From positions 1-64,000 of the forward strand of contig NZ_FNID01000011.1 in NCBI RefSeq assembly GCF_900103835.1: 64,000 bases of DNA, read 5' to 3'. Source of the stretch: Acetanaerobacterium elongatum. Lineage in GTDB: Bacteria > Bacillota > Clostridia > Oscillospirales > Ruminococcaceae. Made by a program: the position numbers and the translations under genes. Below, piece by piece: positions 1 to 64,000 of this stretch. Under the pieces are notes generated by a model, which did no database searches, had not been told where the DNA came from, and was given only the letters and a program-made list of their open reading frames with translations. The first letter of the stretch is position 1. The number at the start of each line of letters is the position of its first letter.

Positions 1-213
1 TCCCGTGTGGCACATTGCATCGACAACGGTCCTATGGAAGGATTCTGGGGCATTTTGAAACGCGAACGCTATTACGGTCGGAGATTCACCAGCAAGCAGA
101 AACTTATTCAGATGATTGAGAGTTACATCAGCTATTACAACACCCGGCGTGTGCAACGCAACTTGGGTGTTCTGACACCGTTAGAGAAATTTAATCTCTA
201 CTTCGCTGCATAA
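1..213 (+). CDS. IS3-family transposase (orfB), C-terminal fragment
   Basis: The reading frame is open from base 1, so the gene starts outside the window. About 70 residues remain. They read as the end of an rve/DDE integrase core: the stretch around NGPMEGFWGILKRE holds the catalytic glutamate in the E-x(2)-W-x(3)-K context of IS3-family OrfB. The tail YYNTRRVQRNLGVLTP is the usual end of these proteins (the YN-x(2)-R-x(4)-LG-x(2)-P pattern). The role would be cut-and-paste or copy-out transposition of the IS. It is followed at once by a hairpin and a terminal-repeat-like sequence, so the IS probably ends near base 293. The family is clear; the exact IS name is not. Confidence 0.85.
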   Translation, partial: SRVAHCIDNGPMEGFWGILKRERYYGRRFTSKQKLIQMIESYISYYNTRRVQRNLGVLTPLEKFNLYFAA

Positions 214-217
214 AAAG

Positions 218-246
218 CGACCAGTGGTTTTGTTCACCACTGGTCG
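218..246. terminator. Perfect 10-bp hairpin after the transposase gene
   Basis: The arms 218-227 and 237-246 are perfectly complementary with a 9-nt loop, four bases after the transposase stop codon. The following bases are A/T rich but no long uninterrupted T tract follows. It is likely the IS transcription terminator, and could also shield the element from outside transcription. Confidence 0.6.
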
Positions 247-268
247 GGAAAATTTTATGTTTTTTCGC

Positions 269-293
269 TGTCCTCTTGACGGGATGCAGTTCA
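269..293. repeat. Putative right terminal inverted repeat of the IS3-family element
   Basis: The 25 bases read in reverse complement begin TGAACTGCATCCCGTCAAG. From memory this resembles terminal repeats of IS3-family elements in Clostridia, and the position just after the transposase gene fits. The matching left end lies outside the window, so the assignment is not proven. Confidence 0.4.
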
Positions 294-321
294 TTGTAGA
301 GTGCCTTGTTCATTTTCATTC

Positions 322-1893
322 TTATTCATTTATATCCACCGTCAAGCCAGACTTGAATTCCACAGTGAATTTGTCCTCGTATACTGTGACTTTTTCAATT
401 AGCCGCCGGATAAGCGACTCATCGTATTCGGTCAGGGCGGTGGGCTGCTCCCGAAGGAAGGTGCCCATGTCGGAGATACGTTTTTTCTGTTCATCCCGCC
501 CGGCGCTTTCCAGCTGAAGCTTTTGCTTTTCCTCGCGCAGGTGGTAAATTTCGTTGCCTACTTTTTCGTAATCCGCATTGGAAGTAGCCAGTTTCAAAAG
601 CTCCGCCTGCAACTCTTTCAATCGCTTGTCGATGTCGGCAAGGACCTGGTCGTTCCCGTGGCTCAGGACGGTTTCAATGTTGTTCTGAAGCGTCGTAAGA
701 AAGGTGTCCCTGTCGCAAAGCGTTTGGTTAATGGCCTTGACCAGCACCTGCTCGATTTGGCTTTCCGGCACGGTGCGGGCGTCGCAGAACAATCCGGTGT
801 TTTCCAGGCGACTGATGCAGCGCCAGACAATGGACTTTTTGCCCCGGTTGTACCAGTGAATCCGGCGGTAAAACTCCCCGCAAACGCCACAATACACGAT
901 GTTCGCCAGACAGTGGCTGCTGCTGAACACCCGGTTCTTTCCGTTCGGGCTTTTATGGATTAAACGCCGACGCACCAGTTCCTCCTGCACCTGCATGAAA
1001 ATTTCACGCGGGATGATGGCTTCATGGCTGTTTTCCACATAGTATTGCGGGACAAGGCCGTTATTCTTGACCCGCTTTTTTGTGAGAAAATCAACTGTGT
1101 AGGTTTTCTGTAATAGGGCGTCTCCGATGTACTTTTCATTCCGCAGAATCTGGTTGATATTGCTGGTATGCCAGCGTTCTTTGCCCGCGCCGTTTAGGAT
1201 GCCGTCGGCTTCCAGCCCGCGGGCAATTTTTAGCATGCTGGCCCCTTCAAGATATTCCCGGTAGATGCGCTTGACGACTTCGGCTTCCTCCGGCACGACC
1301 ACCAGATGTTTGTTTTCGTCCTTGGTGTAGCCGAGGAAGCGGGCACAGTTGACCTGAATTTCGCCTTGCTGATAACGGTACTGCAGACCCAGTTTTACAT
1401 TCTGACTTAAGGACTGGCTTTCCTGCTGTGCAAGAGATGCCATAATGGTGAGCATGATCTCACCCTTGGAATCCATGCTATCAATATTCTCCTTCTCGAA
1501 ATATACGGGAATATTTTTCTCTTTCAGCTTTCTGATATAATTTAAGCAATCCACTGTGTTTCGCGCAAACCGGCTGATGGACTTGGTGATTACCTTGTCG
1601 ATTTTGCCCGCCATGCAGTCGTCAATCATGCGGTTAAACTCCTCGCGCTTTTTTGTATTAGTGCCTGAGATACCGTCATCTGCATAAATTCCAGCCAGTT
1701 CCCAGTCAGGGTGACTGTTTATGTATGCAGTATAATGGGTAATTTGTGCATCATAACTGGTTTCCTGTTCGTCACTATCGGTAGAAACGCGGCAGTAGGC
1801 GGCAACGCGAAGTTTCGGATTTTCTTCTTCGTTCTTTGGCAACCCGGCCTTTTTCCTTGCCGGAAGCAGCGTAATAGTCATTTTTTCTTTCAT
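322..1893 (-). CDS. Large serine recombinase (resolvase, recombinase and zinc-ribbon domains)
   Basis: About 523 residues, normal length for a large serine recombinase. The N-terminal resolvase domain (about 30-170) has the nucleophile motif YCRVSTD with Ser37, and further on the SRFARN and EKENIDS motifs. A recombinase domain follows (about 185-300, with [16 protein letters not shown]), then a zinc ribbon (CGVCGEF ... WRC ... C) and a coiled coil (about 400-470). It would cut and rejoin DNA at attachment sites to integrate or excise the prophage. The ATG at 1893 has GAGGAA at good spacing; a GTG at 1899 overlapping the previous stop is the alternative. It is the last gene of a recombinase trio read right to left. 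Confidence 0.92.
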
Positions 1894-1895
1894 TT

Positions 1896-2312
1896 TCACG
1901 GTTCCTCGCTTTCTATCAGGCTGTAGGCGTATTCCGCCTGCTGGAACAGGTCGTCAAGCCGTTCTGTGCCTTCACGGATGCGGAAAACAGTGGGATAGAC
2001 CACTTCAGGTTCTTGTTTTGATTCGCGGATACGACCGAGCATTTCTGCCCGCCTGATACGTTCCGCTTCGGCTGCCGCAAATGTGTCTGGGTCTATAATC
2101 GCCGGATAATATTCATCACCCAAGTAGTGTTTATTACGAAGCATCCTGCCGACTCCCGCATGGTATGCTGCAATTTCGGCCTTTTTTGCTGCCGTTGCCA
2201 ACGAATCACCGGTCAGATAGGACTGAAATAATGTTTTTATCCGCTCGGCAGCTTGTTCATCAATTTCGGCTTTTCCGTTTATAATCTGGTAACCATATAG
2301 AATGTGGCCCAT
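1896..2312 (-). CDS. Stand-alone recombinase-domain protein without catalytic domain
   Basis: The 138 residues match only the DNA-binding recombinase domain of large serine recombinases: [20 protein letters not shown] is followed by a long helix region and [12 protein letters not shown]. There is no resolvase domain and no nucleophilic serine motif. It sits exactly between two full-length recombinases: its ATG directly follows the stop of the upstream gene (TAAATG) and its stop overlaps the downstream gene start region. The likely role is an accessory or directionality subunit that binds an attachment site or heterodimerises with its neighbours. This is inference from domain content and position. 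Confidence 0.75.
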
Positions 2313-3875
2313 TTATCTCACCAACCTTTCTTTCAGCGTAATGCCGCATTTGAGCTCAAACCCGATTTCCGTTCTCGAATATACATGAATCCGCTCCACA
2401 AAACGGGTAAAAAGTTCACCGTCAAAACCCTTCAGCATCATCGCCTTTGTGGCGTATTGCAATAGTTCACTGACCTCATGCAGGTTTATATTGTCGCTAT
2501 TTATGAAGCGGGATATGGATTCTTTCTGTCGCTGTATGCGCTCGGCCTCCTGCAGAAGCTCATTGTTGCTCTTATTGTAAACGGCAGGTTCAAGGTAGCC
2601 TTTTGTCATAAGACCTACCAGTACCTTCCGTTGTTCTGCGTTTTCTTCGAGTTTTTTATCAAGGTCTTTCAATTTTGATATGTTGTCTTCAGAGCTGATG
2701 CTGCGAAGGCCCCTCAGAAGAGGCTTTAAGACAATTTGATGGCCGAAGATGAGCTTATTCATCATGATAACAAATGCATACTCAATACTGGACTCGGGAA
2801 TGTACTTCATTGAGCACTTCTTGGTGTCCGTAATATGATTGGCACAGCACCATGCGATATTATGCCTGCCGGTAGAGTGGATACGGCGCTTGAATCTTCC
2901 GCCGCAATTCTCGCAGATAATTATGCCTGAAAATGGATATCGATTCTGATACTTACCCTGATATTTTTTTACGCCTTTTTCTTTGCCTCGTTGTTCAATG
3001 ATATCTTGCGCGGCATTAAAATCTTCATGGCTGATAATCGCATCATGATGATTTTTAATGAGATACTGATCTTTTTCACCGTAATTGTAGTGACGGTTGA
3101 AGTGCATATCGGTGTAGGTCTTTTGAAAAATAGCATCTCCTGTATATTTTTCATTACCGACTATTCCACGAATTGTCGTCGCCGTCCAACGGCCGCCTTT
3201 CTTGGATGGTACGTCGCGGCGATTTAGCTCATCCGCAATTTTCCCGGTGCCTTTTCCAGATAAAATTTCAGAGAAGATAAAACGTACTATTTCCGCCTGT
3301 GATTCGTTTATAACCAGTTTTCCATCAGCTGTATCGTAGCCATATGGCGGATAGGAAATCTTGAAGGTCCCATTTTGAAACCTGCGCTTAACTGACCATT
3401 TGCTGTTTTCCGCAATGGATACCGACTCACTCTCAGCCAGTCCACTCAGGATTGACAGCATGAGTTCGCTTTCCATTGACCCAGTGTTGATATTTTCTTT
3501 CTCAAAATAAATGAAAACATCAAGGTCAAGTAGCTTTCTGACCAGTTCAAGACAATCGGTTGTATTTCGAGCAAATCTGCTGATAGACTTCGTTACAATG
3601 AGGTCTATTTTTCTGTCTTCACAGTCTGCAATCATTCGAAGCAATTCAGGCCGCTTTTCCTTTTTTGTGCCGGTGATGCCCTCGTCATAATAAAGTCCGG
3701 TGAACTCCCAATCAGGATTTGCTTTGATGTAGGTTTCATAATGCTTTATTTGGGTGTCTAGACTTTCGAGTTGTTTATCGCTGTCTGTAGACACGCGGCA
3801 GTAAGCCGCAACTCGTAGCTTGGACTTCTCAGTTACATCAGCTGTGTTTTGACCTATTTTCGTAACCTTTTTCAA
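2313..3875 (-). CDS. Large serine recombinase, second full-length copy
   Basis: 520 residues. The resolvase domain (about 20-165) has YCRVSTD with Ser29 as the nucleophile and SRFARN. A recombinase domain (about 170-300) and a zinc ribbon (CENCGGRFKRR with a later C pair) follow, then a coiled coil. It is related to, but clearly diverged from, the recombinase at 322-1893, so this is not a recent duplication. The start is a TTG preceded by AAGGAGG at 7 bases, which is why it is preferred. It is the first recombinase of the trio. Which of the two catalytic proteins drives integration cannot be told from sequence alone. Confidence 0.92.
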   Translation of the reverse strand: MKKVTKIGQNTADVTEKSKLRVAAYCRVSTDSDKQLESLDTQIKHYETYIKANPDWEFTGLYYDEGITGTKKEKRPELLRMIADCEDRKIDLIVTKSISRFARNTTDCLELVRKLLDLDVFIYFEKENINTGSMESELMLSILSGLAESESVSIAENSKWSVKRRFQNGTFKISYPPYGYDTADGKLVINESQAEIVRFIFSEILSGKGTGKIADELNRRDVPSKKGGRWTATTIRGIVGNEKYTGDAIFQKTYTDMHFNRHYNYGEKDQYLIKNHHDAIISHEDFNAAQDIIEQRGKEKGVKKYQGKYQNRYPFSGIIICENCGGRFKRRIHSTGRHNIAWCCANHITDTKKCSMKYIPESSIEYAFVIMMNKLIFGHQIVLKPLLRGLRSISSEDNISKLKDLDKKLEENAEQRKVLVGLMTKGYLEPAVYNKSNNELLQEAERIQRQKESISRFINSDNINLHEVSELLQYATKAMMLKGFDGELFTRFVERIHVYSRTEIGFELKCGITLKERLVR

Positions 3876-3926
3876 ATTCTCACCTCCTTGGTCAGTGTGA
3901 CATATTACCTCTAAAGCTCAGTTATA

Positions 3927-4145
3927 TCAACGCTTTTCGGGCATAATCTGTGCCAGCGCAGGAGAGAAAGATTTTCGATTTAATAAGGTTATCTTGTTGA
4001 ATTCCGACAAGGAAATAAGTCCAGATTGAAGCATGGAATCGAGCATCCGCTGTGCTCGTATATAATCAACTTCGCGCTGCAATTGCTCTTGTGGAACAGG
4101 CTTCTTTTCATATTTAATTTCTGGTATTGAGCCAATAACAGTCAT
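3927..4145 (-). CDS. SHOCT-like small protein upstream of recombinases
   Basis: 72 residues. The C-terminal half (about 30-60, with LDSMLQSGLISLSEFN) has the short helix-turn-helix pattern of SHOCT/YolD-like oligomerisation modules: 'L..L...G.IS..EF'. The ATG at 4145 follows GGAGGA at 7 bases. An in-frame TTG at 4214 would add 23 residues but has no ribosome site and lies in a repeated motif described separately. It lies 51 bases upstream of the recombinase trio on the same strand and is probably co-transcribed, which suggests a role in recombination control. Its function is unknown. Confidence 0.65.
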   Translation of the reverse strand: MTVIGSIPEIKYEKKPVPQEQLQREVDYIRAQRMLDSMLQSGLISLSEFNKITLLNRKSFSPALAQIMPEKR

Positions 4146-4170
4146 GTATTTGTCCTCCAGTCTGAGAACT

Positions 4171-4214
4171 CTTGTCCTCACTACCCACTGGAAAAAATGA
4201 AGCCCTTCGTACAA
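4171..4214 (-). repeat. Conserved upstream mini-ORF motif, copy 1
   Basis: On the minus strand this 44-base segment encodes, from a TTG, a peptide with the pattern Y-D/E-x-x-x-FFQW. In this copy the frame continues without a stop into the SHOCT-like gene at 4145. Near-identical copies lie at 31437-31480 and 35683-35726. The role is unknown; a leader peptide or a DNA/RNA signal are both possible. Confidence 0.55.
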
Positions 4215-4222
4215 AAAAGAGC

Positions 4223-4264
4223 AAAAAAATAATGCCTACCAGAGAAATATTCTCCAGTAGGCAT
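4223..4264 (-). terminator. Intrinsic terminator after the lysis genes
   Basis: The hairpin spans 4232-4264: an 8-bp outer stem (4232-4239 with 4257-4264), a 2-base internal mismatch and a 5-bp inner stem (4242-4246 with 4250-4254). On the minus strand it is followed by T-rich sequence, including seven Ts (4223-4229). It ends the holin/amidase transcript, 15 bases past the amidase stop. Confidence 0.85.
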
Positions 4265-4278
4265 CATTACGTATATGT

Positions 4279-4992
4279 TTACTCGCTGTACTTGATGAAG
4301 GCATCCGTAAAGCCAGCAGCTTTAAGCTTGGTAAGCATAGCATCTGCGTTTGCCTTAACGGAGTACGCACCTACCTGCACACGGTAGTATTTTTTCGGAG
4401 CAGTCGGTGTGACGGGAGCGGGCGTTACTGCTGCTGCAAGCCCAGCCTTAACATCAGCACGGAAAGTATCCATGCTCTTGCCGTGCTTTGGAAACCAATT
4501 TTTAGGATCGCCATGATTTGAAGCGATACCTTTCTGATACCCCTCGTAATGTCCGATTATATCTTTCTCTGTCAGCCCATACTGTTTGCAAAGGTAGACG
4601 CAAAGTTCCAAGGCTTCCTTGTATACGGCAGAAAAATACGAGGCATCGGTCAACCCGTCCTCGCAGATTTCAAAGCCGATGTGTGTATCGTTAGCAGAAC
4701 CTCCGGCATGCCAGCCTCGGTGGTTCCAGGGCAGAGTCTGATAGGTTGCGATACTGCCATCTGCCAGTTTGCCAATAAAGGCATGTACACAGACCTGCCG
4801 CCCATCCGGCTTATCCTGATTCCAATGGTTGTTATACTGGTTCTTGCCCAGCAGACCGTCATCTGGACCCACATAGCGTTTGAGGTTCGGGTTATTTGCC
4901 CCTGTTGAATGCACCATGATGCCCTTAGGAGTGATAGTTCGGCCAGCTTTGTAGCAAGCATTGTTGGTTAAAATGAGTTTATGAAAGTTCAT
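4279..4992 (-). CDS. Endolysin: N-acetylmuramoyl-L-alanine amidase with C-terminal SPOR domain
   Basis: 237 residues. The amidase_2 (PGRP-like) domain covers about 15-165. It shows the zinc-binding histidine in MVHSTGA, the WHAGG and IGFEICE core, and a second site around GHYEGY and NHGDPKNWFP. A proline/alanine linker leads into a SPOR-like domain (about 200-237, YYRVQVGAYSVKANADAML), which binds peptidoglycan. The enzyme cuts the bond between muramic acid and the stem peptide to release phage. It overlaps the holin gene by four bases, so the two are translationally coupled, and an intrinsic terminator follows. Confidence 0.92.
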   Translation of the reverse strand: MNFHKLILTNNACYKAGRTITPKGIMVHSTGANNPNLKRYVGPDDGLLGKNQYNNHWNQDKPDGRQVCVHAFIGKLADGSIATYQTLPWNHRGWHAGGSANDTHIGFEICEDGLTDASYFSAVYKEALELCVYLCKQYGLTEKDIIGHYEGYQKGIASNHGDPKNWFPKHGKSMDTFRADVKAGLAAAVTPAPVTPTAPKKYYRVQVGAYSVKANADAMLTKLKAAGFTDAFIKYSE

Positions 4993-5402
4993 TTCGTTTC
5001 GCCGTCCTTTCCATGAAGCTGTGCCAGCACATCTCTTAACTTTTCAGGCACAGGTAGCCCAATAGCCGTGGCATTCTCAACAAGAGAAATACCCTCATTA
5101 GTAATGTAGAAGAAGATAATCGCTGTACGAAGTGGTGCTCCTGTGCCTCCGAGCAGGTAAGTGTCAATGAGATGACCAATGCCGACCACAAGAAATAGCG
5201 CTACCTTCTTGGCGATACCCTGTGCTCCGATCCGGCTGGAAAGTTTCTTTTCCACAATTGCACGAAGCACACCTGTGATGTAGTCGACAACTACAAAGGC
5301 GATGAGTGCGTAAAGGAAACCGTCCAATCCGCCTAAGTACCAGCCAAGGGTTCCTCCAATGGCTGTAAACACAACCTGAATCCAATTCCAAATCTCTTTC
5401 AT
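4989..5402 (-). CDS. Phage holin (phage_holin_4_1/TcdE-like family)
   Basis: 137 residues with three hydrophobic stretches: about 10-45 (a GGTLGWYLGGLDGFLYALIAF core), 65-85 (KKVALFLVVGIGHLID) and 90-105. The motif VDYITGVLRA followed by KLSS...G...KK is typical of this holin family. It would form membrane lesions that let the adjacent amidase reach the cell wall. The ATG follows GGAGGAAAAC. It is immediately upstream of, and overlaps, the amidase gene. Confidence 0.9.
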   Translation of the reverse strand: MKEIWNWIQVVFTAIGGTLGWYLGGLDGFLYALIAFVVVDYITGVLRAIVEKKLSSRIGAQGIAKKVALFLVVGIGHLIDTYLLGGTGAPLRTAIIFFYITNEGISLVENATAIGLPVPEKLRDVLAQLHGKDGETK

Positions 5403-5429
5403 TTTTGTTTTCCTCCTGTTTTATTGCAT

Positions 5430-5456
5430 AAAAAACACCTGCTAAAATAAGCAGGC
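5430..5456 (-). terminator. Intrinsic terminator between baseplate and lysis genes
   Basis: Arms 5438-5443 and 5450-5455 form a 6-bp GC-rich stem with a 6-base loop, followed on the minus strand by a run of six Ts (as A at 5430-5435). It lies in the 80-base gap before the holin and may lower read-through from the tail operon into lysis. Confidence 0.6.
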
Positions 5457-5482
5457 GCTAATGCTGATATGAATGGTCATTT

Positions 5483-7954
5483 TTAACTCAGTTTCGGGAG
5501 TGCCTCCCAAAGCCGTAAGTCTTCCTGACCGAGTGACCATAAGGCAAACCCACGCAAACACCATCGGTATGCCGCTTCATTTGCCCAGTAGACGATCGAA
5601 TCTACATCTTGGTAGTAGACGATACCAAAACCATCCCCATCGCCGAGGAATATCCTCGAGCACCAGACGTTGATATCGCGCGGTGTGAATTTTGCAGTAT
5701 AGTCAGCGTTGCAGGGAATGTATAGCATCGCTGAATGCACGAAGTCGTAGTCCATCGAGATATCCTCACTTCGGGTAGAGGATTCCTCCACGTCTGAAGA
5801 CAGCGTGAATACCTCGAATTCACTGTCCCATGTCACGTTACTCCGGGCGATCCTGCCGTAAGTTTCGGTAGTACCGTTTGGCATCGTCACATCAAAGGCT
5901 TCATACGGTTCGTAAGTCCAGGCATCGCCTAAACGCAGAAGTTCACACTTGATTTCATTGTCCGACCGAATGCCACAATAACCGCTTGTCGGTGATACCG
6001 TTGCCGTGAAGCGGAGGGTGTTGCTGTTGCCGGAATAGACCCTCACGCGGTTGCCGCGTTTCCTCATTTCGATGAGATACATATTGGGGTTTGTGCGTAT
6101 GTCGGAGGCGGGTGTTTTATAGTAAGCGGAACCATAGCTGCCGAGCAAAACAGATCCTTGATAGAGTTCCACTTGCTGCGTGTCAATGTTGATACAACAG
6201 AAGATGTTACCGATAAATACCCCAGCACGCCCGCTTCCATTATGAGGGAAAGCAAGCCGAGCTCGAAGATGAACATCAGAGAAACTGTCATATCTCCAGG
6301 CAAGCTGGCCACTACCTTCCAGTTGTGAATAAACCCTTCCGGTTGCATATTCATCGCTTCGCCAGACTGCCCAATTGCCTGAAAGCGTAGTCCAGTAAGT
6401 GCTTTGCAGTGTGATGGGGTCCCGGAAGTCCTCATACCACACTAAAGCCGAGTCGGGTTTTCTTCGAAGAATCTCGGTGGTCAGCTTGAAGCCTTTGTCC
6501 GGAACAGCCATACTCCCGTTCACGTCCTTGAAACTGCGCGGTGAGAGTTCAAAGGTAGCTGAACCCGCTGAGGGCCGTTCTGAAAACGATGAGCAAAGAC
6601 GAAAGCCATATAACTGTGCGCCAACCACACCGCCGTCAACGGTGATGGTGTGTTCTCCTGCTGACAAGCTGCGCCCTTTGGCAAGAGCCACCCAGAAGGT
6701 GCTTCTCCAATATGGCCACCATAGGCGGCTTTCGTAGAATCCAACCGTGGACCCATCAAGTGAGATGTTGATACCGTTCTTATCCCAGTACGGAAAGCAG
6801 ATACGGACGGCAACATCATAAACTCCCGATTGCGGAAGGGTAAAATCGTAGGTCGCTGTACCCGTTTCTGATGAGAGCGTAATCATTCCGTTGCCAATAA
6901 CCACACCCTCTGTATAACTATCCGGCACACCGTCCCGGTCAATATAGATTGTGCCAAACTCTGCCTTTTGTGTTTTTCCGTAGCAAGTTAAGTATCGTCG
7001 GCGGTTGTAGGTTTCCCCGATGATAGGGGCTTCTCGGTCGGTTGCATCGCCGCCCTCAGCATAATCGTATACCTGAGGGAGCATATACGGTACCTGATCG
7101 TAATCGTCCCAGTAGGCAAGCCACGGTATCATCGGCTGCGGAGGAGCATTACCCGTGAAGTTATACCCGCCTTCCGCCCATATTTTAGCGGCATAGTAGG
7201 TAAGTGACACGCCACGATATGTCTTGCCGAGGTCGGCAGGGTTTGCATATATCTGCCACTCCCAACCGTAACCCGGCAAACCCATATAAATCTTTTGTGG
7301 GTTCATTACTCTGGCAGCATAATCATACACACCGACAAGCCAGTCACGTGGAGAGACAGGACCCGGCGCACTGCCAGCCCAAGACATACCGTAGGACATA
7401 ATCGCTGCCGTGTCGCAGTACGCATCGAGATCGGCATAGACACACCAGTTCTCACCGCCGACCGAGCCTTGGACGCCAGTCATACCGGGCAAACAGATAT
7501 TGACCAGTTTGGCGGGATTGTACGCTTTGACGGTTTGGTATATATCTCGAAAGAGAATATTTGCTGCGTCCTTGTTCTCATACCCACCGCCGCGTTCCAA
7601 GTCGATATCCACACCAGCGCACCACGGGTATTTCTGCATGATCCGCACTAATTCAGATAGAAACTTAGTCTTTGCACCATTTTCGTTATTCCGCAGAGCA
7701 GTGAATATAGAAGCTGTGCCGTGATTCATCACGGTCAGAAACCAACGCACTTTGGGCCATTTATTGATGTATGGCATCATGCTGGATATCGGTGTACCTG
7801 TTTCGGTTATCGTTCCTGATATGTCCACCTCAAAGGTGAAAATGCCGACGGTTTCAAAACGGTCTCCGTAATTATTCAAGGCTTGGTGCATTCGGGTGTT
7901 GCCCATGAACGACCATACCATGCATTTCTTTCCCCTAAGATAATCCCTGCTCAT
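5483..7954 (-). CDS. Phage tail/baseplate protein with GH18-type glycosidase domain
   Basis: 823 residues. The N-terminal ~320 residues read as a GH18 (chitinase-like) TIM barrel. The stretch WCAGVDIDLERGGGYEN has the DxxDxDxE-type active-site strand, and later GLPGYGWEW and PWLAYWDDYDQ. The middle (about 340-440) looks like a carbohydrate-binding beta sandwich, and 500-660 like another beta-sandwich module. As a late tail gene just before holin and amidase, it probably degrades or binds cell-surface glycan during adsorption. The ATG follows GGAGATCCGC. It overlaps the upstream gene stop by four bases. Confidence 0.8.
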   Translation of the reverse strand: MSRDYLRGKKCMVWSFMGNTRMHQALNNYGDRFETVGIFTFEVDISGTITETGTPISSMMPYINKWPKVRWFLTVMNHGTASIFTALRNNENGAKTKFLSELVRIMQKYPWCAGVDIDLERGGGYENKDAANILFRDIYQTVKAYNPAKLVNICLPGMTGVQGSVGGENWCVYADLDAYCDTAAIMSYGMSWAGSAPGPVSPRDWLVGVYDYAARVMNPQKIYMGLPGYGWEWQIYANPADLGKTYRGVSLTYYAAKIWAEGGYNFTGNAPPQPMIPWLAYWDDYDQVPYMLPQVYDYAEGGDATDREAPIIGETYNRRRYLTCYGKTQKAEFGTIYIDRDGVPDSYTEGVVIGNGMITLSSETGTATYDFTLPQSGVYDVAVRICFPYWDKNGINISLDGSTVGFYESRLWWPYWRSTFWVALAKGRSLSAGEHTITVDGGVVGAQLYGFRLCSSFSERPSAGSATFELSPRSFKDVNGSMAVPDKGFKLTTEILRRKPDSALVWYEDFRDPITLQSTYWTTLSGNWAVWRSDEYATGRVYSQLEGSGQLAWRYDSFSDVHLRARLAFPHNGSGRAGVFIGNIFCCINIDTQQVELYQGSVLLGSYGSAYYKTPASDIRTNPNMYLIEMRKRGNRVRVYSGNSNTLRFTATVSPTSGYCGIRSDNEIKCELLRLGDAWTYEPYEAFDVTMPNGTTETYGRIARSNVTWDSEFEVFTLSSDVEESSTRSEDISMDYDFVHSAMLYIPCNADYTAKFTPRDINVWCSRIFLGDGDGFGIVYYQDVDSIVYWANEAAYRWCLRGFALWSLGQEDLRLWEALPKLS

Positions 7955-8529
7955 AAGCGCGGATCTCCTTCCATCATTTCTACATATTCAAGGTAGACCC
8001 TCGCCGATTTTCCGCTTTCCAGCTTAATCTGATGCTTACTGTCATAAGCGGCGGTATATTGGTAAAATCCCTCCTTGGATGTGGGACTGCCATTTCGCAG
8101 ACATTCCCTTGCCACAGCTTTTAAGGCAAATTCATCACCCGCATTCACCGCCGATGTAAATTTGCACTTATGTGAACCCATGCCCTGTGAAATTTCAATG
8201 CTTCCCGCCGACATTGGCTGTTTCGGATAGATATATAAATCAAGACCCGCTGAGGTTTCTCCGGTGTTAAAAAGGACAAGAGTCGCACTGCCACGCACCA
8301 CGGCATTTTGGTAGCGAGGAGTATTTCCGCTATTTCGGAGCATAACGTTGTTGTGGGGCGTATAGCCTGTTAGTTTGTCGCCTTCTTGAAGTTGAAGGTC
8401 GGTGTAGTAAATCTCGCCAGTACAGTCGGCTATGAGTGGTCGGATGGTTACGCTAACGATTCGTTTGTCCTGTTTGAGTTTTATTACCTCTGCAAATCGG
8501 ATGAAGTTGTTAATGACTATAAGTACCAC
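7951..8529 (-). CDS. Phage tail-associated structural protein
   Basis: 192 residues starting at a GTG that immediately follows the TAG of the upstream small gene. Residues about 20-60 (TIRPLIADCTGEIYYTDLQL) repeat a motif found in that neighbour, and the rest looks like a beta-rich receptor-binding or connector domain. No enzyme motif is seen. Position between the tail endopeptidase-like gene and the GH18 protein points to a baseplate or tail-tip component. The exact function is not known. Confidence 0.6.
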   Translation of the reverse strand: MVLIVINNFIRFAEVIKLKQDKRIVSVTIRPLIADCTGEIYYTDLQLQEGDKLTGYTPHNNVMLRNSGNTPRYQNAVVRGSATLVLFNTGETSAGLDLYIYPKQPMSAGSIEISQGMGSHKCKFTSAVNAGDEFALKAVARECLRNGSPTSKEGFYQYTAAYDSKHQIKLESGKSARVYLEYVEMMEGDPRL

Positions 8530-8724
8530 CTACCCATCGAGAGTCCATTGAATTTCACAGACATGGCCGACCCAGCCCGTTGCAACGACACCTGCTTGAA
8601 GCATTAGATCGGTGAAAAATACTTCTCCCGTGCAATTCTGTATAACAAGTCGAAGGGTGATGGAACGCAGCCTGCCATAACCTTTGGGTGATGCATCCCG
8701 CGCCACTTGTTGAAAAGATACCAT
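8530..8724 (-). CDS. Small phage tail protein sharing a motif with its neighbour
   Basis: 64 residues. LRLVIQNCTGEVFFTDLML parallels TIRPLIADCTGEIYYTDLQL in the next gene, and both continue with a Q-x-G-x(3)-TG pattern. The two genes therefore look like a split or duplicated domain. The stop (TAG) directly abuts the GTG start of the next gene, so translation is coupled. No function is assigned beyond a tail-tip context. Confidence 0.5.
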   Translation of the reverse strand: MVSFQQVARDASPKGYGRLRSITLRLVIQNCTGEVFFTDLMLQAGVVATGWVGHVCEIQWTLDG

Positions 8725-8741
8725 GCAAATTCACCGTCCTC

Positions 8742-11261
8742 TCAATACAAATCAATAAATCGTGTTTCGGTTGTCCCGTCCTCGTATTCAAATACTAGCT
8801 CGATACCGACCTGTCCGTTCGTTCCCTTGCTTAGGTTATTCGATCCTATTTGCGCCGATATGGTGTAGTTGCGTCTTGATGCCGGATAAACTGTTTGGGC
8901 CATACTTTTGGTCATATTCGCTACGCCAACTGCCTTAAAGGAAGCTGTACCGGACACACCGTTTTCAGTATCCACTTCAAAACCGCTATTTTGCCAATAG
9001 GCGAAGCCGTCGTCGGCTCGAGAGTTTCGCAAATGGTTAAAGGGCACCATATCTTTAATTTCCTGCCCGATGAGGTTGCTTTGGTCGAACTGGTCAGCAA
9101 TCGTCGAGGAGGAAGAGTCGCCCAGTTCTCTAAGTTTCGTGGAGAGTTCCAGTACGGTTTTCCATGGCTCTTGAAGGTTGTACTGGCGGCGTACAATTCG
9201 TGTTTTAATAGTTAGATTTAAATCCCTATCATCAACGGTTACAATGTCACCTAAATCCCATCGTTCATGCTCATAACCCGTCAGTACGGACAAATCCATC
9301 GCCGATAGGACATAGGATACGCGGGGCTTTGCATATTCGGCAAGCCGCATATTTGTAAATTCAAGCATCTGATAGGGGTTTGTAAAATTAGAACAGTCAA
9401 GGGTAGCTACCCGCACCTCGCTTGAATAGCTGAAGTCCTCCACGTAGTCCTTGCCACCATTGATTGCAGCGAACGTCATACCGTCCTTACCGATAGCATA
9501 GAGCCTCGTGACAAGGGATCGGGTATCAACTACACGCTTAATCCCAGTCAGGTTTTTACGGTAGGCAAAGAGCGCTCCACTGTCTGTTCCGCTGAATGTC
9601 AGTAAATCCACCCGTCTGTCCCTGCTGTGGAATACCAAATCGCCGCCATGGATGTTCTGTACCATTCGAAGTATGGAGAGTGCGTTTTTTTCTTGGCAGG
9701 TCCATGTTCTCAGGGTGGTTACATTTACTGTACCGACTTCCCAGCCTGTACCCGCAAGTGCAAATGCCATCGGAACAGCGGGCAGGTCAGCGTTGAATTC
9801 AACTGGTTGTTTCTCTGCAGAAAAAGTCAGGTCATAGAATGCTGCTTCCGCATAGACCATTGTGAGTATACTGTTGCCATCCGAGCCTTTTTCATCTGTC
9901 ATTGTCCGAATACGATAAACATCCTCAGCAATCTGTACCTGCTTCTCGTTGTCGAGCATTATGCGCTTCGGGTCACTGTAAGGCAACTTGAATTCCAGGG
10001 TGTCCGCTCCGTTGATCTCGCCCGTAACAATGATGTCATAAGCATTCTCCAGAACCGTTTCCCACGCTCCGTTCTCATCCAAAATAACAGGGCGCGCAAA
10101 ACCCAGTTTCTCATACGGAGATTTTGGGATATCATGAAGCGTTATATCGAGTAGCTTTGGTGTAACCGTTGTATCGCTGGTGGTGAGCGTTACCCTGTAG
10201 CGGATATATGAACGATTCGGCGAGGTCAGTTCGCCATTTGTGCCAACTGCCTGCCATGCCGACCAGTTCTGCAGATCATCTGAGGTTGATGTTTCTATCA
10301 GTGAAATGGATGTGACACCCGCGGTGTATTCACTTGTTGCAGATACTCGACCGCTCCCGGCAAGGCTGCATTCGGTGGCAATAGTCGTCAGTTGGCCGCT
10401 TTCGGGGTAGAGATTACCAATTCCCTTACGTAGGGTGACAACCCCCGGCTCAGTTAACGCATCCACGTCACCCGAAGTGTCTCCTCCATTTGCAAGCATT
10501 GCTTGACGGAAGTAGTGAATCAAGTCATCAATAGCTAAGTTGCTGTCTGTTTCAAAGAACCACTCGTCCAAGCCACCTGCGTAGTAATACTGGTTTGCGT
10601 GCATTCCCATAACGATATCCGCTATACAGGAGGGATTCAATGTACCAGTAAATGTTCGCAAAGGGGCTGTCCAAACTTCACCGTCAGCACGGTTACACAG
10701 AACTATCTGAGATGTTTTTTCTGTCACGTTTATGATTGCAGAGAGAAAATACCAACCACCATTGACCATGTTGAATCCAGGTGTTTCGGTTTGGTCAAGG
10801 ATAAGCGTTCCTGATGAATTATAGAGCATCATTCGCGGCCGCCCTTGATAGAGGGAGATATAAAAAATAGGCTGACCGGGTCCTTGCCTTGTATTGAAAA
10901 GCGGAATGTAGTTCTGCCCTACAGAATAGGTGGTCGGGTTAATCCAACCGCCGACGGCAATTTTCTCACCGATATCAGAAAAGAACGTACCATTGTTTGT
11001 GGCGACAAGGTGCGTTTTTTCTGTGGTCGGATTGTTGATGTTCATTCGGAAATACCGCCCAAACCTGCCGTTTGGTAAAGAAGCGGTTGTGCCGCTCCAA
11101 CCGGAGACCGTAAAATGCCGTCCGTTGGCGGAAGAGTCTGCAAGGTGGTTATTACTGTCCGGCGTGGATTCGTTGAAACGCCAGAGTGCTGATGTTTTTT
11201 CGGTTGCAGGAATCTCGCCCGTAAAGTCTGTTTGAGCAGTCAATATGGATTTTACCGCCAT
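8742..11261 (-). CDS. Phage tail protein (prophage endopeptidase/anti-receptor type) with LamG-like domain
   Basis: 839 residues. The first ~250 residues form a LamG/concanavalin-like lectin fold (WRFNESTPDSNNHLADSSAN, later GLDEWFFETDS). The middle, about 400-720, matches the phage minor structural / siphovirus tail-protein family (Tal or Gp18-like): DIIVTGEINGADTLEFKLP, then DSGALFAYRKNLTGIKR, then a strand-rich end. It would sit at the tail tip below the distal tail protein and bind or cut surface polymers. The ATG at 11261 has GGAGGTGAGGAC upstream; an upstream in-frame start would overlap the previous gene and is not supported. Confidence 0.8.
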   Translation of the reverse strand: MAVKSILTAQTDFTGEIPATEKTSALWRFNESTPDSNNHLADSSANGRHFTVSGWSGTTASLPNGRFGRYFRMNINNPTTEKTHLVATNNGTFFSDIGEKIAVGGWINPTTYSVGQNYIPLFNTRQGPGQPIFYISLYQGRPRMMLYNSSGTLILDQTETPGFNMVNGGWYFLSAIINVTEKTSQIVLCNRADGEVWTAPLRTFTGTLNPSCIADIVMGMHANQYYYAGGLDEWFFETDSNLAIDDLIHYFRQAMLANGGDTSGDVDALTEPGVVTLRKGIGNLYPESGQLTTIATECSLAGSGRVSATSEYTAGVTSISLIETSTSDDLQNWSAWQAVGTNGELTSPNRSYIRYRVTLTTSDTTVTPKLLDITLHDIPKSPYEKLGFARPVILDENGAWETVLENAYDIIVTGEINGADTLEFKLPYSDPKRIMLDNEKQVQIAEDVYRIRTMTDEKGSDGNSILTMVYAEAAFYDLTFSAEKQPVEFNADLPAVPMAFALAGTGWEVGTVNVTTLRTWTCQEKNALSILRMVQNIHGGDLVFHSRDRRVDLLTFSGTDSGALFAYRKNLTGIKRVVDTRSLVTRLYAIGKDGMTFAAINGGKDYVEDFSYSSEVRVATLDCSNFTNPYQMLEFTNMRLAEYAKPRVSYVLSAMDLSVLTGYEHERWDLGDIVTVDDRDLNLTIKTRIVRRQYNLQEPWKTVLELSTKLRELGDSSSSTIADQFDQSNLIGQEIKDMVPFNHLRNSRADDGFAYWQNSGFEVDTENGVSGTASFKAVGVANMTKSMAQTVYPASRRNYTISAQIGSNNLSKGTNGQVGIELVFEYEDGTTETRFIDLY

Positions 11262-11265
11262 GTCC

Positions 11266-12039
11266 TCACCTCCAACGGCTCTTCGCCTGTATTTGCAGTT
11301 CTGTAAATGTCGCACCGATTGCCGTAATGGTTAAGATATTCGTTCCTTTGCGGAGAATTGGAAAATTCAACTCTTGAAGCAGAGGTAGACCATTCCGGAG
11401 CGTTTCGCCCGTGCTGTCTACCACCTTGGCAGTAACTAAACCGCTGTCGATGACGAGGGTTTCTCCGGCGGACAAAGGCCCGACAATGCGAAGTTCTTCG
11501 TCATTCGTTTTCAATGACACATAGGTTGATGCCCCTGACGGAATGATGCCTTTCAAAAGGAAGACAGGCAATGAGTCTGTATTTCCTTTACTCCTCGTGA
11601 TTGTATTTGCACCCTCTTGGGTTAGCGTAAAACTCTCGTCCGTCAAAGCGTAGGCATGTGGGTCGGGACAGACGAAGTTCAAGTCAAATGAACCTGCCGA
11701 GCGAATAAGACGTTCACAGTTCACGGCATCCTGCAGTCTCGCTGTGAAATAGCGGTCGGGGACATCGTCAAACACAAGTTGTTTCAGCCCTTTTTTGGGA
11801 TCTAACCACTCGGCAAGGCCATCTAACACTCCAACCAGAGAAGCGAGATTGTGCATTGGAGCAACATTACAGTTCACAGTTATGATCCGCTCTGCGCTAT
11901 CACTGCCAAAGTCTGCCACACCGGGCTTGCCGGGTATGGAAACAAAGGAATTACGCAAGGGTGGCGAAGCCTGCCAAGAGGTCAGACGAGCCTTGACGTT
12001 CATGCTTTGTGATGAAATTCCGTTGAAAATAAAGCCCAT
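11266..12039 (-). CDS. Distal tail protein (Dit)
   Basis: 257 residues. The N-terminal FIFNGISSQSMNVKARLTSW and the later IPGKPGVADFGSDSAERIITVNC pattern match the Dit/phi3626 gp14-like family, which forms a hexameric hub at the end of the siphovirus tail tube. The C-terminal half (about 140-257) is a jelly-roll-like galectin module. The ATG has AAGGAGGTGTTGGC upstream. It lies between the tape measure and tail-tip genes, its usual place. Confidence 0.85.
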   Translation of the reverse strand: MGFIFNGISSQSMNVKARLTSWQASPPLRNSFVSIPGKPGVADFGSDSAERIITVNCNVAPMHNLASLVGVLDGLAEWLDPKKGLKQLVFDDVPDRYFTARLQDAVNCERLIRSAGSFDLNFVCPDPHAYALTDESFTLTQEGANTITRSKGNTDSLPVFLLKGIIPSGASTYVSLKTNDEELRIVGPLSAGETLVIDSGLVTAKVVDSTGETLRNGLPLLQELNFPILRKGTNILTITAIGATFTELQIQAKSRWR

Positions 12040-12051
12040 GCCAACACCTCC

Positions 12052-14103
12052 TTATGCCGGGCTAAACCGTCCCTGCGCCCGCGAGCCGGTCTGCATCAGA
12101 TTATAAAGTTCCTGTGATATTCTGCGGATGTCATCCTCGCTGCGGACAATCATCTGCTGTATGTTGATGAGCGAAGGCATACCTGATACCGCCAAGCCGC
12201 CATGACTTCCTGTCACATCACCCATATTTATGCCAGGCGTATCAAAAGAAGTGGGGATAGCGTTCTGCATATCTTCTGCGACTTCATCCATTGCCCGTTC
12301 GAAGCCTACACCGATACCTTGACCCATGTTCTCGCCAAGTCCGGCAAATAAGGTAGATGGAGAATGGATACCGAAGAAGTTTTTGATGCCGTCGACGATC
12401 CCTCCGAAGAAGCCGGAGATTTTACCCCAAATCCAATCGGCGACATTTGAAATACCCTGCCACAGACCCTTTATTAGGTCGCTGCCGACTTGCACGATTT
12501 TACCGATGTTACCGGTGAATCCTTTCACGATGGCGGTAATAATCTGGGGTATAGCTTTTACGATTTCCACGATGATGGTTGGCAGGTTCTTTATCAAGGA
12601 CACGAAAAGCTGGATACCCGCCGCCACAAGCTGCGGAATACTACCGATAATTGCCGTAATAAGCGACGAGATGATTTGTGGTATCGCCGCCACGATAGCT
12701 GTTATAATCTGCGGTAAATTTTGAACCAACGATACTAACAGCTGAATCCCTGCGTCAATAAGCTGTGGAATAGATCCGAGGATTGCTGTAATTAAACCCT
12801 CGATAATTTGAGGTATTGCCGCCACAATTGCTGTGATGATTTCAGGCAAGGCATCTACTAAAGACACGAGAAGTTGAATTCCAGCATCAATTGCCTGTAG
12901 TATCCCGTCGAGGGCAGGCGGCAATGCCTTTACGATATTCTCAATAACTGGAACAATGTTTTTCACGACGTTCTGGAACGCTTCGACCACATTATTAATC
13001 AAAAGTCCGACATCAGCATTGGCATTACCCAACCCTGCCATCAAGTTTCCTATAGCTGATTGCATCCCCGCCATAGAGCCAGCTATTGTTTCCGTGGCTT
13101 CCAAAGCGGTTGTTCCTGTGATCCCCATTTCGGTCTGAATGACATGGATCGCTTCCGTCAAATCGGAAAATGAAGAGAGGTCGTATTTAATGCCGGATAT
13201 TTTTTCGGCATCAGCCAAGAGTCGCTCCATTTCAGATTTTGTGCCGCCATATCCCAGCTTCAGATTGTCGAGCATAGTATAGTTTTGCTTGGCAAAACCC
13301 TGATAGGCCGTCTGAATAGCTGACAGATCCGTCCCCATTTTATTGGCATTATCCGCCATATCAGTAATCGCCATGTCCGCAACCTGCGCCGCTTTTGCAG
13401 TATCACCGCCGAGGGACTGGATAAGACTTGCCGAAAAGCCCGTGACAGTTTCCATATATTCGTTGGCGGACATACCGGCGGTCTTGAAAGCATTTTCAGC
13501 ATACTTCTGAACAGACTGCGACGCTTCACCAAAGAGTGTATCAACACCGCCGACCAGTTGTTCGTAGTCCGCATAGGCGGATATGACTTCTTTGCCAAGT
13601 TTAATGGCAGCGGCTCCGGCAGCCACAGCCACAGCGCCCATTGCCACACCAATGCCTTTTAGGATGCCGCCCAGTTTCTCGAACTTTCCACCAGACTTTT
13701 CGGCGCTGTCACCAGCGTCCTCAAGTTCCTCACCAAGGTCGTCGGCTTCTTCCGCGGATTCTTCTAATTCACGCTCCATGTTGTTAAGTTCTGCGTTGGC
13801 ATTATTGAGGGCAATCTGCCAGTTTTGAGTGCGGCGATCATTTTCACCAAAGCTTTCGGATGCATTTCGAAGAGCGGCTTCAAGGGTGGAGATTTTCTCC
13901 TTCTGGGCATCGATTGCTTTATTAAGGACTTCGTTACGGGCAGCAGTAGCCGCTATGGATTTGTCCTGTTTGTCGAATTCGCTCGTTACCAGCTTCATTT
14001 CACTACCGAGCACTTTGAATGACTGGTTTATATCACGCAATGCGTTTTTAAATTCCTTTTCGCCCTCGACGCCTATTTTTAACCCAAAATTGTCATATCC
14101 CAT
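12052..14103 (-). CDS. Tail tape measure protein
   Basis: 683 residues. A coiled-coil N-terminus (about 20-140) is followed by a phage TMP core (about 150-370, with ADMAITDMADNANKMG) and tandem amphipathic repeats (about 385-555). The repeats are copies of a ~40-residue unit with the pattern P-Q-I-I-x-A/G-L-I-T-A-I-x-G-S-I-P-Q-L-I-x-A-G-I-Q-L. The C-terminus ends in a glycine-rich HSPSTLFAGLGENMG motif. It sets tail length and reaches into the host membrane at DNA injection. Its start codon and SD lie inside one arm of a long inverted repeat (see 14087-14414), which suggests translational control. Confidence 0.92.
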   Translation of the reverse strand: MGYDNFGLKIGVEGEKEFKNALRDINQSFKVLGSEMKLVTSEFDKQDKSIAATAARNEVLNKAIDAQKEKISTLEAALRNASESFGENDRRTQNWQIALNNANAELNNMERELEESAEEADDLGEELEDAGDSAEKSGGKFEKLGGILKGIGVAMGAVAVAAGAAAIKLGKEVISAYADYEQLVGGVDTLFGEASQSVQKYAENAFKTAGMSANEYMETVTGFSASLIQSLGGDTAKAAQVADMAITDMADNANKMGTDLSAIQTAYQGFAKQNYTMLDNLKLGYGGTKSEMERLLADAEKISGIKYDLSSFSDLTEAIHVIQTEMGITGTTALEATETIAGSMAGMQSAIGNLMAGLGNANADVGLLINNVVEAFQNVVKNIVPVIENIVKALPPALDGILQAIDAGIQLLVSLVDALPEIITAIVAAIPQIIEGLITAILGSIPQLIDAGIQLLVSLVQNLPQIITAIVAAIPQIISSLITAIIGSIPQLVAAGIQLFVSLIKNLPTIIVEIVKAIPQIITAIVKGFTGNIGKIVQVGSDLIKGLWQGISNVADWIWGKISGFFGGIVDGIKNFFGIHSPSTLFAGLGENMGQGIGVGFERAMDEVAEDMQNAIPTSFDTPGINMGDVTGSHGGLAVSGMPSLINIQQMIVRSEDDIRRISQELYNLMQTGSRAQGRFSPA

Positions 14104-14414
14104 ATATATACGTATCCTCCTTCCTGCCGAGAAATGGCGTGATTTCTGTATTCTTCGGCACAGTTCCTCGGATAACTTTTACACGGGAAATGCATCGTTC
14201 ACAGCTTGGAACGAATGGTTTTATGATTTTCGACCATCGAAACATGCAAATTTAGTACTGTATAGCCTCGGTAATGATCGAAATCCCCAAAAGAGTTATC
14301 CGAGTAAACCATTCAAAAATCATTGATTTTACTAAGCCCTTTGAGAGTTAGGAGGATAACTGAATATATGGGATATGACAATTTATCTGAGTTCTCGGAT
14401 AAATCGTCAGCCAC
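14087..14414 (-). promoter_or_regulatory. Structured leader of the tape-measure gene (SD and start sequestering)
   Basis: Arms 14087-14121 and 14350-14384 are inverted repeats: 31 of 35 positions match, 21 of them perfect in a row. The downstream arm contains the tape-measure AGGAGGATA and its ATG. Inside lies an 11-bp pair (14167-14177 with 14294-14304). A third copy of its sequence at 14394-14402 could pair with 14294-14302 instead. A 33-codon ORF runs through the upstream arm. Base pairing is read directly from sequence; the regulatory role is inference. Confidence 0.6.
14313..14414 (-). CDS. Possible leader peptide before the tape-measure gene
   Basis: 33 codons from a GTG preceded by GGAGGGAGGTG. 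Codons about 11-22 encode the strand that can pair with the tape-measure SD and ATG. Ribosomes on this ORF would open that hairpin, so it could act as a translation-coupled leader. The peptide resembles no family I know. Coding status is uncertain: only the ribosome site and its placement support it. Confidence 0.4.
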   Translation of the reverse strand: MADDLSENSDKLSYPIYSVILLTLKGLSKINDF

Positions 14415-14439
14415 TTAAAACACCTCCCTCCGTAAAAAA

Positions 14440-14649
14440 TCAGATGCCATCTGGAATGACATCTTCAATAAACAGTTCGCGCTTTGGCTTGACCATTCCA
14501 AGGAACTGGCGATGGCATTCCCATAGATCCAGCAATTGTCCAATTGGGGTAAGCCACGTTTCCTCTTCGGAGCGATTTAGATGAACCGTACCGTAATATA
14601 AAAGTCGGGTAAACAACTCATTGTCGCTTACCCGACCTCGGCGTTTTTT
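14440..14649 (-). CDS. Tail assembly chaperone gpT extension made by -1 frameshift
   Basis: An open frame, -1 relative to gpG, begins at the slippery heptamer 14643-14649 (A AAA AAC on the minus strand, in the correct zero frame TCA AAA AAC). It runs to TGA at 14440. It adds about 67 residues (starting RRGRVSDNELFTRLLYYGTV) to give a gpG-T fusion of about 191 residues. In many siphoviruses, gpG and gpGT in unequal amounts chaperone the tape measure during tail assembly. The extension has no start codon of its own near the junction, which supports frameshifting. Confidence 0.8.
   Translation of the reverse strand, partial: KKRRGRVSDNELFTRLLYYGTVHLNRSEEETWLTPIGQLLDLWECHRQFLGMVKPKRELFIEDVIPDGI
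14604..14649 (-). promoter_or_regulatory. Programmed -1 frameshift site with stimulatory hairpin
   Basis: The heptamer A AAA AAC (14649 down to 14643) is followed after a 6-base spacer by a perfect 9-bp stem (14628-14636 with 14604-14612) with a 15-base loop. The stem contains the gpG stop codon. This is the standard arrangement for -1 ribosomal frameshifting. Confidence 0.8.
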
Positions 14650-15014
14650 GACTCACTATACTCGCTTTCGATGTTACGAGCCGTTCCTTTAAACATCGCC
14701 TCAGTAATTGCCGACTTATATACCGCCAGTTCAAGTGGCGAGGTGAGCAATTCCACTTCTTCCTCGGTCAGCAAATCTTTTGGTTTTTCCTTGTTGCGAA
14801 GGTTGTGGATGAGGATGGACTGGTTGGCAAGGAGCGTAATCAGCCAAATAATCTCATCCAGAGCCATCTCAAAGTTTTCTGACCTCATTAACTTCTCACC
14901 CAAGTTGTCCAGGCCGCCGTATCGTTTGGCGATTTCCTTTGTGGCGCGAGTGGACAAAATCAGCTCATATTCTTTGTCGCCGATTTTGATGACGGCGCTT
15001 CGTTCGTTATCCAT
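14628..15014 (-). CDS. Tail assembly chaperone (gpG-like)
   Basis: 128 residues, with the position (between major tail protein and tape measure), length and acidic C-terminus expected of gpG. It starts MDNERSAVIKIGDKEYELIL, a beta-rich opening seen in Firmicutes siphovirus chaperones. The ATG follows GGAGGTTTAATGC. Near its 3' end a slippery heptamer lets a fraction of ribosomes enter the gpT frame. It would keep the tape measure soluble until tail tube polymerisation. Confidence 0.8.
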   Translation of the reverse strand: MDNERSAVIKIGDKEYELILSTRATKEIAKRYGGLDNLGEKLMRSENFEMALDEIIWLITLLANQSILIHNLRNKEKPKDLLTEEEVELLTSPLELAVYKSAITEAMFKGTARNIESEYSESKNAEVG

Positions 15015-15017
15015 GCA

Positions 15018-15617
15018 TTAAACCTCCAAATCTGTTTCAAATTCAGGTTCGTATACTTCCGTATACCAATCACTGGTCACAACCGGTAGTACATCCACAT
15101 CATCTTCGTTAACTTCCGCTTTCCATGGATGACGACCATTACCGTCCGGTTTATTGCGTCGGGAAACAGTGCCTTCAATACTTGGTGTTGAAAAGGTGAT
15201 ACTATCACCCTTGGTGGCAAGATTGGTGGACGGAATGCCGAACTTGACGCGGTAAAGCCAGAAGTAGCGATACTTACCATTCGCTTTTTTCGCTCGAAAT
15301 CCAATAGCGACAGGCTCGCCACCATCCTCTGAAGCAGAGATAAGAACACCGTTTTCATCTGTGGTCGCGCCCGTCAGTTTTGCGGCGACGGTTTTACCAA
15401 TGTCGTCCACACCAAGGGTCAGTTTGCCGTTCTTGAATTCCTTGATAATTTCGGCGGCACCGTCGTCCGCCCAAAGTGTCGCTTCCGCAAGTTCGATTGA
15501 TAGTTCAGCTGAGATTGCCTTTGCCAGCATTACCGGAGCGCCGTAGGTTTCGTAACCCGTAGTAGGCGCTTCGGTGATTGGTGCGTAGTAGAGTTTATCA
15601 AGCCCAATTGTAGCCAT
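15018..15617 (-). CDS. Major tail protein (phi13-type)
   Basis: 199 residues. The opening MATIGLDKLYYAPITE and the later LTLGVDDIGKTVAAKLTGA and ANGKYRYFWLYRVKFGIPS are typical of the phi13-type major tail tube family. The ATG at 15617 has CGGAGGAATTTTAAC upstream. A longer upstream frame overlaps the previous gene and is not supported. The protein polymerises into the tail tube. The gene is followed directly by the chaperone genes. Confidence 0.9.
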   Translation of the reverse strand: MATIGLDKLYYAPITEAPTTGYETYGAPVMLAKAISAELSIELAEATLWADDGAAEIIKEFKNGKLTLGVDDIGKTVAAKLTGATTDENGVLISASEDGGEPVAIGFRAKKANGKYRYFWLYRVKFGIPSTNLATKGDSITFSTPSIEGTVSRRNKPDGNGRHPWKAEVNEDDVDVLPVVTSDWYTEVYEPEFETDLEV

Positions 15618-15618
15618 G

Positions 15619-15963
15619 TTAAAATTCCTCCGTTTCGTATTCTTTCGCCACATCGATGGCGTAGTGGTGATAGCCGGTGTCATCCTCGTGTCCGATATAC
15701 AGGCGGTCGGTAATAACAAAATCAGCTTGGAGGAGCATCCTCACAAGCTGATTCTTTCTTTGCAAATAGTTGTTTTTACTGAACAGCGAGATTCTGACTT
15801 CGCTTACATCCGCCAGCGGCTTATTATCTCCGTAAACGGCAAAGGTGTCAGTAAGCGGGGTCAGTACCAGGTATTCATCAGGAGCTACTCCGCTGAAGAC
15901 GCCTGTTTCGACAGGGATATTTGCGGCTTCAAACAGTGTGTTCAGTTCAGATAATATGCTCAT
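15619..15963 (-). CDS. Tail completion/terminator-like protein
   Basis: 114 residues with no catalytic motif. It begins MSILSELNTLFEAANIPVETGVF and then has beta strands, matching small tail-completion proteins that lie between HK97 gp10-like and major tail genes. Its ATG overlaps the upstream gene stop by four bases. The assignment rests on position and general fold pattern. Confidence 0.65.
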   Translation of the reverse strand: MSILSELNTLFEAANIPVETGVFSGVAPDEYLVLTPLTDTFAVYGDNKPLADVSEVRISLFSKNNYLQRKNQLVRMLLQADFVITDRLYIGHEDDTGYHHYAIDVAKEYETEEF

Positions 15964-16391
15964 AGCTTCTCAATCTCACTTTCCAGCTTATTGGTCATAG
16001 CCTCAATGCAAGCACCTCTTGAACTGCTTTTGGCAGGTTTCAGAAAAGGTTTCGGAGGCTGTCCATGTTTTCCGTATTCGAGGATGTTGGCAAGTTTGGC
16101 ATTGCTGCCGCCGTCAGAGCGCGGCTCTGCAAAGCCTATTTTCACGTTGAAATTACCATCTCTGTCTTGCTTCGCCGGAGATACACCAAGCGCAGATTCA
16201 AGTTCTCCGGTGGAGCGGCTTTTAACCTTTGTGTTTTTACCGACCACAGAAGAAAGATTGCTTTTTACCTTGTCATATACGACTTCAGCACCGGCTTCAA
16301 GAACCTTCGGTATAATCTCATCGGTCTTTTCAGCCAACCTTGACACTTTGAGCAGGAATTCCTCCGGCATCTTGAAATTGACCTTAGCCAT
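15960..16391 (-). CDS. HK97 gp10-like head-tail connector protein
   Basis: 143 residues. The N-terminal helix (FLLKVSRLAEKTDEIIPKVL) followed by VVYDKVKSNL and a C-terminal ILEYGKHGQPPKPFLKPA are hallmarks of the HK97 gp10/tail-component family. The role is a neck or tail-terminator component joining head and tail. The ATG at 16391 is preferred over a TTG three bases upstream. It overlaps the preceding gene stop. Confidence 0.85.
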   Translation of the reverse strand: MAKVNFKMPEEFLLKVSRLAEKTDEIIPKVLEAGAEVVYDKVKSNLSSVVGKNTKVKSRSTGELESALGVSPAKQDRDGNFNVKIGFAEPRSDGGSNAKLANILEYGKHGQPPKPFLKPAKSSSRGACIEAMTNKLESEIEKL

Positions 16392-16710
16392 CAACGTTCA
16401 CCGCCAATACTTCAAGATACATTCCACGGCCCTTTACATTTTCAACCGAGTATATGTTGTAGCGTTTGCCTTCGCAGACGATAACATGGCGGTTGTGAAG
16501 AGCAAGTCCGGGAATCGTGCGGAGACGGAACAAGGCATTCACTTCATCTGATTGCGCCATGTTACGCCACTTTTCCGTAGAGTTTTTCTGCTCAAAATAT
16601 GCCCTGACTGACGCAAGAACAGTATCGCCGTGAATAACAAAACCGTCAGCATCCTTCGTGGGTTCGGTTGAGATAATATCGATGAATGTGTTCATTTTTC
16701 CAAAACTCAT
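16384..16710 (-). CDS. Phage head closure protein (SPP1 gp16-like)
   Basis: 108 residues. The pattern 'KMNTFIDIISTEPTKDADGF ... VRAYFEQKNSTEKW ... ALFRLRTIPGL ... RYNIYSVENVKGRGMYLEV' matches the head-tail adaptor / head closure family. It would plug the portal after DNA packaging. The ATG at 16710 has GGAAGGTG at suitable spacing, and lies just beyond the end of the connector gene upstream. Confidence 0.85.
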   Translation of the reverse strand: MSFGKMNTFIDIISTEPTKDADGFVIHGDTVLASVRAYFEQKNSTEKWRNMAQSDEVNALFRLRTIPGLALHNRHVIVCEGKRYNIYSVENVKGRGMYLEVLAVNVDG

Positions 16711-16712
16711 GC

Positions 16713-17021
16713 TCACACCTTCCAATCCCGGTCAAGTTTAAGAAGAAGGTTGACCGTATTCCATACCTGCTGTCCGGCCTGAACGTTGTCGGCGAAAAAG
16801 CCGCCGGTGCTGCCGTCCCGGCTCTCATAAAAATGGGACGACAGCATAATGACGGCCTGCTCTGTGGTAGGCGGCATAGGATGGTCCTTGTAGAATTTCT
16901 CCGGAAGGTGCTGATAGCTTTCGGCATAGGATACGGCGGCGGTGATGTACATCTGCAGGAGTTCATCGTCCGCCGTATGCTCAAGAATAAGATTTGCCTT
17001 TACTTTTTCAATCAGCGTCAT
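16713..17021 (-). CDS. Head-tail connector / DNA packaging protein (HK97 gp6-like)
   Basis: 102 residues, mostly helical. MTLIEKVKANL...TADDELLQMYITAAVSYAESYQH and the later EQAVIMLSSHFYESRDG are diagnostic of the gp6-like connector family that forms a ring under the portal. The ATG follows AAAGGACGGTGGCGG. Its place between capsid and head closure genes is standard. Confidence 0.9.
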   Translation of the reverse strand: MTLIEKVKANLILEHTADDELLQMYITAAVSYAESYQHLPEKFYKDHPMPPTTEQAVIMLSSHFYESRDGSTGGFFADNVQAGQQVWNTVNLLLKLDRDWKV

Positions 17022-17039
17022 TCCGCCACCGTCCTTTCC

Positions 17040-17663
17040 TTATTCTTCTGTTTCCGGTTCCGCGATGACAACAGTGAATGTGGCTTCGGGATAACCGGAT
17101 GACCAGAGAGTGAACGACTTCGGCTGATTTACGATTTCGTCGCACTTCAGCCACATCACAATATCTCCGGCCTGCCCGCCGACAGCAGCAGCTTCATCTG
17201 CATCGGCTGAGGTCAGCTGACTGCCGTTATACTTAACTGCCGTGATGGCAGGTAGTCCTGTGGTTATGAGGATGGCAACCCATTTGTGGGTTCCTTGCGC
17301 GGGACTCAAGCTTTCATACGCAATCAGCTCGTCAACCGGAACAGTGACTGTAATGACATTGTCCTCGATGGTGATGGATTCGACTTTGCCTTGATTGGCT
17401 GTCATATCTTCGCTCAGAGCAGTGTTGACATTAGCTGCTGAGACATTCCATGTATCGGGTTTCATCAGTCCTGTGTCTTTCAATTTCAAAAGCAGCGCGT
17501 TGAGATCGTCCTTGAGTCCTGCAACATTTGTGGCAGTACTTGCGGCTTGATTCGGTGCAGAAGGAAGCCCCGTTACCGAGGCTCCCTCCTTAATTTCAAG
17601 CATTCCGCCGATTACTGTTTTCTCGCCGCCCTGTTCGGTGTAGTTTTTCGTGTTATAACTCAT
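17040..17663 (-). CDS. Head fiber protein
   Basis: 207 residues. The N-terminus has YTEQGGEKTVIGGMLEI and a coiled, alanine-rich stretch (about 35-60), as in phi29-type head fiber proteins. The C-terminal ~110 residues form a beta-rich Ig-like module ending with an acidic tail. It probably decorates the capsid surface. The ATG has GGAGGTGCAGT upstream. It lies directly after the capsid gene in transcription order. Confidence 0.7.
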   Translation of the reverse strand: MSYNTKNYTEQGGEKTVIGGMLEIKEGASVTGLPSAPNQAASTATNVAGLKDDLNALLLKLKDTGLMKPDTWNVSAANVNTALSEDMTANQGKVESITIEDNVITVTVPVDELIAYESLSPAQGTHKWVAILITTGLPAITAVKYNGSQLTSADADEAAAVGGQAGDIVMWLKCDEIVNQPKSFTLWSSGYPEATFTVVIAEPETEE

Positions 17664-17675
17664 ACTGCACCTCCG

Positions 17676-18884
17676 TTAAGCCTTCTGCTGGAGTACCTTG
17701 ATAGCCTCCGGCAGAATGAGTTTGCCGTCAACACGCTGGGTGGCAACAAAGCCTACCTGACCGGTTGCAGCGTAGAGCTCATTGAGTCTCTTAAACACAC
17801 GTCCCTGGCGGTCGGCTACCCAGTAATAACTGAAATCGCCGAACACGATGCTCTTTGCGCCTGAGGCAATTGCGGGTACATATGCCGAAGTATACAGCGG
17901 ACGGTTCAAAATGGTGTCAGGAGTGCCGGCCTGCAGAGAGGGCTGCCAGAGATACTGACCGTTGCCGTCTTTCAGCTTGCGGATTGCCTTTACGGTGGCA
18001 TCGTTCATTACGAACACAGCTTTGTTTCTATAAGGTGCTTTCAGCGAATAGAACAGGTCAAGCACCTCTTCAATAGTGATAGCCGCAGCGCCCGCTGTGG
18101 TCACACCGACTTGAGCACCGCCAGTTGCTGCGAGGATGCCGGTCGGTTTACCGGAGCCGTCACCTGTGAAAAAGGCTTCTTCTTCCTTGCTGCCGATACG
18201 CCTTGCGAACTCCCTCGAAATATAGGATTCAAGCGGAAATACGCTGTCGTTCAGCAGTTCCTCAGAAACCTTGATCATTGTTCCAAGCTTGTAAGCGCCG
18301 ATGGAAACCTGACCGAAACTGTCGTCACTGTCGAGAATAGTGCCTTCCTCATCAATCCAGGAGGCTGTACCCTTTGAAGCTACGACCGGAATCTTGCGGT
18401 CCCCGGAGGAAGTGGTAATGACCTTTGCAAGTCTGCGGAAAATGTTCTCCTCATCAAGAGCCTCTACAAGTGTGCGTTCGAACTCGTCAGGGACAAGGTA
18501 TCCGCCTTCAGAATCGGTGCCGATCTGCAGAGCATTTTTCACGATACGATCAAGACCCTCGCCTGCGCGGGTACGCATGGCATTCCAGAACGCTTTTCTG
18601 TACTCATCAGATGCTCTGCCTGTTTTGGTTTCCACACCAAGAACGGCAGGCTTGCCGGTAAGGGGTGTGTTCAGGGGCTTTGAAAGCTCACGGTCAAGGG
18701 CTTCCTGCTTCTCAAGACGGTCAATTTCTTTTCCGAGAGCGACTACGTCGGCTTCCATTTTCTCGTAGGTAGCGGTGTCTTCAGGGGAAACCAGACCGTC
18801 AGTACCGCGCTTGGTATCGAGGAAAGCCTTAGCAGCTTCCCATGCCTTAGCGCGCTTTTCGCGCAGTTCAAGAATTTTGTTCAT
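17676..18884 (-). CDS. Major capsid protein (HK97 fold)
   Basis: 402 residues. An N-terminal coiled-coil scaffold (delta) domain spans about 1-75. The HK97 core follows: GTDSEGGYLVPDEFERTLVE, IPVVASKGTASWIDEEG, LEYSY-type loops and a C-terminal strand region (GFVATQRVDGKLILPEAIK). The scaffold domain is probably removed by the adjacent ClpP-like protease. The ATG at 18884 has TGGAGGTAATATCA upstream, a better fit than the in-frame start 15 bases upstream. Confidence 0.95.
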   Translation of the reverse strand: MNKILELREKRAKAWEAAKAFLDTKRGTDGLVSPEDTATYEKMEADVVALGKEIDRLEKQEALDRELSKPLNTPLTGKPAVLGVETKTGRASDEYRKAFWNAMRTRAGEGLDRIVKNALQIGTDSEGGYLVPDEFERTLVEALDEENIFRRLAKVITTSSGDRKIPVVASKGTASWIDEEGTILDSDDSFGQVSIGAYKLGTMIKVSEELLNDSVFPLESYISREFARRIGSKEEEAFFTGDGSGKPTGILAATGGAQVGVTTAGAAAITIEEVLDLFYSLKAPYRNKAVFVMNDATVKAIRKLKDGNGQYLWQPSLQAGTPDTILNRPLYTSAYVPAIASGAKSIVFGDFSYYWVADRQGRVFKRLNELYAATGQVGFVATQRVDGKLILPEAIKVLQQKA

Positions 18885-18904
18885 TGATATTACCTCCATA
18901 AAAT

Positions 18905-19603
18905 TTAGTGGGAAATTAAAGAGAGCCGCTTCTCAAGCGACTCAATGGGTGTACCTTTGTTCTGTTTGGGCATCTTGGGTTTGACCTTGCTCAGCAGCGA
19001 GTTCGTTACCGCTCTGCGGCTGAATGCATAGGTGACATCGTCCGGTTGAATTCTCTTTTTCTCATCCTCCAGAATGCCGTCGGCAAAGCCTAATTCAATC
19101 GCTTTGTTGGCATTAAGCCAGGTTTCAGCGTCCATAAGGTGAGAGAGCTTCGCACGGGACTGTCCGGTTTTGATTTCATAGGCATTAATGATGCTTTCTT
19201 TGACTTCGTCCAGCATGGCGATGGCTTTCTGCATTTCTTCGCTGTCGCCGATTGCGATGGTAAGCGGGTTATGCACCATCATGAGGGCTGTTGGAGCCAT
19301 CAGCACCTCAGTTCCCGCCATTGCGATAACGCTTGCTGCCGACGCCGCAATACCATCGATTTTTACGGTAACTTTGCCTTTGTAATCCATGAGCATGGTA
19401 TAGATCTGACTCGCAGCGATACAGTCGCCGCCGGGAGAGTTGATCCAAATAACAATGTCACCTTCTCCAGCATTAAGATCTGCTTTAAATGCTTTCGGGG
19501 TGACATCGTCGTCAAACCAGCTTTCCTCGGCTATTGTGCCGTCAAGATAGAGCGTTCGGGTGCCGGAATCTTCATCCCGCGCCCAGTTCCAGAATTTCTT
19601 CAT
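18905..19603 (-). CDS. Head maturation protease, ClpP-like
   Basis: 232 residues. The Clp protease fold shows GDIVIWINSPGGD near residue 50-62, the catalytic serine in GIAASAASVIAMAG and histidine in MMVHNPLTIAIG. It cleaves the capsid scaffold domain during prohead maturation. The ATG follows GGAGGAAACAACCG, and the start overlaps the portal stop by four bases. It sits between portal and capsid, as in HK97-type gene orders. Confidence 0.93.
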   Translation of the reverse strand: MKKFWNWARDEDSGTRTLYLDGTIAEESWFDDDVTPKAFKADLNAGEGDIVIWINSPGGDCIAASQIYTMLMDYKGKVTVKIDGIAASAASVIAMAGTEVLMAPTALMMVHNPLTIAIGDSEEMQKAIAMLDEVKESIINAYEIKTGQSRAKLSHLMDAETWLNANKAIELGFADGILEDEKKRIQPDDVTYAFSRRAVTNSLLSKVKPKMPKQNKGTPIESLEKRLSLISH

Positions 19604-20859
19604 TCGGTTGTTTCCTCCATTCCTTTTGAATTTGCGAACGCACCCGCGTCCTGTAATTTGGTCATCGCGCCGTTTATGATGTAGAGATCACCGCCAAGTT
19701 CCGCAGGGATACGGTCGAGGTTTTCAAGTTCACGAATGTCGTTAGCGGACATCCAACCGTTCTGCCTTGCGGTCGCATAACCGCTCATACGGCTTGCGTA
19801 ATCGCCGCGCAGAAGTCCGTCCACGTTGAACTTGATAAAAACTGTAGGCTTTTCACTGTCGGAAAGCAGAACACGGCACATGGACTGCTCCCAGCGCACC
19901 ACCCACGGGTCGAGCGTGTATTTCACGAACTCAAGGCTCTGCTGCTCGATGTTGCTGAAGGACGATTTTTCAAGGTCGGCGAGCATATGGGGAGGCACTC
20001 TGAAAATACGGGCGATCTCATTTATCTGAAACTTTCGCGTTTCCAGGAACTGCGCCTGTTCCGGTGAAATCCCTATGGGCTGATACTTCATGCCTTCCTC
20101 GAGTACAGCCACCCTGTGTGAATTGGTTGAGCCTTGGTAGGCGGCATTCCAGGATTCTTTGACCTTCTGCGGGTCCTTAATCGTGCCGGGATGTTCGAGC
20201 ACACCGCCCGGCGCGGCACCGTTTGCGAAAAACTTCGCTCCGTATTCCTCAGTGGCGATTGCGAGGCCTACCGCGTTTTTTGCCATTGCAATGGGTGAGT
20301 AACCAACAAGCCCGTCAAATCCCAAGCCCGGAATATGCAAGACATCGGCTGGTGTAAGGTAGACCTGACTGTCCTTGCCAAGTGAAGGTACGTCCTCTGA
20401 GCTGCGCTGGTATAAATAGAAAAGCCGGCCGTTCGAATCACGGTCGACTGTCATCTTGTTTGGCATCAGCGGATAGAGGGAAATGACCTCACCCTTAGCA
20501 TTACGTATAATCTGCGCATAGGCATTGCCCCATAATAAAAGATGACTCATCAGCGTTTCCCTAAACGCAAATGAAGTCATCTCCGGATTCGGCTCGTCAT
20601 GGAGCAGCTTATATAGCGGGTGCTTCAGGTATTTTTCTTTGCCGCCACTGTCGTTGTACTTATACACATGAAGCGGAAGACCCGCCAGTGTTTCGGAAAG
20701 TATCCTCACGCAGGAATAAACCGCAGTCATCTGCATGGCAGTATGTTCGTTAACCGGCTTTCCTGAGCTTGTGCTCCCAAAGAAGAAGTCGTAGCGCCCG
20801 CCGCAAAGGGCATCCTTAGGCTTGTCACGGGCTTTGAATATTCCTTGAAAGATGTTCAT
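19600..20859 (-). CDS. Phage portal protein (HK97 family)
   Basis: 419 residues. Motifs of the HK97-type portal family are present: AVYSCVRILSETLAGLP, LLHDEPNPEMTSFAFRE, GNAYAQIIRN, PADVLHIPGLGFDGLVGYSP and FRVPPHMLADLEKSSFSNIEQ. It forms the dodecameric channel at the packaging vertex. The ATG at 20859 has GGAGG at 8 bases; an ATG six bases upstream is too close to the SD. It is co-transcribed with large terminase and the protease. Confidence 0.95.
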   Translation of the reverse strand: MNIFQGIFKARDKPKDALCGGRYDFFFGSTSSGKPVNEHTAMQMTAVYSCVRILSETLAGLPLHVYKYNDSGGKEKYLKHPLYKLLHDEPNPEMTSFAFRETLMSHLLLWGNAYAQIIRNAKGEVISLYPLMPNKMTVDRDSNGRLFYLYQRSSEDVPSLGKDSQVYLTPADVLHIPGLGFDGLVGYSPIAMAKNAVGLAIATEEYGAKFFANGAAPGGVLEHPGTIKDPQKVKESWNAAYQGSTNSHRVAVLEEGMKYQPIGISPEQAQFLETRKFQINEIARIFRVPPHMLADLEKSSFSNIEQQSLEFVKYTLDPWVVRWEQSMCRVLLSDSEKPTVFIKFNVDGLLRGDYASRMSGYATARQNGWMSANDIRELENLDRIPAELGGDLYIINGAMTKLQDAGAFANSKGMEETTE

Positions 20860-20875
20860 AGGCATTCACCTCCAA

Positions 20876-22576
20876 TCAAAAAACGAGCAGTCCGCGTGAG
20901 TCATACACGCTTTCGCTCGTAACATTTCCGCATCGTATTGCCCGGTCAAGCGCCATAATGGTGGCGACTGCACCATCGATTTTCTCGGTAGATTTCTCTT
21001 TGTCCGCTTTGATGTTCCCTGCCGGGTCGGTACGGATATAGATGTTATCCATCATCCAGCGAAGCACCGGATGGCCGCCGTGGGCAAGTTTCTGCTCTAA
21101 GGTTAGCTTCATGAGTTCCTTGGTCGGTGGGGACATATCCTTAAAGCCCTGTCCGAATGGCACAACTGTGAAACCCATGCTCTCAAGGTTCTGCACCATC
21201 TGCACAGCACCCCAGCGGTCAAAGGCTATTTCACGAATGTTGTATTTCTCACCGAGCTGTTCAATATATTTTTCAATGTACCCGTAATGGACGACATTAC
21301 CTTCGGTGGTTTGCAGGAAGCCCTGCTTCGACCACAGGTCGTAGTTCACATGGTCGCGTTTGACTCGTAAATCGATATTGTCCTCCGGTATCCAGAAGTA
21401 CGGCAGTATGGCGTATTTATCTGCCTCATCTGCAGGAGGAAATACCAGTACGAACGCTGTGATATCGGTAGAGGACGAGAGGTCAAGACCACCGTAGCAA
21501 ACTCGTCCACGTAAAGCTTCCGGGTCAACTGCAAAAGAGCAGGCATCCCATTTGTCCATCGGCATCCAGCGTACCGCCTGTTTTACCCATTGGTTCAGAC
21601 GAAGCTGCCGAAAGCTGTTCTCCTCGGCGGGATTCTGTCTCGCCGACTCAAATGCCGCCCTGACCTTATCCATGCTCACCGTTATGCCGAGAGAAGGATT
21701 GGCTTTTTTCCACACCTTGGGATCAGTCCAGTCATCCTCCTGCGCAGCGCCGTATATTACCGGGTAGAAGGTTGGGTCAGTTTTACGGCCATCGATAATA
21801 TCCAGTGCCTTCTGGTGGACCTCCCAGCAAATGCTGTTTTGATTGTCACCAGCCGTAGTGATAAGAAAATATAACGGCTGCATCCTCGCATCGCCGCTTC
21901 CCTTGGTCATAACATCAAAGAGTTTTCGATTGGGCTGGGTATGCAGCTCGTCGAACACCACGCCGTGGGTGTTGAAACCGTGCTTATTGCCGACATCGGC
22001 AGATAGGACTTGATAGATGCTATTCGTCTTTTGATAGATGAGCCGCTTCGTTGCATCCAGTATTTTGACTCGTTTTGAGAGTGCAGGACACATACGCACC
22101 ATGTCCGCCGCTACATTGAAAACGATGGACGCTTGGTTTCGGTCGGCAGCACAGCCGTAGACCTCTGCGCGTTCCTCAAAATCACCGCAGGTGAGTAGAA
22201 GTGCCACAGCTGCAGCAAGTTCTGATTTTCCCATCTTCTTCGGAATTTCGACATAAGCGGTATTGAACTGCCGATAGCCGTTGGGCTTGAGCGTTCCGAA
22301 AATGTCACGGATAATTTGTTCCTGCCAGTCAATCAGTTCAAAAGGCTTACCGGCCCACGTACCTTTGGTGTGGCAGAGTGCCTCAATGAAAGCAACGGTG
22401 CGGTCGGCGGCAGACTTGTCGTAATACGAATCGGGAGCCATAAACTTTGTCGGTACATATTTTTTCAGTTTTCTCGTATACGCCACCTCCTCATGGGCAA
22501 AATAAAAGACCGCCATCGGCAGTCCGTAAAAATCTATCTGAACGAGATACAGAGCCGTTTCCGGCACTGCTCTCAA
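20876..22576 (-). CDS. terL: Terminase large subunit
   Basis: About 566 residues. The ATPase domain (about 90-290) has a Walker A-like VEIPKKMGKSELAA, Walker B GVVFDELHT and a coupling LITTAGD. The nuclease domain (about 340-560) shows the first acidic strand YGGLDLSSSTD and later REIAFDRWGA and KIDGAVATIMALDRA. It pumps DNA into the prohead and cuts concatemers. The start is a TTG without a good ribosome site; an ATG 60 bases downstream is also possible. The family (terminase_1, HK97-like) is clear. Confidence 0.93.
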   Translation of the reverse strand: MRAVPETALYLVQIDFYGLPMAVFYFAHEEVAYTRKLKKYVPTKFMAPDSYYDKSAADRTVAFIEALCHTKGTWAGKPFELIDWQEQIIRDIFGTLKPNGYRQFNTAYVEIPKKMGKSELAAAVALLLTCGDFEERAEVYGCAADRNQASIVFNVAADMVRMCPALSKRVKILDATKRLIYQKTNSIYQVLSADVGNKHGFNTHGVVFDELHTQPNRKLFDVMTKGSGDARMQPLYFLITTAGDNQNSICWEVHQKALDIIDGRKTDPTFYPVIYGAAQEDDWTDPKVWKKANPSLGITVSMDKVRAAFESARQNPAEENSFRQLRLNQWVKQAVRWMPMDKWDACSFAVDPEALRGRVCYGGLDLSSSTDITAFVLVFPPADEADKYAILPYFWIPEDNIDLRVKRDHVNYDLWSKQGFLQTTEGNVVHYGYIEKYIEQLGEKYNIREIAFDRWGAVQMVQNLESMGFTVVPFGQGFKDMSPPTKELMKLTLEQKLAHGGHPVLRWMMDNIYIRTDPAGNIKADKEKSTEKIDGAVATIMALDRAIRCGNVTSESVYDSRGLLVF

Positions 22577-22585
22577 GCCTTTTGT

Positions 22586-22810
22586 TTACATTTCAATTTT
22601 CCGGCATAAATCCTCACCATAGACCACATTTAGCCTACTGCCGTTATCCCAGTTAACCATCACGGAGCCGGTATCGTCCACACCGGTTACGGTGCCCTTG
22701 GTACCGACGGGTGGAGCCTGTAGGTCATCCATGCGAAGAAGCTCCACTCGGCAGCCAATAGGAAACTGGCATCGGATGCGCTCAACTATTTCTTTACTCG
22801 GAAATCTCAT
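22586..22810 (-). CDS. DUF4314 family small phage protein
   Basis: 74 residues. The SH3-like pattern PIGCRVELLRMDD...PPVGTKGTVTGVDDTGSVMVNWDNGSRLNVVYGED matches DUF4314, a small beta-barrel family common next to phage terminases. The ATG at 22810 has AAGGAGACGGAAAGTG upstream and overlaps the end of the preceding gene. The function is unknown. Confidence 0.8.
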   Translation of the reverse strand: MRFPSKEIVERIRCQFPIGCRVELLRMDDLQAPPVGTKGTVTGVDDTGSVMVNWDNGSRLNVVYGEDLCRKIEM

Positions 22811-23720
22811 CACTTTCCGTCTCCTTTCCATTTGTCAGATTTTTTTGGGTTTCTGTGCGAAATGCAGCGCTGCCGGTCAAGTTCCGAAGAAGCGTCCGGC
22901 GCGTTTCCTTGTACTCGTCACCGATGAAGCCAAGCCGGAGGAGAAAGCAGCGGAAAGCGTATTTGTCGTTATCGATATCCTTTTCCTTTGCAGTGACACG
23001 CTTCTGGTGCTTGGCTGTATCAAGGATTTTCTCGATTAAGTGTGTAGTCGCGCTGATGACCTCTGGCTCCGGGATGCTTTCAAACCAAGGGAAGCGAATC
23101 ATCTCGTCGGTGAGCTCGATTTCCAAGTTGTCTGCTCCGAGCGCCTTCTTGATAAGCGCCGCTTTGCTTTCTACCAGCCGCTTGAGGTTTTCAAGCGCCG
23201 CGTCGGTAAAAGTGGAGCGCGGCATCTCAATTACCAATCCCATGTCATCATCGGGTTCAGGTACATCGCTTGCCTGCATTCCGTTTTCACCCTGGTAACT
23301 TTCGCGACGGGTACGGCCCAGCCCCATTTCCTCGCGGCCGTCCATCCTCAGGTCCTCAAAGGCAAGCACTTCATCGAGTTGTCTTTGCATGGTATCGGTA
23401 ATGGGTGCATCGGGGTTGACATACCGCCCGGGATGGTGCTGGTCAATATCCGGGAACTCATCAAGCGTACTCGTACAGGAGTCATCTCCATCATACCTGC
23501 GGCTGTCACCGTCTGCGTCAAAACCTGCTTGATGGAGCAAATTCTCCAAGTCAAGGTTATCGGGGCCTGTAAGCATTCCGGACTTGTCGATGTGGTAAGC
23601 TCCGACTTCGTAGGCAAAGGTCGGCGCTCCGAGGTACTTGACTGGCGCATCCAGCACCGTGCTGACCGCTCCAACCAGTAATTTGCGTTCGCTTCCTGCA
23701 ACATTATAATTGAGTTTCAT
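22794..23720 (-). CDS. Conserved phage protein, often labelled 'virulence protein' family
   Basis: 308 residues. It starts MKLNYNVAGSERKLLVGAVS and continues YLGAPTFAYEVGAYHIDKSGMLTG, a signature of a family in Clostridia phages that databases label 'virulence protein' without experimental basis. The C-terminal half (about 165-290) has an alpha/beta segment with MIRFPWFE and TAKEKDIDNDKYAFRCFLLRLGFIGDEYKETRR. An acidic, low-complexity middle separates the two. It lies between the methyltransferase and terminase. The true role is unknown. Confidence 0.65.
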   Translation of the reverse strand: MKLNYNVAGSERKLLVGAVSTVLDAPVKYLGAPTFAYEVGAYHIDKSGMLTGPDNLDLENLLHQAGFDADGDSRRYDGDDSCTSTLDEFPDIDQHHPGRYVNPDAPITDTMQRQLDEVLAFEDLRMDGREEMGLGRTRRESYQGENGMQASDVPEPDDDMGLVIEMPRSTFTDAALENLKRLVESKAALIKKALGADNLEIELTDEMIRFPWFESIPEPEVISATTHLIEKILDTAKHQKRVTAKEKDIDNDKYAFRCFLLRLGFIGDEYKETRRTLLRNLTGSAAFRTETQKNLTNGKETESDEISE

Positions 23721-23884
23721 TTTATAAACCGCCTTTCTTTGAGCCGAATTTATTCAGTTTCGGTACTACATTAATCACTCTAAACCGCTTATATATCAAG
23801 GGGTTTGTGCGATTTCAGTGTAGAATACTGTACTGATTATCAGGCGGCTTTTCGTGTGAATAACACAATACCGGAAAGCGGTGT

Positions 23885-25117
23885 TTACTTGTCTGCCGTT
23901 ACCTCCGCATAGGAGTAGAGCACACCGTCGCGCTGTACGCTAACCTTGTCGGCTGTTCCAATCTGTTCAATGTATCGTTTGACAATAACATCACAGAATT
24001 TTTCATCAAGCTCAATGGTATAACATGAGCGGTCGGATTGTTCGCAAGCAATCAGCGTTGAGCCGCTGCCGCCGAAGGGGTCGAGCACCAGCGTGTTGCT
24101 CATGGAGCTGTTCATAATGGGATACGCTAGAAGCGGGATAGGTTTCATTGTAGGGTGGTCGCCATTTTTCTTTGGCTTGTCAAACTCCCATATGGTGGTT
24201 TCCTTGCGTCCGCTGTACCACTGATGCTTCCCGTTTTTCTTCCAGCCGTAGAGCACAGGTTCGTGCTGCCACTGGTATGGAGATCGCCCCAGCACCAGCG
24301 ACTGCTTTTTCCAGATGCAGCAGCCGGACAAATAAAAACCGGCATCCGAAAAGGCTCTTCTGAAATTAAGCCCTTCGGTGTCGGCATGGAAAACATAGAT
24401 GCTGGCGTCGTCCGCCATGACTGATTCGGTGTTCTGAAAAGCGGCAAGCAGGAAGTTATAAAAGGCGTCGTTTGCCATGTTGTCATTTTTAATCTTTCCG
24501 GCATTGCCTTCATAGTTGACGTTGTAGGGCGGGTCGGTAATGACAAGATTAGCCTTGGTTCCGGCCATCAACAAATCAAATGTCTCCGCTTTTGTAGAGT
24601 CACCGCAGACCAGTCGATGCCGACCAAGGGTCCAGAGGTCACCAAGCTTAGTAATCGGCGGCTCCTTTAGCTCGGCGTCTACATCAAAATCATCGTCGTG
24701 GATACCGCCCTTAATACTATTCTTGAACAAATCATCCAGTTCGGCTGGGTCAAAGCCCGTAAGGGACACATCGAAGTCCGCACCCTGCAGGTCAGCAATC
24801 AGAAGTGCCAGCTTATCCTTATCCCATTCGCCGGAAATCTTGTTCAGCGCGATGTTGAGCGCCTTTTCCTTGTCCTCCGGAAGCTCGACCACTACGCATT
24901 CAACTTCAGTAATGCCCATATCGATGAGCACCTTTAAACGCTGATGCCCCCCTACAACTCGGCCGGTTACCTTATTCCAAATGACCGGCTCGACATATCC
25001 GAACTGTTCAATTGAACGCTTCAGCTTATCATATTCAGGGTCGCCGGGCTTTAAGTCTTTTCGTGGATTGTAATCTGCAGGCAGAAGCTCGGCGGTATTC
25101 TTTTTCTCAATCAGCAT
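23885..25117 (-). CDS. ParB-domain DNA methyltransferase (N6-adenine/N4-cytosine type)
   Basis: 410 residues. A ParB/Srx-type N-terminal domain (about 10-110, VVGGHQRLKVLIDMGI) is fused to a beta-class MTase. The catalytic TDPPYN motif is near residue 194 and the SAM-binding DPFGGSGSTLIACE near residue 345. It likely methylates phage DNA to block host restriction, or marks packaging or replication sites. The ATG follows GGAAAGGAAAATAAT. It lies directly downstream of the small terminase gene, one base apart, so the two are co-transcribed. Confidence 0.92.
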   Translation of the reverse strand: MLIEKKNTAELLPADYNPRKDLKPGDPEYDKLKRSIEQFGYVEPVIWNKVTGRVVGGHQRLKVLIDMGITEVECVVVELPEDKEKALNIALNKISGEWDKDKLALLIADLQGADFDVSLTGFDPAELDDLFKNSIKGGIHDDDFDVDAELKEPPITKLGDLWTLGRHRLVCGDSTKAETFDLLMAGTKANLVITDPPYNVNYEGNAGKIKNDNMANDAFYNFLLAAFQNTESVMADDASIYVFHADTEGLNFRRAFSDAGFYLSGCCIWKKQSLVLGRSPYQWQHEPVLYGWKKNGKHQWYSGRKETTIWEFDKPKKNGDHPTMKPIPLLAYPIMNSSMSNTLVLDPFGGSGSTLIACEQSDRSCYTIELDEKFCDVIVKRYIEQIGTADKVSVQRDGVLYSYAEVTADK

Positions 25118-25118
25118 A

Positions 25119-25670
25119 TTATTTTCCTTTCCGAGCGGTCAAAAGCCGCTCCATGACATCGTCCTGCGGATTTGCACCCTTGTAGTCGCCGGTGCAGTTT
25201 TCTTTGACTATCTGAAAAATCTCCAACCACAGGAGATTCGTTTGCTTTTCATAACTGTGACCTATTGCCACATAGGGACTTTGAATGGCATTTCCCGTAG
25301 TAGGGTGCTTTGCCAAAAAACCATATTCAGTGATTGCTTCCTCACATTGAATCCAACGAGCCACGCTCATAGCATAGCGTTCCAGAAGCTGAGGAGAAAC
25401 GAGAGCGGCACACCCGCGTTCATTCAGCCATATCCATGTGTTTCTGTAGATTTCGCCTGCAACAAGCGCCTTACCGTCTTTTTGTATAGCTTCAAGCATT
25501 TTATTCGGTTCCGGCATCTCCATCCCCTGAAGGTTTGCAGTGTCAGAAAACTCCATGATGGTCAGTTTCCTGCCGCCGGGATTGCCTTCGGTTATTTTGT
25601 CGGCTAATGGCTTCTTTTTTGCGCCCGCGCCGATACGAGCGCCTCCACGGTTGGTACCGTCTTTTGCCAA
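25119..25670 (-). CDS. terS: Terminase small subunit (P27 family)
   Basis: 183 residues beginning at a TTG with GTGAGGTGATAAC upstream, giving the standard family opening AKDGTNRGGARIGAGAKKKP (basic, glycine-rich) and EGNPGGRKL. Helical DNA-recognition segments follow, and a central RWIQCEEAITEYGFL. It binds the packaging site and guides the large subunit. A longer frame reaching 25787 overlaps the HNH gene and is not supported. Confidence 0.85.
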   Translation of the reverse strand: MAKDGTNRGGARIGAGAKKKPLADKITEGNPGGRKLTIMEFSDTANLQGMEMPEPNKMLEAIQKDGKALVAGEIYRNTWIWLNERGCAALVSPQLLERYAMSVARWIQCEEAITEYGFLAKHPTTGNAIQSPYVAIGHSYEKQTNLLWLEIFQIVKENCTGDYKGANPQDDVMERLLTARKGK

Positions 25671-25774
25671 AGTTATCACCTCACTTTGCTGGCTGGGGCT
25701 ATTCCCTTGTTTGAAAGCGCGTTTTTCAACACGAAGCCCCACGCCGCTGTCCGCATAAAAAAGTTTTAGAGATT

Positions 25775-26134
25775 TTACCGCCCCCACCGGTCGCCGCTCT
25801 CGGCAGTGATTCGAGAATGGCAGGATTTACAAAGAGCCATGAGATTGCTCTTCTCATTGCTGCCGCCTTTGGATAGCGGAAGGATGTGGTGGACTTCCTC
25901 TGCGGGTGTCAGCCTTCCTTGCTTCTGACACTCTTCGCAGAGTGGATGTGCTTTGATGTAGCGATCACGGATTCGTTTCCAGCTACGACCGTAGCGTTTG
26001 TTTGACTTGGGGTCGCGCTCGTACTGGTTGTATTGTTTGTCCATAACCTTCTGATGCTCGGCACAGTATTGCCCACGTACAGCAAGCCGACCGCAGCCGG
26101 GGTAGGCACAGGGACGTTTTGGTTTATATGGCAT
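25775..26134 (-). CDS. HNH endonuclease (packaging-associated)
   Basis: 119 residues. An N-terminal zinc-binding part (CAYPGCGRLAVRGQYCAEH) precedes the HNH core HPLCEECQKQG...EEVHHILPLSKGGSNEKSNLMALCKSCHSR. HNH nucleases next to the terminase genes take part in cos-site cutting in HK97-like phages. The ATG at 26134 has AAGGAGATGAACC upstream. The cos site, if present, would be expected near this gene, but its core cannot be recognised by eye. Confidence 0.92.
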   Translation of the reverse strand: MPYKPKRPCAYPGCGRLAVRGQYCAEHQKVMDKQYNQYERDPKSNKRYGRSWKRIRDRYIKAHPLCEECQKQGRLTPAEEVHHILPLSKGGSNEKSNLMALCKSCHSRITAESGDRWGR

Positions 26135-26251
26135 TGGTTCATCTCCTTGGACACAAGAAAAGCCCTGCAGGATTGCTCCCACAAGGCCCTCATGGATTCT
26201 GATTTCCTGATTTTATTCTATCACAGAGGGATACATGACAAACAGTGACAT

Positions 26252-26668
26252 TCAGTGACTTGTTTGCGGAACAACGATGCTTTCTACTGCTTCGCCGTGC
26301 AGCCTGTAGACATGACGGACATTGTAGCCCATATCAACTGCGATTTGTTCCCAGGTTTTGAAGCATAAGTATCGAAGCTCCAAAAGCGTCTGGTACTCTG
26401 TGTTGTCTACAGCTTTTATTATCCTCACCATTTCACGTTTAAGATTTACAAGCCTGTCGATATCACGGTTGATTTCAGCTTGCAGGTCGATAATCTTAGC
26501 TATAGCATCAGCCATCGTTGATGTGCTGCGATTCGGATTTCGCGGCATACCAGTGAGGGTGTAGGTGCATTTCGTAGCCAATTCATTTAGTGAAGCTATT
26601 TGCTCTAGCTTTGAATTGATACGATGGTCGAGGCGATATGCCTGTCCGAGATATTCTTTTGCCGTCAT
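26252..26668 (-). CDS. Late transcription regulator, DUF1492/ArpU-like (sigma region 4 type)
   Basis: 138 residues. A helical N-terminus with DLQAEINRDIDRLVNLK is followed by a C-terminal HTH: LLELRYLCFKTWEQIAVDMGYNVRHVYRLHGEA resembles sigma-70 region 4 and the ArpU/DUF1492 family. These proteins switch on phage late genes. Position right before the HNH/terminase block agrees. The ATG has GGAGGTGGCAGT upstream and overlaps the previous gene stop. Confidence 0.8.
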   Translation of the reverse strand: MTAKEYLGQAYRLDHRINSKLEQIASLNELATKCTYTLTGMPRNPNRSTSTMADAIAKIIDLQAEINRDIDRLVNLKREMVRIIKAVDNTEYQTLLELRYLCFKTWEQIAVDMGYNVRHVYRLHGEAVESIVVPQTSH

Positions 26669-26886
26669 ACTGCCACCTCCTTATCAAGACGCTTGACAAG
26701 AAGTTCTGGATCAAGGTTTGTTAAAACACGAAACCAGTCAGAGTGAAAGAAGCGAAGAATACTTCTTTTTTCCCGTAGGGCATCGCGGTGATAAGGATGC
26801 ATGGATAGCACGCGGAGCGATTTGCGATAATCCTCAACGGCTCTCAAGATGACAGCGTTTGCTAAGTTTTCATATGGTGTGTTCAT
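26665..26886 (-). CDS. Small conserved phage protein
   Basis: 73 residues (MNTPYENLANAVILRAVEDY...). It has a helical N-terminus and then a basic stretch HRDALREKRSILRFFHSDWF with the pattern seen in many small Clostridia phage proteins located just before the ArpU-like gene. The ATG follows CGGAGGTACAGATT. A longer in-frame extension overlaps the SNF2 helicase gene and is a shadow. No function is assigned. Confidence 0.75.
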   Translation of the reverse strand: MNTPYENLANAVILRAVEDYRKSLRVLSMHPYHRDALREKRSILRFFHSDWFRVLTNLDPELLVKRLDKEVAV

Positions 26887-26945
26887 AATCTGTACCTCCG
26901 AATTTTTTGTTTCTCTCGGATTGGCACGGATTGTCGTTGATTGTC

Positions 26946-28310
26946 TCAGATGTGCAGGTCGGCTTTTACCGCATCGATCAGCGCCGCTTGAGTACTGTCC
27001 TTCTTGGACAATACCTTCAGAATCCGCTCGTCGATTGTGCCTTTGGTAACGATGTGCTGCACCACAACCGTTTCGGCGCTTTGTCCCTGCCGCCAGAGTC
27101 GGGCGTTGGTCTGCTGATACAATTCCAGCGACCATGTCAGCCCGAACCAGATGATGCAGGAGCCGCCGTTTTGAAGATTTAAACCGTGACCGGCAGAAAC
27201 TGGGTGGATAAGCGCTACAGGAAGCTCACCGTCGTTCCAACGCTTGATGCTCTCGGAACTGTCCAACTTGGAGAACGGAACATGTAGCTTATTCAGCCGC
27301 TCTGTTATGCGAGCAAGGTCATGTTTGAACCAATAAGCTACCAGAAGTGGTTTTCCACCAGCGGCTTCAATAATGTCCTCCAGTGCGTCCAATTTCCGGT
27401 CGTGAAGATTCACGGTACTGCCATCGTCGGTGTAGATTGTGCCGTTTGCCATTTGACAGAGCTTTCCGGTGAGAGCAGCTGCGTTTGCGGCGGTGATCTC
27501 GCTGTCCTGAAGCTGTAGGACGAGGTCTTGCTTCAGGCTGTCATATCGTTTACGTTCCTCATCGGATAGCCTGACGGTATATTCGCTGCTGACCAGCTCC
27601 GGCATTTTCAAAAGGTCGGTGGAGCGCATGGAAATGGTGATGTCCGCTATCTTGTTATAGATGCGTTGTTCCGCTCCGGGAAGAGGTTTGTAGGTAAAGA
27701 TGACCTGCCCATTGCGCTTGTCTGGCTGGAAGTATTCAAGCCGATAGTGGCTGATAAACCTTCCGAGCCGAGTGCCCATGTCCAGCAGCCGAAATTCTGC
27801 CCATAAATCCATGAGACCGTTGCTGCTGGGAGTACCGGTTAGCCCAATGATGCGCTTGATCGTGGGGCGAACCTTCATCAATGCCCTGAAGCGTTTTGCC
27901 TGATAGTTTTTGAAGGAGGACAGCTCATCGACAACCACGGTGTCATAGTTAAAAGGCAGTTTGCTGTCCTCAATCAGCCACTGAATATTTTCTCGGTTGA
28001 TGATATAGATGTCAGCAGGCTTCATGAGTGCCGCACGACGTTCCGCTTCGGTGCCGACAGCCACGGAGCAGATGAGGTTTTGTAGGTGATCCCACTTATC
28101 CGCTTCAGAAAGCCATGTGTCCCGTGCTACTCGTAATGGGGCGATGACCAGAATGCGATGCGCTTCGAAGCTGTCAAACAGCAGGTTATTCAGCGCCGTC
28201 AACGTGATGCTCGTTTTGCCAATGCCCATATCCAAGAGAACGGCGGAGATCGGATGCTCCTCGATGTAACGGGTTGCGTAGGTCTGGTAGTTATGAGGTT
28301 CGTATTTCAT
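26946..28310 (-). CDS. SNF2-type DEAD/DEAH helicase
   Basis: 454 residues. Superfamily 2 motifs: Walker A as LDMGIGKTSIT (about 30), VVVDELSSFKN (motif II) near 135, GLTGTPSSNGLMD (motif III), and LNLQNGGS plus YQQTNARLWRQGQ (motifs V and VI). It is a DNA translocase common in phage replication modules of this type. The ATG at 28310 has TTGGAGGGATTCTCG upstream and overlaps the 3' end of the VRR-NUC gene, so the two are likely coupled. Confidence 0.93.
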   Translation of the reverse strand: MKYEPHNYQTYATRYIEEHPISAVLLDMGIGKTSITLTALNNLLFDSFEAHRILVIAPLRVARDTWLSEADKWDHLQNLICSVAVGTEAERRAALMKPADIYIINRENIQWLIEDSKLPFNYDTVVVDELSSFKNYQAKRFRALMKVRPTIKRIIGLTGTPSSNGLMDLWAEFRLLDMGTRLGRFISHYRLEYFQPDKRNGQVIFTYKPLPGAEQRIYNKIADITISMRSTDLLKMPELVSSEYTVRLSDEERKRYDSLKQDLVLQLQDSEITAANAAALTGKLCQMANGTIYTDDGSTVNLHDRKLDALEDIIEAAGGKPLLVAYWFKHDLARITERLNKLHVPFSKLDSSESIKRWNDGELPVALIHPVSAGHGLNLQNGGSCIIWFGLTWSLELYQQTNARLWRQGQSAETVVVQHIVTKGTIDERILKVLSKKDSTQAALIDAVKADLHI

Positions 28311-28572
28311 CGAGAATCCCTCCAATCTGCTGTTCATCATCAAGTACATACACCTTGAAGCCGAGCCGCCGAAGCAGTCCGTGTCTCGCTATCTGTAATG
28401 GACGCGGCTTCTCTCCTGGGACCTTTACTTCCACGAAGCCAATATGACCATCCGGTATAAGCACAATACGGTCAGGCATTCCATCGAAACCGGGAGAAAC
28501 AAACTTCAGGGCGATACCACCAGCGGATTTGACTGACTGAACCAGTTTTTTCTCTATTGCTTTTTCTCTCAT
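28291..28572 (-). CDS. VRR-NUC domain nuclease
   Basis: 93 residues with the compact VRR-NUC fold: EKKLVQSVKSAGG, then GMPDRIVLIPDGHIGFVEVKVPG, whose D and E-x-K residues are the PD-(D/E)XK catalytic set. Such stand-alone nucleases act on branched or replication-linked DNA. The ATG has TGGAGTGAACGAAT upstream. It lies between primase and SNF2 helicase genes, which suggests a joint job in replication or recombination. Confidence 0.92.
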   Translation of the reverse strand: MREKAIEKKLVQSVKSAGGIALKFVSPGFDGMPDRIVLIPDGHIGFVEVKVPGEKPRPLQIARHGLLRRLGFKVYVLDDEQQIGGILDEIRTS

Positions 28573-28604
28573 ATTCGTTCACTCCATCAGAGATTTTTAT
28601 AGGT

Positions 28605-28702
28605 GGGGTAACCTCGACGCACGTCATATCTAAAACTTTTCCTAGAGCAATTTTTTTGTCCCTAAGAGACTTTTTGTATATGACCTTTATCGAGGTTACC
28701 CC
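28605..28702. repeat. Long inverted repeat between primase and nuclease genes
   Basis: Arms 28605-28629 and 28678-28702 pair at 20 of 25 positions (13 bp perfect outer stem, 5 mismatched, 7 bp inner stem) around a 48-base loop. It lies in the 139-base gap after the primase stop. It could terminate, attenuate or protect mRNA, or mark the phage origin. Sequence alone does not decide. Confidence 0.6.
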
Positions 28703-28711
28703 ATAGTCCTC

Positions 28712-30985
28712 TTAGGTCAGAAATTTCTCAAAATCTTCATCGTCGGTTTTTATCCTCAGTCCGGCGAAGAAACGCTTGTTTTTCACCTTGATACGGCTAT
28801 ATCCAGCAGCCTCCAGAGCGGAATAGAAGTCTGTAGTACTACGGATATATTCGTTGGTATCAATGCAATAATTCCGATAGGCCTGATAAAGCACACTGGA
28901 GCTCTCGCGGAAGCTGGCATCAAGCTCACATTTGTCCTCAAGGAAATGGGCAAACCAGTCGTTCTGCGCCCGGTACTCCGCGATAGCTCTCTGCACACAT
29001 TCTGGCACAGGGATTTTGTAGTTCAGCGCAATGACCTTCTTGGCACCTTCGATAACCCAAGCCAATATGCTTTCACCGGCGTTCTGATAAAGATACTCGC
29101 TATAGTTCTTGATGTCGCTGCTGCCATCAATCTTGGCGTCGAAAGGGATCACGATTAGCCTGCGCCAGATACCATCATCCGAAGCACTAACCTTTGGCAG
29201 GTGATTTGTATAAAGCACCAGTGTGTGACAGGGCGTGAAGCTAAACGGGTCCTTATACTTTTTCTCGGCAAACACATCATCAGTAGAGCAGAGTTGTTTC
29301 ACGATAGAGTCGTTGAGCCGAGCACCTTCCTGTAGTTCTGCAGCGATGAGCAGGCGCTTTCCCTTAACCTCCGCCATCTCCGGTTTGATGTTGCGACGAC
29401 AACCTACTGTTAAGGTATCAGCAGAGATGTTGCCGCTGTAGAGTCCAAGCACACGAGAGACGGCATTCCAGAAGGTAGACTTGCCGTTTCGCCCGCCTCC
29501 GTAAGCTATGATCAGAGCTTCTACATATACCTTGCCGATGGCAGCCAGCCCGCAGATCATCTGCACATAGTCGATAAGTTCCTGTTTTCCACAGAAGATG
29601 AGGTTTAAGCTATCTTGCCAAATCTGTGCTCCCTTATTGCCGGGCGATACTGAGGTCATTTTTGTGATAAAGTCATCCGGCGAATGTTCCCGCGCTCCAT
29701 CCATACCTTTTCGCAAGTCGTAAGTAGCGGCGGGTGTGCAGAGCAGGAAACAGTCTGCGTCAAGGTCGCGAGGTGAGATTTCCAGCATGGGCCGCGACTC
29801 CTTCAGTGTTGCAGTGATGTTCTTGGAGTCTCGGCGTCGAATAACGAAGGCCTGATATGCCTTCGCTGCAAGGAAAGCCTTATAAGCCTCAAGCTGCGAA
29901 TCGTTCATCAGGCTTTCAGCTTTGCTTTTGGATGCGCCTTCGAGAATTGTCTGACCGCCGTTTTCCGTCAGCAGCTTCATCGCTGCCAGCAGATCTTTGG
30001 TGGCTTCCTCCAATTGTCGACGGGTCAGTTCGTGTGCGACTGCCTGTGCGCCAGGCTCACTTTCCTGCCAGTAGTGTTCGTTGTAACGGATAAAATGTGT
30101 TGCGGGTGAATATCGCAATTCACCGGAGAAGTGCTTTGCCAGCACTTCAGCTTGGCCCACATCTGAGAAGTCACCGGGCTTATATGAAACGGGATCGTTA
30201 TATGTCTCTGGCGGAATATATCCGTCCTGCTGCTGTACCTTTGCTAAGAAACGTTGTGCGCTGTGCCAGATAATCGAAAGCTCAAAGTCCGGGAGTGGAG
30301 GATCGCATTTAGCAGCCTCTTCCATAAATGCCTGATACGCATCTTCGCTGTCACCGTATTTCTTGATGACCCGACCAGCAAAGCGGGAGAGTGTAGCGTT
30401 GCGGCTACCCTCCGGAATAACCTGACTGGCACTATACCCGCTAGCCATATTTGCATCGAAATCTTCACCCGCCAAGAAGGCCGTTAGATTTATACAGCCC
30501 TCGTGAATTTCCACCTGCGGCGAGTTGGTGCCGAAAAAGAAACGAGCAGCGTCCAGCGCTTTCGTGTCGAAATATGGAAAGATGGCGTTGACTAGCTTTT
30601 TCATGTCGCTATAACAGGTCGCGTCGGTGACCCGGTCAATGGGAAACAGCACATGGAACTTAGGTCGAGCAGGCTTTCCGTTTTTCTCGCGCATATGTGA
30701 TCGACTATAGTGAATGGCAAATGTGACGCCGGGAAAAGCTGCTTCCACATCAGCAGGCTGCATCCATTCGTCAGGGTTCTCGGAGTGGTCATTGTCACAG
30801 TCCACCGGCAGGCAGTCGCTACCTATGAAGTTATCGCCGCTACGATAGTTGTTGCGGTATTCCGCGCAAACATAATCCCGACTGACCGCAGAACAAAGAT
30901 CCGCTGCATCGGTTATCTCTGCTTTATGCGGATAGGAGCAGTTGCCGGGATTACCAATGAAGTCAGAATGATATATGGTAAACAT
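28712..30985 (-). CDS. P4-type primase/helicase (phage/plasmid primase, DUF5906-like)
   Basis: 757 residues. The N-terminal primase-like part (about 30-230) has LPVDCDNDHSENPDEWM and HFLFPIDR-like strands. The D5-type helicase (about 400-640) has Walker A as IIAYGGGRNGKSTFWNAVSR, later RLLIAAELQEGARLND and TLVLYTNHLPKV. It primes and unwinds phage DNA. The ATG follows GGAGGAGGTTCAAG and overlaps the upstream gene stop. Confidence 0.92.
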   Translation of the reverse strand: MFTIYHSDFIGNPGNCSYPHKAEITDAADLCSAVSRDYVCAEYRNNYRSGDNFIGSDCLPVDCDNDHSENPDEWMQPADVEAAFPGVTFAIHYSRSHMREKNGKPARPKFHVLFPIDRVTDATCYSDMKKLVNAIFPYFDTKALDAARFFFGTNSPQVEIHEGCINLTAFLAGEDFDANMASGYSASQVIPEGSRNATLSRFAGRVIKKYGDSEDAYQAFMEEAAKCDPPLPDFELSIIWHSAQRFLAKVQQQDGYIPPETYNDPVSYKPGDFSDVGQAEVLAKHFSGELRYSPATHFIRYNEHYWQESEPGAQAVAHELTRRQLEEATKDLLAAMKLLTENGGQTILEGASKSKAESLMNDSQLEAYKAFLAAKAYQAFVIRRRDSKNITATLKESRPMLEISPRDLDADCFLLCTPAATYDLRKGMDGAREHSPDDFITKMTSVSPGNKGAQIWQDSLNLIFCGKQELIDYVQMICGLAAIGKVYVEALIIAYGGGRNGKSTFWNAVSRVLGLYSGNISADTLTVGCRRNIKPEMAEVKGKRLLIAAELQEGARLNDSIVKQLCSTDDVFAEKKYKDPFSFTPCHTLVLYTNHLPKVSASDDGIWRRLIVIPFDAKIDGSSDIKNYSEYLYQNAGESILAWVIEGAKKVIALNYKIPVPECVQRAIAEYRAQNDWFAHFLEDKCELDASFRESSSVLYQAYRNYCIDTNEYIRSTTDFYSALEAAGYSRIKVKNKRFFAGLRIKTDDEDFEKFLT

Positions 30986-31406
30986 CTTGAACCTCCTCCA
31001 AATCTTCTGTGAAGTAGCGCAGGCGGTAGTTTTTCCACCTGGCTCTTTTGATCTCTGTCTGCATGCCGGGAGAGATTGCGCTGCCGAACACCCACACTTC
31101 GGAGCATTTGCTCATCAGGGCATTTCCAAAGAATAATCCCAGTTCACGCTCTTGCGGGTTGGTGTCGTCCATAAACTGTGGAAAGAGCAGATGCGGTGCG
31201 ATTGGTATGAATCCCTTGCCCACAGCGAAACGGCAATAATCCCGTGCAGCTTTTACATTTTTTTCGATGTCTCCCGCATAAGGAGAGCAGATATATACGA
31301 TTGGCCAGAAAGCGCGGAGTGCGCGTTCCTCTTTCTCGATCAGCGACAGGGCTTCGTAGGCGGTTGGGTCGGGGTAACCCTCGCTATTGCGTTTATCTAT
31401 ACTCAT
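30963..31406 (-). CDS. DUF4406-like protein (nucleoside 2-deoxyribosyltransferase fold)
   Basis: 147 residues. YICSPYAGDIEKNVKAARDYCRFAVGKGFIPIAPHLLFPQFMDD and the later ALMSKCSEVWVFG match DUF4406 and related families with the nucleoside deoxyribosyltransferase-like fold. A role in nucleotide metabolism is possible but not proven. The ATG at 31406 has AAAGGAGGCTCTC upstream. Its first codon overlaps the stop of a 25-residue upstream ORF containing the FFQW motif. Confidence 0.8.
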   Translation of the reverse strand: MSIDKRNSEGYPDPTAYEALSLIEKEERALRAFWPIVYICSPYAGDIEKNVKAARDYCRFAVGKGFIPIAPHLLFPQFMDDTNPQERELGLFFGNALMSKCSEVWVFGSAISPGMQTEIKRARWKNYRLRYFTEDLEEVQDVYHISF

Positions 31407-31436
31407 TGAGAGCCTCCTTTCACGATGGGCTTCTTG

Positions 31437-31480
31437 TCCATCTCTAATATCCACTGGAAAAAAGGAAGCCTATCGTACAA
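31437..31480 (-). repeat. Conserved upstream mini-ORF motif, copy 2
   Basis: From a TTG at 31480 the minus strand reads 25 codons, starting YDRLPFFQWILEMDKK. The TGA (31403-31405) overlaps the ATG of the DUF4406 gene. No Shine-Dalgarno precedes the TTG. It shares strong nucleotide identity with copies at 4171-4214 and 35683-35726. Confidence 0.55.
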
Positions 31481-31486
31481 ATATTT

Positions 31487-33427
31487 TTAATCTTTTTTAT
31501 AGAAATCCGTCTCGTAGCCATCGGCACGGAGCTGCAGGCCTTTAGCCCACGGTGGCGTCCTGCCCATCTGTTCACAGACAGATGCAAGTGACATACTCGG
31601 GTCGGCTTCGATGACAACCTCGTCGTGAATATGCATGACAATGGAGCAGCGCCGAAGCGTCTGCATCGCATAACAGAGAATATCGCGGGCAGTCGCCTGA
31701 ACAATGTTCTCCACTAACTTAGGTCCGTAGGAGTCCAATCGTTCCCATTTCTTCGTGCTACCAACACCTTCGTAGGTGATGCAGCTCCCTCCGAACTTGT
31801 TTTCACCGATACGAGGCTTCACATAGGCAAGCCGTCTGCCGCTTGGCAGCGTGATAAACAACATTCCACTATGGCAAGTGAAGGTGATACCGTGTGTCGA
31901 GTTGGTGTGTTTATAGCGAACTGCTTCCATGGCGGCCTTGTCCACATCCCACCAGAACTTCACGATGTGGGGATTCGACTGCCGCCATGCATCTACCAGC
32001 AAAGGGAGCTCTTCTTCGGCAAGTCCCATATCAAGAGCACCCATCGCCTTGAGCGCACCGACTGAGCCTCCATATCCGAGTGCCAATTCTGCGATCTTGC
32101 CTTTCTGCCGTAGGTGACCATTGATGCCGTGCTTCTCGACCGGTACTTTGAACATCTGAGATGCAGAGGCACAGTAGATATCTCCGCCTTTAGCAAACAC
32201 ATCCTGACGCCATTGCTCATCGGCAAGCCACGCGATTACACGGGCTTCGATGGCGCTGAAGTCTGAAACGATGAGCTTTGCACCAGTTCTCGGTACAAAT
32301 GTGGTACGGATAAGTTGGGAAAGCGTGTCCGGGACATCTTCGTAGAGCATTTTGAGAGCGACAAAATCTCCGCAGCGAACAAGTGAGCGGGCCTCAGCCA
32401 AATCCTCCAGATGGTTCTGAGGCAGGTTTTGCATTTGGATTAGGCGACCTGCCCAGCGACCGGTGCGGTTTGCCCCGAAAAACTGAAACATACCGCGAGC
32501 TCTGCCATCAGAGCAGACCGCGTTTTCCATCGCCTGATACTTTTTCACCGAGGACTTAGCGAGCTGCTGTCTGAGGGAAAGCACCTCCGCAAGCTCAGGT
32601 GGCGCGGATCTCAAGAGCTCCACGACTGCCTTTTTACCGAGCGTGTCGGTCTCCATGCCATTGTTCGAGAGCCACTGTTTCATCTGCTGCACGGAGTTTG
32701 GATTATCCAACTCGGTCAGCCTCTTCATAGCCACAGTCAGCTCAGAACGGGAACGACCATCAATGTCGATGGCTTCCTTCACTAGCGTCATATCCAGAGC
32801 GACGCCTCGGTCGTTGATCTCTTGGTCGAGGTTATACTCGTCCCAGACGCTGTCTGGCACAGGGAACTTAGAGAGCTTTGCCTGTATGGACATCTCGGTC
32901 TCCACATCTCGGACGTTATATTTCTTGAACGCCAGCCACTTATCCGGCGCATGATAAGGAAAATTTCGGATGCGCTGGCCATTTGCTTTTGTCGGAGAGC
33001 AGGGCTGGCAGAAGAACTTGATGAGGTCCTTGCCTTCGGTCAGTTTTTGCTTATCCAGATTGAGTACAGAGCCGACGCCTTCCAGCGAAAGAGGCAATCC
33101 CATCGTCGCCGCCCACACCATAGAGCAGCGCCACGAAACAGGATTAATGTATTCGCCAGTCGGGAGCCCCAAAAATCGTGAGAGACAGGTCCTCTCAAAG
33201 TTGGCGTTGAAAGCCCATTTTGTCACAGTTTCGTCGGTTAGAGCGGTTATAACATCGCCAGGAATTTTCTCGCCGCAGGCAAGATCAATAACCTGCACAG
33301 CACCACCGTCCACGGAGTAGCCGAACAGTAATATTTCAAAATCCGGTGCTTCAACATAGCGGTACACACCGGATTTAGCAAGATTGACACTTGAAAAGGT
33401 TTCTATATCTATACTGAGTGATTTCAT
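31487..33427 (-). CDS. Phage DNA polymerase, family A
   Basis: 646 residues. The 3'-5' exonuclease domain starts with SLSIDIETFS (motif I) and continues with VRDVETEMSIQAKL. Polymerase motif A is VSDFSAIEARVIAWL (about 375), motif B lies around GKIAELALGYGGSVGALK, and motif C is VMHIHDEVVIEAD near the end. It replicates phage DNA. The ATG at 33427 has GAAGGGACAGTGTAT upstream; in-frame starts further up have no good site. It follows the DUF2815 gene in the replication operon. Confidence 0.95.
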   Translation of the reverse strand: MKSLSIDIETFSSVNLAKSGVYRYVEAPDFEILLFGYSVDGGAVQVIDLACGEKIPGDVITALTDETVTKWAFNANFERTCLSRFLGLPTGEYINPVSWRCSMVWAATMGLPLSLEGVGSVLNLDKQKLTEGKDLIKFFCQPCSPTKANGQRIRNFPYHAPDKWLAFKKYNVRDVETEMSIQAKLSKFPVPDSVWDEYNLDQEINDRGVALDMTLVKEAIDIDGRSRSELTVAMKRLTELDNPNSVQQMKQWLSNNGMETDTLGKKAVVELLRSAPPELAEVLSLRQQLAKSSVKKYQAMENAVCSDGRARGMFQFFGANRTGRWAGRLIQMQNLPQNHLEDLAEARSLVRCGDFVALKMLYEDVPDTLSQLIRTTFVPRTGAKLIVSDFSAIEARVIAWLADEQWRQDVFAKGGDIYCASASQMFKVPVEKHGINGHLRQKGKIAELALGYGGSVGALKAMGALDMGLAEEELPLLVDAWRQSNPHIVKFWWDVDKAAMEAVRYKHTNSTHGITFTCHSGMLFITLPSGRRLAYVKPRIGENKFGGSCITYEGVGSTKKWERLDSYGPKLVENIVQATARDILCYAMQTLRRCSIVMHIHDEVVIEADPSMSLASVCEQMGRTPPWAKGLQLRADGYETDFYKKD

Positions 33428-33498
33428 ATACACTGTCCCTTCATATACCCCAGATAGGGTGACAGGCATAAGGCCCGCCACCCTTGAGGTTCTGGTTT

Positions 33499-34074
33499 TC
33501 AGGCGAGGAAGTCCTCGTCATCATCGGTTGCGAAATCAGACTCGGCAGATGCCTTGCCACCAAGAGGATCACCGTCGCGCACCTTCTGCAGGTTGTTCAG
33601 ACCGCAGGCGATGCCTTTATTGCCATTGCTGTTAAATGCATAGAAGCTGATGCTGGCACGACCGTACACACCGGAGTAGACCTCGGAACGGGTTAGAATC
33701 GGATTGCGGTCGACATCCACAATGCCGGGTGCCGTGGTTGCATTGGCGTTGATAAAGTAGGAGTTGGCGTAGGCTTCGTCGTCCGGACGTTCTGCATCAC
33801 CATCACGAAGGGGTGTCTTGAGCGCCGCCAGCGGAGGCACTGTCTTACCGTTGCCCTTGAGCTTTGACTCACCCTCGTGGTAAGCCGCTTCGATAGCTGC
33901 CTTGATTTTTGCGACCGTCTTAGTATCGGACTTGGGGATTATGAGGCTGACGGAGAACTTCGGTGTACCGCCGTTGATACTTTTGGGCTCCCAGACGTTT
34001 GCATAAGACCAGCGGGTGTTGGGACCAGTGATAACCTTCATTGGGTTGTTGACTTTCGTAGTGCTGTTATTCAT
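33499..34074 (-). CDS. DUF2815 protein, probable single-strand DNA-binding protein
   Basis: 191 residues. NPMKVITGPNTRWSYANVWEPKSINGGTPKFSVSLIIPKSDTK and the later VYSGVYGRASISFYAFN identify DUF2815, an OB-fold-like family that is predicted ssDNA-binding. The C-terminus is acidic (TDDDEDFLA), as in SSB proteins. The ATG at 34074 has GGAGGAAAACGATT upstream. Its 5' end overlaps the DUF2800 gene by 8 bases. Confidence 0.9.
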   Translation of the reverse strand: MNNSTTKVNNPMKVITGPNTRWSYANVWEPKSINGGTPKFSVSLIIPKSDTKTVAKIKAAIEAAYHEGESKLKGNGKTVPPLAALKTPLRDGDAERPDDEAYANSYFINANATTAPGIVDVDRNPILTRSEVYSGVYGRASISFYAFNSNGNKGIACGLNNLQKVRDGDPLGGKASAESDFATDDDEDFLA

Positions 34075-35206
34075 AATCGTTTTCCTCCATAAAATCATTT
34101 TTGGCTGTGTTCATCGCCGGGCGTTTATCGCTCTCCGGCACGAGCGTGGGTTTGCCCTGTGGCTTCTCTATATAGGTCGCGAGGAGTTCGTCAAAACGGG
34201 ATTTTCCGAGCAACTTCTGCATAGCGGTGACGCCCAAAACCTTGTGCTCATAAGGGTCAAAGCCAGCGTCAGTGACCACACCAGCGACTACCGTTTCATT
34301 TGTGTACCTGCGGTTCGAGCGGCCTTCGACCAGTTTCCAACCGTTCCACTTCTTACCGCTGATTGCCTGTTGAAGTGCGTATTCCTTAATGTCAGCTGCC
34401 CAGGTCACAAGATCGTCGGCGCGAACGAGGATTTCCTCGACTTCTTCATCAGTCAGCAGCGGCGGGAGCTTAAAGTCGTAACGAGCGAGCTCCATATTGG
34501 CATCTGCTCTGGCTCGGCATTCGTGTTTTGCTTTACAGAAGCCGCACCACTCACCGCACAGGAAGTTGCCGTCACCTGCGAAAGCAAGGTCAGCAGTGGG
34601 TTTTAGCACCTCATCTGCCCAGCGGTAAAGCTCGTCTTTTGAGATTTCGTAAGTACTGACATTGTCACGTCGGGGTTGATAGATGGTCATTCGTACCGAG
34701 TTGATGTCGTAGATACCATCAAACAGCTCAAGAGCGCCGAGCGCGTAACACTGCATCTGCGGGTTTTCCTCTGCACTTACGAGCACGCCCAGACCATGTT
34801 TGTAGTCAATGATCTGCAAGGTGCCGTCTGCGATGATGATGCAGTCGGCTGTGCCGAAGCCGGACTCTACCCAGCGGGAAAAGTCCACACGCTGTTCGAT
34901 GAGAACAACAGGATCAGCGCAGGTCTGCTTTGCCGCTTCTACCTGTTCGAGTACATAAGCGGCGTATCCGGCGGCGCAGTCGTTCATTTCCTCGTTGAAC
35001 CATATTAGGTTTTCGGTTGGGTCGGTTGCTTCCATGCCTAGTGCTTGGCGGAGTCTGAACTCACAAAGCGCGTGGGCATCAGTACCCTCGGCTGCATAAT
35101 TACTGCCCTTGTCATCGTAGCTCTCACAGAGCCGAGCGGACGGTGGGCAGTGCAGCCAGCGGTCCGAGCTGGATGCGGAGAGAATAGCGTGTCCTTTAGG
35201 TGGCAT
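34067..35206 (-). CDS. DUF2800 protein (PD-(D/E)XK, Cas4-like exonuclease)
   Basis: 379 residues. It opens with MPPKGHAILSASSSDRWLHCPPSARL and EGTDAHALCE. Later GTADCIIIADGTLQIIDYKHG gives the PD-(D/E)XK catalytic strands. Cysteines at about 60, 220-230 (CGEWCGFCKAKHEC) look like an Fe-S or zinc cluster, as in Cas4/AddB-type nucleases. It probably acts in phage recombination or replication with the ssDNA-binding gene next to it. The ATG has GTGGAGGGATTGACCG upstream. Confidence 0.9.
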   Translation of the reverse strand: MPPKGHAILSASSSDRWLHCPPSARLCESYDDKGSNYAAEGTDAHALCEFRLRQALGMEATDPTENLIWFNEEMNDCAAGYAAYVLEQVEAAKQTCADPVVLIEQRVDFSRWVESGFGTADCIIIADGTLQIIDYKHGLGVLVSAEENPQMQCYALGALELFDGIYDINSVRMTIYQPRRDNVSTYEISKDELYRWADEVLKPTADLAFAGDGNFLCGEWCGFCKAKHECRARADANMELARYDFKLPPLLTDEEVEEILVRADDLVTWAADIKEYALQQAISGKKWNGWKLVEGRSNRRYTNETVVAGVVTDAGFDPYEHKVLGVTAMQKLLGKSRFDELLATYIEKPQGKPTLVPESDKRPAMNTAKNDFMEENDYE

Positions 35207-35507
35207 CGGTCAATCCCTCCACATCTGCAAGTAGCGCCTTGTAGTTTGCCGGGTCAACGCCCGACAGCTTGTCGGCACAGTACTTCTGGAGCAGAGAGCG
35301 AATCTGAGCAGTGAAGCCCGCGCGGGACTTGTCTGCAAGAACAGCCCTGACCGCTTCCAGCGTTAGCACTGGCTCGGCAGGTGCGGCTTCCGGCTTCGAC
35401 TCAAAGTTGCTGAACTGCTCTGCCAGCCAGTTAGCTGCGTCGTTGATAGCAGCAGCACACCTGCGCAGTTCTTCGATTGTCGCGGACATCTCGCTCACTT
35501 TGCTCAT
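35196..35507 (-). CDS. Small conserved phage protein (often misnamed rrp5-like)
   Basis: 103 residues. It starts MSKVSEMSATIEELRRCAAAINDAANWLAEQF. The second half (LTLEAVRAVLADKSRAGFTAQIRSLLQKYCADKLSGVDPANYKALLADVE) is a helical repeat-like domain. It belongs to a phage family usually labelled 'rRNA biogenesis protein rrp5' by automatic annotation, which is doubtful. The ATG has AAGGAGGAAAAGCAG upstream. The gene is coupled to DUF2800 by overlap. Function unknown. Confidence 0.75.
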   Translation of the reverse strand: MSKVSEMSATIEELRRCAAAINDAANWLAEQFSNFESKPEAAPAEPVLTLEAVRAVLADKSRAGFTAQIRSLLQKYCADKLSGVDPANYKALLADVEGLTDAT

Positions 35508-35649
35508 CTGCTTTTCCTCCTTCCGTGGGTTTGCTTTGGGCGGCGAGGATAGAAAGATTTCTCGCCAGCCTCTTGGACACGACACTGATCGCAAGCAAAG
35601 TGTCGATCAGTTCCTCGTCGGTGTCGTTCATTTGTCTTTTGTCGTTCAT
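35431..35649 (-). CDS. Small conserved early phage protein
   Basis: 72 residues. MNDKRQMNDTDEELIDTLLAISVVSKRLARNL is the conserved part. The last ~25 residues overlap the next gene by 77 bases and look like a frame that lost its usual stop, since they are unlike a protein (cysteine-rich tail). The ATG has TTGGAGGAAGCCTT upstream and overlaps the TGA of the mini-ORF with the FFQW motif. It is the second gene of the early operon. Confidence 0.6.
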   Translation of the reverse strand: MNDKRQMNDTDEELIDTLLAISVVSKRLARNLSILAAQSKPTEGGKADEQSERDVRDNRRTAQVCCCYQRRS

Positions 35650-35682
35650 AAGGCTTCCTCCAATCTGGGGACTTGTTGTTTT

Positions 35683-35726
35683 CCTGTCCTCACTACCCAC
35701 TGGAAAAAAGGAGGCCTATCGTACAA
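35683..35726 (-). repeat. Conserved upstream mini-ORF motif, copy 3
   Basis: From a TTG at 35726 the minus strand reads 26 codons, starting YDRPPFFQWVVRTGK. Its TGA (35646-35648) overlaps the ATG of the next gene. It is strongly similar to copy 1 and follows an intrinsic terminator directly. No Shine-Dalgarno precedes the TTG. Confidence 0.55.
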
Positions 35727-35735
35727 AAAATCTGA

Positions 35736-35780
35736 AAAATATTTTTGCCCTCTGCCATAAAGCTCTGGCAGAGGGCAAAA
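35736..35780 (-). terminator. Intrinsic terminator after the sigma-like gene
   Basis: Arms 35747-35757 and 35766-35776 form a perfect 11-bp stem, extendable by A/T pairs, with an 8-base loop. A T-rich stretch follows on the minus strand. It lies 12 bases past the stop of the sigma-like gene and isolates it from the replication operon. Confidence 0.75.
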
Positions 35781-35788
35781 CCGTGTGA

Positions 35789-36316
35789 TTATTTGAGGCC
35801 TAATATACGTTTACGAAGCTGGTCGAGCACCTGCTTTTCACGGTAGACGGCTTTGGACTTGTACCAGTCGCCACCGAATTCTCGCCTTAGGGTATCTGCG
35901 ATTTCAGTCTTAGAGCTGCCCTCCATAATTAGTTCGCAGATGCGGTTGCCCTCGGGGTCACGCTCCGACAACTCGTCGAGAAGCTGTTCAAGCAGAAGCC
36001 TGTCCACAAGGATGTCGGAAAAGTTACCGGTCGGGTCCACAATTGTATCGATAAGGCTGAACCCATCGCCGTCAGCATTTTCCATCGGTGCGTCGAGCGA
36101 GATAGTGTTTCCGGCTGCACGATATTCGCAGGTGGCACAGTCGCTATCGCAGATCCAGAGTTTTGACTTGGGGCATACGCATTGACCGTTCTTTTGCGCT
36201 TCCTTCTGTAAGCGCCAGATGGGGCGGTAGTATTCGCTGTAGATTTCCTCAGTTACGGGCACCCACTGTTTAGTGCTGCGGATGTAGATTTTGCGTTGAT
36301 TGACCTGATTTTTCAT
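35789..36316 (-). CDS. Sigma-70-like / HTH regulatory phage protein
   Basis: 175 residues. An N-terminal cysteine cluster (CVCPKSKLWICDSDCATCEY) is followed by helices and a C-terminal HTH (LSERDPEGNRICELIMEGSSKTEIADTLRREFGGDWYKSKAVYREKQVLDQLRKRI) like sigma region 4. It would be the first transcribed prophage gene and a plausible early regulator. The ATG at 36316 has AAGGAGGAAACAAAT upstream. A longer frame upstream lacks support. A terminator-like hairpin lies in its leader (36361-36398). Confidence 0.75.
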   Translation of the reverse strand: MKNQVNQRKIYIRSTKQWVPVTEEIYSEYYRPIWRLQKEAQKNGQCVCPKSKLWICDSDCATCEYRAAGNTISLDAPMENADGDGFSLIDTIVDPTGNFSDILVDRLLLEQLLDELSERDPEGNRICELIMEGSSKTEIADTLRREFGGDWYKSKAVYREKQVLDQLRKRILGLK

Positions 36317-36360
36317 ATTTGTTTCCTCCTTGATTTGCCGCCGAGTGTTGACGGTGGAGG

Positions 36361-36398
36361 AAACAAAAAGAGGGTCTGCATACGATGTACACAGACCC
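36361..36398 (-). terminator. Putative attenuator hairpin in the leader of the sigma-like gene
   Basis: Stem 36372-36378 with 36392-36398 (GGGTCTG/CAGACCC on the minus strand), followed by TCTTTTTG. It sits 45 bases upstream of the sigma-like gene start, so it can stop transcription before the gene. A very similar arrangement precedes another sigma-like gene at 55740. The regulatory role is inferred. Confidence 0.55.
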
Positions 36399-36664
36399 GT
36401 TTCCGCTGAAAATGAGCGCACGAAACTAAGGTGGTGGCACATCGGCGCTTCAGAGACGGTCTTTATCACCGCTCCCGAAACCTCTATGTAACCTCCACCG
36501 CTTAATGGCCATCTCAGCGATGTTGATGTATTTTCAGAGCCGAATAATCCGCGGCTCTTGCGGACTGTTTGTCCTCAGTTGTGAGAGATTACCTGGGACC
36601 TTAAGGTCGGTTATCTGGGGGGATATTGATTTGCTCGCTTTGATTTATCTTTTTTGGTCTTATC

Positions 36665-36693
36665 TTGTAATCTTTCGCTTACTACTGTATAAT
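36665..36693 (+). promoter_or_regulatory. Sigma-A type promoter of the defence island
   Basis: TTGTAA (36665-36670), a 17-base spacer, then a perfect TATAAT (36688-36693). Transcription would start near 36700, giving a leader of about 255 bases before the NACHT gene. The 485-base gap between the prophage and this gene otherwise holds no gene I can recognise. Confidence 0.75.
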
Positions 36694-36872
36694 GAAATGT
36701 GATTAAGTATGGATAAGTTGTTTTTAGCGAGATTGTAAATTAACTAGCGTAATTAAGTAGGGCTAAATCAAGTTCTACAGGATCAGCCTTGCTTGTACAA
36801 TGCGGTAAATCATGTCCTCCCTTACAAAATAATTTTAGAAGATTTTATTCTTACCATCACCGACTGGGGGTT

Positions 36873-36918
36873 GGACATTATTCGGACAGATTAGGACATT
36901 ATTCCGACAATTCGGACA
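36873..36918 (+). promoter_or_regulatory. Array of five GGACA-type boxes upstream of the NACHT gene
   Basis: Boxes GGACA at 36873, 36884, 36894, CGACA at 36905 and GGACA at 36914 lie 9-11 bases apart, one helical turn. The array is between the promoter and the GTG start of the NACHT gene. It is a likely operator for a protein binding one face of DNA. What binds is unknown. Confidence 0.55.
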
Positions 36919-36954
36919 AGCATATAAATCAATTGATATGAGAGGGATGCAAGG

Positions 36955-39288
36955 GTGAGATATACAGATTTTTTCTCAAAATTTTATATGGGTAGAAGCT
37001 CCAGCGGCATCCTTGGACATAAATCCAAAGAAAAGATACCTGAATATTTCATGAAGGCTGCTTTGATTGAGGATTGTTATGATCGCTTACCGACATCTAG
37101 TAGCTCATACGGCAAATGGTTTGATGGCACACGTAGTCCAGAAAACGTGATATGGGGATTAGTTGTCTCCAACTTTAACGAAGAGGGCTTTATCGATAAA
37201 GTTACAAGGGACCTGAACGATAGCGTATTGCGTAATATCATGGTCAGCTTCAAAATTGAACTGGACGAAGGAGAAGCTCCAGATAAACGTCTTTTTGCCT
37301 ATGCTTTGGCTAAACAGTTTTATGCGATTGCCCAGGGAAATGGTAATGCCGATGATGTAGTCGAGCATTTTTACAAGCCAGATGCCCATATAATTTCTTT
37401 TCCTGAGTATGCAGATAGAACAAAATCAAAGTATGAAAAAACAGAAACGCCCTTCTCGGATGGAGAAGAGCGTTTGTTAGAAGATGTTTATGTTTGTAAT
37501 ATATTGAGCAGTCGACTTACAGATACGAAGAATAGGCACAGTAGGACTCAAGAAAAAACTATTCTGAACGCCAATCTAGACTTAATAGCAGAGTACTCAA
37601 AGAAAGTCATCCTCGTTGCAAACGGAGGAATTGGTAAATCTATGATGCTTCAGCATCTGTTTCTTGAATCCATCCAAAATCATATGGATACAGGGATTCT
37701 TCCTATCATGATTGAGCTTCGCGACTTCAGTGAAAACAACGATTTGTTTAATGATTATATTGTAAAGACAGCTGGTACATTTGATAGAAATCTTACTAAT
37801 AGAAAAATGGACGAACTTATGTCATCTGGTAAATGCCAGATATTAATGGATGGTGCTGATGAAATTGACCCTTCAGATATAAATGCCTTTCAGCGACAAA
37901 TAGTTGAACTTGCTGATAGATACCCTTATAACCAGTATGTTATAGCGTCGCGAGAGTGTGATGTAATAAAGGCTGTCAAGGGTTTCTCTAAGCTATATCT
38001 TCGCCCATTTAATAGAGAACAATCGTCTACCTTAATTAACAATCTATTAGCGGATTCTGAAGATGAGGCTATAAGGGATAAGATTATAAATTATTTAGAG
38101 AGTGAATACCTCCAAAAGCATAAGGTTTTTGCTTCAAATCCAATGCTGTTGACTTTCGTAATCATGAAATATCCGATTGTAGATCCTTTTGAAGGTAAAA
38201 AGAGATTATTCTATAGAACTGTATATGATGCGATTGTGTGTGGCCATGATGAGGAGAAGAAAGGTTATTCACGAGTGTTTAGAAGTGCACAGAATGCTGA
38301 GGAGTTCACGAAGGTATTTAGGGAGTTTTGTGCTGTCACATACATAAAGCATGAAGTGGAGTTCGACCTCGATACATTTGATGAGTACTTCAGTAATCTT
38401 GTTACTAAGGATACACTTGAAAATCCGAAAATTATGACCAGTAAAAATTTCATCTACGATGCTTGTGCAGCAGCATGCATGATGTACGAAGAAGATATAA
38501 AACTCATTTACATTGATCCTGGTTTTCAGGAATACCTTTTTGCTCAGTACTATTTTTTAGCTGCTCCCGAAGAATTGGAAACGCTTGGACGTACTCTCTG
38601 GGATGTATCCATAACTGATTTTGATGGATATGATGCCTTTGAAATGCTATACGAATTTTCAACAGAAAAATTTGAGAGATATTTTCTTAAACCATACCTA
38701 CATAACATCTTCAACAGTAAATCTGAAATTATTGAGTTTATATCTTTCCTACGATATGGGTATAGAGAGTTCGAGTACCAGGTTATTGACACTGAAATGG
38801 TAGCTGTATATTCATCGAAAAATAGCGCTGAGTGGATTCACCTGAAACCTATTATTGTAGAACCATCAAGTATCATTTTTTCAATCTTGTTGCAACGACT
38901 GGATATTTCAAGGTTTTTGTGTTTGTCTGTCTTCGAAAATGCATTAAACTATCCAGAATTTATGACGGCAGGAATATTTGGAGAGCATTATTTCGATCCA
39001 CAGGATAACAAAAAGAAAATCATTCCTCGTAGATTGCTACGGCAGGATACTAACGATTTGCAAGCATACGAGAGAACACATTCGGTGGAGAATTATGTTC
39101 GCGATGATGATCAACGTCTCGTATGTTTTGGATACGAATATAAAGTTGACTTTGATAAAGTACTCGAAGAACCAGAAGACTACAGCGCATTAATCAATAT
39201 TTTAAAAACTCCGGAAGAAGATGTATGGAAGGCCTTTTGTAAGGTAAAAGGATGTTATGAAGAGCTAATAAAAAAATATGGTGATTGA
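36955..39288 (+). CDS. NACHT-domain STAND NTPase, candidate defence protein
   Basis: 777 residues. The N-terminal ~180 residues are helical (YGKWFDGTRSPENVIWGLVV) and may be a small effector or recognition domain without catalytic motif. The NACHT core (about 215-420) has a Walker A variant VILVANGGIGKSMM, Walker B ILMDGADEIDPSD near 297, and a sensor ASRECDV. A winged region and a long repeat-like C-terminus follow. Such proteins sense phage products and trigger abortive infection. The GTG start has AGAGGG 8 bases upstream. It is visibly more AT-rich than the prophage, and heads the island. Confidence 0.82.
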   Translation: MRYTDFFSKFYMGRSSSGILGHKSKEKIPEYFMKAALIEDCYDRLPTSSSSYGKWFDGTRSPENVIWGLVVSNFNEEGFIDKVTRDLNDSVLRNIMVSFKIELDEGEAPDKRLFAYALAKQFYAIAQGNGNADDVVEHFYKPDAHIISFPEYADRTKSKYEKTETPFSDGEERLLEDVYVCNILSSRLTDTKNRHSRTQEKTILNANLDLIAEYSKKVILVANGGIGKSMMLQHLFLESIQNHMDTGILPIMIELRDFSENNDLFNDYIVKTAGTFDRNLTNRKMDELMSSGKCQILMDGADEIDPSDINAFQRQIVELADRYPYNQYVIASRECDVIKAVKGFSKLYLRPFNREQSSTLINNLLADSEDEAIRDKIINYLESEYLQKHKVFASNPMLLTFVIMKYPIVDPFEGKKRLFYRTVYDAIVCGHDEEKKGYSRVFRSAQNAEEFTKVFREFCAVTYIKHEVEFDLDTFDEYFSNLVTKDTLENPKIMTSKNFIYDACAAACMMYEEDIKLIYIDPGFQEYLFAQYYFLAAPEELETLGRTLWDVSITDFDGYDAFEMLYEFSTEKFERYFLKPYLHNIFNSKSEIIEFISFLRYGYREFEYQVIDTEMVAVYSSKNSAEWIHLKPIIVEPSSIIFSILLQRLDISRFLCLSVFENALNYPEFMTAGIFGEHYFDPQDNKKKIIPRRLLRQDTNDLQAYERTHSVENYVRDDDQRLVCFGYEYKVDFDKVLEEPEDYSALINILKTPEEDVWKAFCKVKGCYEELIKKYGD

Positions 39289-39314
39289 TTCTTAGGAAGG
39301 GAGCTCTGTTGAAA

Positions 39315-39551
39315 ATGAAAAACAGTAAATTAAATGACACTGAACGGTGGTTGAGCCTTGAGGAAATTTCAAAGCATGTAGGTTGTAGTAAAGATACAAT
39401 TAGAGCTTGGATAAAAAAAGGGGTAATACCATATCACAAAGTTGGTAGGTTATATAAATTCAGGATATCTGAAGTTGACTCTTGGATTGAGAGTGGAGCT
39501 AGCGCTGACGCAGATAAGAATAACAAATTGGAGGGTACGAATCATGAATGA
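39315..39551 (+). CDS. Excisionase-family HTH DNA-binding protein
   Basis: 78 residues. WLSLEEISKHVGCSKDTIRAWIKKGVIPYHKVGRLYKFRISEVDSWIES is a MerR-like helix-turn-helix with wing, the excisionase/HTH_17 pattern. A TTG at 39309 is an alternative start, closer to GGAAGGGAG. The 3' end overlaps hsdM by 8 bases, so it is co-transcribed with the restriction system and might control its expression. A true excisionase role is less likely here because no integrase is next to it. Confidence 0.8.
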   Translation: MKNSKLNDTERWLSLEEISKHVGCSKDTIRAWIKKGVIPYHKVGRLYKFRISEVDSWIESGASADADKNNKLEGTNHE

Positions 39552-41112
39552 TATGAAAAAAGAGCAAGAGCGCGAGGAGTTACATCGTGCCATATGGGCA
39601 ATCGCAGATAATTTGCGTGGCGCAGTAGATGGATGGGATTTTAAGAATTATGTACTGGGGACAATGTTCTACCGATATATTTCGGAAAATCTGACCGCAT
39701 ATATTAACAAAGGCGAAATTGAAGCAGGAAATACCGACTTTGATTATGCAAAACTTTCAGATGAAGAGGCTGAAGAAGCACGTGCCGATCTGGTGCAGGA
39801 AAAAGGGTTCTTCATATTACCCAGTGAACTTTTCTGCAATGTCAGAGCTAGGGCGATGCTTGACGACAATCTAAACGAAACACTAGATCGTGTATTCAAT
39901 AACATCGAAGAGTCTGCAAAGGGCGGCGCATCTGAAAATAGTTTTGCTGGCCTTTTTGATGACTTCGATGTCAATAGCAATAAGCTTGGAAGCACTGTTG
40001 CAAAGAGAAATGAAAGACTTGCAAAACTTCTTGATGGTGTAGCAGCGATGAACCTTGGTTCTGTTAAGGACCACGACATCGATGCTTTTGGAGATGCTTA
40101 TGAATACTTGATGACTATGTATGCATCCAATGCAGGAAAATCAGGTGGTGAGTTTTTTACTCCTGCTGATGTCTCAGAACTGCTCACACGTCTTGGTACG
40201 GTTGGGAAGAAAACTCTTAACAAAGTGTATGACCCAGCTTGCGGTTCCGGCTCGTTGTTACTTAAAGCTGTGAAAATTCTTGGCAAGGATGCAGTTACAA
40301 CAGGATTCTATGGTCAGGAAATAAATATAACTACCTATAACCTTTGCCGTATCAATATGTTTCTGCATGATATCGGATTTGATAAGTTTGATGTAGCGTG
40401 CGAGGATACCCTGACAAACCCCCAGCACTGGGATGATGAGCCGTTTGAACTGATCGTTTCAAATCCTCCCTACTCCATCAAGTGGGCTGGTGATGAGAAC
40501 CCTCTACTTATAAACGACCCTCGTTTTTCACCTGCCGGCGTGCTTGCTCCCAAGAGCAAGGCAGACCTTGCATTTATCATGCACAGCCTTTCTTGGCTTG
40601 CACCGAATGGAACGGCTGCCATTGTTTGCTTTCCCGGTGTTATGTACCGTGGTGGTGCGGAACAAAAAATTCGTCAATATTTAGTTGATAACAATTATGT
40701 TGACTGCATTATTCAACTGCCTAGCAACTTGTTTTTCGGCACAAGTATTGCCACCTGCATTATGGTGATGAAGAAAAACAAGAACGATAACAAGACCCTG
40801 TTTATTGATGCAAGCAACGAATGTATTAAGGTTACCAACAACAATAAATTAACTCCCGAAAACATCGAGCGCATTGTAAACACATTTGCAAATCGTAAGG
40901 AAATCAAGCATTTTTCACATCTTGCAAGCTATGACGAAATAGTTGAAAAGGATTATAATCTTTCAGTTTCTACCTATGTGGAGACAGAGGATACCCGTGA
41001 AAAGATAGATATTCTTAAGCTGAATGCCGAGATTGAAAAAATTGTAGCACGAGAGGATGAACTGCGTGCAGCCATTCGCAACATCATCAGGGAAATCGAG
41101 GTGAGAGAATGA
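39544..41112 (+). CDS. hsdM: Type I restriction-modification methyltransferase subunit
   Basis: 522 residues. The N-terminal helical domain (LHRAIWAIADNLRGAVDGWDFKNYVLGTMFYRYISENL) is followed by the N6-adenine MTase: motif I DPACGSGSLLLKAVK and motif IV LIVSNPPYSIKW. The region ends with a coiled coil. With HsdS it methylates the target, and with HsdR it cuts unmodified DNA. The ATG at 39544 has TTGGAGGGTACGAATC upstream. The stop overlaps the hsdS start (ATGA). Confidence 0.95.
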   Translation: MNDMKKEQEREELHRAIWAIADNLRGAVDGWDFKNYVLGTMFYRYISENLTAYINKGEIEAGNTDFDYAKLSDEEAEEARADLVQEKGFFILPSELFCNVRARAMLDDNLNETLDRVFNNIEESAKGGASENSFAGLFDDFDVNSNKLGSTVAKRNERLAKLLDGVAAMNLGSVKDHDIDAFGDAYEYLMTMYASNAGKSGGEFFTPADVSELLTRLGTVGKKTLNKVYDPACGSGSLLLKAVKILGKDAVTTGFYGQEINITTYNLCRINMFLHDIGFDKFDVACEDTLTNPQHWDDEPFELIVSNPPYSIKWAGDENPLLINDPRFSPAGVLAPKSKADLAFIMHSLSWLAPNGTAAIVCFPGVMYRGGAEQKIRQYLVDNNYVDCIIQLPSNLFFGTSIATCIMVMKKNKNDNKTLFIDASNECIKVTNNNKLTPENIERIVNTFANRKEIKHFSHLASYDEIVEKDYNLSVSTYVETEDTREKIDILKLNAEIEKIVAREDELRAAIRNIIREIEVRE

Positions 41113-42251
41113 GTAAGTTAGAGGAATTGATTGCCAAGCTTTGTCCTGATGGGGTGGAGTATCGACCACTCGAACAATGCTGCAATATTCTTGACAGAAA
41201 AAGAAAACCAGTTACAAAGTCAGCACGTGAGCGGGGCAAATATCCATATTACGGCGCAAATGGAATTCAAGACTATGTATCTGACTATATTTTTGATGGC
41301 ACCTTTGTTTTAGTTGGTGAAGATGGTAGTGTAATCACAAAAGCCGGAACTCCTGTCGTTACATGGGCAACAGGTAAAATATGGGTCAATAATCATGCTC
41401 ATATAATCGAAGAAATTCATGGCGTTTTATTGCGATATTTGTTCTATTTTATTCAAACTGTCAATGTTACGCCGCTTATTCATGGAAACATTCCTAAACT
41501 AACAGGCGGTGACTTTAAGGCTATAGCTATCCCCGTCCCACCACTACCGGTGCAGGAGGAAATTGTTCGGATACTGGACAATTTCACGGAGCTTACAGCG
41601 GAGCTTACGGCGGAGCTTACGGCGAGAAAGAAGCAGTATGAGTATTATACTGACTTTTTGATGAGCTTTGGCGATAATGTTAAGATGGTAACTCTTGGTG
41701 AGATTGGCTCAGTAAAAATGTGTAAAAGAATTTTGAAATCTCAAACAAATACATCAGACGGAGTTCCATTCTATAAAATAGGAACATTTGGAAAAGAACC
41801 TGATGCATATATCTCAAAAGAATTGTTCGATGAATATAGGGAAAAATATCCTTACCCTAAGAAGGGTGACATTTTGATTTCTTGCTCTGGAACAATAGGA
41901 AGAACTGTTGTATTTGACGGATCACCAGCTTACTTTCAAGATTCAAACATTGTATGGCTTGAACACGATGAAACAATTGTTAATAATAAATATTTGCTAT
42001 ATTGTTATAAAAAACAGCCGTGGCAAATATCTACGGGTGGAACTATTGCTCGTCTATATAACGATAATATACTTAAAGCTAAAATCCCTGTTCCACCCCT
42101 CGCTGAACAACAACGCATTGTTGACATCCTTGACCGTTTTGACACCCTTTGCAACGACATTTCAAGCGGTCTCCCTGCTGAAATTGAGGCTCGACAAAAG
42201 CAATATGAGTACTATCGTGATAAACTTTTGACCTTTAAGGAACTATCGTAA
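41109..42251 (+). CDS. hsdS: Type I restriction specificity subunit
   Basis: 380 residues in two half-sites, each a target-recognition domain followed by a conserved helix. The first ends PVPPLPVQEEIVRILDNF, the second PVPPLAEQQRIVDILDRF. Between them lies a spacer with TAEL repeats at about residues 160-172 (see the repeat entry). The recognition specificity cannot be read from sequence. It overlaps hsdM by 4 bases and hsdR starts 15 bases on. Confidence 0.95.
   Translation: MSKLEELIAKLCPDGVEYRPLEQCCNILDRKRKPVTKSARERGKYPYYGANGIQDYVSDYIFDGTFVLVGEDGSVITKAGTPVVTWATGKIWVNNHAHIIEEIHGVLLRYLFYFIQTVNVTPLIHGNIPKLTGGDFKAIAIPVPPLPVQEEIVRILDNFTELTAELTAELTARKKQYEYYTDFLMSFGDNVKMVTLGEIGSVKMCKRILKSQTNTSDGVPFYKIGTFGKEPDAYISKELFDEYREKYPYPKKGDILISCSGTIGRTVVFDGSPAYFQDSNIVWLEHDETIVNNKYLLYCYKKQPWQISTGGTIARLYNDNILKAKIPVPPLAEQQRIVDILDRFDTLCNDISSGLPAEIEARQKQYEYYRDKLLTFKELS
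41589..41624 (+). repeat. Three 12-bp tandem repeats in the hsdS spacer
   Basis: Three copies of GAGCTTACxGCG (41589-41600, 41601-41612, 41613-41624), the first differing at one base. Each encodes four residues (E-L-T-A). In EcoR124-type systems the number of TAEL copies in the spacer sets the distance between the two recognised half-sites. Confidence 0.85.
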
Positions 42252-42266
42252 AAGGAGGCGAATGAT

Positions 42267-45200
42267 ATGCCATATTTTAATATTGTAGCTGAGACCAACG
42301 AAAATACCGTGGTCACAGAATATAAGCCCGTCAAGGCTCGCTCGGATAGCTACCAGAGTGAAGAGGCTTTAGAAAAAGAGTTTATTCGCCTGCTTTGTGA
42401 ACAAGGATATGAGTATTTGCCAATCCACACAGAAACGGACCTAATTACAAACCTTCGCAATAAGTTGGAGGAATTGAATAATTACAGCTTCTCCGATAGC
42501 GAGTGGGAGCGGTTCTTTGCCGATTGCATTGCCAATAAAAATGACGATATTGTAGAAAAAACTCGAAAAATTCAAGATGATTACGTTCAGGTTCTAAAGC
42601 GAGACGACGCCCTCTCAAAGAACATCATGTTGATTGATAAGAAAAACATACATAACAACAGGCTTCAAGTTATCAACCAGTATGTTAATGGTAAAGAAGA
42701 GGGTGCAAAATATGATAACCGCTATGATGTGACCATTCTTGTAAATGGTTTACCATTGGTTCATATCGAGCTAAAACGCAGAGGCGTTGCTATACGTGAA
42801 GCCTTCAATCAAATAAATCGTTATCAGAGAGATTCGTTTTGGGCAGGGTGCGGTCTTTTTGAATATGTGCAGATTTTTGTCATTTCCAACGGAACGAATA
42901 CCAAGTATTACTCTAATAGTACACGCTTCAATGCCATTAAGGATGCAAATTCGGGTAAATCAAAAAAAGGTAAAACCAGTAATAGCTTTGAGTTTACCTC
43001 TTTTTGGGCTGATGCAAATAATAAAGTAATTCCTGATTTAATTGACTTTACAAAAACCTTTTTTGCTAAACACACACTGTTAAATATTTTAACAAAGTAT
43101 TGCGTTTTTACCGCAGAGAACATGCTTATGGTTATGCGTCCTTATCAAATAACAGCCACAGAACGAATTCTAAATCGAATTGAGATCGCTCATAATTACA
43201 AGAAATATGGGGATATTGCCGGAGGAGGTTATATTTGGCATACTACTGGTTCAGGCAAGACATTGACCTCCTTCAAAGCGGCAAGACTGGCTTCTCAGCT
43301 TCCTTTTATTGACAAGGTGCTTTTTGTGGTCGACCGCAAAGATCTTGACTATCAGACGATGAAGGAATATGACCGCTTTGAAAAAGGAGCCGCTAACAGC
43401 AACACATCAACGGCTATTCTTGCAAAACAGCTGGGAGATAAAAAGTCCCATATCATTATTACAACCATTCAAAAACTGTCTACTTTCATTAAGAAAAATA
43501 AGGAGCATCCGGTTTATAACAAACAGGTAGTCATTATATTTGACGAATGCCATCGCAGTCAGTTCGGAGATATGCATTCCGCAATCGTAAATAGCTTTAA
43601 AAAGTACTATATATTTGGGTTTACAGGAACGCCAATCTTTCCTATTAATTCGGGTTCAACCAGGAACGGCAAGATTTTAACCACCGAGCAGACTTTCGGT
43701 GATCAACTCCATACATATACCATTGTGGATGCAATCAACGACAAGAATGTATTGCCTTTCCGCGTGGACTATATCAAAACCATGGACACCGAGCGGGATA
43801 TTGATGATGAGCAAGTATGGGACATTGACCGAGAAAAAGCATTTATGGCCCCACAGCGAATTTCTCTCGTCACTAAATACATTTTAGATCATTTTGATCA
43901 GAAAACTTACCGTGGAGATAAATCCTACATATTTAATCAACTTACCAACATTTCTGATGTTGCATCTGCAGAAAGAGGTGCTGTTGAAGAAATAAAGCAA
44001 AAGCAACGCATTAGTGGATTCAACTCAATATTTGCAGTTGCTTCTGTACCGATGGCAAAGTTGTATTATGATGAGTTTCGCAAACAGATGAACGCAGACC
44101 CAACCAAACAGCTAAAGATTGCTGTTATCTATAGTTTTGCTCAAAATGAAGAAGAAGCTGACGGCATCCTTGAAGAGGAAAATCCTGAAGATACCTCTGC
44201 TCTGGATAAGAGTTCCCGCGACTTTCTAGAAGAAGCAATCCTTGATTATAACACGATGTTTCATACGAATTACGACACATCATCGGACAAGTTCCAAAAC
44301 TATTATAAGGACGTGTCTCTTCGGATGAAGAATAAGGAACTCGACCTTCTGATTGTGGTCAATATGTTCCTTACTGGTTTTGACGCAACAACTTTAAACA
44401 CGCTATGGGTGGATAAAAACCTTAAAATGCACGGATTAATCCAAGCCTTTAGTCGCACAAATCGTATTCTGAACAGCATTAAGACATTTGGTAATATTGT
44501 GTGCTTCCGTAGTCTGCAAAAACGTGTTGATAAAGCTATCTCCCTGTTTGGGGACAAAAACGCAGGCGGAATTGTCCTGCTGCGCAGCTTCAAAGATTAC
44601 TACGAGGGATATATCTCTGATGATAAACATATACCGGGCTATGTTGATATGATTGAAGAACTCTCTGACAAGTTTCCAATATCTGATTCGCAGATTATTG
44701 GTGAGCAAAACCAGAAAGATTTTATCTCTTTGTTCGGTTCAATTTTACGTATGAGAAATCTACTCTCCTCCTTCGATGAATTTACTGGGAAAGAGATAAT
44801 TACCGAGCGGGATCTACAGGATTACCTTGGTAGATACCAAGATTTGAGAGACGAGTGGAAACGAAAACGCGAAAGCGGAGAAAGAACCGATATCATTGAC
44901 GATATCGTATTTGAAGTTGAGCTTATTAAACAAATTGAAATTAACATTGACTACATCCTCATGCTGGTGAAAAAGTATCATGATACCCATTGTGAGGACA
45001 AAGAAGTTCTGATTACCATAAAGAAGGCAATTGATGCAAGTCCGGAGCTTCGAAGCAAAAAACAGCTGATAGAGACGTTTATCGCCGGAATCAATGATGT
45101 GGACGATGTTATGAATGAATGGAATGGCTTCGTTGCTCAGCAGCGTGAGAATGACCTTGTCGCACTCATTCAAGAAGAAAAGCTGAAACCTGAGGAAACA

Positions 45201-45398
45201 CGTATTTTCTTAGAGAACTCATTCCGAGAAGGCGAAATAAAGACTGTCGGCACTGATATTGATAGAATCATGCCGCCACTGAGCCGTTTTGGTGGTGGAA
45301 ATCGAGCTATAAAAAAGCAGACAGTCATTGATAAATTGAAAAACTTTTTTGAGAAATATTTTGGAATCGGTGGATCTGCTAAATTTACAGACCAATGA
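42267..45398 (+). CDS. hsdR: Type I restriction endonuclease/translocase subunit
   Basis: 1043 residues. The N-terminal nuclease domain has VTILVNGLPLVHIELKRRGVA, with the D/E-x-K catalytic residues. The SF2 motor follows: Walker A as IWHTTGSGKTLTSFKAA, then VVIIFDECHRSQFGDM (DEAD-like) and GFTGTPIFP. A long helical C-terminus couples to HsdM/HsdS. It translocates DNA and cuts at a distance. The ATG has AAAGGAGGCGAATGAT upstream. Confidence 0.95.
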   Translation: MPYFNIVAETNENTVVTEYKPVKARSDSYQSEEALEKEFIRLLCEQGYEYLPIHTETDLITNLRNKLEELNNYSFSDSEWERFFADCIANKNDDIVEKTRKIQDDYVQVLKRDDALSKNIMLIDKKNIHNNRLQVINQYVNGKEEGAKYDNRYDVTILVNGLPLVHIELKRRGVAIREAFNQINRYQRDSFWAGCGLFEYVQIFVISNGTNTKYYSNSTRFNAIKDANSGKSKKGKTSNSFEFTSFWADANNKVIPDLIDFTKTFFAKHTLLNILTKYCVFTAENMLMVMRPYQITATERILNRIEIAHNYKKYGDIAGGGYIWHTTGSGKTLTSFKAARLASQLPFIDKVLFVVDRKDLDYQTMKEYDRFEKGAANSNTSTAILAKQLGDKKSHIIITTIQKLSTFIKKNKEHPVYNKQVVIIFDECHRSQFGDMHSAIVNSFKKYYIFGFTGTPIFPINSGSTRNGKILTTEQTFGDQLHTYTIVDAINDKNVLPFRVDYIKTMDTERDIDDEQVWDIDREKAFMAPQRISLVTKYILDHFDQKTYRGDKSYIFNQLTNISDVASAERGAVEEIKQKQRISGFNSIFAVASVPMAKLYYDEFRKQMNADPTKQLKIAVIYSFAQNEEEADGILEEENPEDTSALDKSSRDFLEEAILDYNTMFHTNYDTSSDKFQNYYKDVSLRMKNKELDLLIVVNMFLTGFDATTLNTLWVDKNLKMHGLIQAFSRTNRILNSIKTFGNIVCFRSLQKRVDKAISLFGDKNAGGIVLLRSFKDYYEGYISDDKHIPGYVDMIEELSDKFPISDSQIIGEQNQKDFISLFGSILRMRNLLSSFDEFTGKEIITERDLQDYLGRYQDLRDEWKRKRESGERTDIIDDIVFEVELIKQIEINIDYILMLVKKYHDTHCEDKEVLITIKKAIDASPELRSKKQLIETFIAGINDVDDVMNEWNGFVAQQRENDLVALIQEEKLKPEETRIFLENSFREGEIKTVGTDIDRIMPPLSRFGGGNRAIKKQTVIDKLKNFFEKYFGIGGSAKFTDQ

Positions 45399-45605
45399 AG
45401 CATTGGAGGTACTAAGCAATCCACGACTCGATAAAAAAGGCGGTCAGATCTTCGCAGCAACTGCGCAGCAAAAAGGTACTAATCGAATCGCCTATTGCTT
45501 CGGCAGGAATCGCACTAATAATAAACAGAGCGTAATTGACTGCTCGTATTCTTTGAGAATTGTTTTGGAGTGGTGTAGAACGCTATACCAAAGGAGGATA
45601 ACACA

Positions 45606-48167
45606 ATGGATAACGCATATCAATGGGTGCCGTTTTACGAGGCACTCGCCGATAAATTGCTCACATACAGCAATAAACGGGATGAGCTCTTTGCTCTAAT
45701 GAAAAAGCTTTCATCGGAGCAACCGCTGATGAAATACCTTCACTTTGAACGCGAAGACTGGTGGGGACCTCGTCGGCATCAAATCGATCCGTTTTCTGTG
45801 ATTGGAGTTATGAATCGAGGGACAACAGACGCAAACCGTATTGTCTTAGCCAAGGTGCTCGCAAACGCATTTGACATACGGATGCCTGCGCCTACGCAGT
45901 TTGCTGGTATACCCGTACTCAATAACATGAATTCTTTTTTCAATGGAACAAGTGAATTATGGGAGTTGTTTTGCCTTGCAATAAAATCTGCGGAAACGGG
46001 TATGTTTTCAGACGAATTCAAAAAAGCATTCGATGACGCAATTGCAGTCAATGGAAATGGACTGGCTTATATTACGATGGGTTTGTATTGGATTCGGCCA
46101 CATGTCTTTATGCCTCTCGATGGCAATTCGCGTGCTTATATTTCTACACATTACGGTGTATCTGCGCCAAGCGGACAATGTAGTGGTGAAGAATACGTAA
46201 CTTTTTTGAATTCACTCAAAACGAAGATTCATGAGCAGGCACCCGACCTTACATTACCCGAAATTTCGTATACCGCTTGGACGAAGAAAGATGCCAATGC
46301 GCTCAATGGTGCAAGCGCAGCTACCGAAGCCGTTGATGAGAAACAGCAGCGGGCGGCATTTAAACAGTGGTATATGAATAATGTTGGTTCGTCTAATTCT
46401 GCTAATACCATCTCGACTGCTATCAGTAAAGCACGGCTTAAAAACGGACGAGCGGTGTTTGCTATTGCGGATTTCAACGAACTTGATTCTGTAATTAAGA
46501 GCAGCGGCCTTGAAGGGTATTTTCAAGCCAGCGGTGGCGATTACTCAAAGATGGATATAGTTTTTGATATTGATCCAGCTACTCAACGTGATGATTTGAA
46601 GAGTGGAATCAAGTATTATCTCAGTTTTCTTAAAAGCATAGGAGAGTTAAGCTCATCAAGCGGAGCAACAAGGCAGACAGGCGGGGTTAAAATGGCAAAA
46701 AACATAATTCTCTACGGAACCCCTGGAACAGGAAAAACTTATAGCACAGTGCAGTATGCTGTTGCAATCATAGAGGAGAAGTCGCTCACCGAGGTAAAAT
46801 CTGAAGATTACGGAGAAGTGTTCAACCGTTACTTAAAATACAAAGAAGACGGACTAATCGCATTTACTACATTTCACCAGTCGTTCGGCTATGAAGAATT
46901 CATTGAGGGTATACGCCCGGTTGTGTCTTCAGAGGAAAATGCCGAATCGGTACGTGATATTGAATATGAGGTACACGACGGAGTTTTCAAGGCGTTTTGC
47001 AATAAAGCTGGAACACCCATTGGGGGCGGAACAAGCGTAGACTTAGGGATTGGTAAAAGCCCTACCGTCTGGAAGGTTTCACTTGAAGGTACAGGTGACA
47101 ATCCCACTCGAACCGAATGTATGGAGAATAACCATATTCGTATCGGATGGGACAGCTACGGCGAAACCATATCCGATGCTACGGATTACAGTAAGGACGG
47201 CGGTAGTACTGTTCTGAACGCGTTTTACAACAGGATGCAAATCGGCGATATTGTTATGTCTTGTTATTCGAGCAAAACAATAGATGCTATTGGTGTTATT
47301 ACTGGTGAACCAGAATGGCACGATGAGTATCAGCACTACAAACGGTTGCGTAATGTTAAGTGGCTAGTAAAGGGCATTAACGAAGATATTGTCGATTTCA
47401 ATGCCGGAAAAGCTATGACACTTTCATCTGTGTACAAGTTATCAGTATCCGTGTCAGATGCATTGCAAATACTGAGGAAGGTTAAGCCAAGCCTATTCAC
47501 ACAGAAGGTAAAAATTCCAAACCGTGTCTTTATCATTGATGAGATCAATCGAGGGAATATCTCTAAAATTTTCGGTGAACTGATTACCCTCATCGAGCCG
47601 TCAAAGCGTATTGGAGCAAGTGAACAACTACGCGCTCTTTTGCCATACTCGGGCCAGAATTTTGGTGTGCCGGATAACGTCTACATCATTGGCACGATGA
47701 ACACCGCAGACCGTTCTATTGCAATGATAGACACCGCATTGCGACGTCGCTTTGAATTCATCGAGATGCAACCTGATTCTGCTACGCTTAAAGATGTTCT
47801 TGTTGACGGTATTGATATTGCTGAAATGCTTGATACCATCAACAAGCGTATAACCGTATTGCTGGATCGTGAACATACAATAGGGCATTCTTATTTACTT
47901 CCGCTCAAATCAGATCCGTCGATTGAAAATCTTGCGGCGATTTTTGAAAATAGAATAATTCCGCTTCTGCAAGAGTACTTCTACGACGATTACGAGAAGA
48001 TCCAGCTTGTATTGGGTGACAACCAGAAGCCTGATGATAGTACCCGCTTCATTGTGAAAAAGGCTGATGTTGTTAAATTGTTTGGAAATGCGGATGTTGA
48101 TTTCCCTGAGTATTATGAGGTTAATAGTGAAGCGTTTATGAGGATTGATGCCTATGCGTTCCTGTAA
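45606..48167 (+). CDS. mcrB: McrB-type AAA+ GTPase with EVE-like insertion
   Basis: 853 residues. An N-terminal helical DNA-sensing part (about 1-330) precedes the AAA+ domain. Walker A is YGTPGTGKTYS (about 370) and Walker B with the McrB signature is VFIIDEINRGNISKIFGE (about 640), followed by IGTMNTADRSIA and an arginine finger. Between the two sits an insert (about 470-620: VWKVSLEG...HIRIGWDSYG...GDIVMSCYSSKTIDAIGVI) that resembles an EVE domain, a reader of modified bases. It pairs with McrC to cut modified DNA. The ATG has AAAGGAGGATAACACA upstream. The 207-base gap before it shows no convincing gene. Confidence 0.88.
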   Translation: MDNAYQWVPFYEALADKLLTYSNKRDELFALMKKLSSEQPLMKYLHFEREDWWGPRRHQIDPFSVIGVMNRGTTDANRIVLAKVLANAFDIRMPAPTQFAGIPVLNNMNSFFNGTSELWELFCLAIKSAETGMFSDEFKKAFDDAIAVNGNGLAYITMGLYWIRPHVFMPLDGNSRAYISTHYGVSAPSGQCSGEEYVTFLNSLKTKIHEQAPDLTLPEISYTAWTKKDANALNGASAATEAVDEKQQRAAFKQWYMNNVGSSNSANTISTAISKARLKNGRAVFAIADFNELDSVIKSSGLEGYFQASGGDYSKMDIVFDIDPATQRDDLKSGIKYYLSFLKSIGELSSSSGATRQTGGVKMAKNIILYGTPGTGKTYSTVQYAVAIIEEKSLTEVKSEDYGEVFNRYLKYKEDGLIAFTTFHQSFGYEEFIEGIRPVVSSEENAESVRDIEYEVHDGVFKAFCNKAGTPIGGGTSVDLGIGKSPTVWKVSLEGTGDNPTRTECMENNHIRIGWDSYGETISDATDYSKDGGSTVLNAFYNRMQIGDIVMSCYSSKTIDAIGVITGEPEWHDEYQHYKRLRNVKWLVKGINEDIVDFNAGKAMTLSSVYKLSVSVSDALQILRKVKPSLFTQKVKIPNRVFIIDEINRGNISKIFGELITLIEPSKRIGASEQLRALLPYSGQNFGVPDNVYIIGTMNTADRSIAMIDTALRRRFEFIEMQPDSATLKDVLVDGIDIAEMLDTINKRITVLLDREHTIGHSYLLPLKSDPSIENLAAIFENRIIPLLQEYFYDDYEKIQLVLGDNQKPDDSTRFIVKKADVVKLFGNADVDFPEYYEVNSEAFMRIDAYAFL

Positions 48168-49431
48168 TAAAACCTACACTATAACTGAATACGGTGGGTT
48201 TACACGCGGCACAGCCTCTTACGGGTACAAGGCATTACCAGAAAAAACGTTTGATGCGCTTGAAGCCTTTATTCTCGCCAATAATACTAATACGGAAACC
48301 GAGGCTGTCGAACTATTGTCTCTTTCTGCTCGTCGTGGTGTTGGGAAGATTATCACGGCCAAAAATTATGTCGGGCTGATAACAATGACTGATGGCACTG
48401 TCATAGAGATTCTTCCTAAAATAGTTGGAGGCGACATTACCGAGGGTGACACGAGGCGGATTTTCCTTGATATGCTAAAAGCACTGAAGGACGTGGCGTT
48501 TAAGGACTTTAATGTTTCGCATCTACATACCGATCGCCTGAGCCTTCTCGAAATATTTATAAAGATGTTCCTTGATGAGGTCACTATCCTAACGAAGCAA
48601 GGGATAAAAGCGGCATATACACCCATTGAAGCAAATGAGCGGTTTTATAAAGGGAAGCTTCTGGCTTCCCGGAATATTAAATACAATCTGGTTAACAAGG
48701 AACGATTTTTTGTCTGCTATGACGATTTCAACATAAACAGACCGGAGAACCGGCTGATCAAGTCCACACTCCTGTTTTTGCGTAATACTTCGCATGACGT
48801 GCGTAACCGCCAAAATGCCACGAGGTTGTTAACTTTCTTCGATGGTGTAGAGTATTCCGTTAGCTATGATTCTGATTTTACAAAGTGTTTTGTTGATCGT
48901 AGTATGCATCATTACGACAAGGCTTTGACCTGGTGTCGTGTTTTCTTAAAAGGAAATAGTTTTACCGCCTTTGCCGGAAGCGAGGTTGCGCTTGCTCTTC
49001 TTTTCCCAATGGAAAAGGTGTTTGAAAGTTTTGTTGCTGCGAAGTTTCGCAAGCACATTGGTAGTGGCGCTATCTTACGGACACAGGATGCCAGATATAG
49101 TCTGTTTGACAGTCCGGCCCGAGCCTTTTCCCTTCGTCCTGACATTGTGTTGGAATTTGATGGCCGCACGGTAGTTCTGGATACCAAATGGAAGCTACTC
49201 TCAGACAATGCCCGAAACAGCGGTATTTCACAAGCAGATATGTACCAGATGTATGCTTACGGCAAAAAATATGAAGCAGATAGAATTGTCTTGCTGTATC
49301 CCTATTCCGATGCTGTAAGAAAAACCGATATCAGGTATGCCTCCGATGACAATGTAAAGGTCGATGTTAACTTTGTTGACCTTAAGAATGTGGATGGCAG
49401 TATTTCAAAGCTATTAGTGGAGGTGTGCTAA
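48148..49431 (+). CDS. mcrC: McrC nuclease subunit
   Basis: 427 residues. The McrC pattern is present: an N-terminal beta-rich half (RRGVGKIITAKNYVGLITM) and a C-terminal PD-(D/E)XK nuclease with SLRPDIVLEFDGRTVVLDTKWKLL near 325-348. It is activated by McrB/GTP to cut DNA. The ATG at 48148 lies inside the 3' end of mcrB (20-base overlap), and a TTG three bases earlier is an alternative. Its TAA overlaps the next ATG (TAATG). Confidence 0.9.
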   Translation: MPMRSCNKTYTITEYGGFTRGTASYGYKALPEKTFDALEAFILANNTNTETEAVELLSLSARRGVGKIITAKNYVGLITMTDGTVIEILPKIVGGDITEGDTRRIFLDMLKALKDVAFKDFNVSHLHTDRLSLLEIFIKMFLDEVTILTKQGIKAAYTPIEANERFYKGKLLASRNIKYNLVNKERFFVCYDDFNINRPENRLIKSTLLFLRNTSHDVRNRQNATRLLTFFDGVEYSVSYDSDFTKCFVDRSMHHYDKALTWCRVFLKGNSFTAFAGSEVALALLFPMEKVFESFVAAKFRKHIGSGAILRTQDARYSLFDSPARAFSLRPDIVLEFDGRTVVLDTKWKLLSDNARNSGISQADMYQMYAYGKKYEADRIVLLYPYSDAVRKTDIRYASDDNVKVDVNFVDLKNVDGSISKLLVEVC

Positions 49432-50456
49432 TGCCATTTACCATTGTCCGTCAGGACATAACAAGAATGAAGGTTGATGCTATCGTCAACGCTGCCAACA
49501 CCGATCTGCAAATGGGTGGCGGTGTTTGTGGTGCTATATTCAAAGCGGCGGGAGAACTTGAACTCCAAGCCGCCTGTGATAAACTCGCCCCAATTAAGAC
49601 TGGTGAGGCGGTGATTACGCCGGGGTTTGCCTTGCCTGCGAAGTACATCATCCATGCGGCGGGTCCCGTATACAGTCGAAATAACGCTGAGAAAAACGAG
49701 CAACTACTACGCTCTGCTTACATAAGTTCACTTCAGCTTGCCATTACGAACAAATGCAAAAGTATAGCCTTCCCGCTTATATCAAGTGGTATTTACGGAT
49801 ACCCCAAAGAAGAAGCCCTGCAAGTGGCTATTTCGGCAATACAGGACATCCTCGCTGACTACGATCTGGATGTGTACCTTGCCGTGTTCGATAAGGCGGC
49901 ATTTGTTGTTAGCGAGGAATTGCTCGGCGAAGTTGCCAGTTACATTGACGAACACTATGTTGAGGAGCACAGAGTTGGACGGCGTGAATTGCTCGACGTC
50001 GAGCGTTCAGCCTTTGAAGAAGCTGACCTCGTAAGCTATAGCGCTCCGGTGCCGCAATTGGCCAAGCCGTCTGCCAGTGCACCAAGTGCAGGCTTTGACG
50101 AGTTGGTTGAAAATCTCGACGAACCGTTTTCGACTATGCTCCTGCGGCTGATTGATGCCAAGGGAAAGAAGGACGTGGAGGTATACAAACGCGCTAACAT
50201 CGACCGTAAGTTGTTCTCCAAAATCAGAACAGGTAAAGGATATATGCCGAGTAAGCGCACCGCCATCGCTCTTGCTGTGGCTTTGGAGCTTACCCTTGAT
50301 GAAACGGACGACCTTCTGGAGCGGGCTGGGTATGCGCTGTCCCACAGTCAAAAGTTTGATGTAATCGTCGAGTATTTTATAATTAATGGGAAATACGACA
50401 TTTTCGAGATTAACGAGGTGCTGTTCAAATATGACCAACCGCTGTTGGGAGGGTAA
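49431..50456 (+). CDS. Macro-domain protein with C-terminal HTH-like domain
   Basis: 341 residues. The macro domain (about 1-170) shows VDAIVNAANTDLQMGGGVCGAI and FPLISSGIYGYPKEEA, the two ADP-ribose-binding loops. The C-terminal ~110 residues (YKRANIDRKLFSKIRTGKGYMPSKRTAIALAVALELTLDETDDLLERAG) look like an XRE-type HTH. The protein may bind or hydrolyse ADP-ribose and sense DNA or RNA. The ATG at 49431 overlaps the mcrC stop and has GGAGGTGTGCTA upstream, so it belongs to the mcrBC transcript. Confidence 0.85.
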   Translation: MPFTIVRQDITRMKVDAIVNAANTDLQMGGGVCGAIFKAAGELELQAACDKLAPIKTGEAVITPGFALPAKYIIHAAGPVYSRNNAEKNEQLLRSAYISSLQLAITNKCKSIAFPLISSGIYGYPKEEALQVAISAIQDILADYDLDVYLAVFDKAAFVVSEELLGEVASYIDEHYVEEHRVGRRELLDVERSAFEEADLVSYSAPVPQLAKPSASAPSAGFDELVENLDEPFSTMLLRLIDAKGKKDVEVYKRANIDRKLFSKIRTGKGYMPSKRTAIALAVALELTLDETDDLLERAGYALSHSQKFDVIVEYFIINGKYDIFEINEVLFKYDQPLLGG

Positions 50457-50460
50457 GTTG

Positions 50461-50916
50461 ATGGATTATATAAATGAAATAGATACTTTAATTCAAGAAG
50501 TGTCATCGGCAATTGGAAAACCGATTTCGAGAGAAAAATATGAAATCGTTGATAGGGGCTTGCCTCACATTCCACCTAGCCGATTACCTGCCGAAAAGAT
50601 GGCAGTGTATATGTTCTTGCTCGGTGATGAATTTTTGAAAATTGGAAAAGCAAATAATCGGAGTAATGCGAGATTCTGCAGTCAACATTATGGTTTAAAT
50701 GCACCATCAACACTTGCAAAATCTCTCCTTGAGGATAGTGAAATGAGTAACTCAAAAATCGTTCCTTCGAACATAAAGGATTGGATTAAAACTAACTGCC
50801 GTCGGATTGATATAATTATTGATGCAGATTTAGGCGTTTTCACCCTGGAGTTGATTGAAGCAATAATGCACTATAAATATGAACCAAGATATGAGGGTTT
50901 TGTCTCTCAAAGATAA
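50461..50916 (+). CDS. GIY-YIG / T5orf172-like nuclease candidate
   Basis: 151 residues. AVYMFLLGDEFLKIGKANNRSNARFCSQHYGLN is like the core of GIY-YIG and T5orf172 domains (strand, KIG, arginine), and FTLELIEAIMHYKYEPRYEGF would give the conserved glutamate. The exact GIY and YIG triads are degraded, so activity is uncertain. The ATG has TTGGGAGGGTAAGTTG upstream, four bases past the macro gene stop; the two are co-transcribed. Confidence 0.6.
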   Translation: MDYINEIDTLIQEVSSAIGKPISREKYEIVDRGLPHIPPSRLPAEKMAVYMFLLGDEFLKIGKANNRSNARFCSQHYGLNAPSTLAKSLLEDSEMSNSKIVPSNIKDWIKTNCRRIDIIIDADLGVFTLELIEAIMHYKYEPRYEGFVSQR

Positions 50917-50996
50917 TTTGTCGCTCCTCAAGCGACCTCGCGCCATGCAGAAAGTGTTATCCTTAAGTCATTATAAAACTTGAGGAGGACATTTCA

Positions 50997-51650
50997 ATGA
51001 AAAATGGATTAACAGAACTGGTATTCATATTGGATAAGAGCGGTTCGATGAGCGGCCTGGAAACCGATACGATAGGCGGCTACAACTCGATGCTTGAAAA
51101 GCAGAAGGCCGTTGAGGGTGAGTGTCATATTACGACGGTGCTATTTGATAATAACTACGAACTGCTTCATGACCGCATTGACATAAGAGCGGTCAGCCCA
51201 ATTACCGAGAAAGAGTATCAGGTTGGCGGATCGACAGCGCTCCTTGATGCAATTGGAAGAACAATAAGTAAAATTGGCAACGCTCAAAAACATACAGCCG
51301 ATGATTACCGTGCTGAAAAGGTGCTGTTCGTTATCATCACCGATGGAGAGGAAAACTCCAGCCGCGAGTATTCGGCAGAGAAAATCAAGGCGCAAATCGA
51401 GCGGCAAAAGACAAAATACGGTTGGGAGTTTATCTTCCTTGGCGCGAATATCGACGCTGTGCAAACAGCTTCACGCTTTGGTATAGCACCTGACCGTGCT
51501 CAGAATTATCACGCTGACAGTGAGGGCGTGGAGCTCAACTTCCGCGTGATGAGCGAGGCAGTTGCCACCTTCCGAGAATGTGCCGCCATGCCGGAGGGCT
51601 GGAATGAAGAGATACAGAAGGATTATAAACGCAGAGGAGGCCGAAAATAA
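50997..51650 (+). CDS. VWA-domain protein
   Basis: 217 residues. LVFILDKSGSMSGLETDTIGGYN has the DxSxS MIDAS metal motif of von Willebrand A domains, and VGGSTALLDAIGRT and ITDGEENSS complete it. No membrane segment or signal is seen, so it is cytosolic. The ATG follows TTGAGGAGGACATTTCA. The TAA overlaps the next gene start (TAATG). The 80-base gap before it contains a small hairpin and no clear T tract. Confidence 0.88.
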   Translation: MKNGLTELVFILDKSGSMSGLETDTIGGYNSMLEKQKAVEGECHITTVLFDNNYELLHDRIDIRAVSPITEKEYQVGGSTALLDAIGRTISKIGNAQKHTADDYRAEKVLFVIITDGEENSSREYSAEKIKAQIERQKTKYGWEFIFLGANIDAVQTASRFGIAPDRAQNYHADSEGVELNFRVMSEAVATFRECAAMPEGWNEEIQKDYKRRGGRK

Positions 51651-52501
51651 TGCTGGGTGCTATAATCGGCGACATCGTAGGCTCTGTCTACGAGTGGCAT
51701 AATATCAACACAAAAGACTTTCCTCTGTTTAGAGACGACTGCTTTTTCACGGACGATACCGTAATGACCGTCGCCACTGCTGATGCTCTGATGAACGGCG
51801 GCGAAAAGAATGATTTCATCGATGCCTATAAGAAATGGGGGCGGCTATACCCCAACGCTGGTTACGGCGGCAGGTTTGGCAGTTGGCTGAACTCGGACGA
51901 ATGTGAGCCTTATAACAGTTGGGGTAACGGATCGGCGATGCGCGTGTCTCCCTGCGCATGGGTCATGAACTGCGGATTCTACGGCAGAACCGGTTGCTGG
52001 CCGTCAAACGGCTGGGAAACGGTGACTTTCTCCGCGGAGGTAACACACAACCATCCAGAAGGCATTAAAGGCGCGCAAGCCACGGCAGCAGCAATATTCT
52101 TGTGTCGATTCTATGCCGAAGGTCACGCTTTCGGCTACAGTGAGCCGTGGTCGATCGACGAATTGAAAGCTGAAATAAAAAAACTGATAGAGAGCAATCT
52201 TGGCTATGACCTGTCCCGAACGCTTGACGAAATACGCCTGACCTACCGCTTCAACGAAAGCTGTCAGGACACCGTACCGCAGGCAACCATAGCCTTTCTT
52301 GAAAGTACCGATTTTGAGGACGCGATACGAAACGCCATCTCACTGGGCGGCGATAGCGACACTCTCGCGGCGATAACCGGCAGTATTGCAGAGGCTGCAT
52401 ACGGTATTCCGCAGTGGATAAAGGATAAGGCATGGACATACCTCGACGAGCCGCTCCGCGATGTTTGCCGCCGCTGGCGCAAGTTTACGAACGAAACCTA
52501 A
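51650..52501 (+). CDS. ADP-ribosylglycohydrolase (ARH-like)
   Basis: 283 residues. MLGAIIGDIVGSVYEW, FFTDDTVMTVATADAL and the C-terminal ISLGGDSDTLAAITGSIAEAAYG are the metal-binding and catalytic motifs of the ARH/DraG family. It would remove ADP-ribose from a target or hydrolyse ADP-ribose derivatives. It overlaps the VWA gene stop. With the macro protein upstream there are two ADP-ribose-linked proteins in one gene cluster. Confidence 0.93.
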   Translation: MLGAIIGDIVGSVYEWHNINTKDFPLFRDDCFFTDDTVMTVATADALMNGGEKNDFIDAYKKWGRLYPNAGYGGRFGSWLNSDECEPYNSWGNGSAMRVSPCAWVMNCGFYGRTGCWPSNGWETVTFSAEVTHNHPEGIKGAQATAAAIFLCRFYAEGHAFGYSEPWSIDELKAEIKKLIESNLGYDLSRTLDEIRLTYRFNESCQDTVPQATIAFLESTDFEDAIRNAISLGGDSDTLAAITGSIAEAAYGIPQWIKDKAWTYLDEPLRDVCRRWRKFTNET

Positions 52502-52644
52502 CGCTGGTGATGTGGTACACCCCCGCTAACGATTTATACTTACGCTAACGAAACTTAAACCAGCGCAAACGATTTATCCAGCAAATGAACACTGTATCAA
52601 AAATATCAGCCTTTGCCAACGGAGGCGGCGAGACTCTAACCCTA
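52502..52644. promoter_or_regulatory. Intergenic region with three related boxes
   Basis: CGCTAACGATTTA (52524-52536), CGCTAACGAAACT (52543-52555) and CGCAAACGATTTA (52564-52576) are spaced 19 and 21 bases apart. They could be a binding site, for instance for the recombinase encoded next to them. No gene is seen in the gap. Confidence 0.35.
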
Positions 52645-54447
52645 TTAGTGACTTGTTTCCGAGAACGGATTAAAACAAAATAAAAGCGTGGATATATTTC
52701 CACGAACAGAAACAACCCATAAAAACCATGCTCGACCTGTTCCCTTATACTGAAAAACAGAAAAATACATACCCGACATCAATCTGATGCTACCGTTCCA
52801 TGTCGAGACGTGCGTACTTTTGTCCCACAAAAACCCACAAACATCTCCACCGTCTTTATAAACAGGAAAATTGAATAAAATAGACTTCAAAGGCAGCTCA
52901 GCCTCGTCACATGGAAAAATCTCTATTTCTTTGATTAGCGAAGAAATTAGAGATTTTTTCTCTTCATCGCTGATTTTATCATACACTTTATCGAAGTTTG
53001 CCAGCAGGGTGTAGATGTTTTCCAGTGTGATGGCATCTTGCTCCACGGCTTTGCGGCGCAGCTTAACGTCTTCAATTTTTTCTTCCAGTTCTACGATGAT
53101 GTCATATAATCCATCAAGCCGGAGAGTCATATCATGGAGCTTACGTTCCCTGAAACGAGTGTCTTCCGGCAGGCTGTCAATTTCATTTTCAAGACGGGTT
53201 TTATTAAGTTCGACCTCACGTAGCTTGGATTCATAATTGCTCAGTTCTCTGTTTAAGGTGGAAGTGTCAATTTCCTTACCTATCCTTGATTTGATTTCGG
53301 TTGCAAAATCCTGATTTTTAATCAGTTCTCTGATTGCTTCAATGACAAGCGGTTCAATATCAGTTTTTTTGAGCATAGCCTTATAGTTACAGCTTTTTCC
53401 CCGCGCTGTCCGAGCTTTACTACACACATAATAGTAAATTTCTTTATATGTACCGTCCTTGTTTGTCCAAGCATGTTTGTTGGTGTACATCGGGCCACCG
53501 CATTTCGGGCATTTTAAAATGCCGCTTAATAAGTGCGCCCTGTCCCGGCCAATTTTAGATGGGGATTTTACGCCTGTTATTTCTCGCTTTTCATGTGCCT
53601 GGTTCCATAGTTCCTCACATATAATAGCATCGTGCTGACCATCTGCGATAATGTATTCATCTTGATGTACTTGGCGGTATTCATTTTTCGTGCCTTTGAC
53701 CTTTTCTCTTGTTCGTCTGCCAAAAGCGATCTTCCCAGAGTACACAGGATTGTCGATTATCATTCTGACAAAATGCGTACTCCATTGGGCGAGAGTACCA
53801 TTGGCACGTTTGATTTTTTGGATACCCTGCAAATTAAGGTAATTGGCAATTTTATAAAACCCCATATTACCATTCACATATTTGTCAAAGATGATGCGTA
53901 CCGCTTCGGCTTCATCTTCTTGGATATAGAGCTGCTTATCTTTGAGATAATAACCATAGGGAGCAAACCCGCCGTTCCAGCCACCTTGACGGGCTTTCTC
54001 TTTTCTCCCGTTCATCGTCTGCTCAATGATATTTTCACGCTCTATTTCAGCAACGGCAGATAACACGGAGATTAAGAGCTTTCCGCTTGTTTGTGAGGAA
54101 TCAATTCCTTCCTCAATGCAAATTAAGTTTACACCAAAGGATTGAACGTGTTCCAAGGAATTTAAAATATCGGCTGCGTTTCTGCCAAAGCGGGAGAGCT
54201 TATAGACTAAAATATAGTCAATATCCAAGCCATTTTCAATATCACAGAGCATTTGCTTAAAAGCGGGTCTTCCCTCAATGGATTTGCCGGATTTACCAGC
54301 ATCTTCGTAAATATCTACGATCTCCATTTCTTCTCTGTCCGCAAAACGCCTTAAGCTGTTTTTTTGCCCGTCCAAGCTGAACCCATCAACCTGCATTTCG
54401 GTACTAACGCGAGGATAAAGCACACATTTTTTTCCACTCCTATTCAT
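52645..54447 (-). CDS. Large serine recombinase of the inverted-repeat element (left copy)
   Basis: 600 residues. Resolvase domain: LYPRVSTEMQVDGFSL with Ser15, later SRFGRNAADIL. Recombinase domain (about 160-290), zinc ribbon (CPKCGGPMYTNKH...CSKARTARGKSCNYKA) and a long coiled coil (about 390-480) follow. The last ~55 residues after DKSTHV are hydrophobic and unlike the usual ending, so the 3' end may have been altered at an insertion junction. The ATG at 54447 has GGAGG at 7 bases. A near-identical N-terminal half is found at 63102-64000 on the other strand. Confidence 0.9.
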   Translation of the reverse strand: MNRSGKKCVLYPRVSTEMQVDGFSLDGQKNSLRRFADREEMEIVDIYEDAGKSGKSIEGRPAFKQMLCDIENGLDIDYILVYKLSRFGRNAADILNSLEHVQSFGVNLICIEEGIDSSQTSGKLLISVLSAVAEIERENIIEQTMNGRKEKARQGGWNGGFAPYGYYLKDKQLYIQEDEAEAVRIIFDKYVNGNMGFYKIANYLNLQGIQKIKRANGTLAQWSTHFVRMIIDNPVYSGKIAFGRRTREKVKGTKNEYRQVHQDEYIIADGQHDAIICEELWNQAHEKREITGVKSPSKIGRDRAHLLSGILKCPKCGGPMYTNKHAWTNKDGTYKEIYYYVCSKARTARGKSCNYKAMLKKTDIEPLVIEAIRELIKNQDFATEIKSRIGKEIDTSTLNRELSNYESKLREVELNKTRLENEIDSLPEDTRFRERKLHDMTLRLDGLYDIIVELEEKIEDVKLRRKAVEQDAITLENIYTLLANFDKVYDKISDEEKKSLISSLIKEIEIFPCDEAELPLKSILFNFPVYKDGGDVCGFLWDKSTHVSTWNGSIRLMSGMYFSVFQYKGTGRAWFLWVVSVRGNISTLLFCFNPFSETSH

Positions 54448-54481
54448 AGCCATACCTCCAATAAATTATTGGAAAACATCT

Positions 54482-54643
54482 TTACTTGGCACGATTTATT
54501 TCCGCTAAAACTTCTGCACCATGCTTTTCGATAATCTGCGAAAGTACATTTATAAAATCCTGATATGCCTTCGTCATTGCATATTTTTCATTAGGTGTAG
54601 TAGTCTTAGCTGTATTCTCAGATATGCCTTTGATATTTTCCAT
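54482..54643 (-). CDS. 53-residue protein before the recombinase (left copy)
   Basis: 53 residues, MENIKGISENTAKTTTPNEK followed by a helical YAMTKAYQDFINVLSQIIEK and a short charged tail. The ATG follows TTGGAGGTGATTGCGA. The same protein is at 62904-63065. It is small, helical, and probably co-transcribed with the recombinase 34 bases downstream, which suggests a helper or directionality factor. It is not a recognised family. Confidence 0.7.
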   Translation of the reverse strand: MENIKGISENTAKTTTPNEKYAMTKAYQDFINVLSQIIEKHGAEVLAEINRAK

Positions 54644-54696
54644 TCGCAATCACCTCCAAGTGTATTGCTTATATAAATTATAAGCAGTTATTTTCT

Positions 54697-55306
54697 TTAT
54701 GAAAAGTTTGTCGCATTTGCCATACCCCCCAATAAAAGGGAGTATGGTGAGCTGCCATTAGCTCGGCATAATAGCCTTGAAACCGCTTGTACAGTATGTT
54801 TTGGAAAAAAAGCTGCGTTCATAGGTTTGCCACCCGCTACCGAACTCCTTTTAAAGCTCATTTTCACCGACACCACAGGAATAGGCTGACCTTGTAAACC
54901 ACAAAGGCCAGCCCATGATCTCTGATGCCGATGTTCTGCCTTATTTGCCACGCACCCTCGGCAGAGAGGGATATCTCAGGCTGCGGCCAGCTTTGCCGCA
55001 TCATAGCTCCGCATGTACCGCCGTTCGCCAGACAAGCGTATACCGCAGAGGCTCCCCCCAAGTCTATAGGGGGCCGTGAGGAAGTATCATTATCTCCCGC
55101 GTGTATCATCGCGCCCGGTTTGCCACAGCCGGGGTTAAGGGTTCCGTTGGTCGCTCGGGCTTATAGCCGTCGTTGCGTCGGCCCTTTTTCGCTTGCCTTT
55201 TACAGCCACGCAGGGAATGTACCTGAAACACCGTATATGAAATTTTCAAGGTTCATTTAAGCGGGAAGCATATCCCCTCATTAGCCGTGAGAATTTCTGA
55301 GCAAAA
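54697..55306. other. Conserved, mostly non-coding end segment of the element (left copy)
   Basis: The part matching the right arm covers about 54860-55306. Two overlapping frames stay open in both copies: 111 residues (plus strand, 54925-55260) and 81 residues (minus strand, 54864-55109). Neither has a convincing ribosome site. The conservation may be of DNA or RNA rather than protein. It lies between the sigma-like gene and the small gene upstream of the recombinase. Confidence 0.5.
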
Positions 55307-55317
55307 GTTGCGCTCTG

Positions 55318-55740
55318 TTAAAGCACTTTTTTTAGAAATGTTTCAATGCGGGTTAATGCCGCCTGGATAGAGCGCGTTATCTGGCTTTTGTTGACACCCT
55401 CGGCCTTGGCTATCGCCCCTTTGCTCATACCAAGAAAGTAATGGGCATAGATGCGTTTAGCCTGCTTATCCGGCAGACTGGCGATAGCGGCATAAAGCTG
55501 TTCATATGTAACCTTGCGTTCGTATATTTCGCAGGGGGATACAGAGACGAACAATGCGTCATGCTCAATACCATCGCCTCGGTCAAGAGAGTAATGGGCC
55601 TTATTCCAGTATTTGCGGCGCTGATACGCAGCTTCATAGCGCGCGTGGGCCAAGAGCATGGCGGCAACTTCGTCCGTCACCTCAATAAAGCAGTCGGCGG
55701 TATAATACGGGTAGTAGTCCAGAAGATTGATCGTTGTCAT
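55318..55740 (-). CDS. Sigma-70-like (region 4) regulator of a mobile element
   Basis: 140 residues. The N-terminus is aromatic (MTTINLLDYYPYYTADCFIEV). The C-terminus (LYAAIASLPDKQAKRIYAHYFLGMSKGAIAKAEGVNKSQITRSIQAALTRIETFLKK) is a clear sigma region 4 HTH. Such genes are common in Tn916/Tn1549-like elements. The ATG has CGGAGGAAAAATCAA upstream. A terminator-like hairpin precedes it (55822-55854), and the stop abuts the inverted repeat arm. Confidence 0.85.
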   Translation of the reverse strand: MTTINLLDYYPYYTADCFIEVTDEVAAMLLAHARYEAAYQRRKYWNKAHYSLDRGDGIEHDALFVSVSPCEIYERKVTYEQLYAAIASLPDKQAKRIYAHYFLGMSKGAIAKAEGVNKSQITRSIQAALTRIETFLKKVL

Positions 55741-55821
55741 TTGATTTTTCCTCCGTTTCGGTTTTGGATGTTGGAAGCCGAAACGAAGGTGGTGGGGAGC
55801 GGCAGCCGACGGAGCTGAGTA

Positions 55822-55854
55822 CAAAAAGACCCGGCTTGACAAATGTCAGCCGGG
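55822..55854 (-). terminator. Putative attenuator hairpin before the sigma-like gene
   Basis: Stem 55830-55836 with 55848-55854 (CCCGGCT/AGCCGGG), extended inward past a bulged base, then TCTTTTTG on the minus strand. It is about 80 bases upstream of the gene start. Same layout as at 36361-36398. Confidence 0.55.
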
Positions 55855-55914
55855 CCAATGCATCTATACTTCCTACAGTATGATATATATGTTCATATTC
55901 ATGTGCGCAATATT

Positions 55915-55939
55915 GCCATGCATAAGCATGGCTTTTTTT
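55915..55939 (+). terminator. Intrinsic terminator, plus strand
   Basis: Perfect 7-bp stem GCCATGC/GCATGGC (55915-55921 and 55926-55932) with a 4-base loop, followed by seven Ts. No plus-strand gene lies directly upstream, so the transcript it ends is not known; it could be an antisense or small RNA. Confidence 0.65.
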
Positions 55940-55968
55940 AACGAATAAAGGCAGTTAGGGACACAAAT

Positions 55969-55999
55969 ACACGGCGGTATCCTCCTTATACCGCCGTGT
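55969..55999. repeat. Palindrome with CGGCGGT core, first
   Basis: Perfect 12-bp stem 55969-55980 with 55988-55999 and a 7-base loop. It shares its CGGCGGT core with the palindrome at 56051-56080. The surrounding 55860-56200 stretch has no gene. Confidence 0.6.
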
Positions 56000-56050
56000 T
56001 CCTAAAAATGGGCGCACTAAATACGCCATCCGTACCCTTAACTTTAAAGA

Positions 56051-56080
56051 GAACGGCGGTTCTTTTTACAACCGCCGTTC
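56051..56080. repeat. Palindrome with CGGCGGT core, second
   Basis: Perfect 10-bp stem 56051-56060 with 56071-56080 and a 10-base loop containing five Ts. Role unknown; the pair could be terminators or protein sites. Confidence 0.6.
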
Positions 56081-56200
56081 AACATCAAGGGCTGTTACTT
56101 TGCCGCCCATACGACGGTTCATTTCACTGCGTCAAGCAATAATTCAGGAATCTATGCAATGTAAAAATTAGCCTTTCAATGGAGCGCGAACCTTTGAAAA

Positions 56201-56509
56201 TCATCTATCCTTTTTCGATGGATATATCTTAGGTGCTAATTTATATCCTTTAGGGGCTTTGAACTGGCCGTTTCCATAAACATCAAGATACAGTAGCTTA
56301 TTGCCGTCATCTCCCGATGCTTCAAAGACATCTATCATATGGTTGCTTTGAGACTCAAATGTCGATCCAATTCTCCTGTAAGTCACCCTGCAACCTTTTT
56401 CGGTGTGCAATTCTCCAAAGAAGTGCTTTATATCCGCATAGCCGTTTAGCAAAACTGGGTTGGAGGGCACATAACCATACTCTTCATTTTGATTTTTAGA
56501 AATCAGCAT
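56201..56509 (-). CDS. Hypothetical protein
   Basis: 102 residues (MLISKNQNEEYGYVPSNPVL ...). Central beta-rich pattern VTYRRIGSTFESQSNHMIDVFEAS and a basic C-terminus. No signal peptide, no membrane segment. The ATG has AAAAGGTGATAAG upstream. It sits 12 bases downstream of a lipoprotein gene and is probably co-transcribed. No family recognised. Confidence 0.65.
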   Translation of the reverse strand: MLISKNQNEEYGYVPSNPVLLNGYADIKHFFGELHTEKGCRVTYRRIGSTFESQSNHMIDVFEASGDDGNKLLYLDVYGNGQFKAPKGYKLAPKIYPSKKDR

Positions 56510-56521
56510 CTTATCACCTTT

Positions 56522-57037
56522 TTACTCTCCCGTGTTCGGTTCATAATTGACTTCCGTGGATAGTCCCTGGCAGTAAGGGACAGGTTCAAGCGCTAATTTG
56601 GCAACATTAACAGAAACGCCGCCTTGCTGATTGTCGATATAAAATACCGTGATGGTATCCGGCGTTTGGTTCGTATCGTATTCAAAGCAAACGAGATTTC
56701 CGGGTAATGTGGCCAGGTATGGCGTTGTACTGAGCGCGTCATAAACCGTGCCGTCTACAGTAATTGATGCGCAAACATAAATGTTCCAATCAAAATCCAC
56801 ACCCGACATTACATAGGCGCAGACGGAGGTTTCTTTACCGTCCGCGTCTTCCGTTCCCTGAATATAAACACATGTCTTACCGGCGCTATTTGTTCCGATT
56901 TCTGCTATCTGATATGAAACCTTATTTCCTTTTGCGTTTTTTACGGTTACAGTGCCGTCGCTTTCATAGGCGCTTGAGCAGCCGCATAGACTGATTACCG
57001 CCATAAAAAAAATGGATACGATAAGTGTTTTCTTCAT
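56522..57037 (-). CDS. Secreted lipoprotein
   Basis: 171 residues. Signal MKKTLIVSIFFMAVISLCGCSS with lipobox L-C-G-C, so lipidated and anchored outside. The mature part is beta-rich (VSYQIAEIGTNSAGKTCVYIQGTEDADGKETS), suggesting a small extracellular binding domain. The ATG has GGAGGAATTCAGTT upstream. No enzymatic motif. Not assigned to a family. Confidence 0.75.
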   Translation of the reverse strand: MKKTLIVSIFFMAVISLCGCSSAYESDGTVTVKNAKGNKVSYQIAEIGTNSAGKTCVYIQGTEDADGKETSVCAYVMSGVDFDWNIYVCASITVDGTVYDALSTTPYLATLPGNLVCFEYDTNQTPDTITVFYIDNQQGGVSVNVAKLALEPVPYCQGLSTEVNYEPNTGE

Positions 57038-57134
57038 AACTGAATTCCTCCGTATGCTGTGTATCTATACCATACCGTAGTATCAAGAAGTTCGGGCGAA
57101 TAATTGCCAATGCGTGAATAAACATCTTGGCATT

Positions 57135-57449
57135 TCATTTTTCCTGAAGCTTTCTAAGCGTATCCGCCGCCGCTTTTCTGACGGAGAAATCTTCATCCTC
57201 CAATAGTCGCTCTAACGATTCTGCATCTGTCAATCTACGGGCAAGACCTCGCCGCACCATAGGATCACGATCTTCCAATGCAAACGATCGCGTGATTTCA
57301 GGATCATCAAGATAAACAACCGCAATTCTCCTTGCAGCGCCGGAGCGCGCCCCATAAGCGACCTCTACCAGCTCCTCTCTGGTCATATCGGGACGTACGC
57401 CCCGCATAGCGGCCGCATCGTCCATGCTTCTCCAGTTAGCGTATGTCAT
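57135..57449 (-). CDS. HEAT-repeat-like protein
   Basis: 104 residues. DDPEITRSFALEDRDPMVRRGLARRLTDAESLERLLEDEDFSVRKAAADTLRKL shows a pattern 'D.D..VR..A...L' repeated twice, typical of the short HEAT/DNA-alkylation-like repeats found in Clostridia. The ATG has AAGGGGGGCTGTAAT upstream. The role is likely protein binding. The same module is in the genes at 59609 and 61522. Confidence 0.7.
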   Translation of the reverse strand: MTYANWRSMDDAAAMRGVRPDMTREELVEVAYGARSGAARRIAVVYLDDPEITRSFALEDRDPMVRRGLARRLTDAESLERLLEDEDFSVRKAAADTLRKLQEK

Positions 57450-57463
57450 ATTACAGCCCCCCT

Positions 57464-58270
57464 TTAAGAGATTTGTTTTAGCATCTGTTTTCGTTTTGCC
57501 TTATTTGCGGTATCCCACTGGCTCTCGCTAATGATCGCTTCATAAAGTACGGTGTGCCTGTCATCCATGATCCGGTTTGTGTGATAGTGCCCGCAAAACC
57601 ATTGTTTACAGGTGACTTTTTTATCGAGTGAAGTAAAAAATTGCGTTAGGTTGTCGGATGTATATTCGCTTTCATCAAAGGCCAAGTGGTATTGATCCGG
57701 CAGGCAGTGGGTGACAACATAGTCCACAGTAAAATTGTGCCTTGCAAGGTTCTGATAACCTTCCTCCATCTCTGATTGCGAAGGCAGTTCTTCTTTCCAC
57801 CAGGAATGATGATTGACGCGAAAGAACATATTTCGCTTTTTCATATAATTAAACTTAACGGGGAACGAAGGGTCATCCATATCGAGGACGCCATTCCATG
57901 TATCATGGCAGGCAGCTCCCCCCATCGTAAAAAAGCTTTTCCCATCTAAGCTGTAAATCTGCCCACGCATCAAATGAATCACATTAGGGCGTATAAACTG
58001 TACTTTGCCGCCGTTCCATTCACTTACGGGATAACTGCTTAACAGGTCAAAAATTTCATGGTTGCCATCCACAAACAGTGTCGTGAAGGGCTTCTCCTGT
58101 AACCAATCCTGCCAGTATTGATCTTGCTTGCCGCCATCCCACACACACCCAAAATCGCCGCAAATAATCACGTAATCGGATTTTGTAAGCCCATTTTGTT
58201 CGGGGAAGCCTTTATCCGAAAGCCTTTCAATACCATGGGAAGCGTGAATATCTCCTGTAAGATAAATCAT
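57464..58270 (-). CDS. Calcineurin-like metallophosphoesterase
   Basis: 268 residues. MIYLTGDIHAS and YVIICGDFGCVW, then FVDGNHE, VTHCLPDQYH and FCGHYHTNRI are the GDxH, GDxxD, GNHE, and GHxH metal motifs. It should hydrolyse a phosphoester or phosphodiester in the cytosol. The ATG at 58270 has AAGGAGGAACGCCTC upstream; an upstream in-frame start is not supported. Confidence 0.92.
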   Translation of the reverse strand: MIYLTGDIHASHGIERLSDKGFPEQNGLTKSDYVIICGDFGCVWDGGKQDQYWQDWLQEKPFTTLFVDGNHEIFDLLSSYPVSEWNGGKVQFIRPNVIHLMRGQIYSLDGKSFFTMGGAACHDTWNGVLDMDDPSFPVKFNYMKKRNMFFRVNHHSWWKEELPSQSEMEEGYQNLARHNFTVDYVVTHCLPDQYHLAFDESEYTSDNLTQFFTSLDKKVTCKQWFCGHYHTNRIMDDRHTVLYEAIISESQWDTANKAKRKQMLKQIS

Positions 58271-58348
58271 GAGGCGTTCCTCCTTATGAGTAGTTTTTAA
58301 TAATCGTTTTGATATGTTCATCTTACCTGAGAAAAATACTTTCAGATG

Positions 58349-58385
58349 AAAAAACGCCAAAGCGTGGATTTACACTTTGGCGTTT
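58349..58385 (-). terminator. Intrinsic terminator, first of a pair
   Basis: 11-bp stem 58352-58362 with 58375-58385, T tract on the minus strand side. Its sequence differs from the terminator at 62206-62245 by one base pair (C-G versus T-A) and one loop base. Confidence 0.8.
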
Positions 58386-58426
58386 CAATATAATGATGTA
58401 TGCATCCCGCAGAGAATTCGGCAAGG

Positions 58427-58594
58427 CTATTTGGGCTTATCAAGGGTTCTCGGTTCGATCAATCCGACCAGATAGCTATCATCGGAAAACAAATCGTCAA
58501 TACGCATCAGGTATAAGCGTTCCTGCGCATTGGCATAATTCTTCCATTCTTGCTCAAGATACGGACTGGTATAAAGCTGATACAGTATTGCCAT
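58427..58594 (-). CDS. Small coupled protein, 55 residues
   Basis: The ATG (58594) directly follows the TGA of the DUF2225-like gene, so translation is coupled. The peptide begins MAILYQLYTSPYLEQEWKNY and is acidic and aromatic (a protein-like composition), ending LVGLIEPRTLDKPK. There is no Shine-Dalgarno of its own, and an intrinsic terminator follows. Coding status is supported by placement and composition only; the family is unknown. Confidence 0.5.
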   Translation of the reverse strand: MAILYQLYTSPYLEQEWKNYANAQERLYLMRIDDLFSDDSYLVGLIEPRTLDKPK

Positions 58595-59569
58595 TCATGT
58601 TTTGTTTTGAAGCGTAACCCGCTCACGCACCATACTATGCGGCACCGCAAAGGTTTCCATCATATCGAGAAACTCGCTGTTTACAACCTTGGCAATGTCC
58701 TCGACATCATATGGATTATCTGTGCTTACAGGCAAGCCCCGATGCTGCCGCAGCACTGCGTCATACGCATGGTACGGCAGATTCAGTTCATGTGGACGCA
58801 GGAAATCAAGCCTTTCCAATGCTTCTGTACGGTCCGCTGGATGCATGGACAATGCCTGTGCCAGATCTGCTTCAAGTTCATAGGACGGATCAAGGCCGTC
58901 ACTGGACTTCCTTTCATAAAAATTATCAAATGGCTCCAAGTCGATCTCGGCCCGGTTATGCGCTGAAAAATCATGTTTTTCCGCAAGAGCCTTTTGATAG
59001 ATCAGTAGCTCGCGTGTCGTATAATCAAGCCGACGGTCATTCGTATCCATAGCGCGCAGTGCCGCTATATTCTGAGTTCGGCGCAGCAGGTCAGCAATGA
59101 GCTGCATGTGCTTGCGCCATTTACTGCGGCGGCAGCAGTGCAGCTTTTTCTGTGCCAGTTCCAGGCATTTGAGCCGCATGGCCATAGCGTGAATATCATC
59201 CTCCGCATCGTCACAGGCCCATGCCGCGTAAAGATAGGCACGCAACGCGCCGGTAGTGTGCCGGACATGTTCGCAATACAGCGCCCGTTTATAAAAGGCA
59301 TGTGCGGAAAAAGGCAGATTTGCATCCAGCCCGCTGTAAATCTGGCGTAAGGTTTTCTTGGCGGCCCATGGCCATCTGCGTAGATTTTTTGCCACATACC
59401 CGCAGTTTGGACACTCCATCAACCAATATTTCATCGTTGAGCGCAGCATCGGAGCTGGCCGAAAATCCAGGTCAGGCTCACCGAACAGGCTGTATGAGGT
59501 CAATATAGCCTGTTTGCTCTCTATACCACAAACGGCGCATCGAATTGAAATCTCTTTTATTGTACTCAT
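58595..59569 (-). CDS. DUF2225-like zinc-ribbon protein
   Basis: 324 residues. The N-terminal zinc ribbon (IRCAVCGIESKQAIL ... LMECPNCGYVAKNL) and the following helical repeats (AFYKRALYCEHVRHTTGALRAYLYAAWACDD) fit DUF2225. The C-terminal ~100 residues are helical and specific to this gene. The ATG at 59569 has CGGTGGTAAATACA upstream; an ATG 27 bases earlier is possible. It belongs to the minus-strand cargo block. Confidence 0.75.
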   Translation of the reverse strand: MSTIKEISIRCAVCGIESKQAILTSYSLFGEPDLDFRPAPMLRSTMKYWLMECPNCGYVAKNLRRWPWAAKKTLRQIYSGLDANLPFSAHAFYKRALYCEHVRHTTGALRAYLYAAWACDDAEDDIHAMAMRLKCLELAQKKLHCCRRSKWRKHMQLIADLLRRTQNIAALRAMDTNDRRLDYTTRELLIYQKALAEKHDFSAHNRAEIDLEPFDNFYERKSSDGLDPSYELEADLAQALSMHPADRTEALERLDFLRPHELNLPYHAYDAVLRQHRGLPVSTDNPYDVEDIAKVVNSEFLDMMETFAVPHSMVRERVTLQNKT

Positions 59570-59608
59570 TGTATTTACCACCGAGGCTTCCGCCATTCGG
59601 TCGGCGAT

Positions 59609-60067
59609 TCACCACCATTCCTCATCCGCTCTCTGACCCGTTGCGAGAAAGTGCAGATGGGCATTACGTTCTATAATCGCAGAGAGCACCTTTTCCGCGT
59701 CCGCATCCATTTCGGAGGCGTCCCACAAATTGACCCCCTTACGGCAGGCATACTTACGATGTGCAACATGCCTAATATAATCGCTCTCATCCTCAATTGC
59801 GATTTTGGCAAGCAGGGTTTTGTCCGTCAGCTTTCTTACGGCCTCATAACGCAGCTCGTCTACATGTTCTGTCTGAGCGATGCGGGAGAGCATTTCTTGA
59901 TTTTTTAGTTTATAAATGGCCGCAATACGCACCTCGATATAGGGGCTTTTCTTCCATAACTGAAAAAGCCGGATATCTTTTTTTGTCCGTTGCACAATTT
60001 TAAGCTGATGCGCCTCAATCCGGCTATCCCAATCAAGCCCTTTGAATAAACACTGCCATATACGCAT
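59609..60067 (-). CDS. HEAT-repeat-like protein
   Basis: 152 residues. IEVRIAAIYKLKNQEMLSRIAQTEHVDELRYEAVRKLTDKTLLAKIAIEDESDYIRHVAHRKY shows three units of the pattern 'A..KL.....L..IA..D......R'. The same module occurs at 57135 and in part at 61522. The likely role is a protein scaffold. No enzymatic motif. Confidence 0.7.
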   Translation of the reverse strand: MRIWQCLFKGLDWDSRIEAHQLKIVQRTKKDIRLFQLWKKSPYIEVRIAAIYKLKNQEMLSRIAQTEHVDELRYEAVRKLTDKTLLAKIAIEDESDYIRHVAHRKYACRKGVNLWDASEMDADAEKVLSAIIERNAHLHFLATGQRADEEWW

Positions 60068-60137
60068 TCACCTTCCAAAGTTCACGACTCAACGTATAGA
60101 CACCTTGGATACCGATGACTTCCACAACGCTTCCTGG

Positions 60138-60977
60138 TCAGTTTACCGTACCACTGCCGCCGCAGTAAGGGCAAACTTCCCATGAGCTTTTCAATGTCGG
60201 TATCCATTGGCCTTGATTCCAATACTTATCTTGAACCGTTACGTTATGCCCACCGGCTCCGCCGCACTCCGAGCAACGGTGTTCGCCTTCGGTTATGACC
60301 TGACCGGAGCCGCCTTGTTCGAGCATGCTGGCATCAACGCCGACAAGACCCGATATTGATGCATCCACGACGATATCTGTTTCCAGGGTTACCGCGCTTC
60401 GGTCATCGCTGAAATCCACAATACTGCTGTCTGAAAGCTGCATCAGGAAGAAACTGGGGACATATAAAGCTCCGTCAATCACAACAGGAACAACCTTGGT
60501 GTCCACGGCAGAAATTGTCTTGCTGCCGTAGGTCAGCGTAGGAGAATCCGCGAATACCTGAATGAGAGCATTGTTAATTACCGTTGCACAGGCGCTCTTA
60601 TCTTCATTTGTCAGGCAGGCCACGCCAAAACAGTTCAGCACGTCCTCAATTGGATAATAGCCGCCATTTGGCTCGTCCGGGAGTGTAAAGGGGTAGTTCT
60701 CCGTCTCGACCTCTGTGCCGTTTATCACCAAACGGTAGCGTGTGCGCCCCTCATCGTCTTCAAATGGGAACGAAACGCCGGGATTTGATTCTTCGGTCTG
60801 TAAGGCTGCGCTCGGTTGCGCGGGCTGTTCCGTTACCGACGCAGCCGGTTCGTTTTCAATGATATCTGTTGAACGGTTGGTATCTGAAGCATTATCAGAA
60901 CTGTCGCCTGTTGAACCGCATGAACACAGCGACAAGCATAGTGTCAATATCAATCCGGCAAAAAGCAGTCGTTTCAT
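60138..60977 (-). CDS. Lipoprotein with copper-amine-oxidase-N-like domain and DnaJ-like cysteine motifs
   Basis: 279 residues. Signal MKRLLFAGLILTLCLSLCSC with a lipobox, then a low-complexity linker. The middle (YPIEDVLNCFGVACLTNEDKSACATVINN ... VVIDGALYVPSFFLMQL) looks like the beta-hairpin domain called Cu amine oxidase N. The C-terminus has two CxxCxGxG motifs (CSECGGAGG, CPYCGGSG), a DnaJ-type zinc finger. The ATG has AGGAGGATAACCG upstream. The protein is extracellular and probably binds metal or protein. Confidence 0.8.
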   Translation of the reverse strand: MKRLLFAGLILTLCLSLCSCGSTGDSSDNASDTNRSTDIIENEPAASVTEQPAQPSAALQTEESNPGVSFPFEDDEGRTRYRLVINGTEVETENYPFTLPDEPNGGYYPIEDVLNCFGVACLTNEDKSACATVINNALIQVFADSPTLTYGSKTISAVDTKVVPVVIDGALYVPSFFLMQLSDSSIVDFSDDRSAVTLETDIVVDASISGLVGVDASMLEQGGSGQVITEGEHRCSECGGAGGHNVTVQDKYWNQGQWIPTLKSSWEVCPYCGGSGTVN

Positions 60978-60988
60978 CGGTTATCCTC

Positions 60989-61411
60989 CTATACAATTTT
61001 TTCGACGTGGGCATTTCGTATCCCCTCACAAAGCTTCGCTTTTTCCAGATACGCCTCATTTCGGGTTTGGAAATACAGCTTTAGCCAGAGATACTGGGAT
61101 TCCCAAAGTGCGGGAGTATCCCGTTTCAGGCCCGAATTCGGATGAATATGAATGTCCAACAAGGTCTGTGCAAGTAAAAGGCTATCTTCCTCGCTGTCCA
61201 TATCATCCAGCTGCATCCTTACCTGTGCTTCCACCTGTTGATACAACTCCCAAGCTTTTTCAAATAAAGACATAGCATCAGATTGGTCGGAGCACTCTCT
61301 GATTTCTGAAGAAGGAGCGTCCGGCAAAGTTAAACCGGTTTCTTCCGTCAGCTTTCGCGCCAGTGCCTCTGTTTCTTCGGCCTGTCGCAGCATTGCGTAA
61401 AGTTTATCCAT
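60989..61411 (-). CDS. Hypothetical helical protein
   Basis: 140 residues, mostly helical and acidic (MDKLYAMLRQAEETEALARK ...). It resembles an early chaperone-like repeat protein but no family is recognised. The ATG at 61411 has TCAGGAGTGAAACC upstream. It lies 11 bases upstream of the lipoprotein gene and is probably co-transcribed. Confidence 0.6.
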   Translation of the reverse strand: MDKLYAMLRQAEETEALARKLTEETGLTLPDAPSSEIRECSDQSDAMSLFEKAWELYQQVEAQVRMQLDDMDSEEDSLLLAQTLLDIHIHPNSGLKRDTPALWESQYLWLKLYFQTRNEAYLEKAKLCEGIRNAHVEKIV

Positions 61412-61521
61412 GGTTTCACTCCTGACTATATCGTTCAAAAGAGGCGGTTTTCATAATGCAGAACTTGCAGAAATGGATCTGTTCAGACAGGTTCCATCTT
61501 TTGCTCTTTTTCCATTGTGTT

Positions 61522-62130
61522 TTAGGTGTAAGATTGTGAATCCTGATATTCGCGCCCACAGTGCCTACAGCGATAAGTTTTTATTTCAGTCACGGAAGTC
61601 ATTCTGACCATATGTCCGCCATACCATTCATCTGATTCGCTTTCTGTGGATTCCTGATTGATAAGCTCCCAATCGTGTATTGCGTCAGGTGCTTCGACTC
61701 CGCATATTTTGCAGACGCAATAGTCCCACTGATGCATATCTCTTGCGGCAAATATATTTTTGACTCCGCAGGTTTTGCAGACACAACCGTTCCATTGATG
61801 TCCGAGCTTGCCGCATGCCATTTGGCGTATATATTCATCTTCAGCTTTTTGGAGGATCTGTTCCAATTCATCCCGATTTGTGATTAATTCCAACGCAGAC
61901 CTATCTCCCTGCATGGCAAGGCAAGCCTTTTCTGCATCACTAAGGCGCTCAAGACGACGTTGCCTCCGCATACAGCGCTGGTTATCCAGCCTACCTTTTA
62001 TGTTGTATATGACGTCGGATATGGCGTCTTTCATAAAATTGACAGTAGTAACCACTATCCACAACATCAAAGGCAATATAAAAGGTGAAAGAAAAATACC
62101 GACTATAAATATAGCAAGCCATATATCCAC
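61522..62130 (-). CDS. Membrane-anchored zinc-ribbon protein with HEAT-like module
   Basis: 202 residues. One hydrophobic segment at the N-terminus (IWLAIFIVGIFLSPFILPLM) anchors it. A coiled, HEAT-like stretch follows (DELEQILQKAEDEYIRQMACGKLG), then zinc ribbons HQWNGCVCKTCG, HQWDYCVCKICG and CRHCG. The HxW-x2-C-x-C-x2-CG repeat occurs in other Firmicutes surface-linked proteins. The start is a GTG with GGAGATGTGGAG upstream. It is the first gene of the cargo block. Confidence 0.75.
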   Translation of the reverse strand: MDIWLAIFIVGIFLSPFILPLMLWIVVTTVNFMKDAISDVIYNIKGRLDNQRCMRRQRRLERLSDAEKACLAMQGDRSALELITNRDELEQILQKAEDEYIRQMACGKLGHQWNGCVCKTCGVKNIFAARDMHQWDYCVCKICGVEAPDAIHDWELINQESTESESDEWYGGHMVRMTSVTEIKTYRCRHCGREYQDSQSYT

Positions 62131-62205
62131 ATCTCCACATCTCCTTTCCGTCAGGCGTTTTCCTATCTGTCCTGCTTTTATACTACTCGAAATAAAACGT
62201 CAAAA

Positions 62206-62245
62206 GAGAAAAAATGCCAAAGCGTGAATTTACACTTTGGCATTT
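62206..62245 (-). terminator. Intrinsic terminator, second of a pair
   Basis: 11-bp stem 62212-62222 with 62235-62245, a compensatory base-pair change relative to 58352-58385, and a T-rich tail on the minus strand. It separates the inverted-repeat arm from the cargo block. Confidence 0.8.
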
Positions 62246-62903
62246 TGGGCAAGCACACTGTTTCACATCTATCGGATAGGTTTCTTTTGTGTACCCAAGT
62301 GCCAAGGCTACATACTGTTCTTTGCTCCGATTTTGCTCTGAAATTCTCACGGCTAATGAGGGGACATGCTTCCCGCTTAAATGAACCTTGAAAATTTCAT
62401 ATACGGTGTTTCAGGTACATTCCCCGCGTGGCTGTAAAAGGCAAGCGAAAAAGGGCCGACGCAACGACGGCTATAAGCCCGAGCGATCAACGGAACCCTT
62501 AACCCCGGTTGTGGCAAACCGGGCGCGATGACACACGCGGGAGATAATGATACTTCCTCACGGCCCCCTATAGACTTGGGGGGAGCCTCTGCGGTATGCG
62601 CTTGTCTGGCAAACGGCGGTACATGTGGAGCTATGATGTGGCAAAGCTGGCCGCAGCCTGAGACATCCCTCTCTGCCGAGGGCGCGTGGCAAGTACGGCA
62701 GAACATCGGCATCAGAGATCATGGGCTGACCTTTGTGTTTTACAAGGTCAGCCTATTCCTGTGGTGCCGGTGAAAACGCTATGATGCCGAGTTGCTGCCA
62801 ATTCACAATATCCCCCTTTGTCGGGGGCAAATGCGACAAACTTTTCATAAAGAAAATAACTGCTTATAATTTATATAAGCAATACACTTGGAGGTGATTG
62901 CGA

Positions 62904-63065
62904 ATGGAAAACATCAAAGGCATATCTGAGAATACAGCTAAGACTACTACACCTAATGAAAAATATGCAATGACGAAGGCATATCAGGATTTTATAAATG
63001 TACTTTCGCAGATTATCGAAAAGCATGGTGCAGAAGTTTTAGCTGAAATAAATCGTGCCAAGTAA
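62904..63065 (+). CDS. 53-residue protein before the recombinase (right copy)
   Basis: Matches the copy at 54482-54643 in length and sequence. The ATG has CTTGGAGGTGATTGCGA upstream. It precedes the right recombinase by 36 bases. Conservation of frame in both copies supports coding. Confidence 0.7.
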   Translation: MENIKGISENTAKTTTPNEKYAMTKAYQDFINVLSQIIEKHGAEVLAEINRAK

Positions 63066-63101
63066 AGATGTTTTCCAATCATTGATTGGAGGTCAACTAC
63101 T

Positions 63102-64000
63102 ATGAATAGAAGTGGAAAAAAATGTGTACTTTACCCTCGCGTTAGTACCGAAATGCAGGTTGATGGGTTCAGCTTGGACGGGCAAAAAACCAGCTTAAAG
63201 CGTTTTGCAGACAGAGAAGAAATGGAGATCGTAGACATTTACGAAGATGCTGGTAAATCCGGCAAATCCATAGAGGGCAGACCCGCTTTTAAGCAAATGC
63301 TCTGTGATATTGAAAATGGCTTGGATATTGATTACATTTTAGTCTATAAGCTCTCCCGCTTTGGCAGAAACGCAGCCGATATTTTAAATTCCCTGGAACA
63401 CGTTCAATCCTTTGGCGTAAACTTAATCTGCATTGAAGAAGGTATTGATTCCTCGCAAACAAGCGGAAAGCTCTTAATCTCCGTGTTATCTGCCGTTGCT
63501 GAAATAGAGCGTGAAAATATCATTGAGCAGACGATGAACGGACGAAAGGAAAAAGCCCGTCAAGGTGGTTGGAACGGCGGGTTTGCTCCCTATGGTTACT
63601 ACCTCAAAGACAAGCAGCTCTATATCCAAGAAGATGAAGCCGAAGCGGTACGCGTCATCTTTGACAAATATGTGAATGGTAATATGGGGTTTTATAAAAT
63701 TGCCAATTACCTTAATTTGCAGGGTATCCCAAAAATAAAACGTGCCAATGGTACTCTTGCTCAATGGAGTACGCATTTTGTCAGAATGATAATCGACAAT
63801 CCTGTGTACTCTGGAAAGATCGCCTTTGGCAGACGAACGAGAGAAAAGGTCAAAGGCACGAAAAATGAATACCGCCAAGTACATCAAGATGAATACATTA
63901 TCGCAGATGGCCAGCACGATGCTATTATATGTGAGGAACTATGGAACCAGGCACATGAAAAGCGAGAAATAACAGGCATAAAATCCCCATCTAAAATTGG
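63102..64000 (+). CDS. Large serine recombinase (right copy), partial
   Basis: 299 residues remain, the gene being cut by the window end. The resolvase domain (LYPRVSTEMQ, Ser15) and recombinase domain are present. It differs from the left copy at only about four residues in this stretch (for example N30 to T and R33 to K). The ATG has ATTGGAGGTCAACTACT upstream. Whether this copy keeps the normal 3' end cannot be seen. Confidence 0.92.
   Translation, partial: MNRSGKKCVLYPRVSTEMQVDGFSLDGQKTSLKRFADREEMEIVDIYEDAGKSGKSIEGRPAFKQMLCDIENGLDIDYILVYKLSRFGRNAADILNSLEHVQSFGVNLICIEEGIDSSQTSGKLLISVLSAVAEIERENIIEQTMNGRKEKARQGGWNGGFAPYGYYLKDKQLYIQEDEAEAVRVIFDKYVNGNMGFYKIANYLNLQGIPKIKRANGTLAQWSTHFVRMIIDNPVYSGKIAFGRRTREKVKGTKNEYRQVHQDEYIIADGQHDAIICEELWNQAHEKREITGIKSPSKI

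Follow-up and report, generated by a model that had tools for sequence, protein, structure and literature searches.

A gene-less mobile element, very probably of the RIT kind, between codons 2 and 3 of a prophage tape-measure gene

The window, a 64,000-nucleotide stretch of Acetanaerobacterium elongatum DNA (contig NZ_FNID01000011.1), carries a prophage tape-measure gene, a core structural gene of tailed phages, on its minus strand (12052-14103; 683 aa; PHROG phrog_58, tail length tape measure protein, E 1.3e-100). Sequence comparison makes it very probable that codon 2 (GCT) of this gene is separated from codon 3 (GAC) by a mobile DNA element, non-autonomous and of the RIT kind. The element is 314 bp long (14095-14408, minus strand) and is one of ten complete mini-elements of a family, each of which is situated at a tape-measure start.

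The limits of the element are given by empty sites. Window flanks of 250 bases on the left and 300 bases on the right abut with a gap of 0 in Anaerocolumna aminovalerica (locus L110; 96.8 and 99.7% identity) and in a Clostridia MAG (L111; 98.8 and 98.0%), and L030 and L113 contain an identical junction at 90-92%. As the flanks abut gap-free in relatives, the insert can be placed at 14095-14408, between codons 2 and 3. The empty site of L111 reads GGAGGGAGGTGTTTTAAGTGGCTGACAATTTTGGG, and L110 has one base different there. The original SD and GTG start of the tape-measure gene (14412-14430) now opens a 33-aa leader (14313-14414); in L111 the equivalent start region continues directly into the gene. 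Exact empty sites were found for three of the 12 elements queried, the other two being L196 (against empty L095, 87.5 and 81.4%) and L216 (against empty L045, 78.7 and 77.3%). No relative with both flanks was seen among the loci compared for L195, L202, L208, L217, L236 and L220. L229 has 13 relatives with flanks and no exact junction among the best 4 of the 13, and the flank queries of L248 and L251 matched only one another. The insertion follows codon 2 in 10 of 13 elements; in L195 and L208 it is one codon earlier, after codon 1, and in L220 one codon later, after codon 3.

The element begins, on the minus strand, with a left 8-nt flank, O1 (GACGATTT, 14401-14408). In the comparison of O1 and target over 13 elements, that of the window is unlike its target, GACAATTT, and it is read as a coupling sequence brought along by the element. 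This is followed by a palindromic core (ATCC-GAGAACTC-AGAT, 14385-14400) with an 8-bp spacer (14389-14396), and by a second 8-nt flank, O2 (AAATTGTC, outward GACAATTT; 14377-14384), which is a footprint-like copy of a tape-measure target. The upstream inverted end (ATATCCCAT...GTTATCCTCCT, 14350-14376) reads outward as an SD and ATGGGATAT. The downstream inverted end (14095-14121) contains the SD AGGAGGATA (14121-14113), an ATG (14103-14101) at an SD-to-ATG spacing of 12 nt, and GGA TAT, and forms the present gene start (MGY-DNFG). Two inner motifs lie between the ends: CTCGGATAACT on the left (14294-14304), similar to a motif about 80 nt from the ends in relatives, and AGTTATCCGAG on the right (14167-14177), which is part of an inner inverted repeat.

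An earlier note on this DNA had described these features as a structured leader, and the features themselves are reproduced. The inverted arms (14087-14121 and 14350-14384) are 35 nt long and complementary at 31 of 35 positions (89%); they are 228 nt apart, close to the 230 or so given, and the tape-measure SD and ATG do lie inside the downstream arm. The 11-bp inner pairing is present within a 17-nt inverted repeat (14291-14307 and 14164-14180, 88%), the third copy of the motif extends over 12 nt (14394-14405 against 14293-14304, 92%), and the leader ORF has a GTG start with an SD. Folding of 14080-14420 (minus strand), which the note had proposed, gives -111 kcal/mol (z -7.03), with 0 of 100 shuffles as good.

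Further members of the family were found by pattern searches. The inner-motif pattern led to L195 and L196, viral contigs with a layout like that of the window, both at tape-measure starts; its matches in L253-L255, L257-L259, L268 and L283-L285 were discarded, as was L260. The end pattern GGAGGATA-N4-14-TATGGGATAT matched 45 stretches, 25 of which were judged by eye to be element ends. The 20 dropped as chance matches, with other genes, no core and no inverted partner, are L197, L198, L200, L207, L209, L211, L212, L215, L218, L219, L222, L224-L226, L228, L230, L231, L233, L235 and L237. In 19 of the 25, the reading frame continues from the element end into an N terminus like that of a tape measure (MGY-DNFG, MGY-SDFG and similar); in one (L201) the contig stops after 8 nt, and five show the other end only. 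The 25 include near-copies (L214/L223 and L221/L238/L239). PHROG matches among them cover only L196, L216 and L213 (plus the window and L167), the others being called tape-measure genes from their N-terminal sequence. The tape measure of L213 is of another family (phrog_1068, E 1.8e-12).

The ten complete minis, including the window element and those of L248 and L251 located through the core pattern, measure 313-325 bp: four of 313, four of 314, one of 323 and one of 325 bp. The middles of minis equal in length to within 1 nt are only 29-53% identical (ungapped). The two length classes are about one DNA turn apart, and the lengths cluster in helical phase (R 0.93 for all three repeats tried). 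Torsion limiting the size of small circles would account for this; with ten related elements in two classes, the pattern is only suggestive. Decayed copies (L204, L223, L263, L264 and L167) retain the SD and ATG at the gene and have lost the left arm; L263 and L264 are near-copies of L223, L167 has another ORF upstream, and L214 is called decayed solely from the likeness of its right end to L223. Of 160 tape-measure loci compared, L167 alone carries an exact ATGGGATAT where the gene begins, which marks the element as uncommon. As a DNA query, the insert gave no match against phages and just three Vibrio records against plasmids (E 1, 10% covered). It matched 49 of 297 family genomes at E up to 0.1, including its own, the others with single short matches at E 0.005 or worse, and five of six relatives' records at E up to 1, with short matches only.

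The assignment to the RIT kind comes from the large form of the element. L201, L216 and L220 carry, as a set, elements of 3546, 3547 and 3550 bp with three tandem tyrosine recombinase genes each. All three are situated at tape-measure starts and have their ends in common with the minis. L216 and L220 are complete by end pairing, and L201 was added from its own locus, where the element ends are present and the tape-measure gene itself is cut off. Each of the six proteins encoded in L201 and L216 matches Pfam Phage_integrase. In the excerpts of PMC3414803, RIT elements are given a length of about 3,500 bp and three adjacent, slightly overlapping genes that are flanked by an inverted repeat and a palindromic sequence; Mesorhizobium loti MAFF303099 is listed there as a carrier, and an experimental demonstration of RIT mobility is stated to be still absent. 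L201, L216 and L220 have the three adjacent recombinases in the order A-B-C, a length close to 3.5 kb, terminal inverted repeats and an end palindrome; the 314-bp window mini has no such trio. The A, B and C proteins of L216 are 29.6, 29.2 and 33.7% identical to those of the trio on plasmid pMLa, each being the best of three by score, narrowly so for B (68.9 against 62.0 bits). B and C overlap by 4 bp in L201 and L216, with 4-8 bp taken as the overlap of RIT genes, while A and B are 0-3 bp apart; the listed C start of L220 is far upstream.

RitA is described in the excerpts of PMC8138268 as having two successive core-binding domains. RitA of L201 has a PF02899 match at 64-122, which is below cut-off, and an XerD-model match from 156; an AlphaFold model of L216 RitA has two helical bundles at a mean pLDDT of only 46.9. 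L249 and L276 combine the core with a RitA-like ORF (41%) cut by the contig end and are excluded from the counts. A RitA-like ORF (34%) is also seen in L277. Since the window mini shares its ends with the 3.5-kb elements bearing RitA/B/C-like recombinases, and lacks the genes, it is classed as a non-autonomous RIT element.

In the window's own draft genome (97.2% complete) no RIT trio was seen, and hence no local helper. The recombinase matches there do not form a trio: contig C19 has two ORFs with another between them, C35 has two and C38 one. The window element is accordingly termed non-autonomous, and a MITE by likeness only, that name requiring a helper in the same genome. MITEs typically derive from DDE-transposase elements with target duplications. 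The likeness consists in the short length, the lack of genes and inverted ends that match those of an autonomous relative; the window family, in contrast, belongs to a tyrosine-recombinase element and has no target duplication.

The joints are laid out alike throughout the family. In all 13 complete elements the upstream end reads O1 (8 nt) - ATCC - 8-bp spacer - RGAT - O2 (8 nt, inverted) - ATATCCC, with ATCT in place of ATCC in one, and the gene-side end of the window and the other 12 is GGGATAT followed by the target. Read outward, O2 fits GAYAAYTT, TCNGAYTT or AGYGAYTT in 12 of 13, O1 in 10 and the present target in nine; the fraction of random 8-mers fitting these patterns is 0.00024. O1 equals the present target in four of the 13 and O2 likewise in four, and in L195 both are unlike it. 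The 8-mers look like early tape-measure codons (Asp-Asn-Phe or Ser-Asp-Phe) and, for O1 and O2, are read as sequences brought from earlier sites. Recombinase binding could alternatively keep them alike, and L195 fits poorly.

Both orientations of the element occur. The recombinase genes oppose the tape measure in L201 and L220 and run in the same direction in L216, and the window mini aligns with that of L196 when inverted (86.5, against -3.5 forward and -27.9 ± 5.0 shuffled). In all 13 elements the palindromic core lies on the upstream side of the gene, where a symmetric circle joint with two inverted exchange sites would put it in either orientation. In the proposed mechanism, RIT proteins of another element would act in trans on the mini, which would move as a circle with a symmetric joint (arm - 8 nt - core - 8 nt - arm). 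Either 8-nt site would exchange with a GAYAAYTTY-type site in a new gene; the carried-in 8 nt would remain upstream and the target's own 8 nt would remain with the gene. Translation would then begin at the element ATG, changing MADNFG to MGYDNFG. We infer, in this scheme, the circle intermediate, the supply of a helper and the use of the new start, and the combination of trans-acting RIT proteins, a symmetric circle and 8-nt exchange appears reasonably likely. The circle joint is absent from the 285 loci and 391 genomes searched.

A broader proposal has about even chances of being right. Phage RIT transposons would have outward translation starts for both ends and be specialised on the first tape-measure codons, so that insertion either way would be nearly silent. 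The gene-less minis would exploit these transposons, moving between tape measures as circles of about 30 or 31 DNA turns (313-314 and 323-325 bp) and preserving 8-nt records of the genes that had hosted them before.

Read outward, each of the two ends gives an SD followed by ATG GGA TAT, in frame with the gene hit at the gene-side junction. The outward SD-ATGGGATAT arrangement is present at both ends in 12 of 12 elements tested (L201 excluded), in a test that allowed single variants at the left end; the left end of L208 reads ATAGGATAT and has lost the ATG. The interrupted tape-measure gene probably stays readable through the ribosome site and start codon of the element. That decayed copies keep the SD and ATG at the gene without the left arm argues that the element ATG is the working tape-measure start. 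A ribosome site and a start codon on both ends suggest how a mobile element may avoid harming the gene that it enters.

The main reading of the earlier note was a translational switch, in which ribosomes on the leader ORF open a hairpin that hides the tape-measure start while alternative pairings compete. The fold is strong, and opening the stretch from SD to ATG is computed to cost 16-36 kcal/mol in all ten minis, compared with 4-10 at five empty sites; with the SD and ATG buried in the computed fold, lowered tape-measure translation is plausible. A switch is nevertheless unlikely, as the arms are missing from close relatives, which retain the tape-measure gene with the start that it had originally. 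There is no covariation within elements beyond shared motifs (320 pairs against 334.8 ± 15.9 shuffled in ten minis, P 0.82), and the leader reaches the arm in five of the nine minis with a recognised SD-like start. All the competing pairs repeat a single motif, GTTATCC/GGATAAC, which is present at the ends of the 3.5-kb transposons too. Arm pairing looks like a by-product of the inverted ends, because, outside the shared motifs, the two arms of an element do not pair better with each other than with those of other elements. On the computed folds, the stem may damp tape-measure translation as a side effect and need not be a regulated switch.

Group I and group II introns enter conserved phage genes with little harm, and removal of a self-splicing intron, or of a bypassing element, would here give back MADNFG. 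In the window, AAATTGTCA near the 5′ end is a 9-nt complement of the joined flanks TGACAATTT, like a group I P1/P10 pairing, and GAC is found at both junctions. An origin of this type is very improbable: no Rfam intron family was found in the window (E up to 5) or in five related loci (gathering score), the complement is O2, which equals the target in only four of 13 elements, and splicing is needless given the outward SD and ATG that decayed copies retain. As read here, the window element spares the gene by a new start, not by splicing. Replication template switching could have made an inverted duplication of the gene's own start, with no mobile element involved, and the arms do include the SD and start codon of the gene. 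This is scarcely credible for ends, core and size that are common to 10 elements, of which 3.5-kb versions bearing recombinases exist, and for empty sites that are without the SD and ATGGGATAT sequence. The inserted structured element, which the earlier note had named as its alternative, is the reading that is upheld, the arms being the inverted ends of a mobile element.

The family resembles RIT elements in its three tyrosine recombinase genes, which stand in tandem and touch or almost touch (441/324/348 aa in L216, in the order of the pMLa trio of 412/323/338 aa), and in the length of about 3.5 kb, terminal inverted repeats and end palindrome given in the excerpts of PMC3414803, PMC10214605 and PMC8138268. 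It differs from the RIT elements of those excerpts in having gene-less 314-bp minis, targets in phage tape-measure genes, an SD and ATG that face outward at the ends, empty sites that are resolved and an 8-bp spacer within the core. SE elements and Tn554 are also alike, according to the excerpts of PMC10214605, in that a short donor-derived flank moves to one side and the target's own bases stay opposite. The flank is 6 bp there as opposed to 8 nt here, the gene sets are other, and neither minis nor start-restoring ends are described in those excerpts. None of the matches listed in the open-licence literature describes RIT minis, RIT elements that target tape-measure genes or ends that restore a start codon. 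A 2023 paper, in its excerpted part, tabulates the target specificity of RIT elements, their empty sites and their movement as untested, and the present family makes all three testable. It offers exact pairs of empty and filled sites, the sequences of the joints, a target that is defined and a minimal substrate of 314 bp, with which RIT transposition could be reconstituted.

Other insertions were observed at tape-measure loci. Toxin-antitoxin-like pairs (Phd/RelE-like and AbrB/PIN-like, named by eye from translations) lie between a tail chaperone-like ORF and the tape-measure start in L008 (contig C61 of the window's own genome, 1658-3291), L204 (2186-2883) and L223 (2019-2692), and L008 carries an additional truncated tape-measure start. 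This stretch looks like an insertion hotspot. In L160, whose tape-measure gene is 99% identical to that of the window over the available part, the intruder is a different one: a group II intron match (2904-3000; Rfam RF00029, 56.6 bits) stops immediately ahead of tape-measure residue 18. The tape-measure starts of L248 and L251 are 92% alike and have different minis at one site, which suggests turnover.

A second mini family is found in L256 (about 11060-11393) and L267 (about 1390-1740; 302 bp), with GGGCGC arms and a core of similar style. The two share one flank and lie in opposite orientations, the spacer being inverted relative to the flank; they have no ATGGGATAT end, and by eye the flank is without a tape-measure start. 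On one viral contig (L213, 5324-5350, and L250, 7966-11716), a right end is fused to the tape-measure gene and a left core is 8 kb away, and, judged by eye, recombinase-like ORFs stand next to both, three at the core and two at the right end; this is either a rearrangement or a misassembly. The viral contigs L199, L205, L210, L221, L227, L232, L234, L238 and L239 stop roughly 30-160 nt inside the element, as if assembly had been broken by repeats or mixed states. In the window, a 58-aa ORF (14440-14616, phrog_10988) follows a tail protein ORF (14628-15014) in another frame, and the two look like a G/GT-type frameshift pair.
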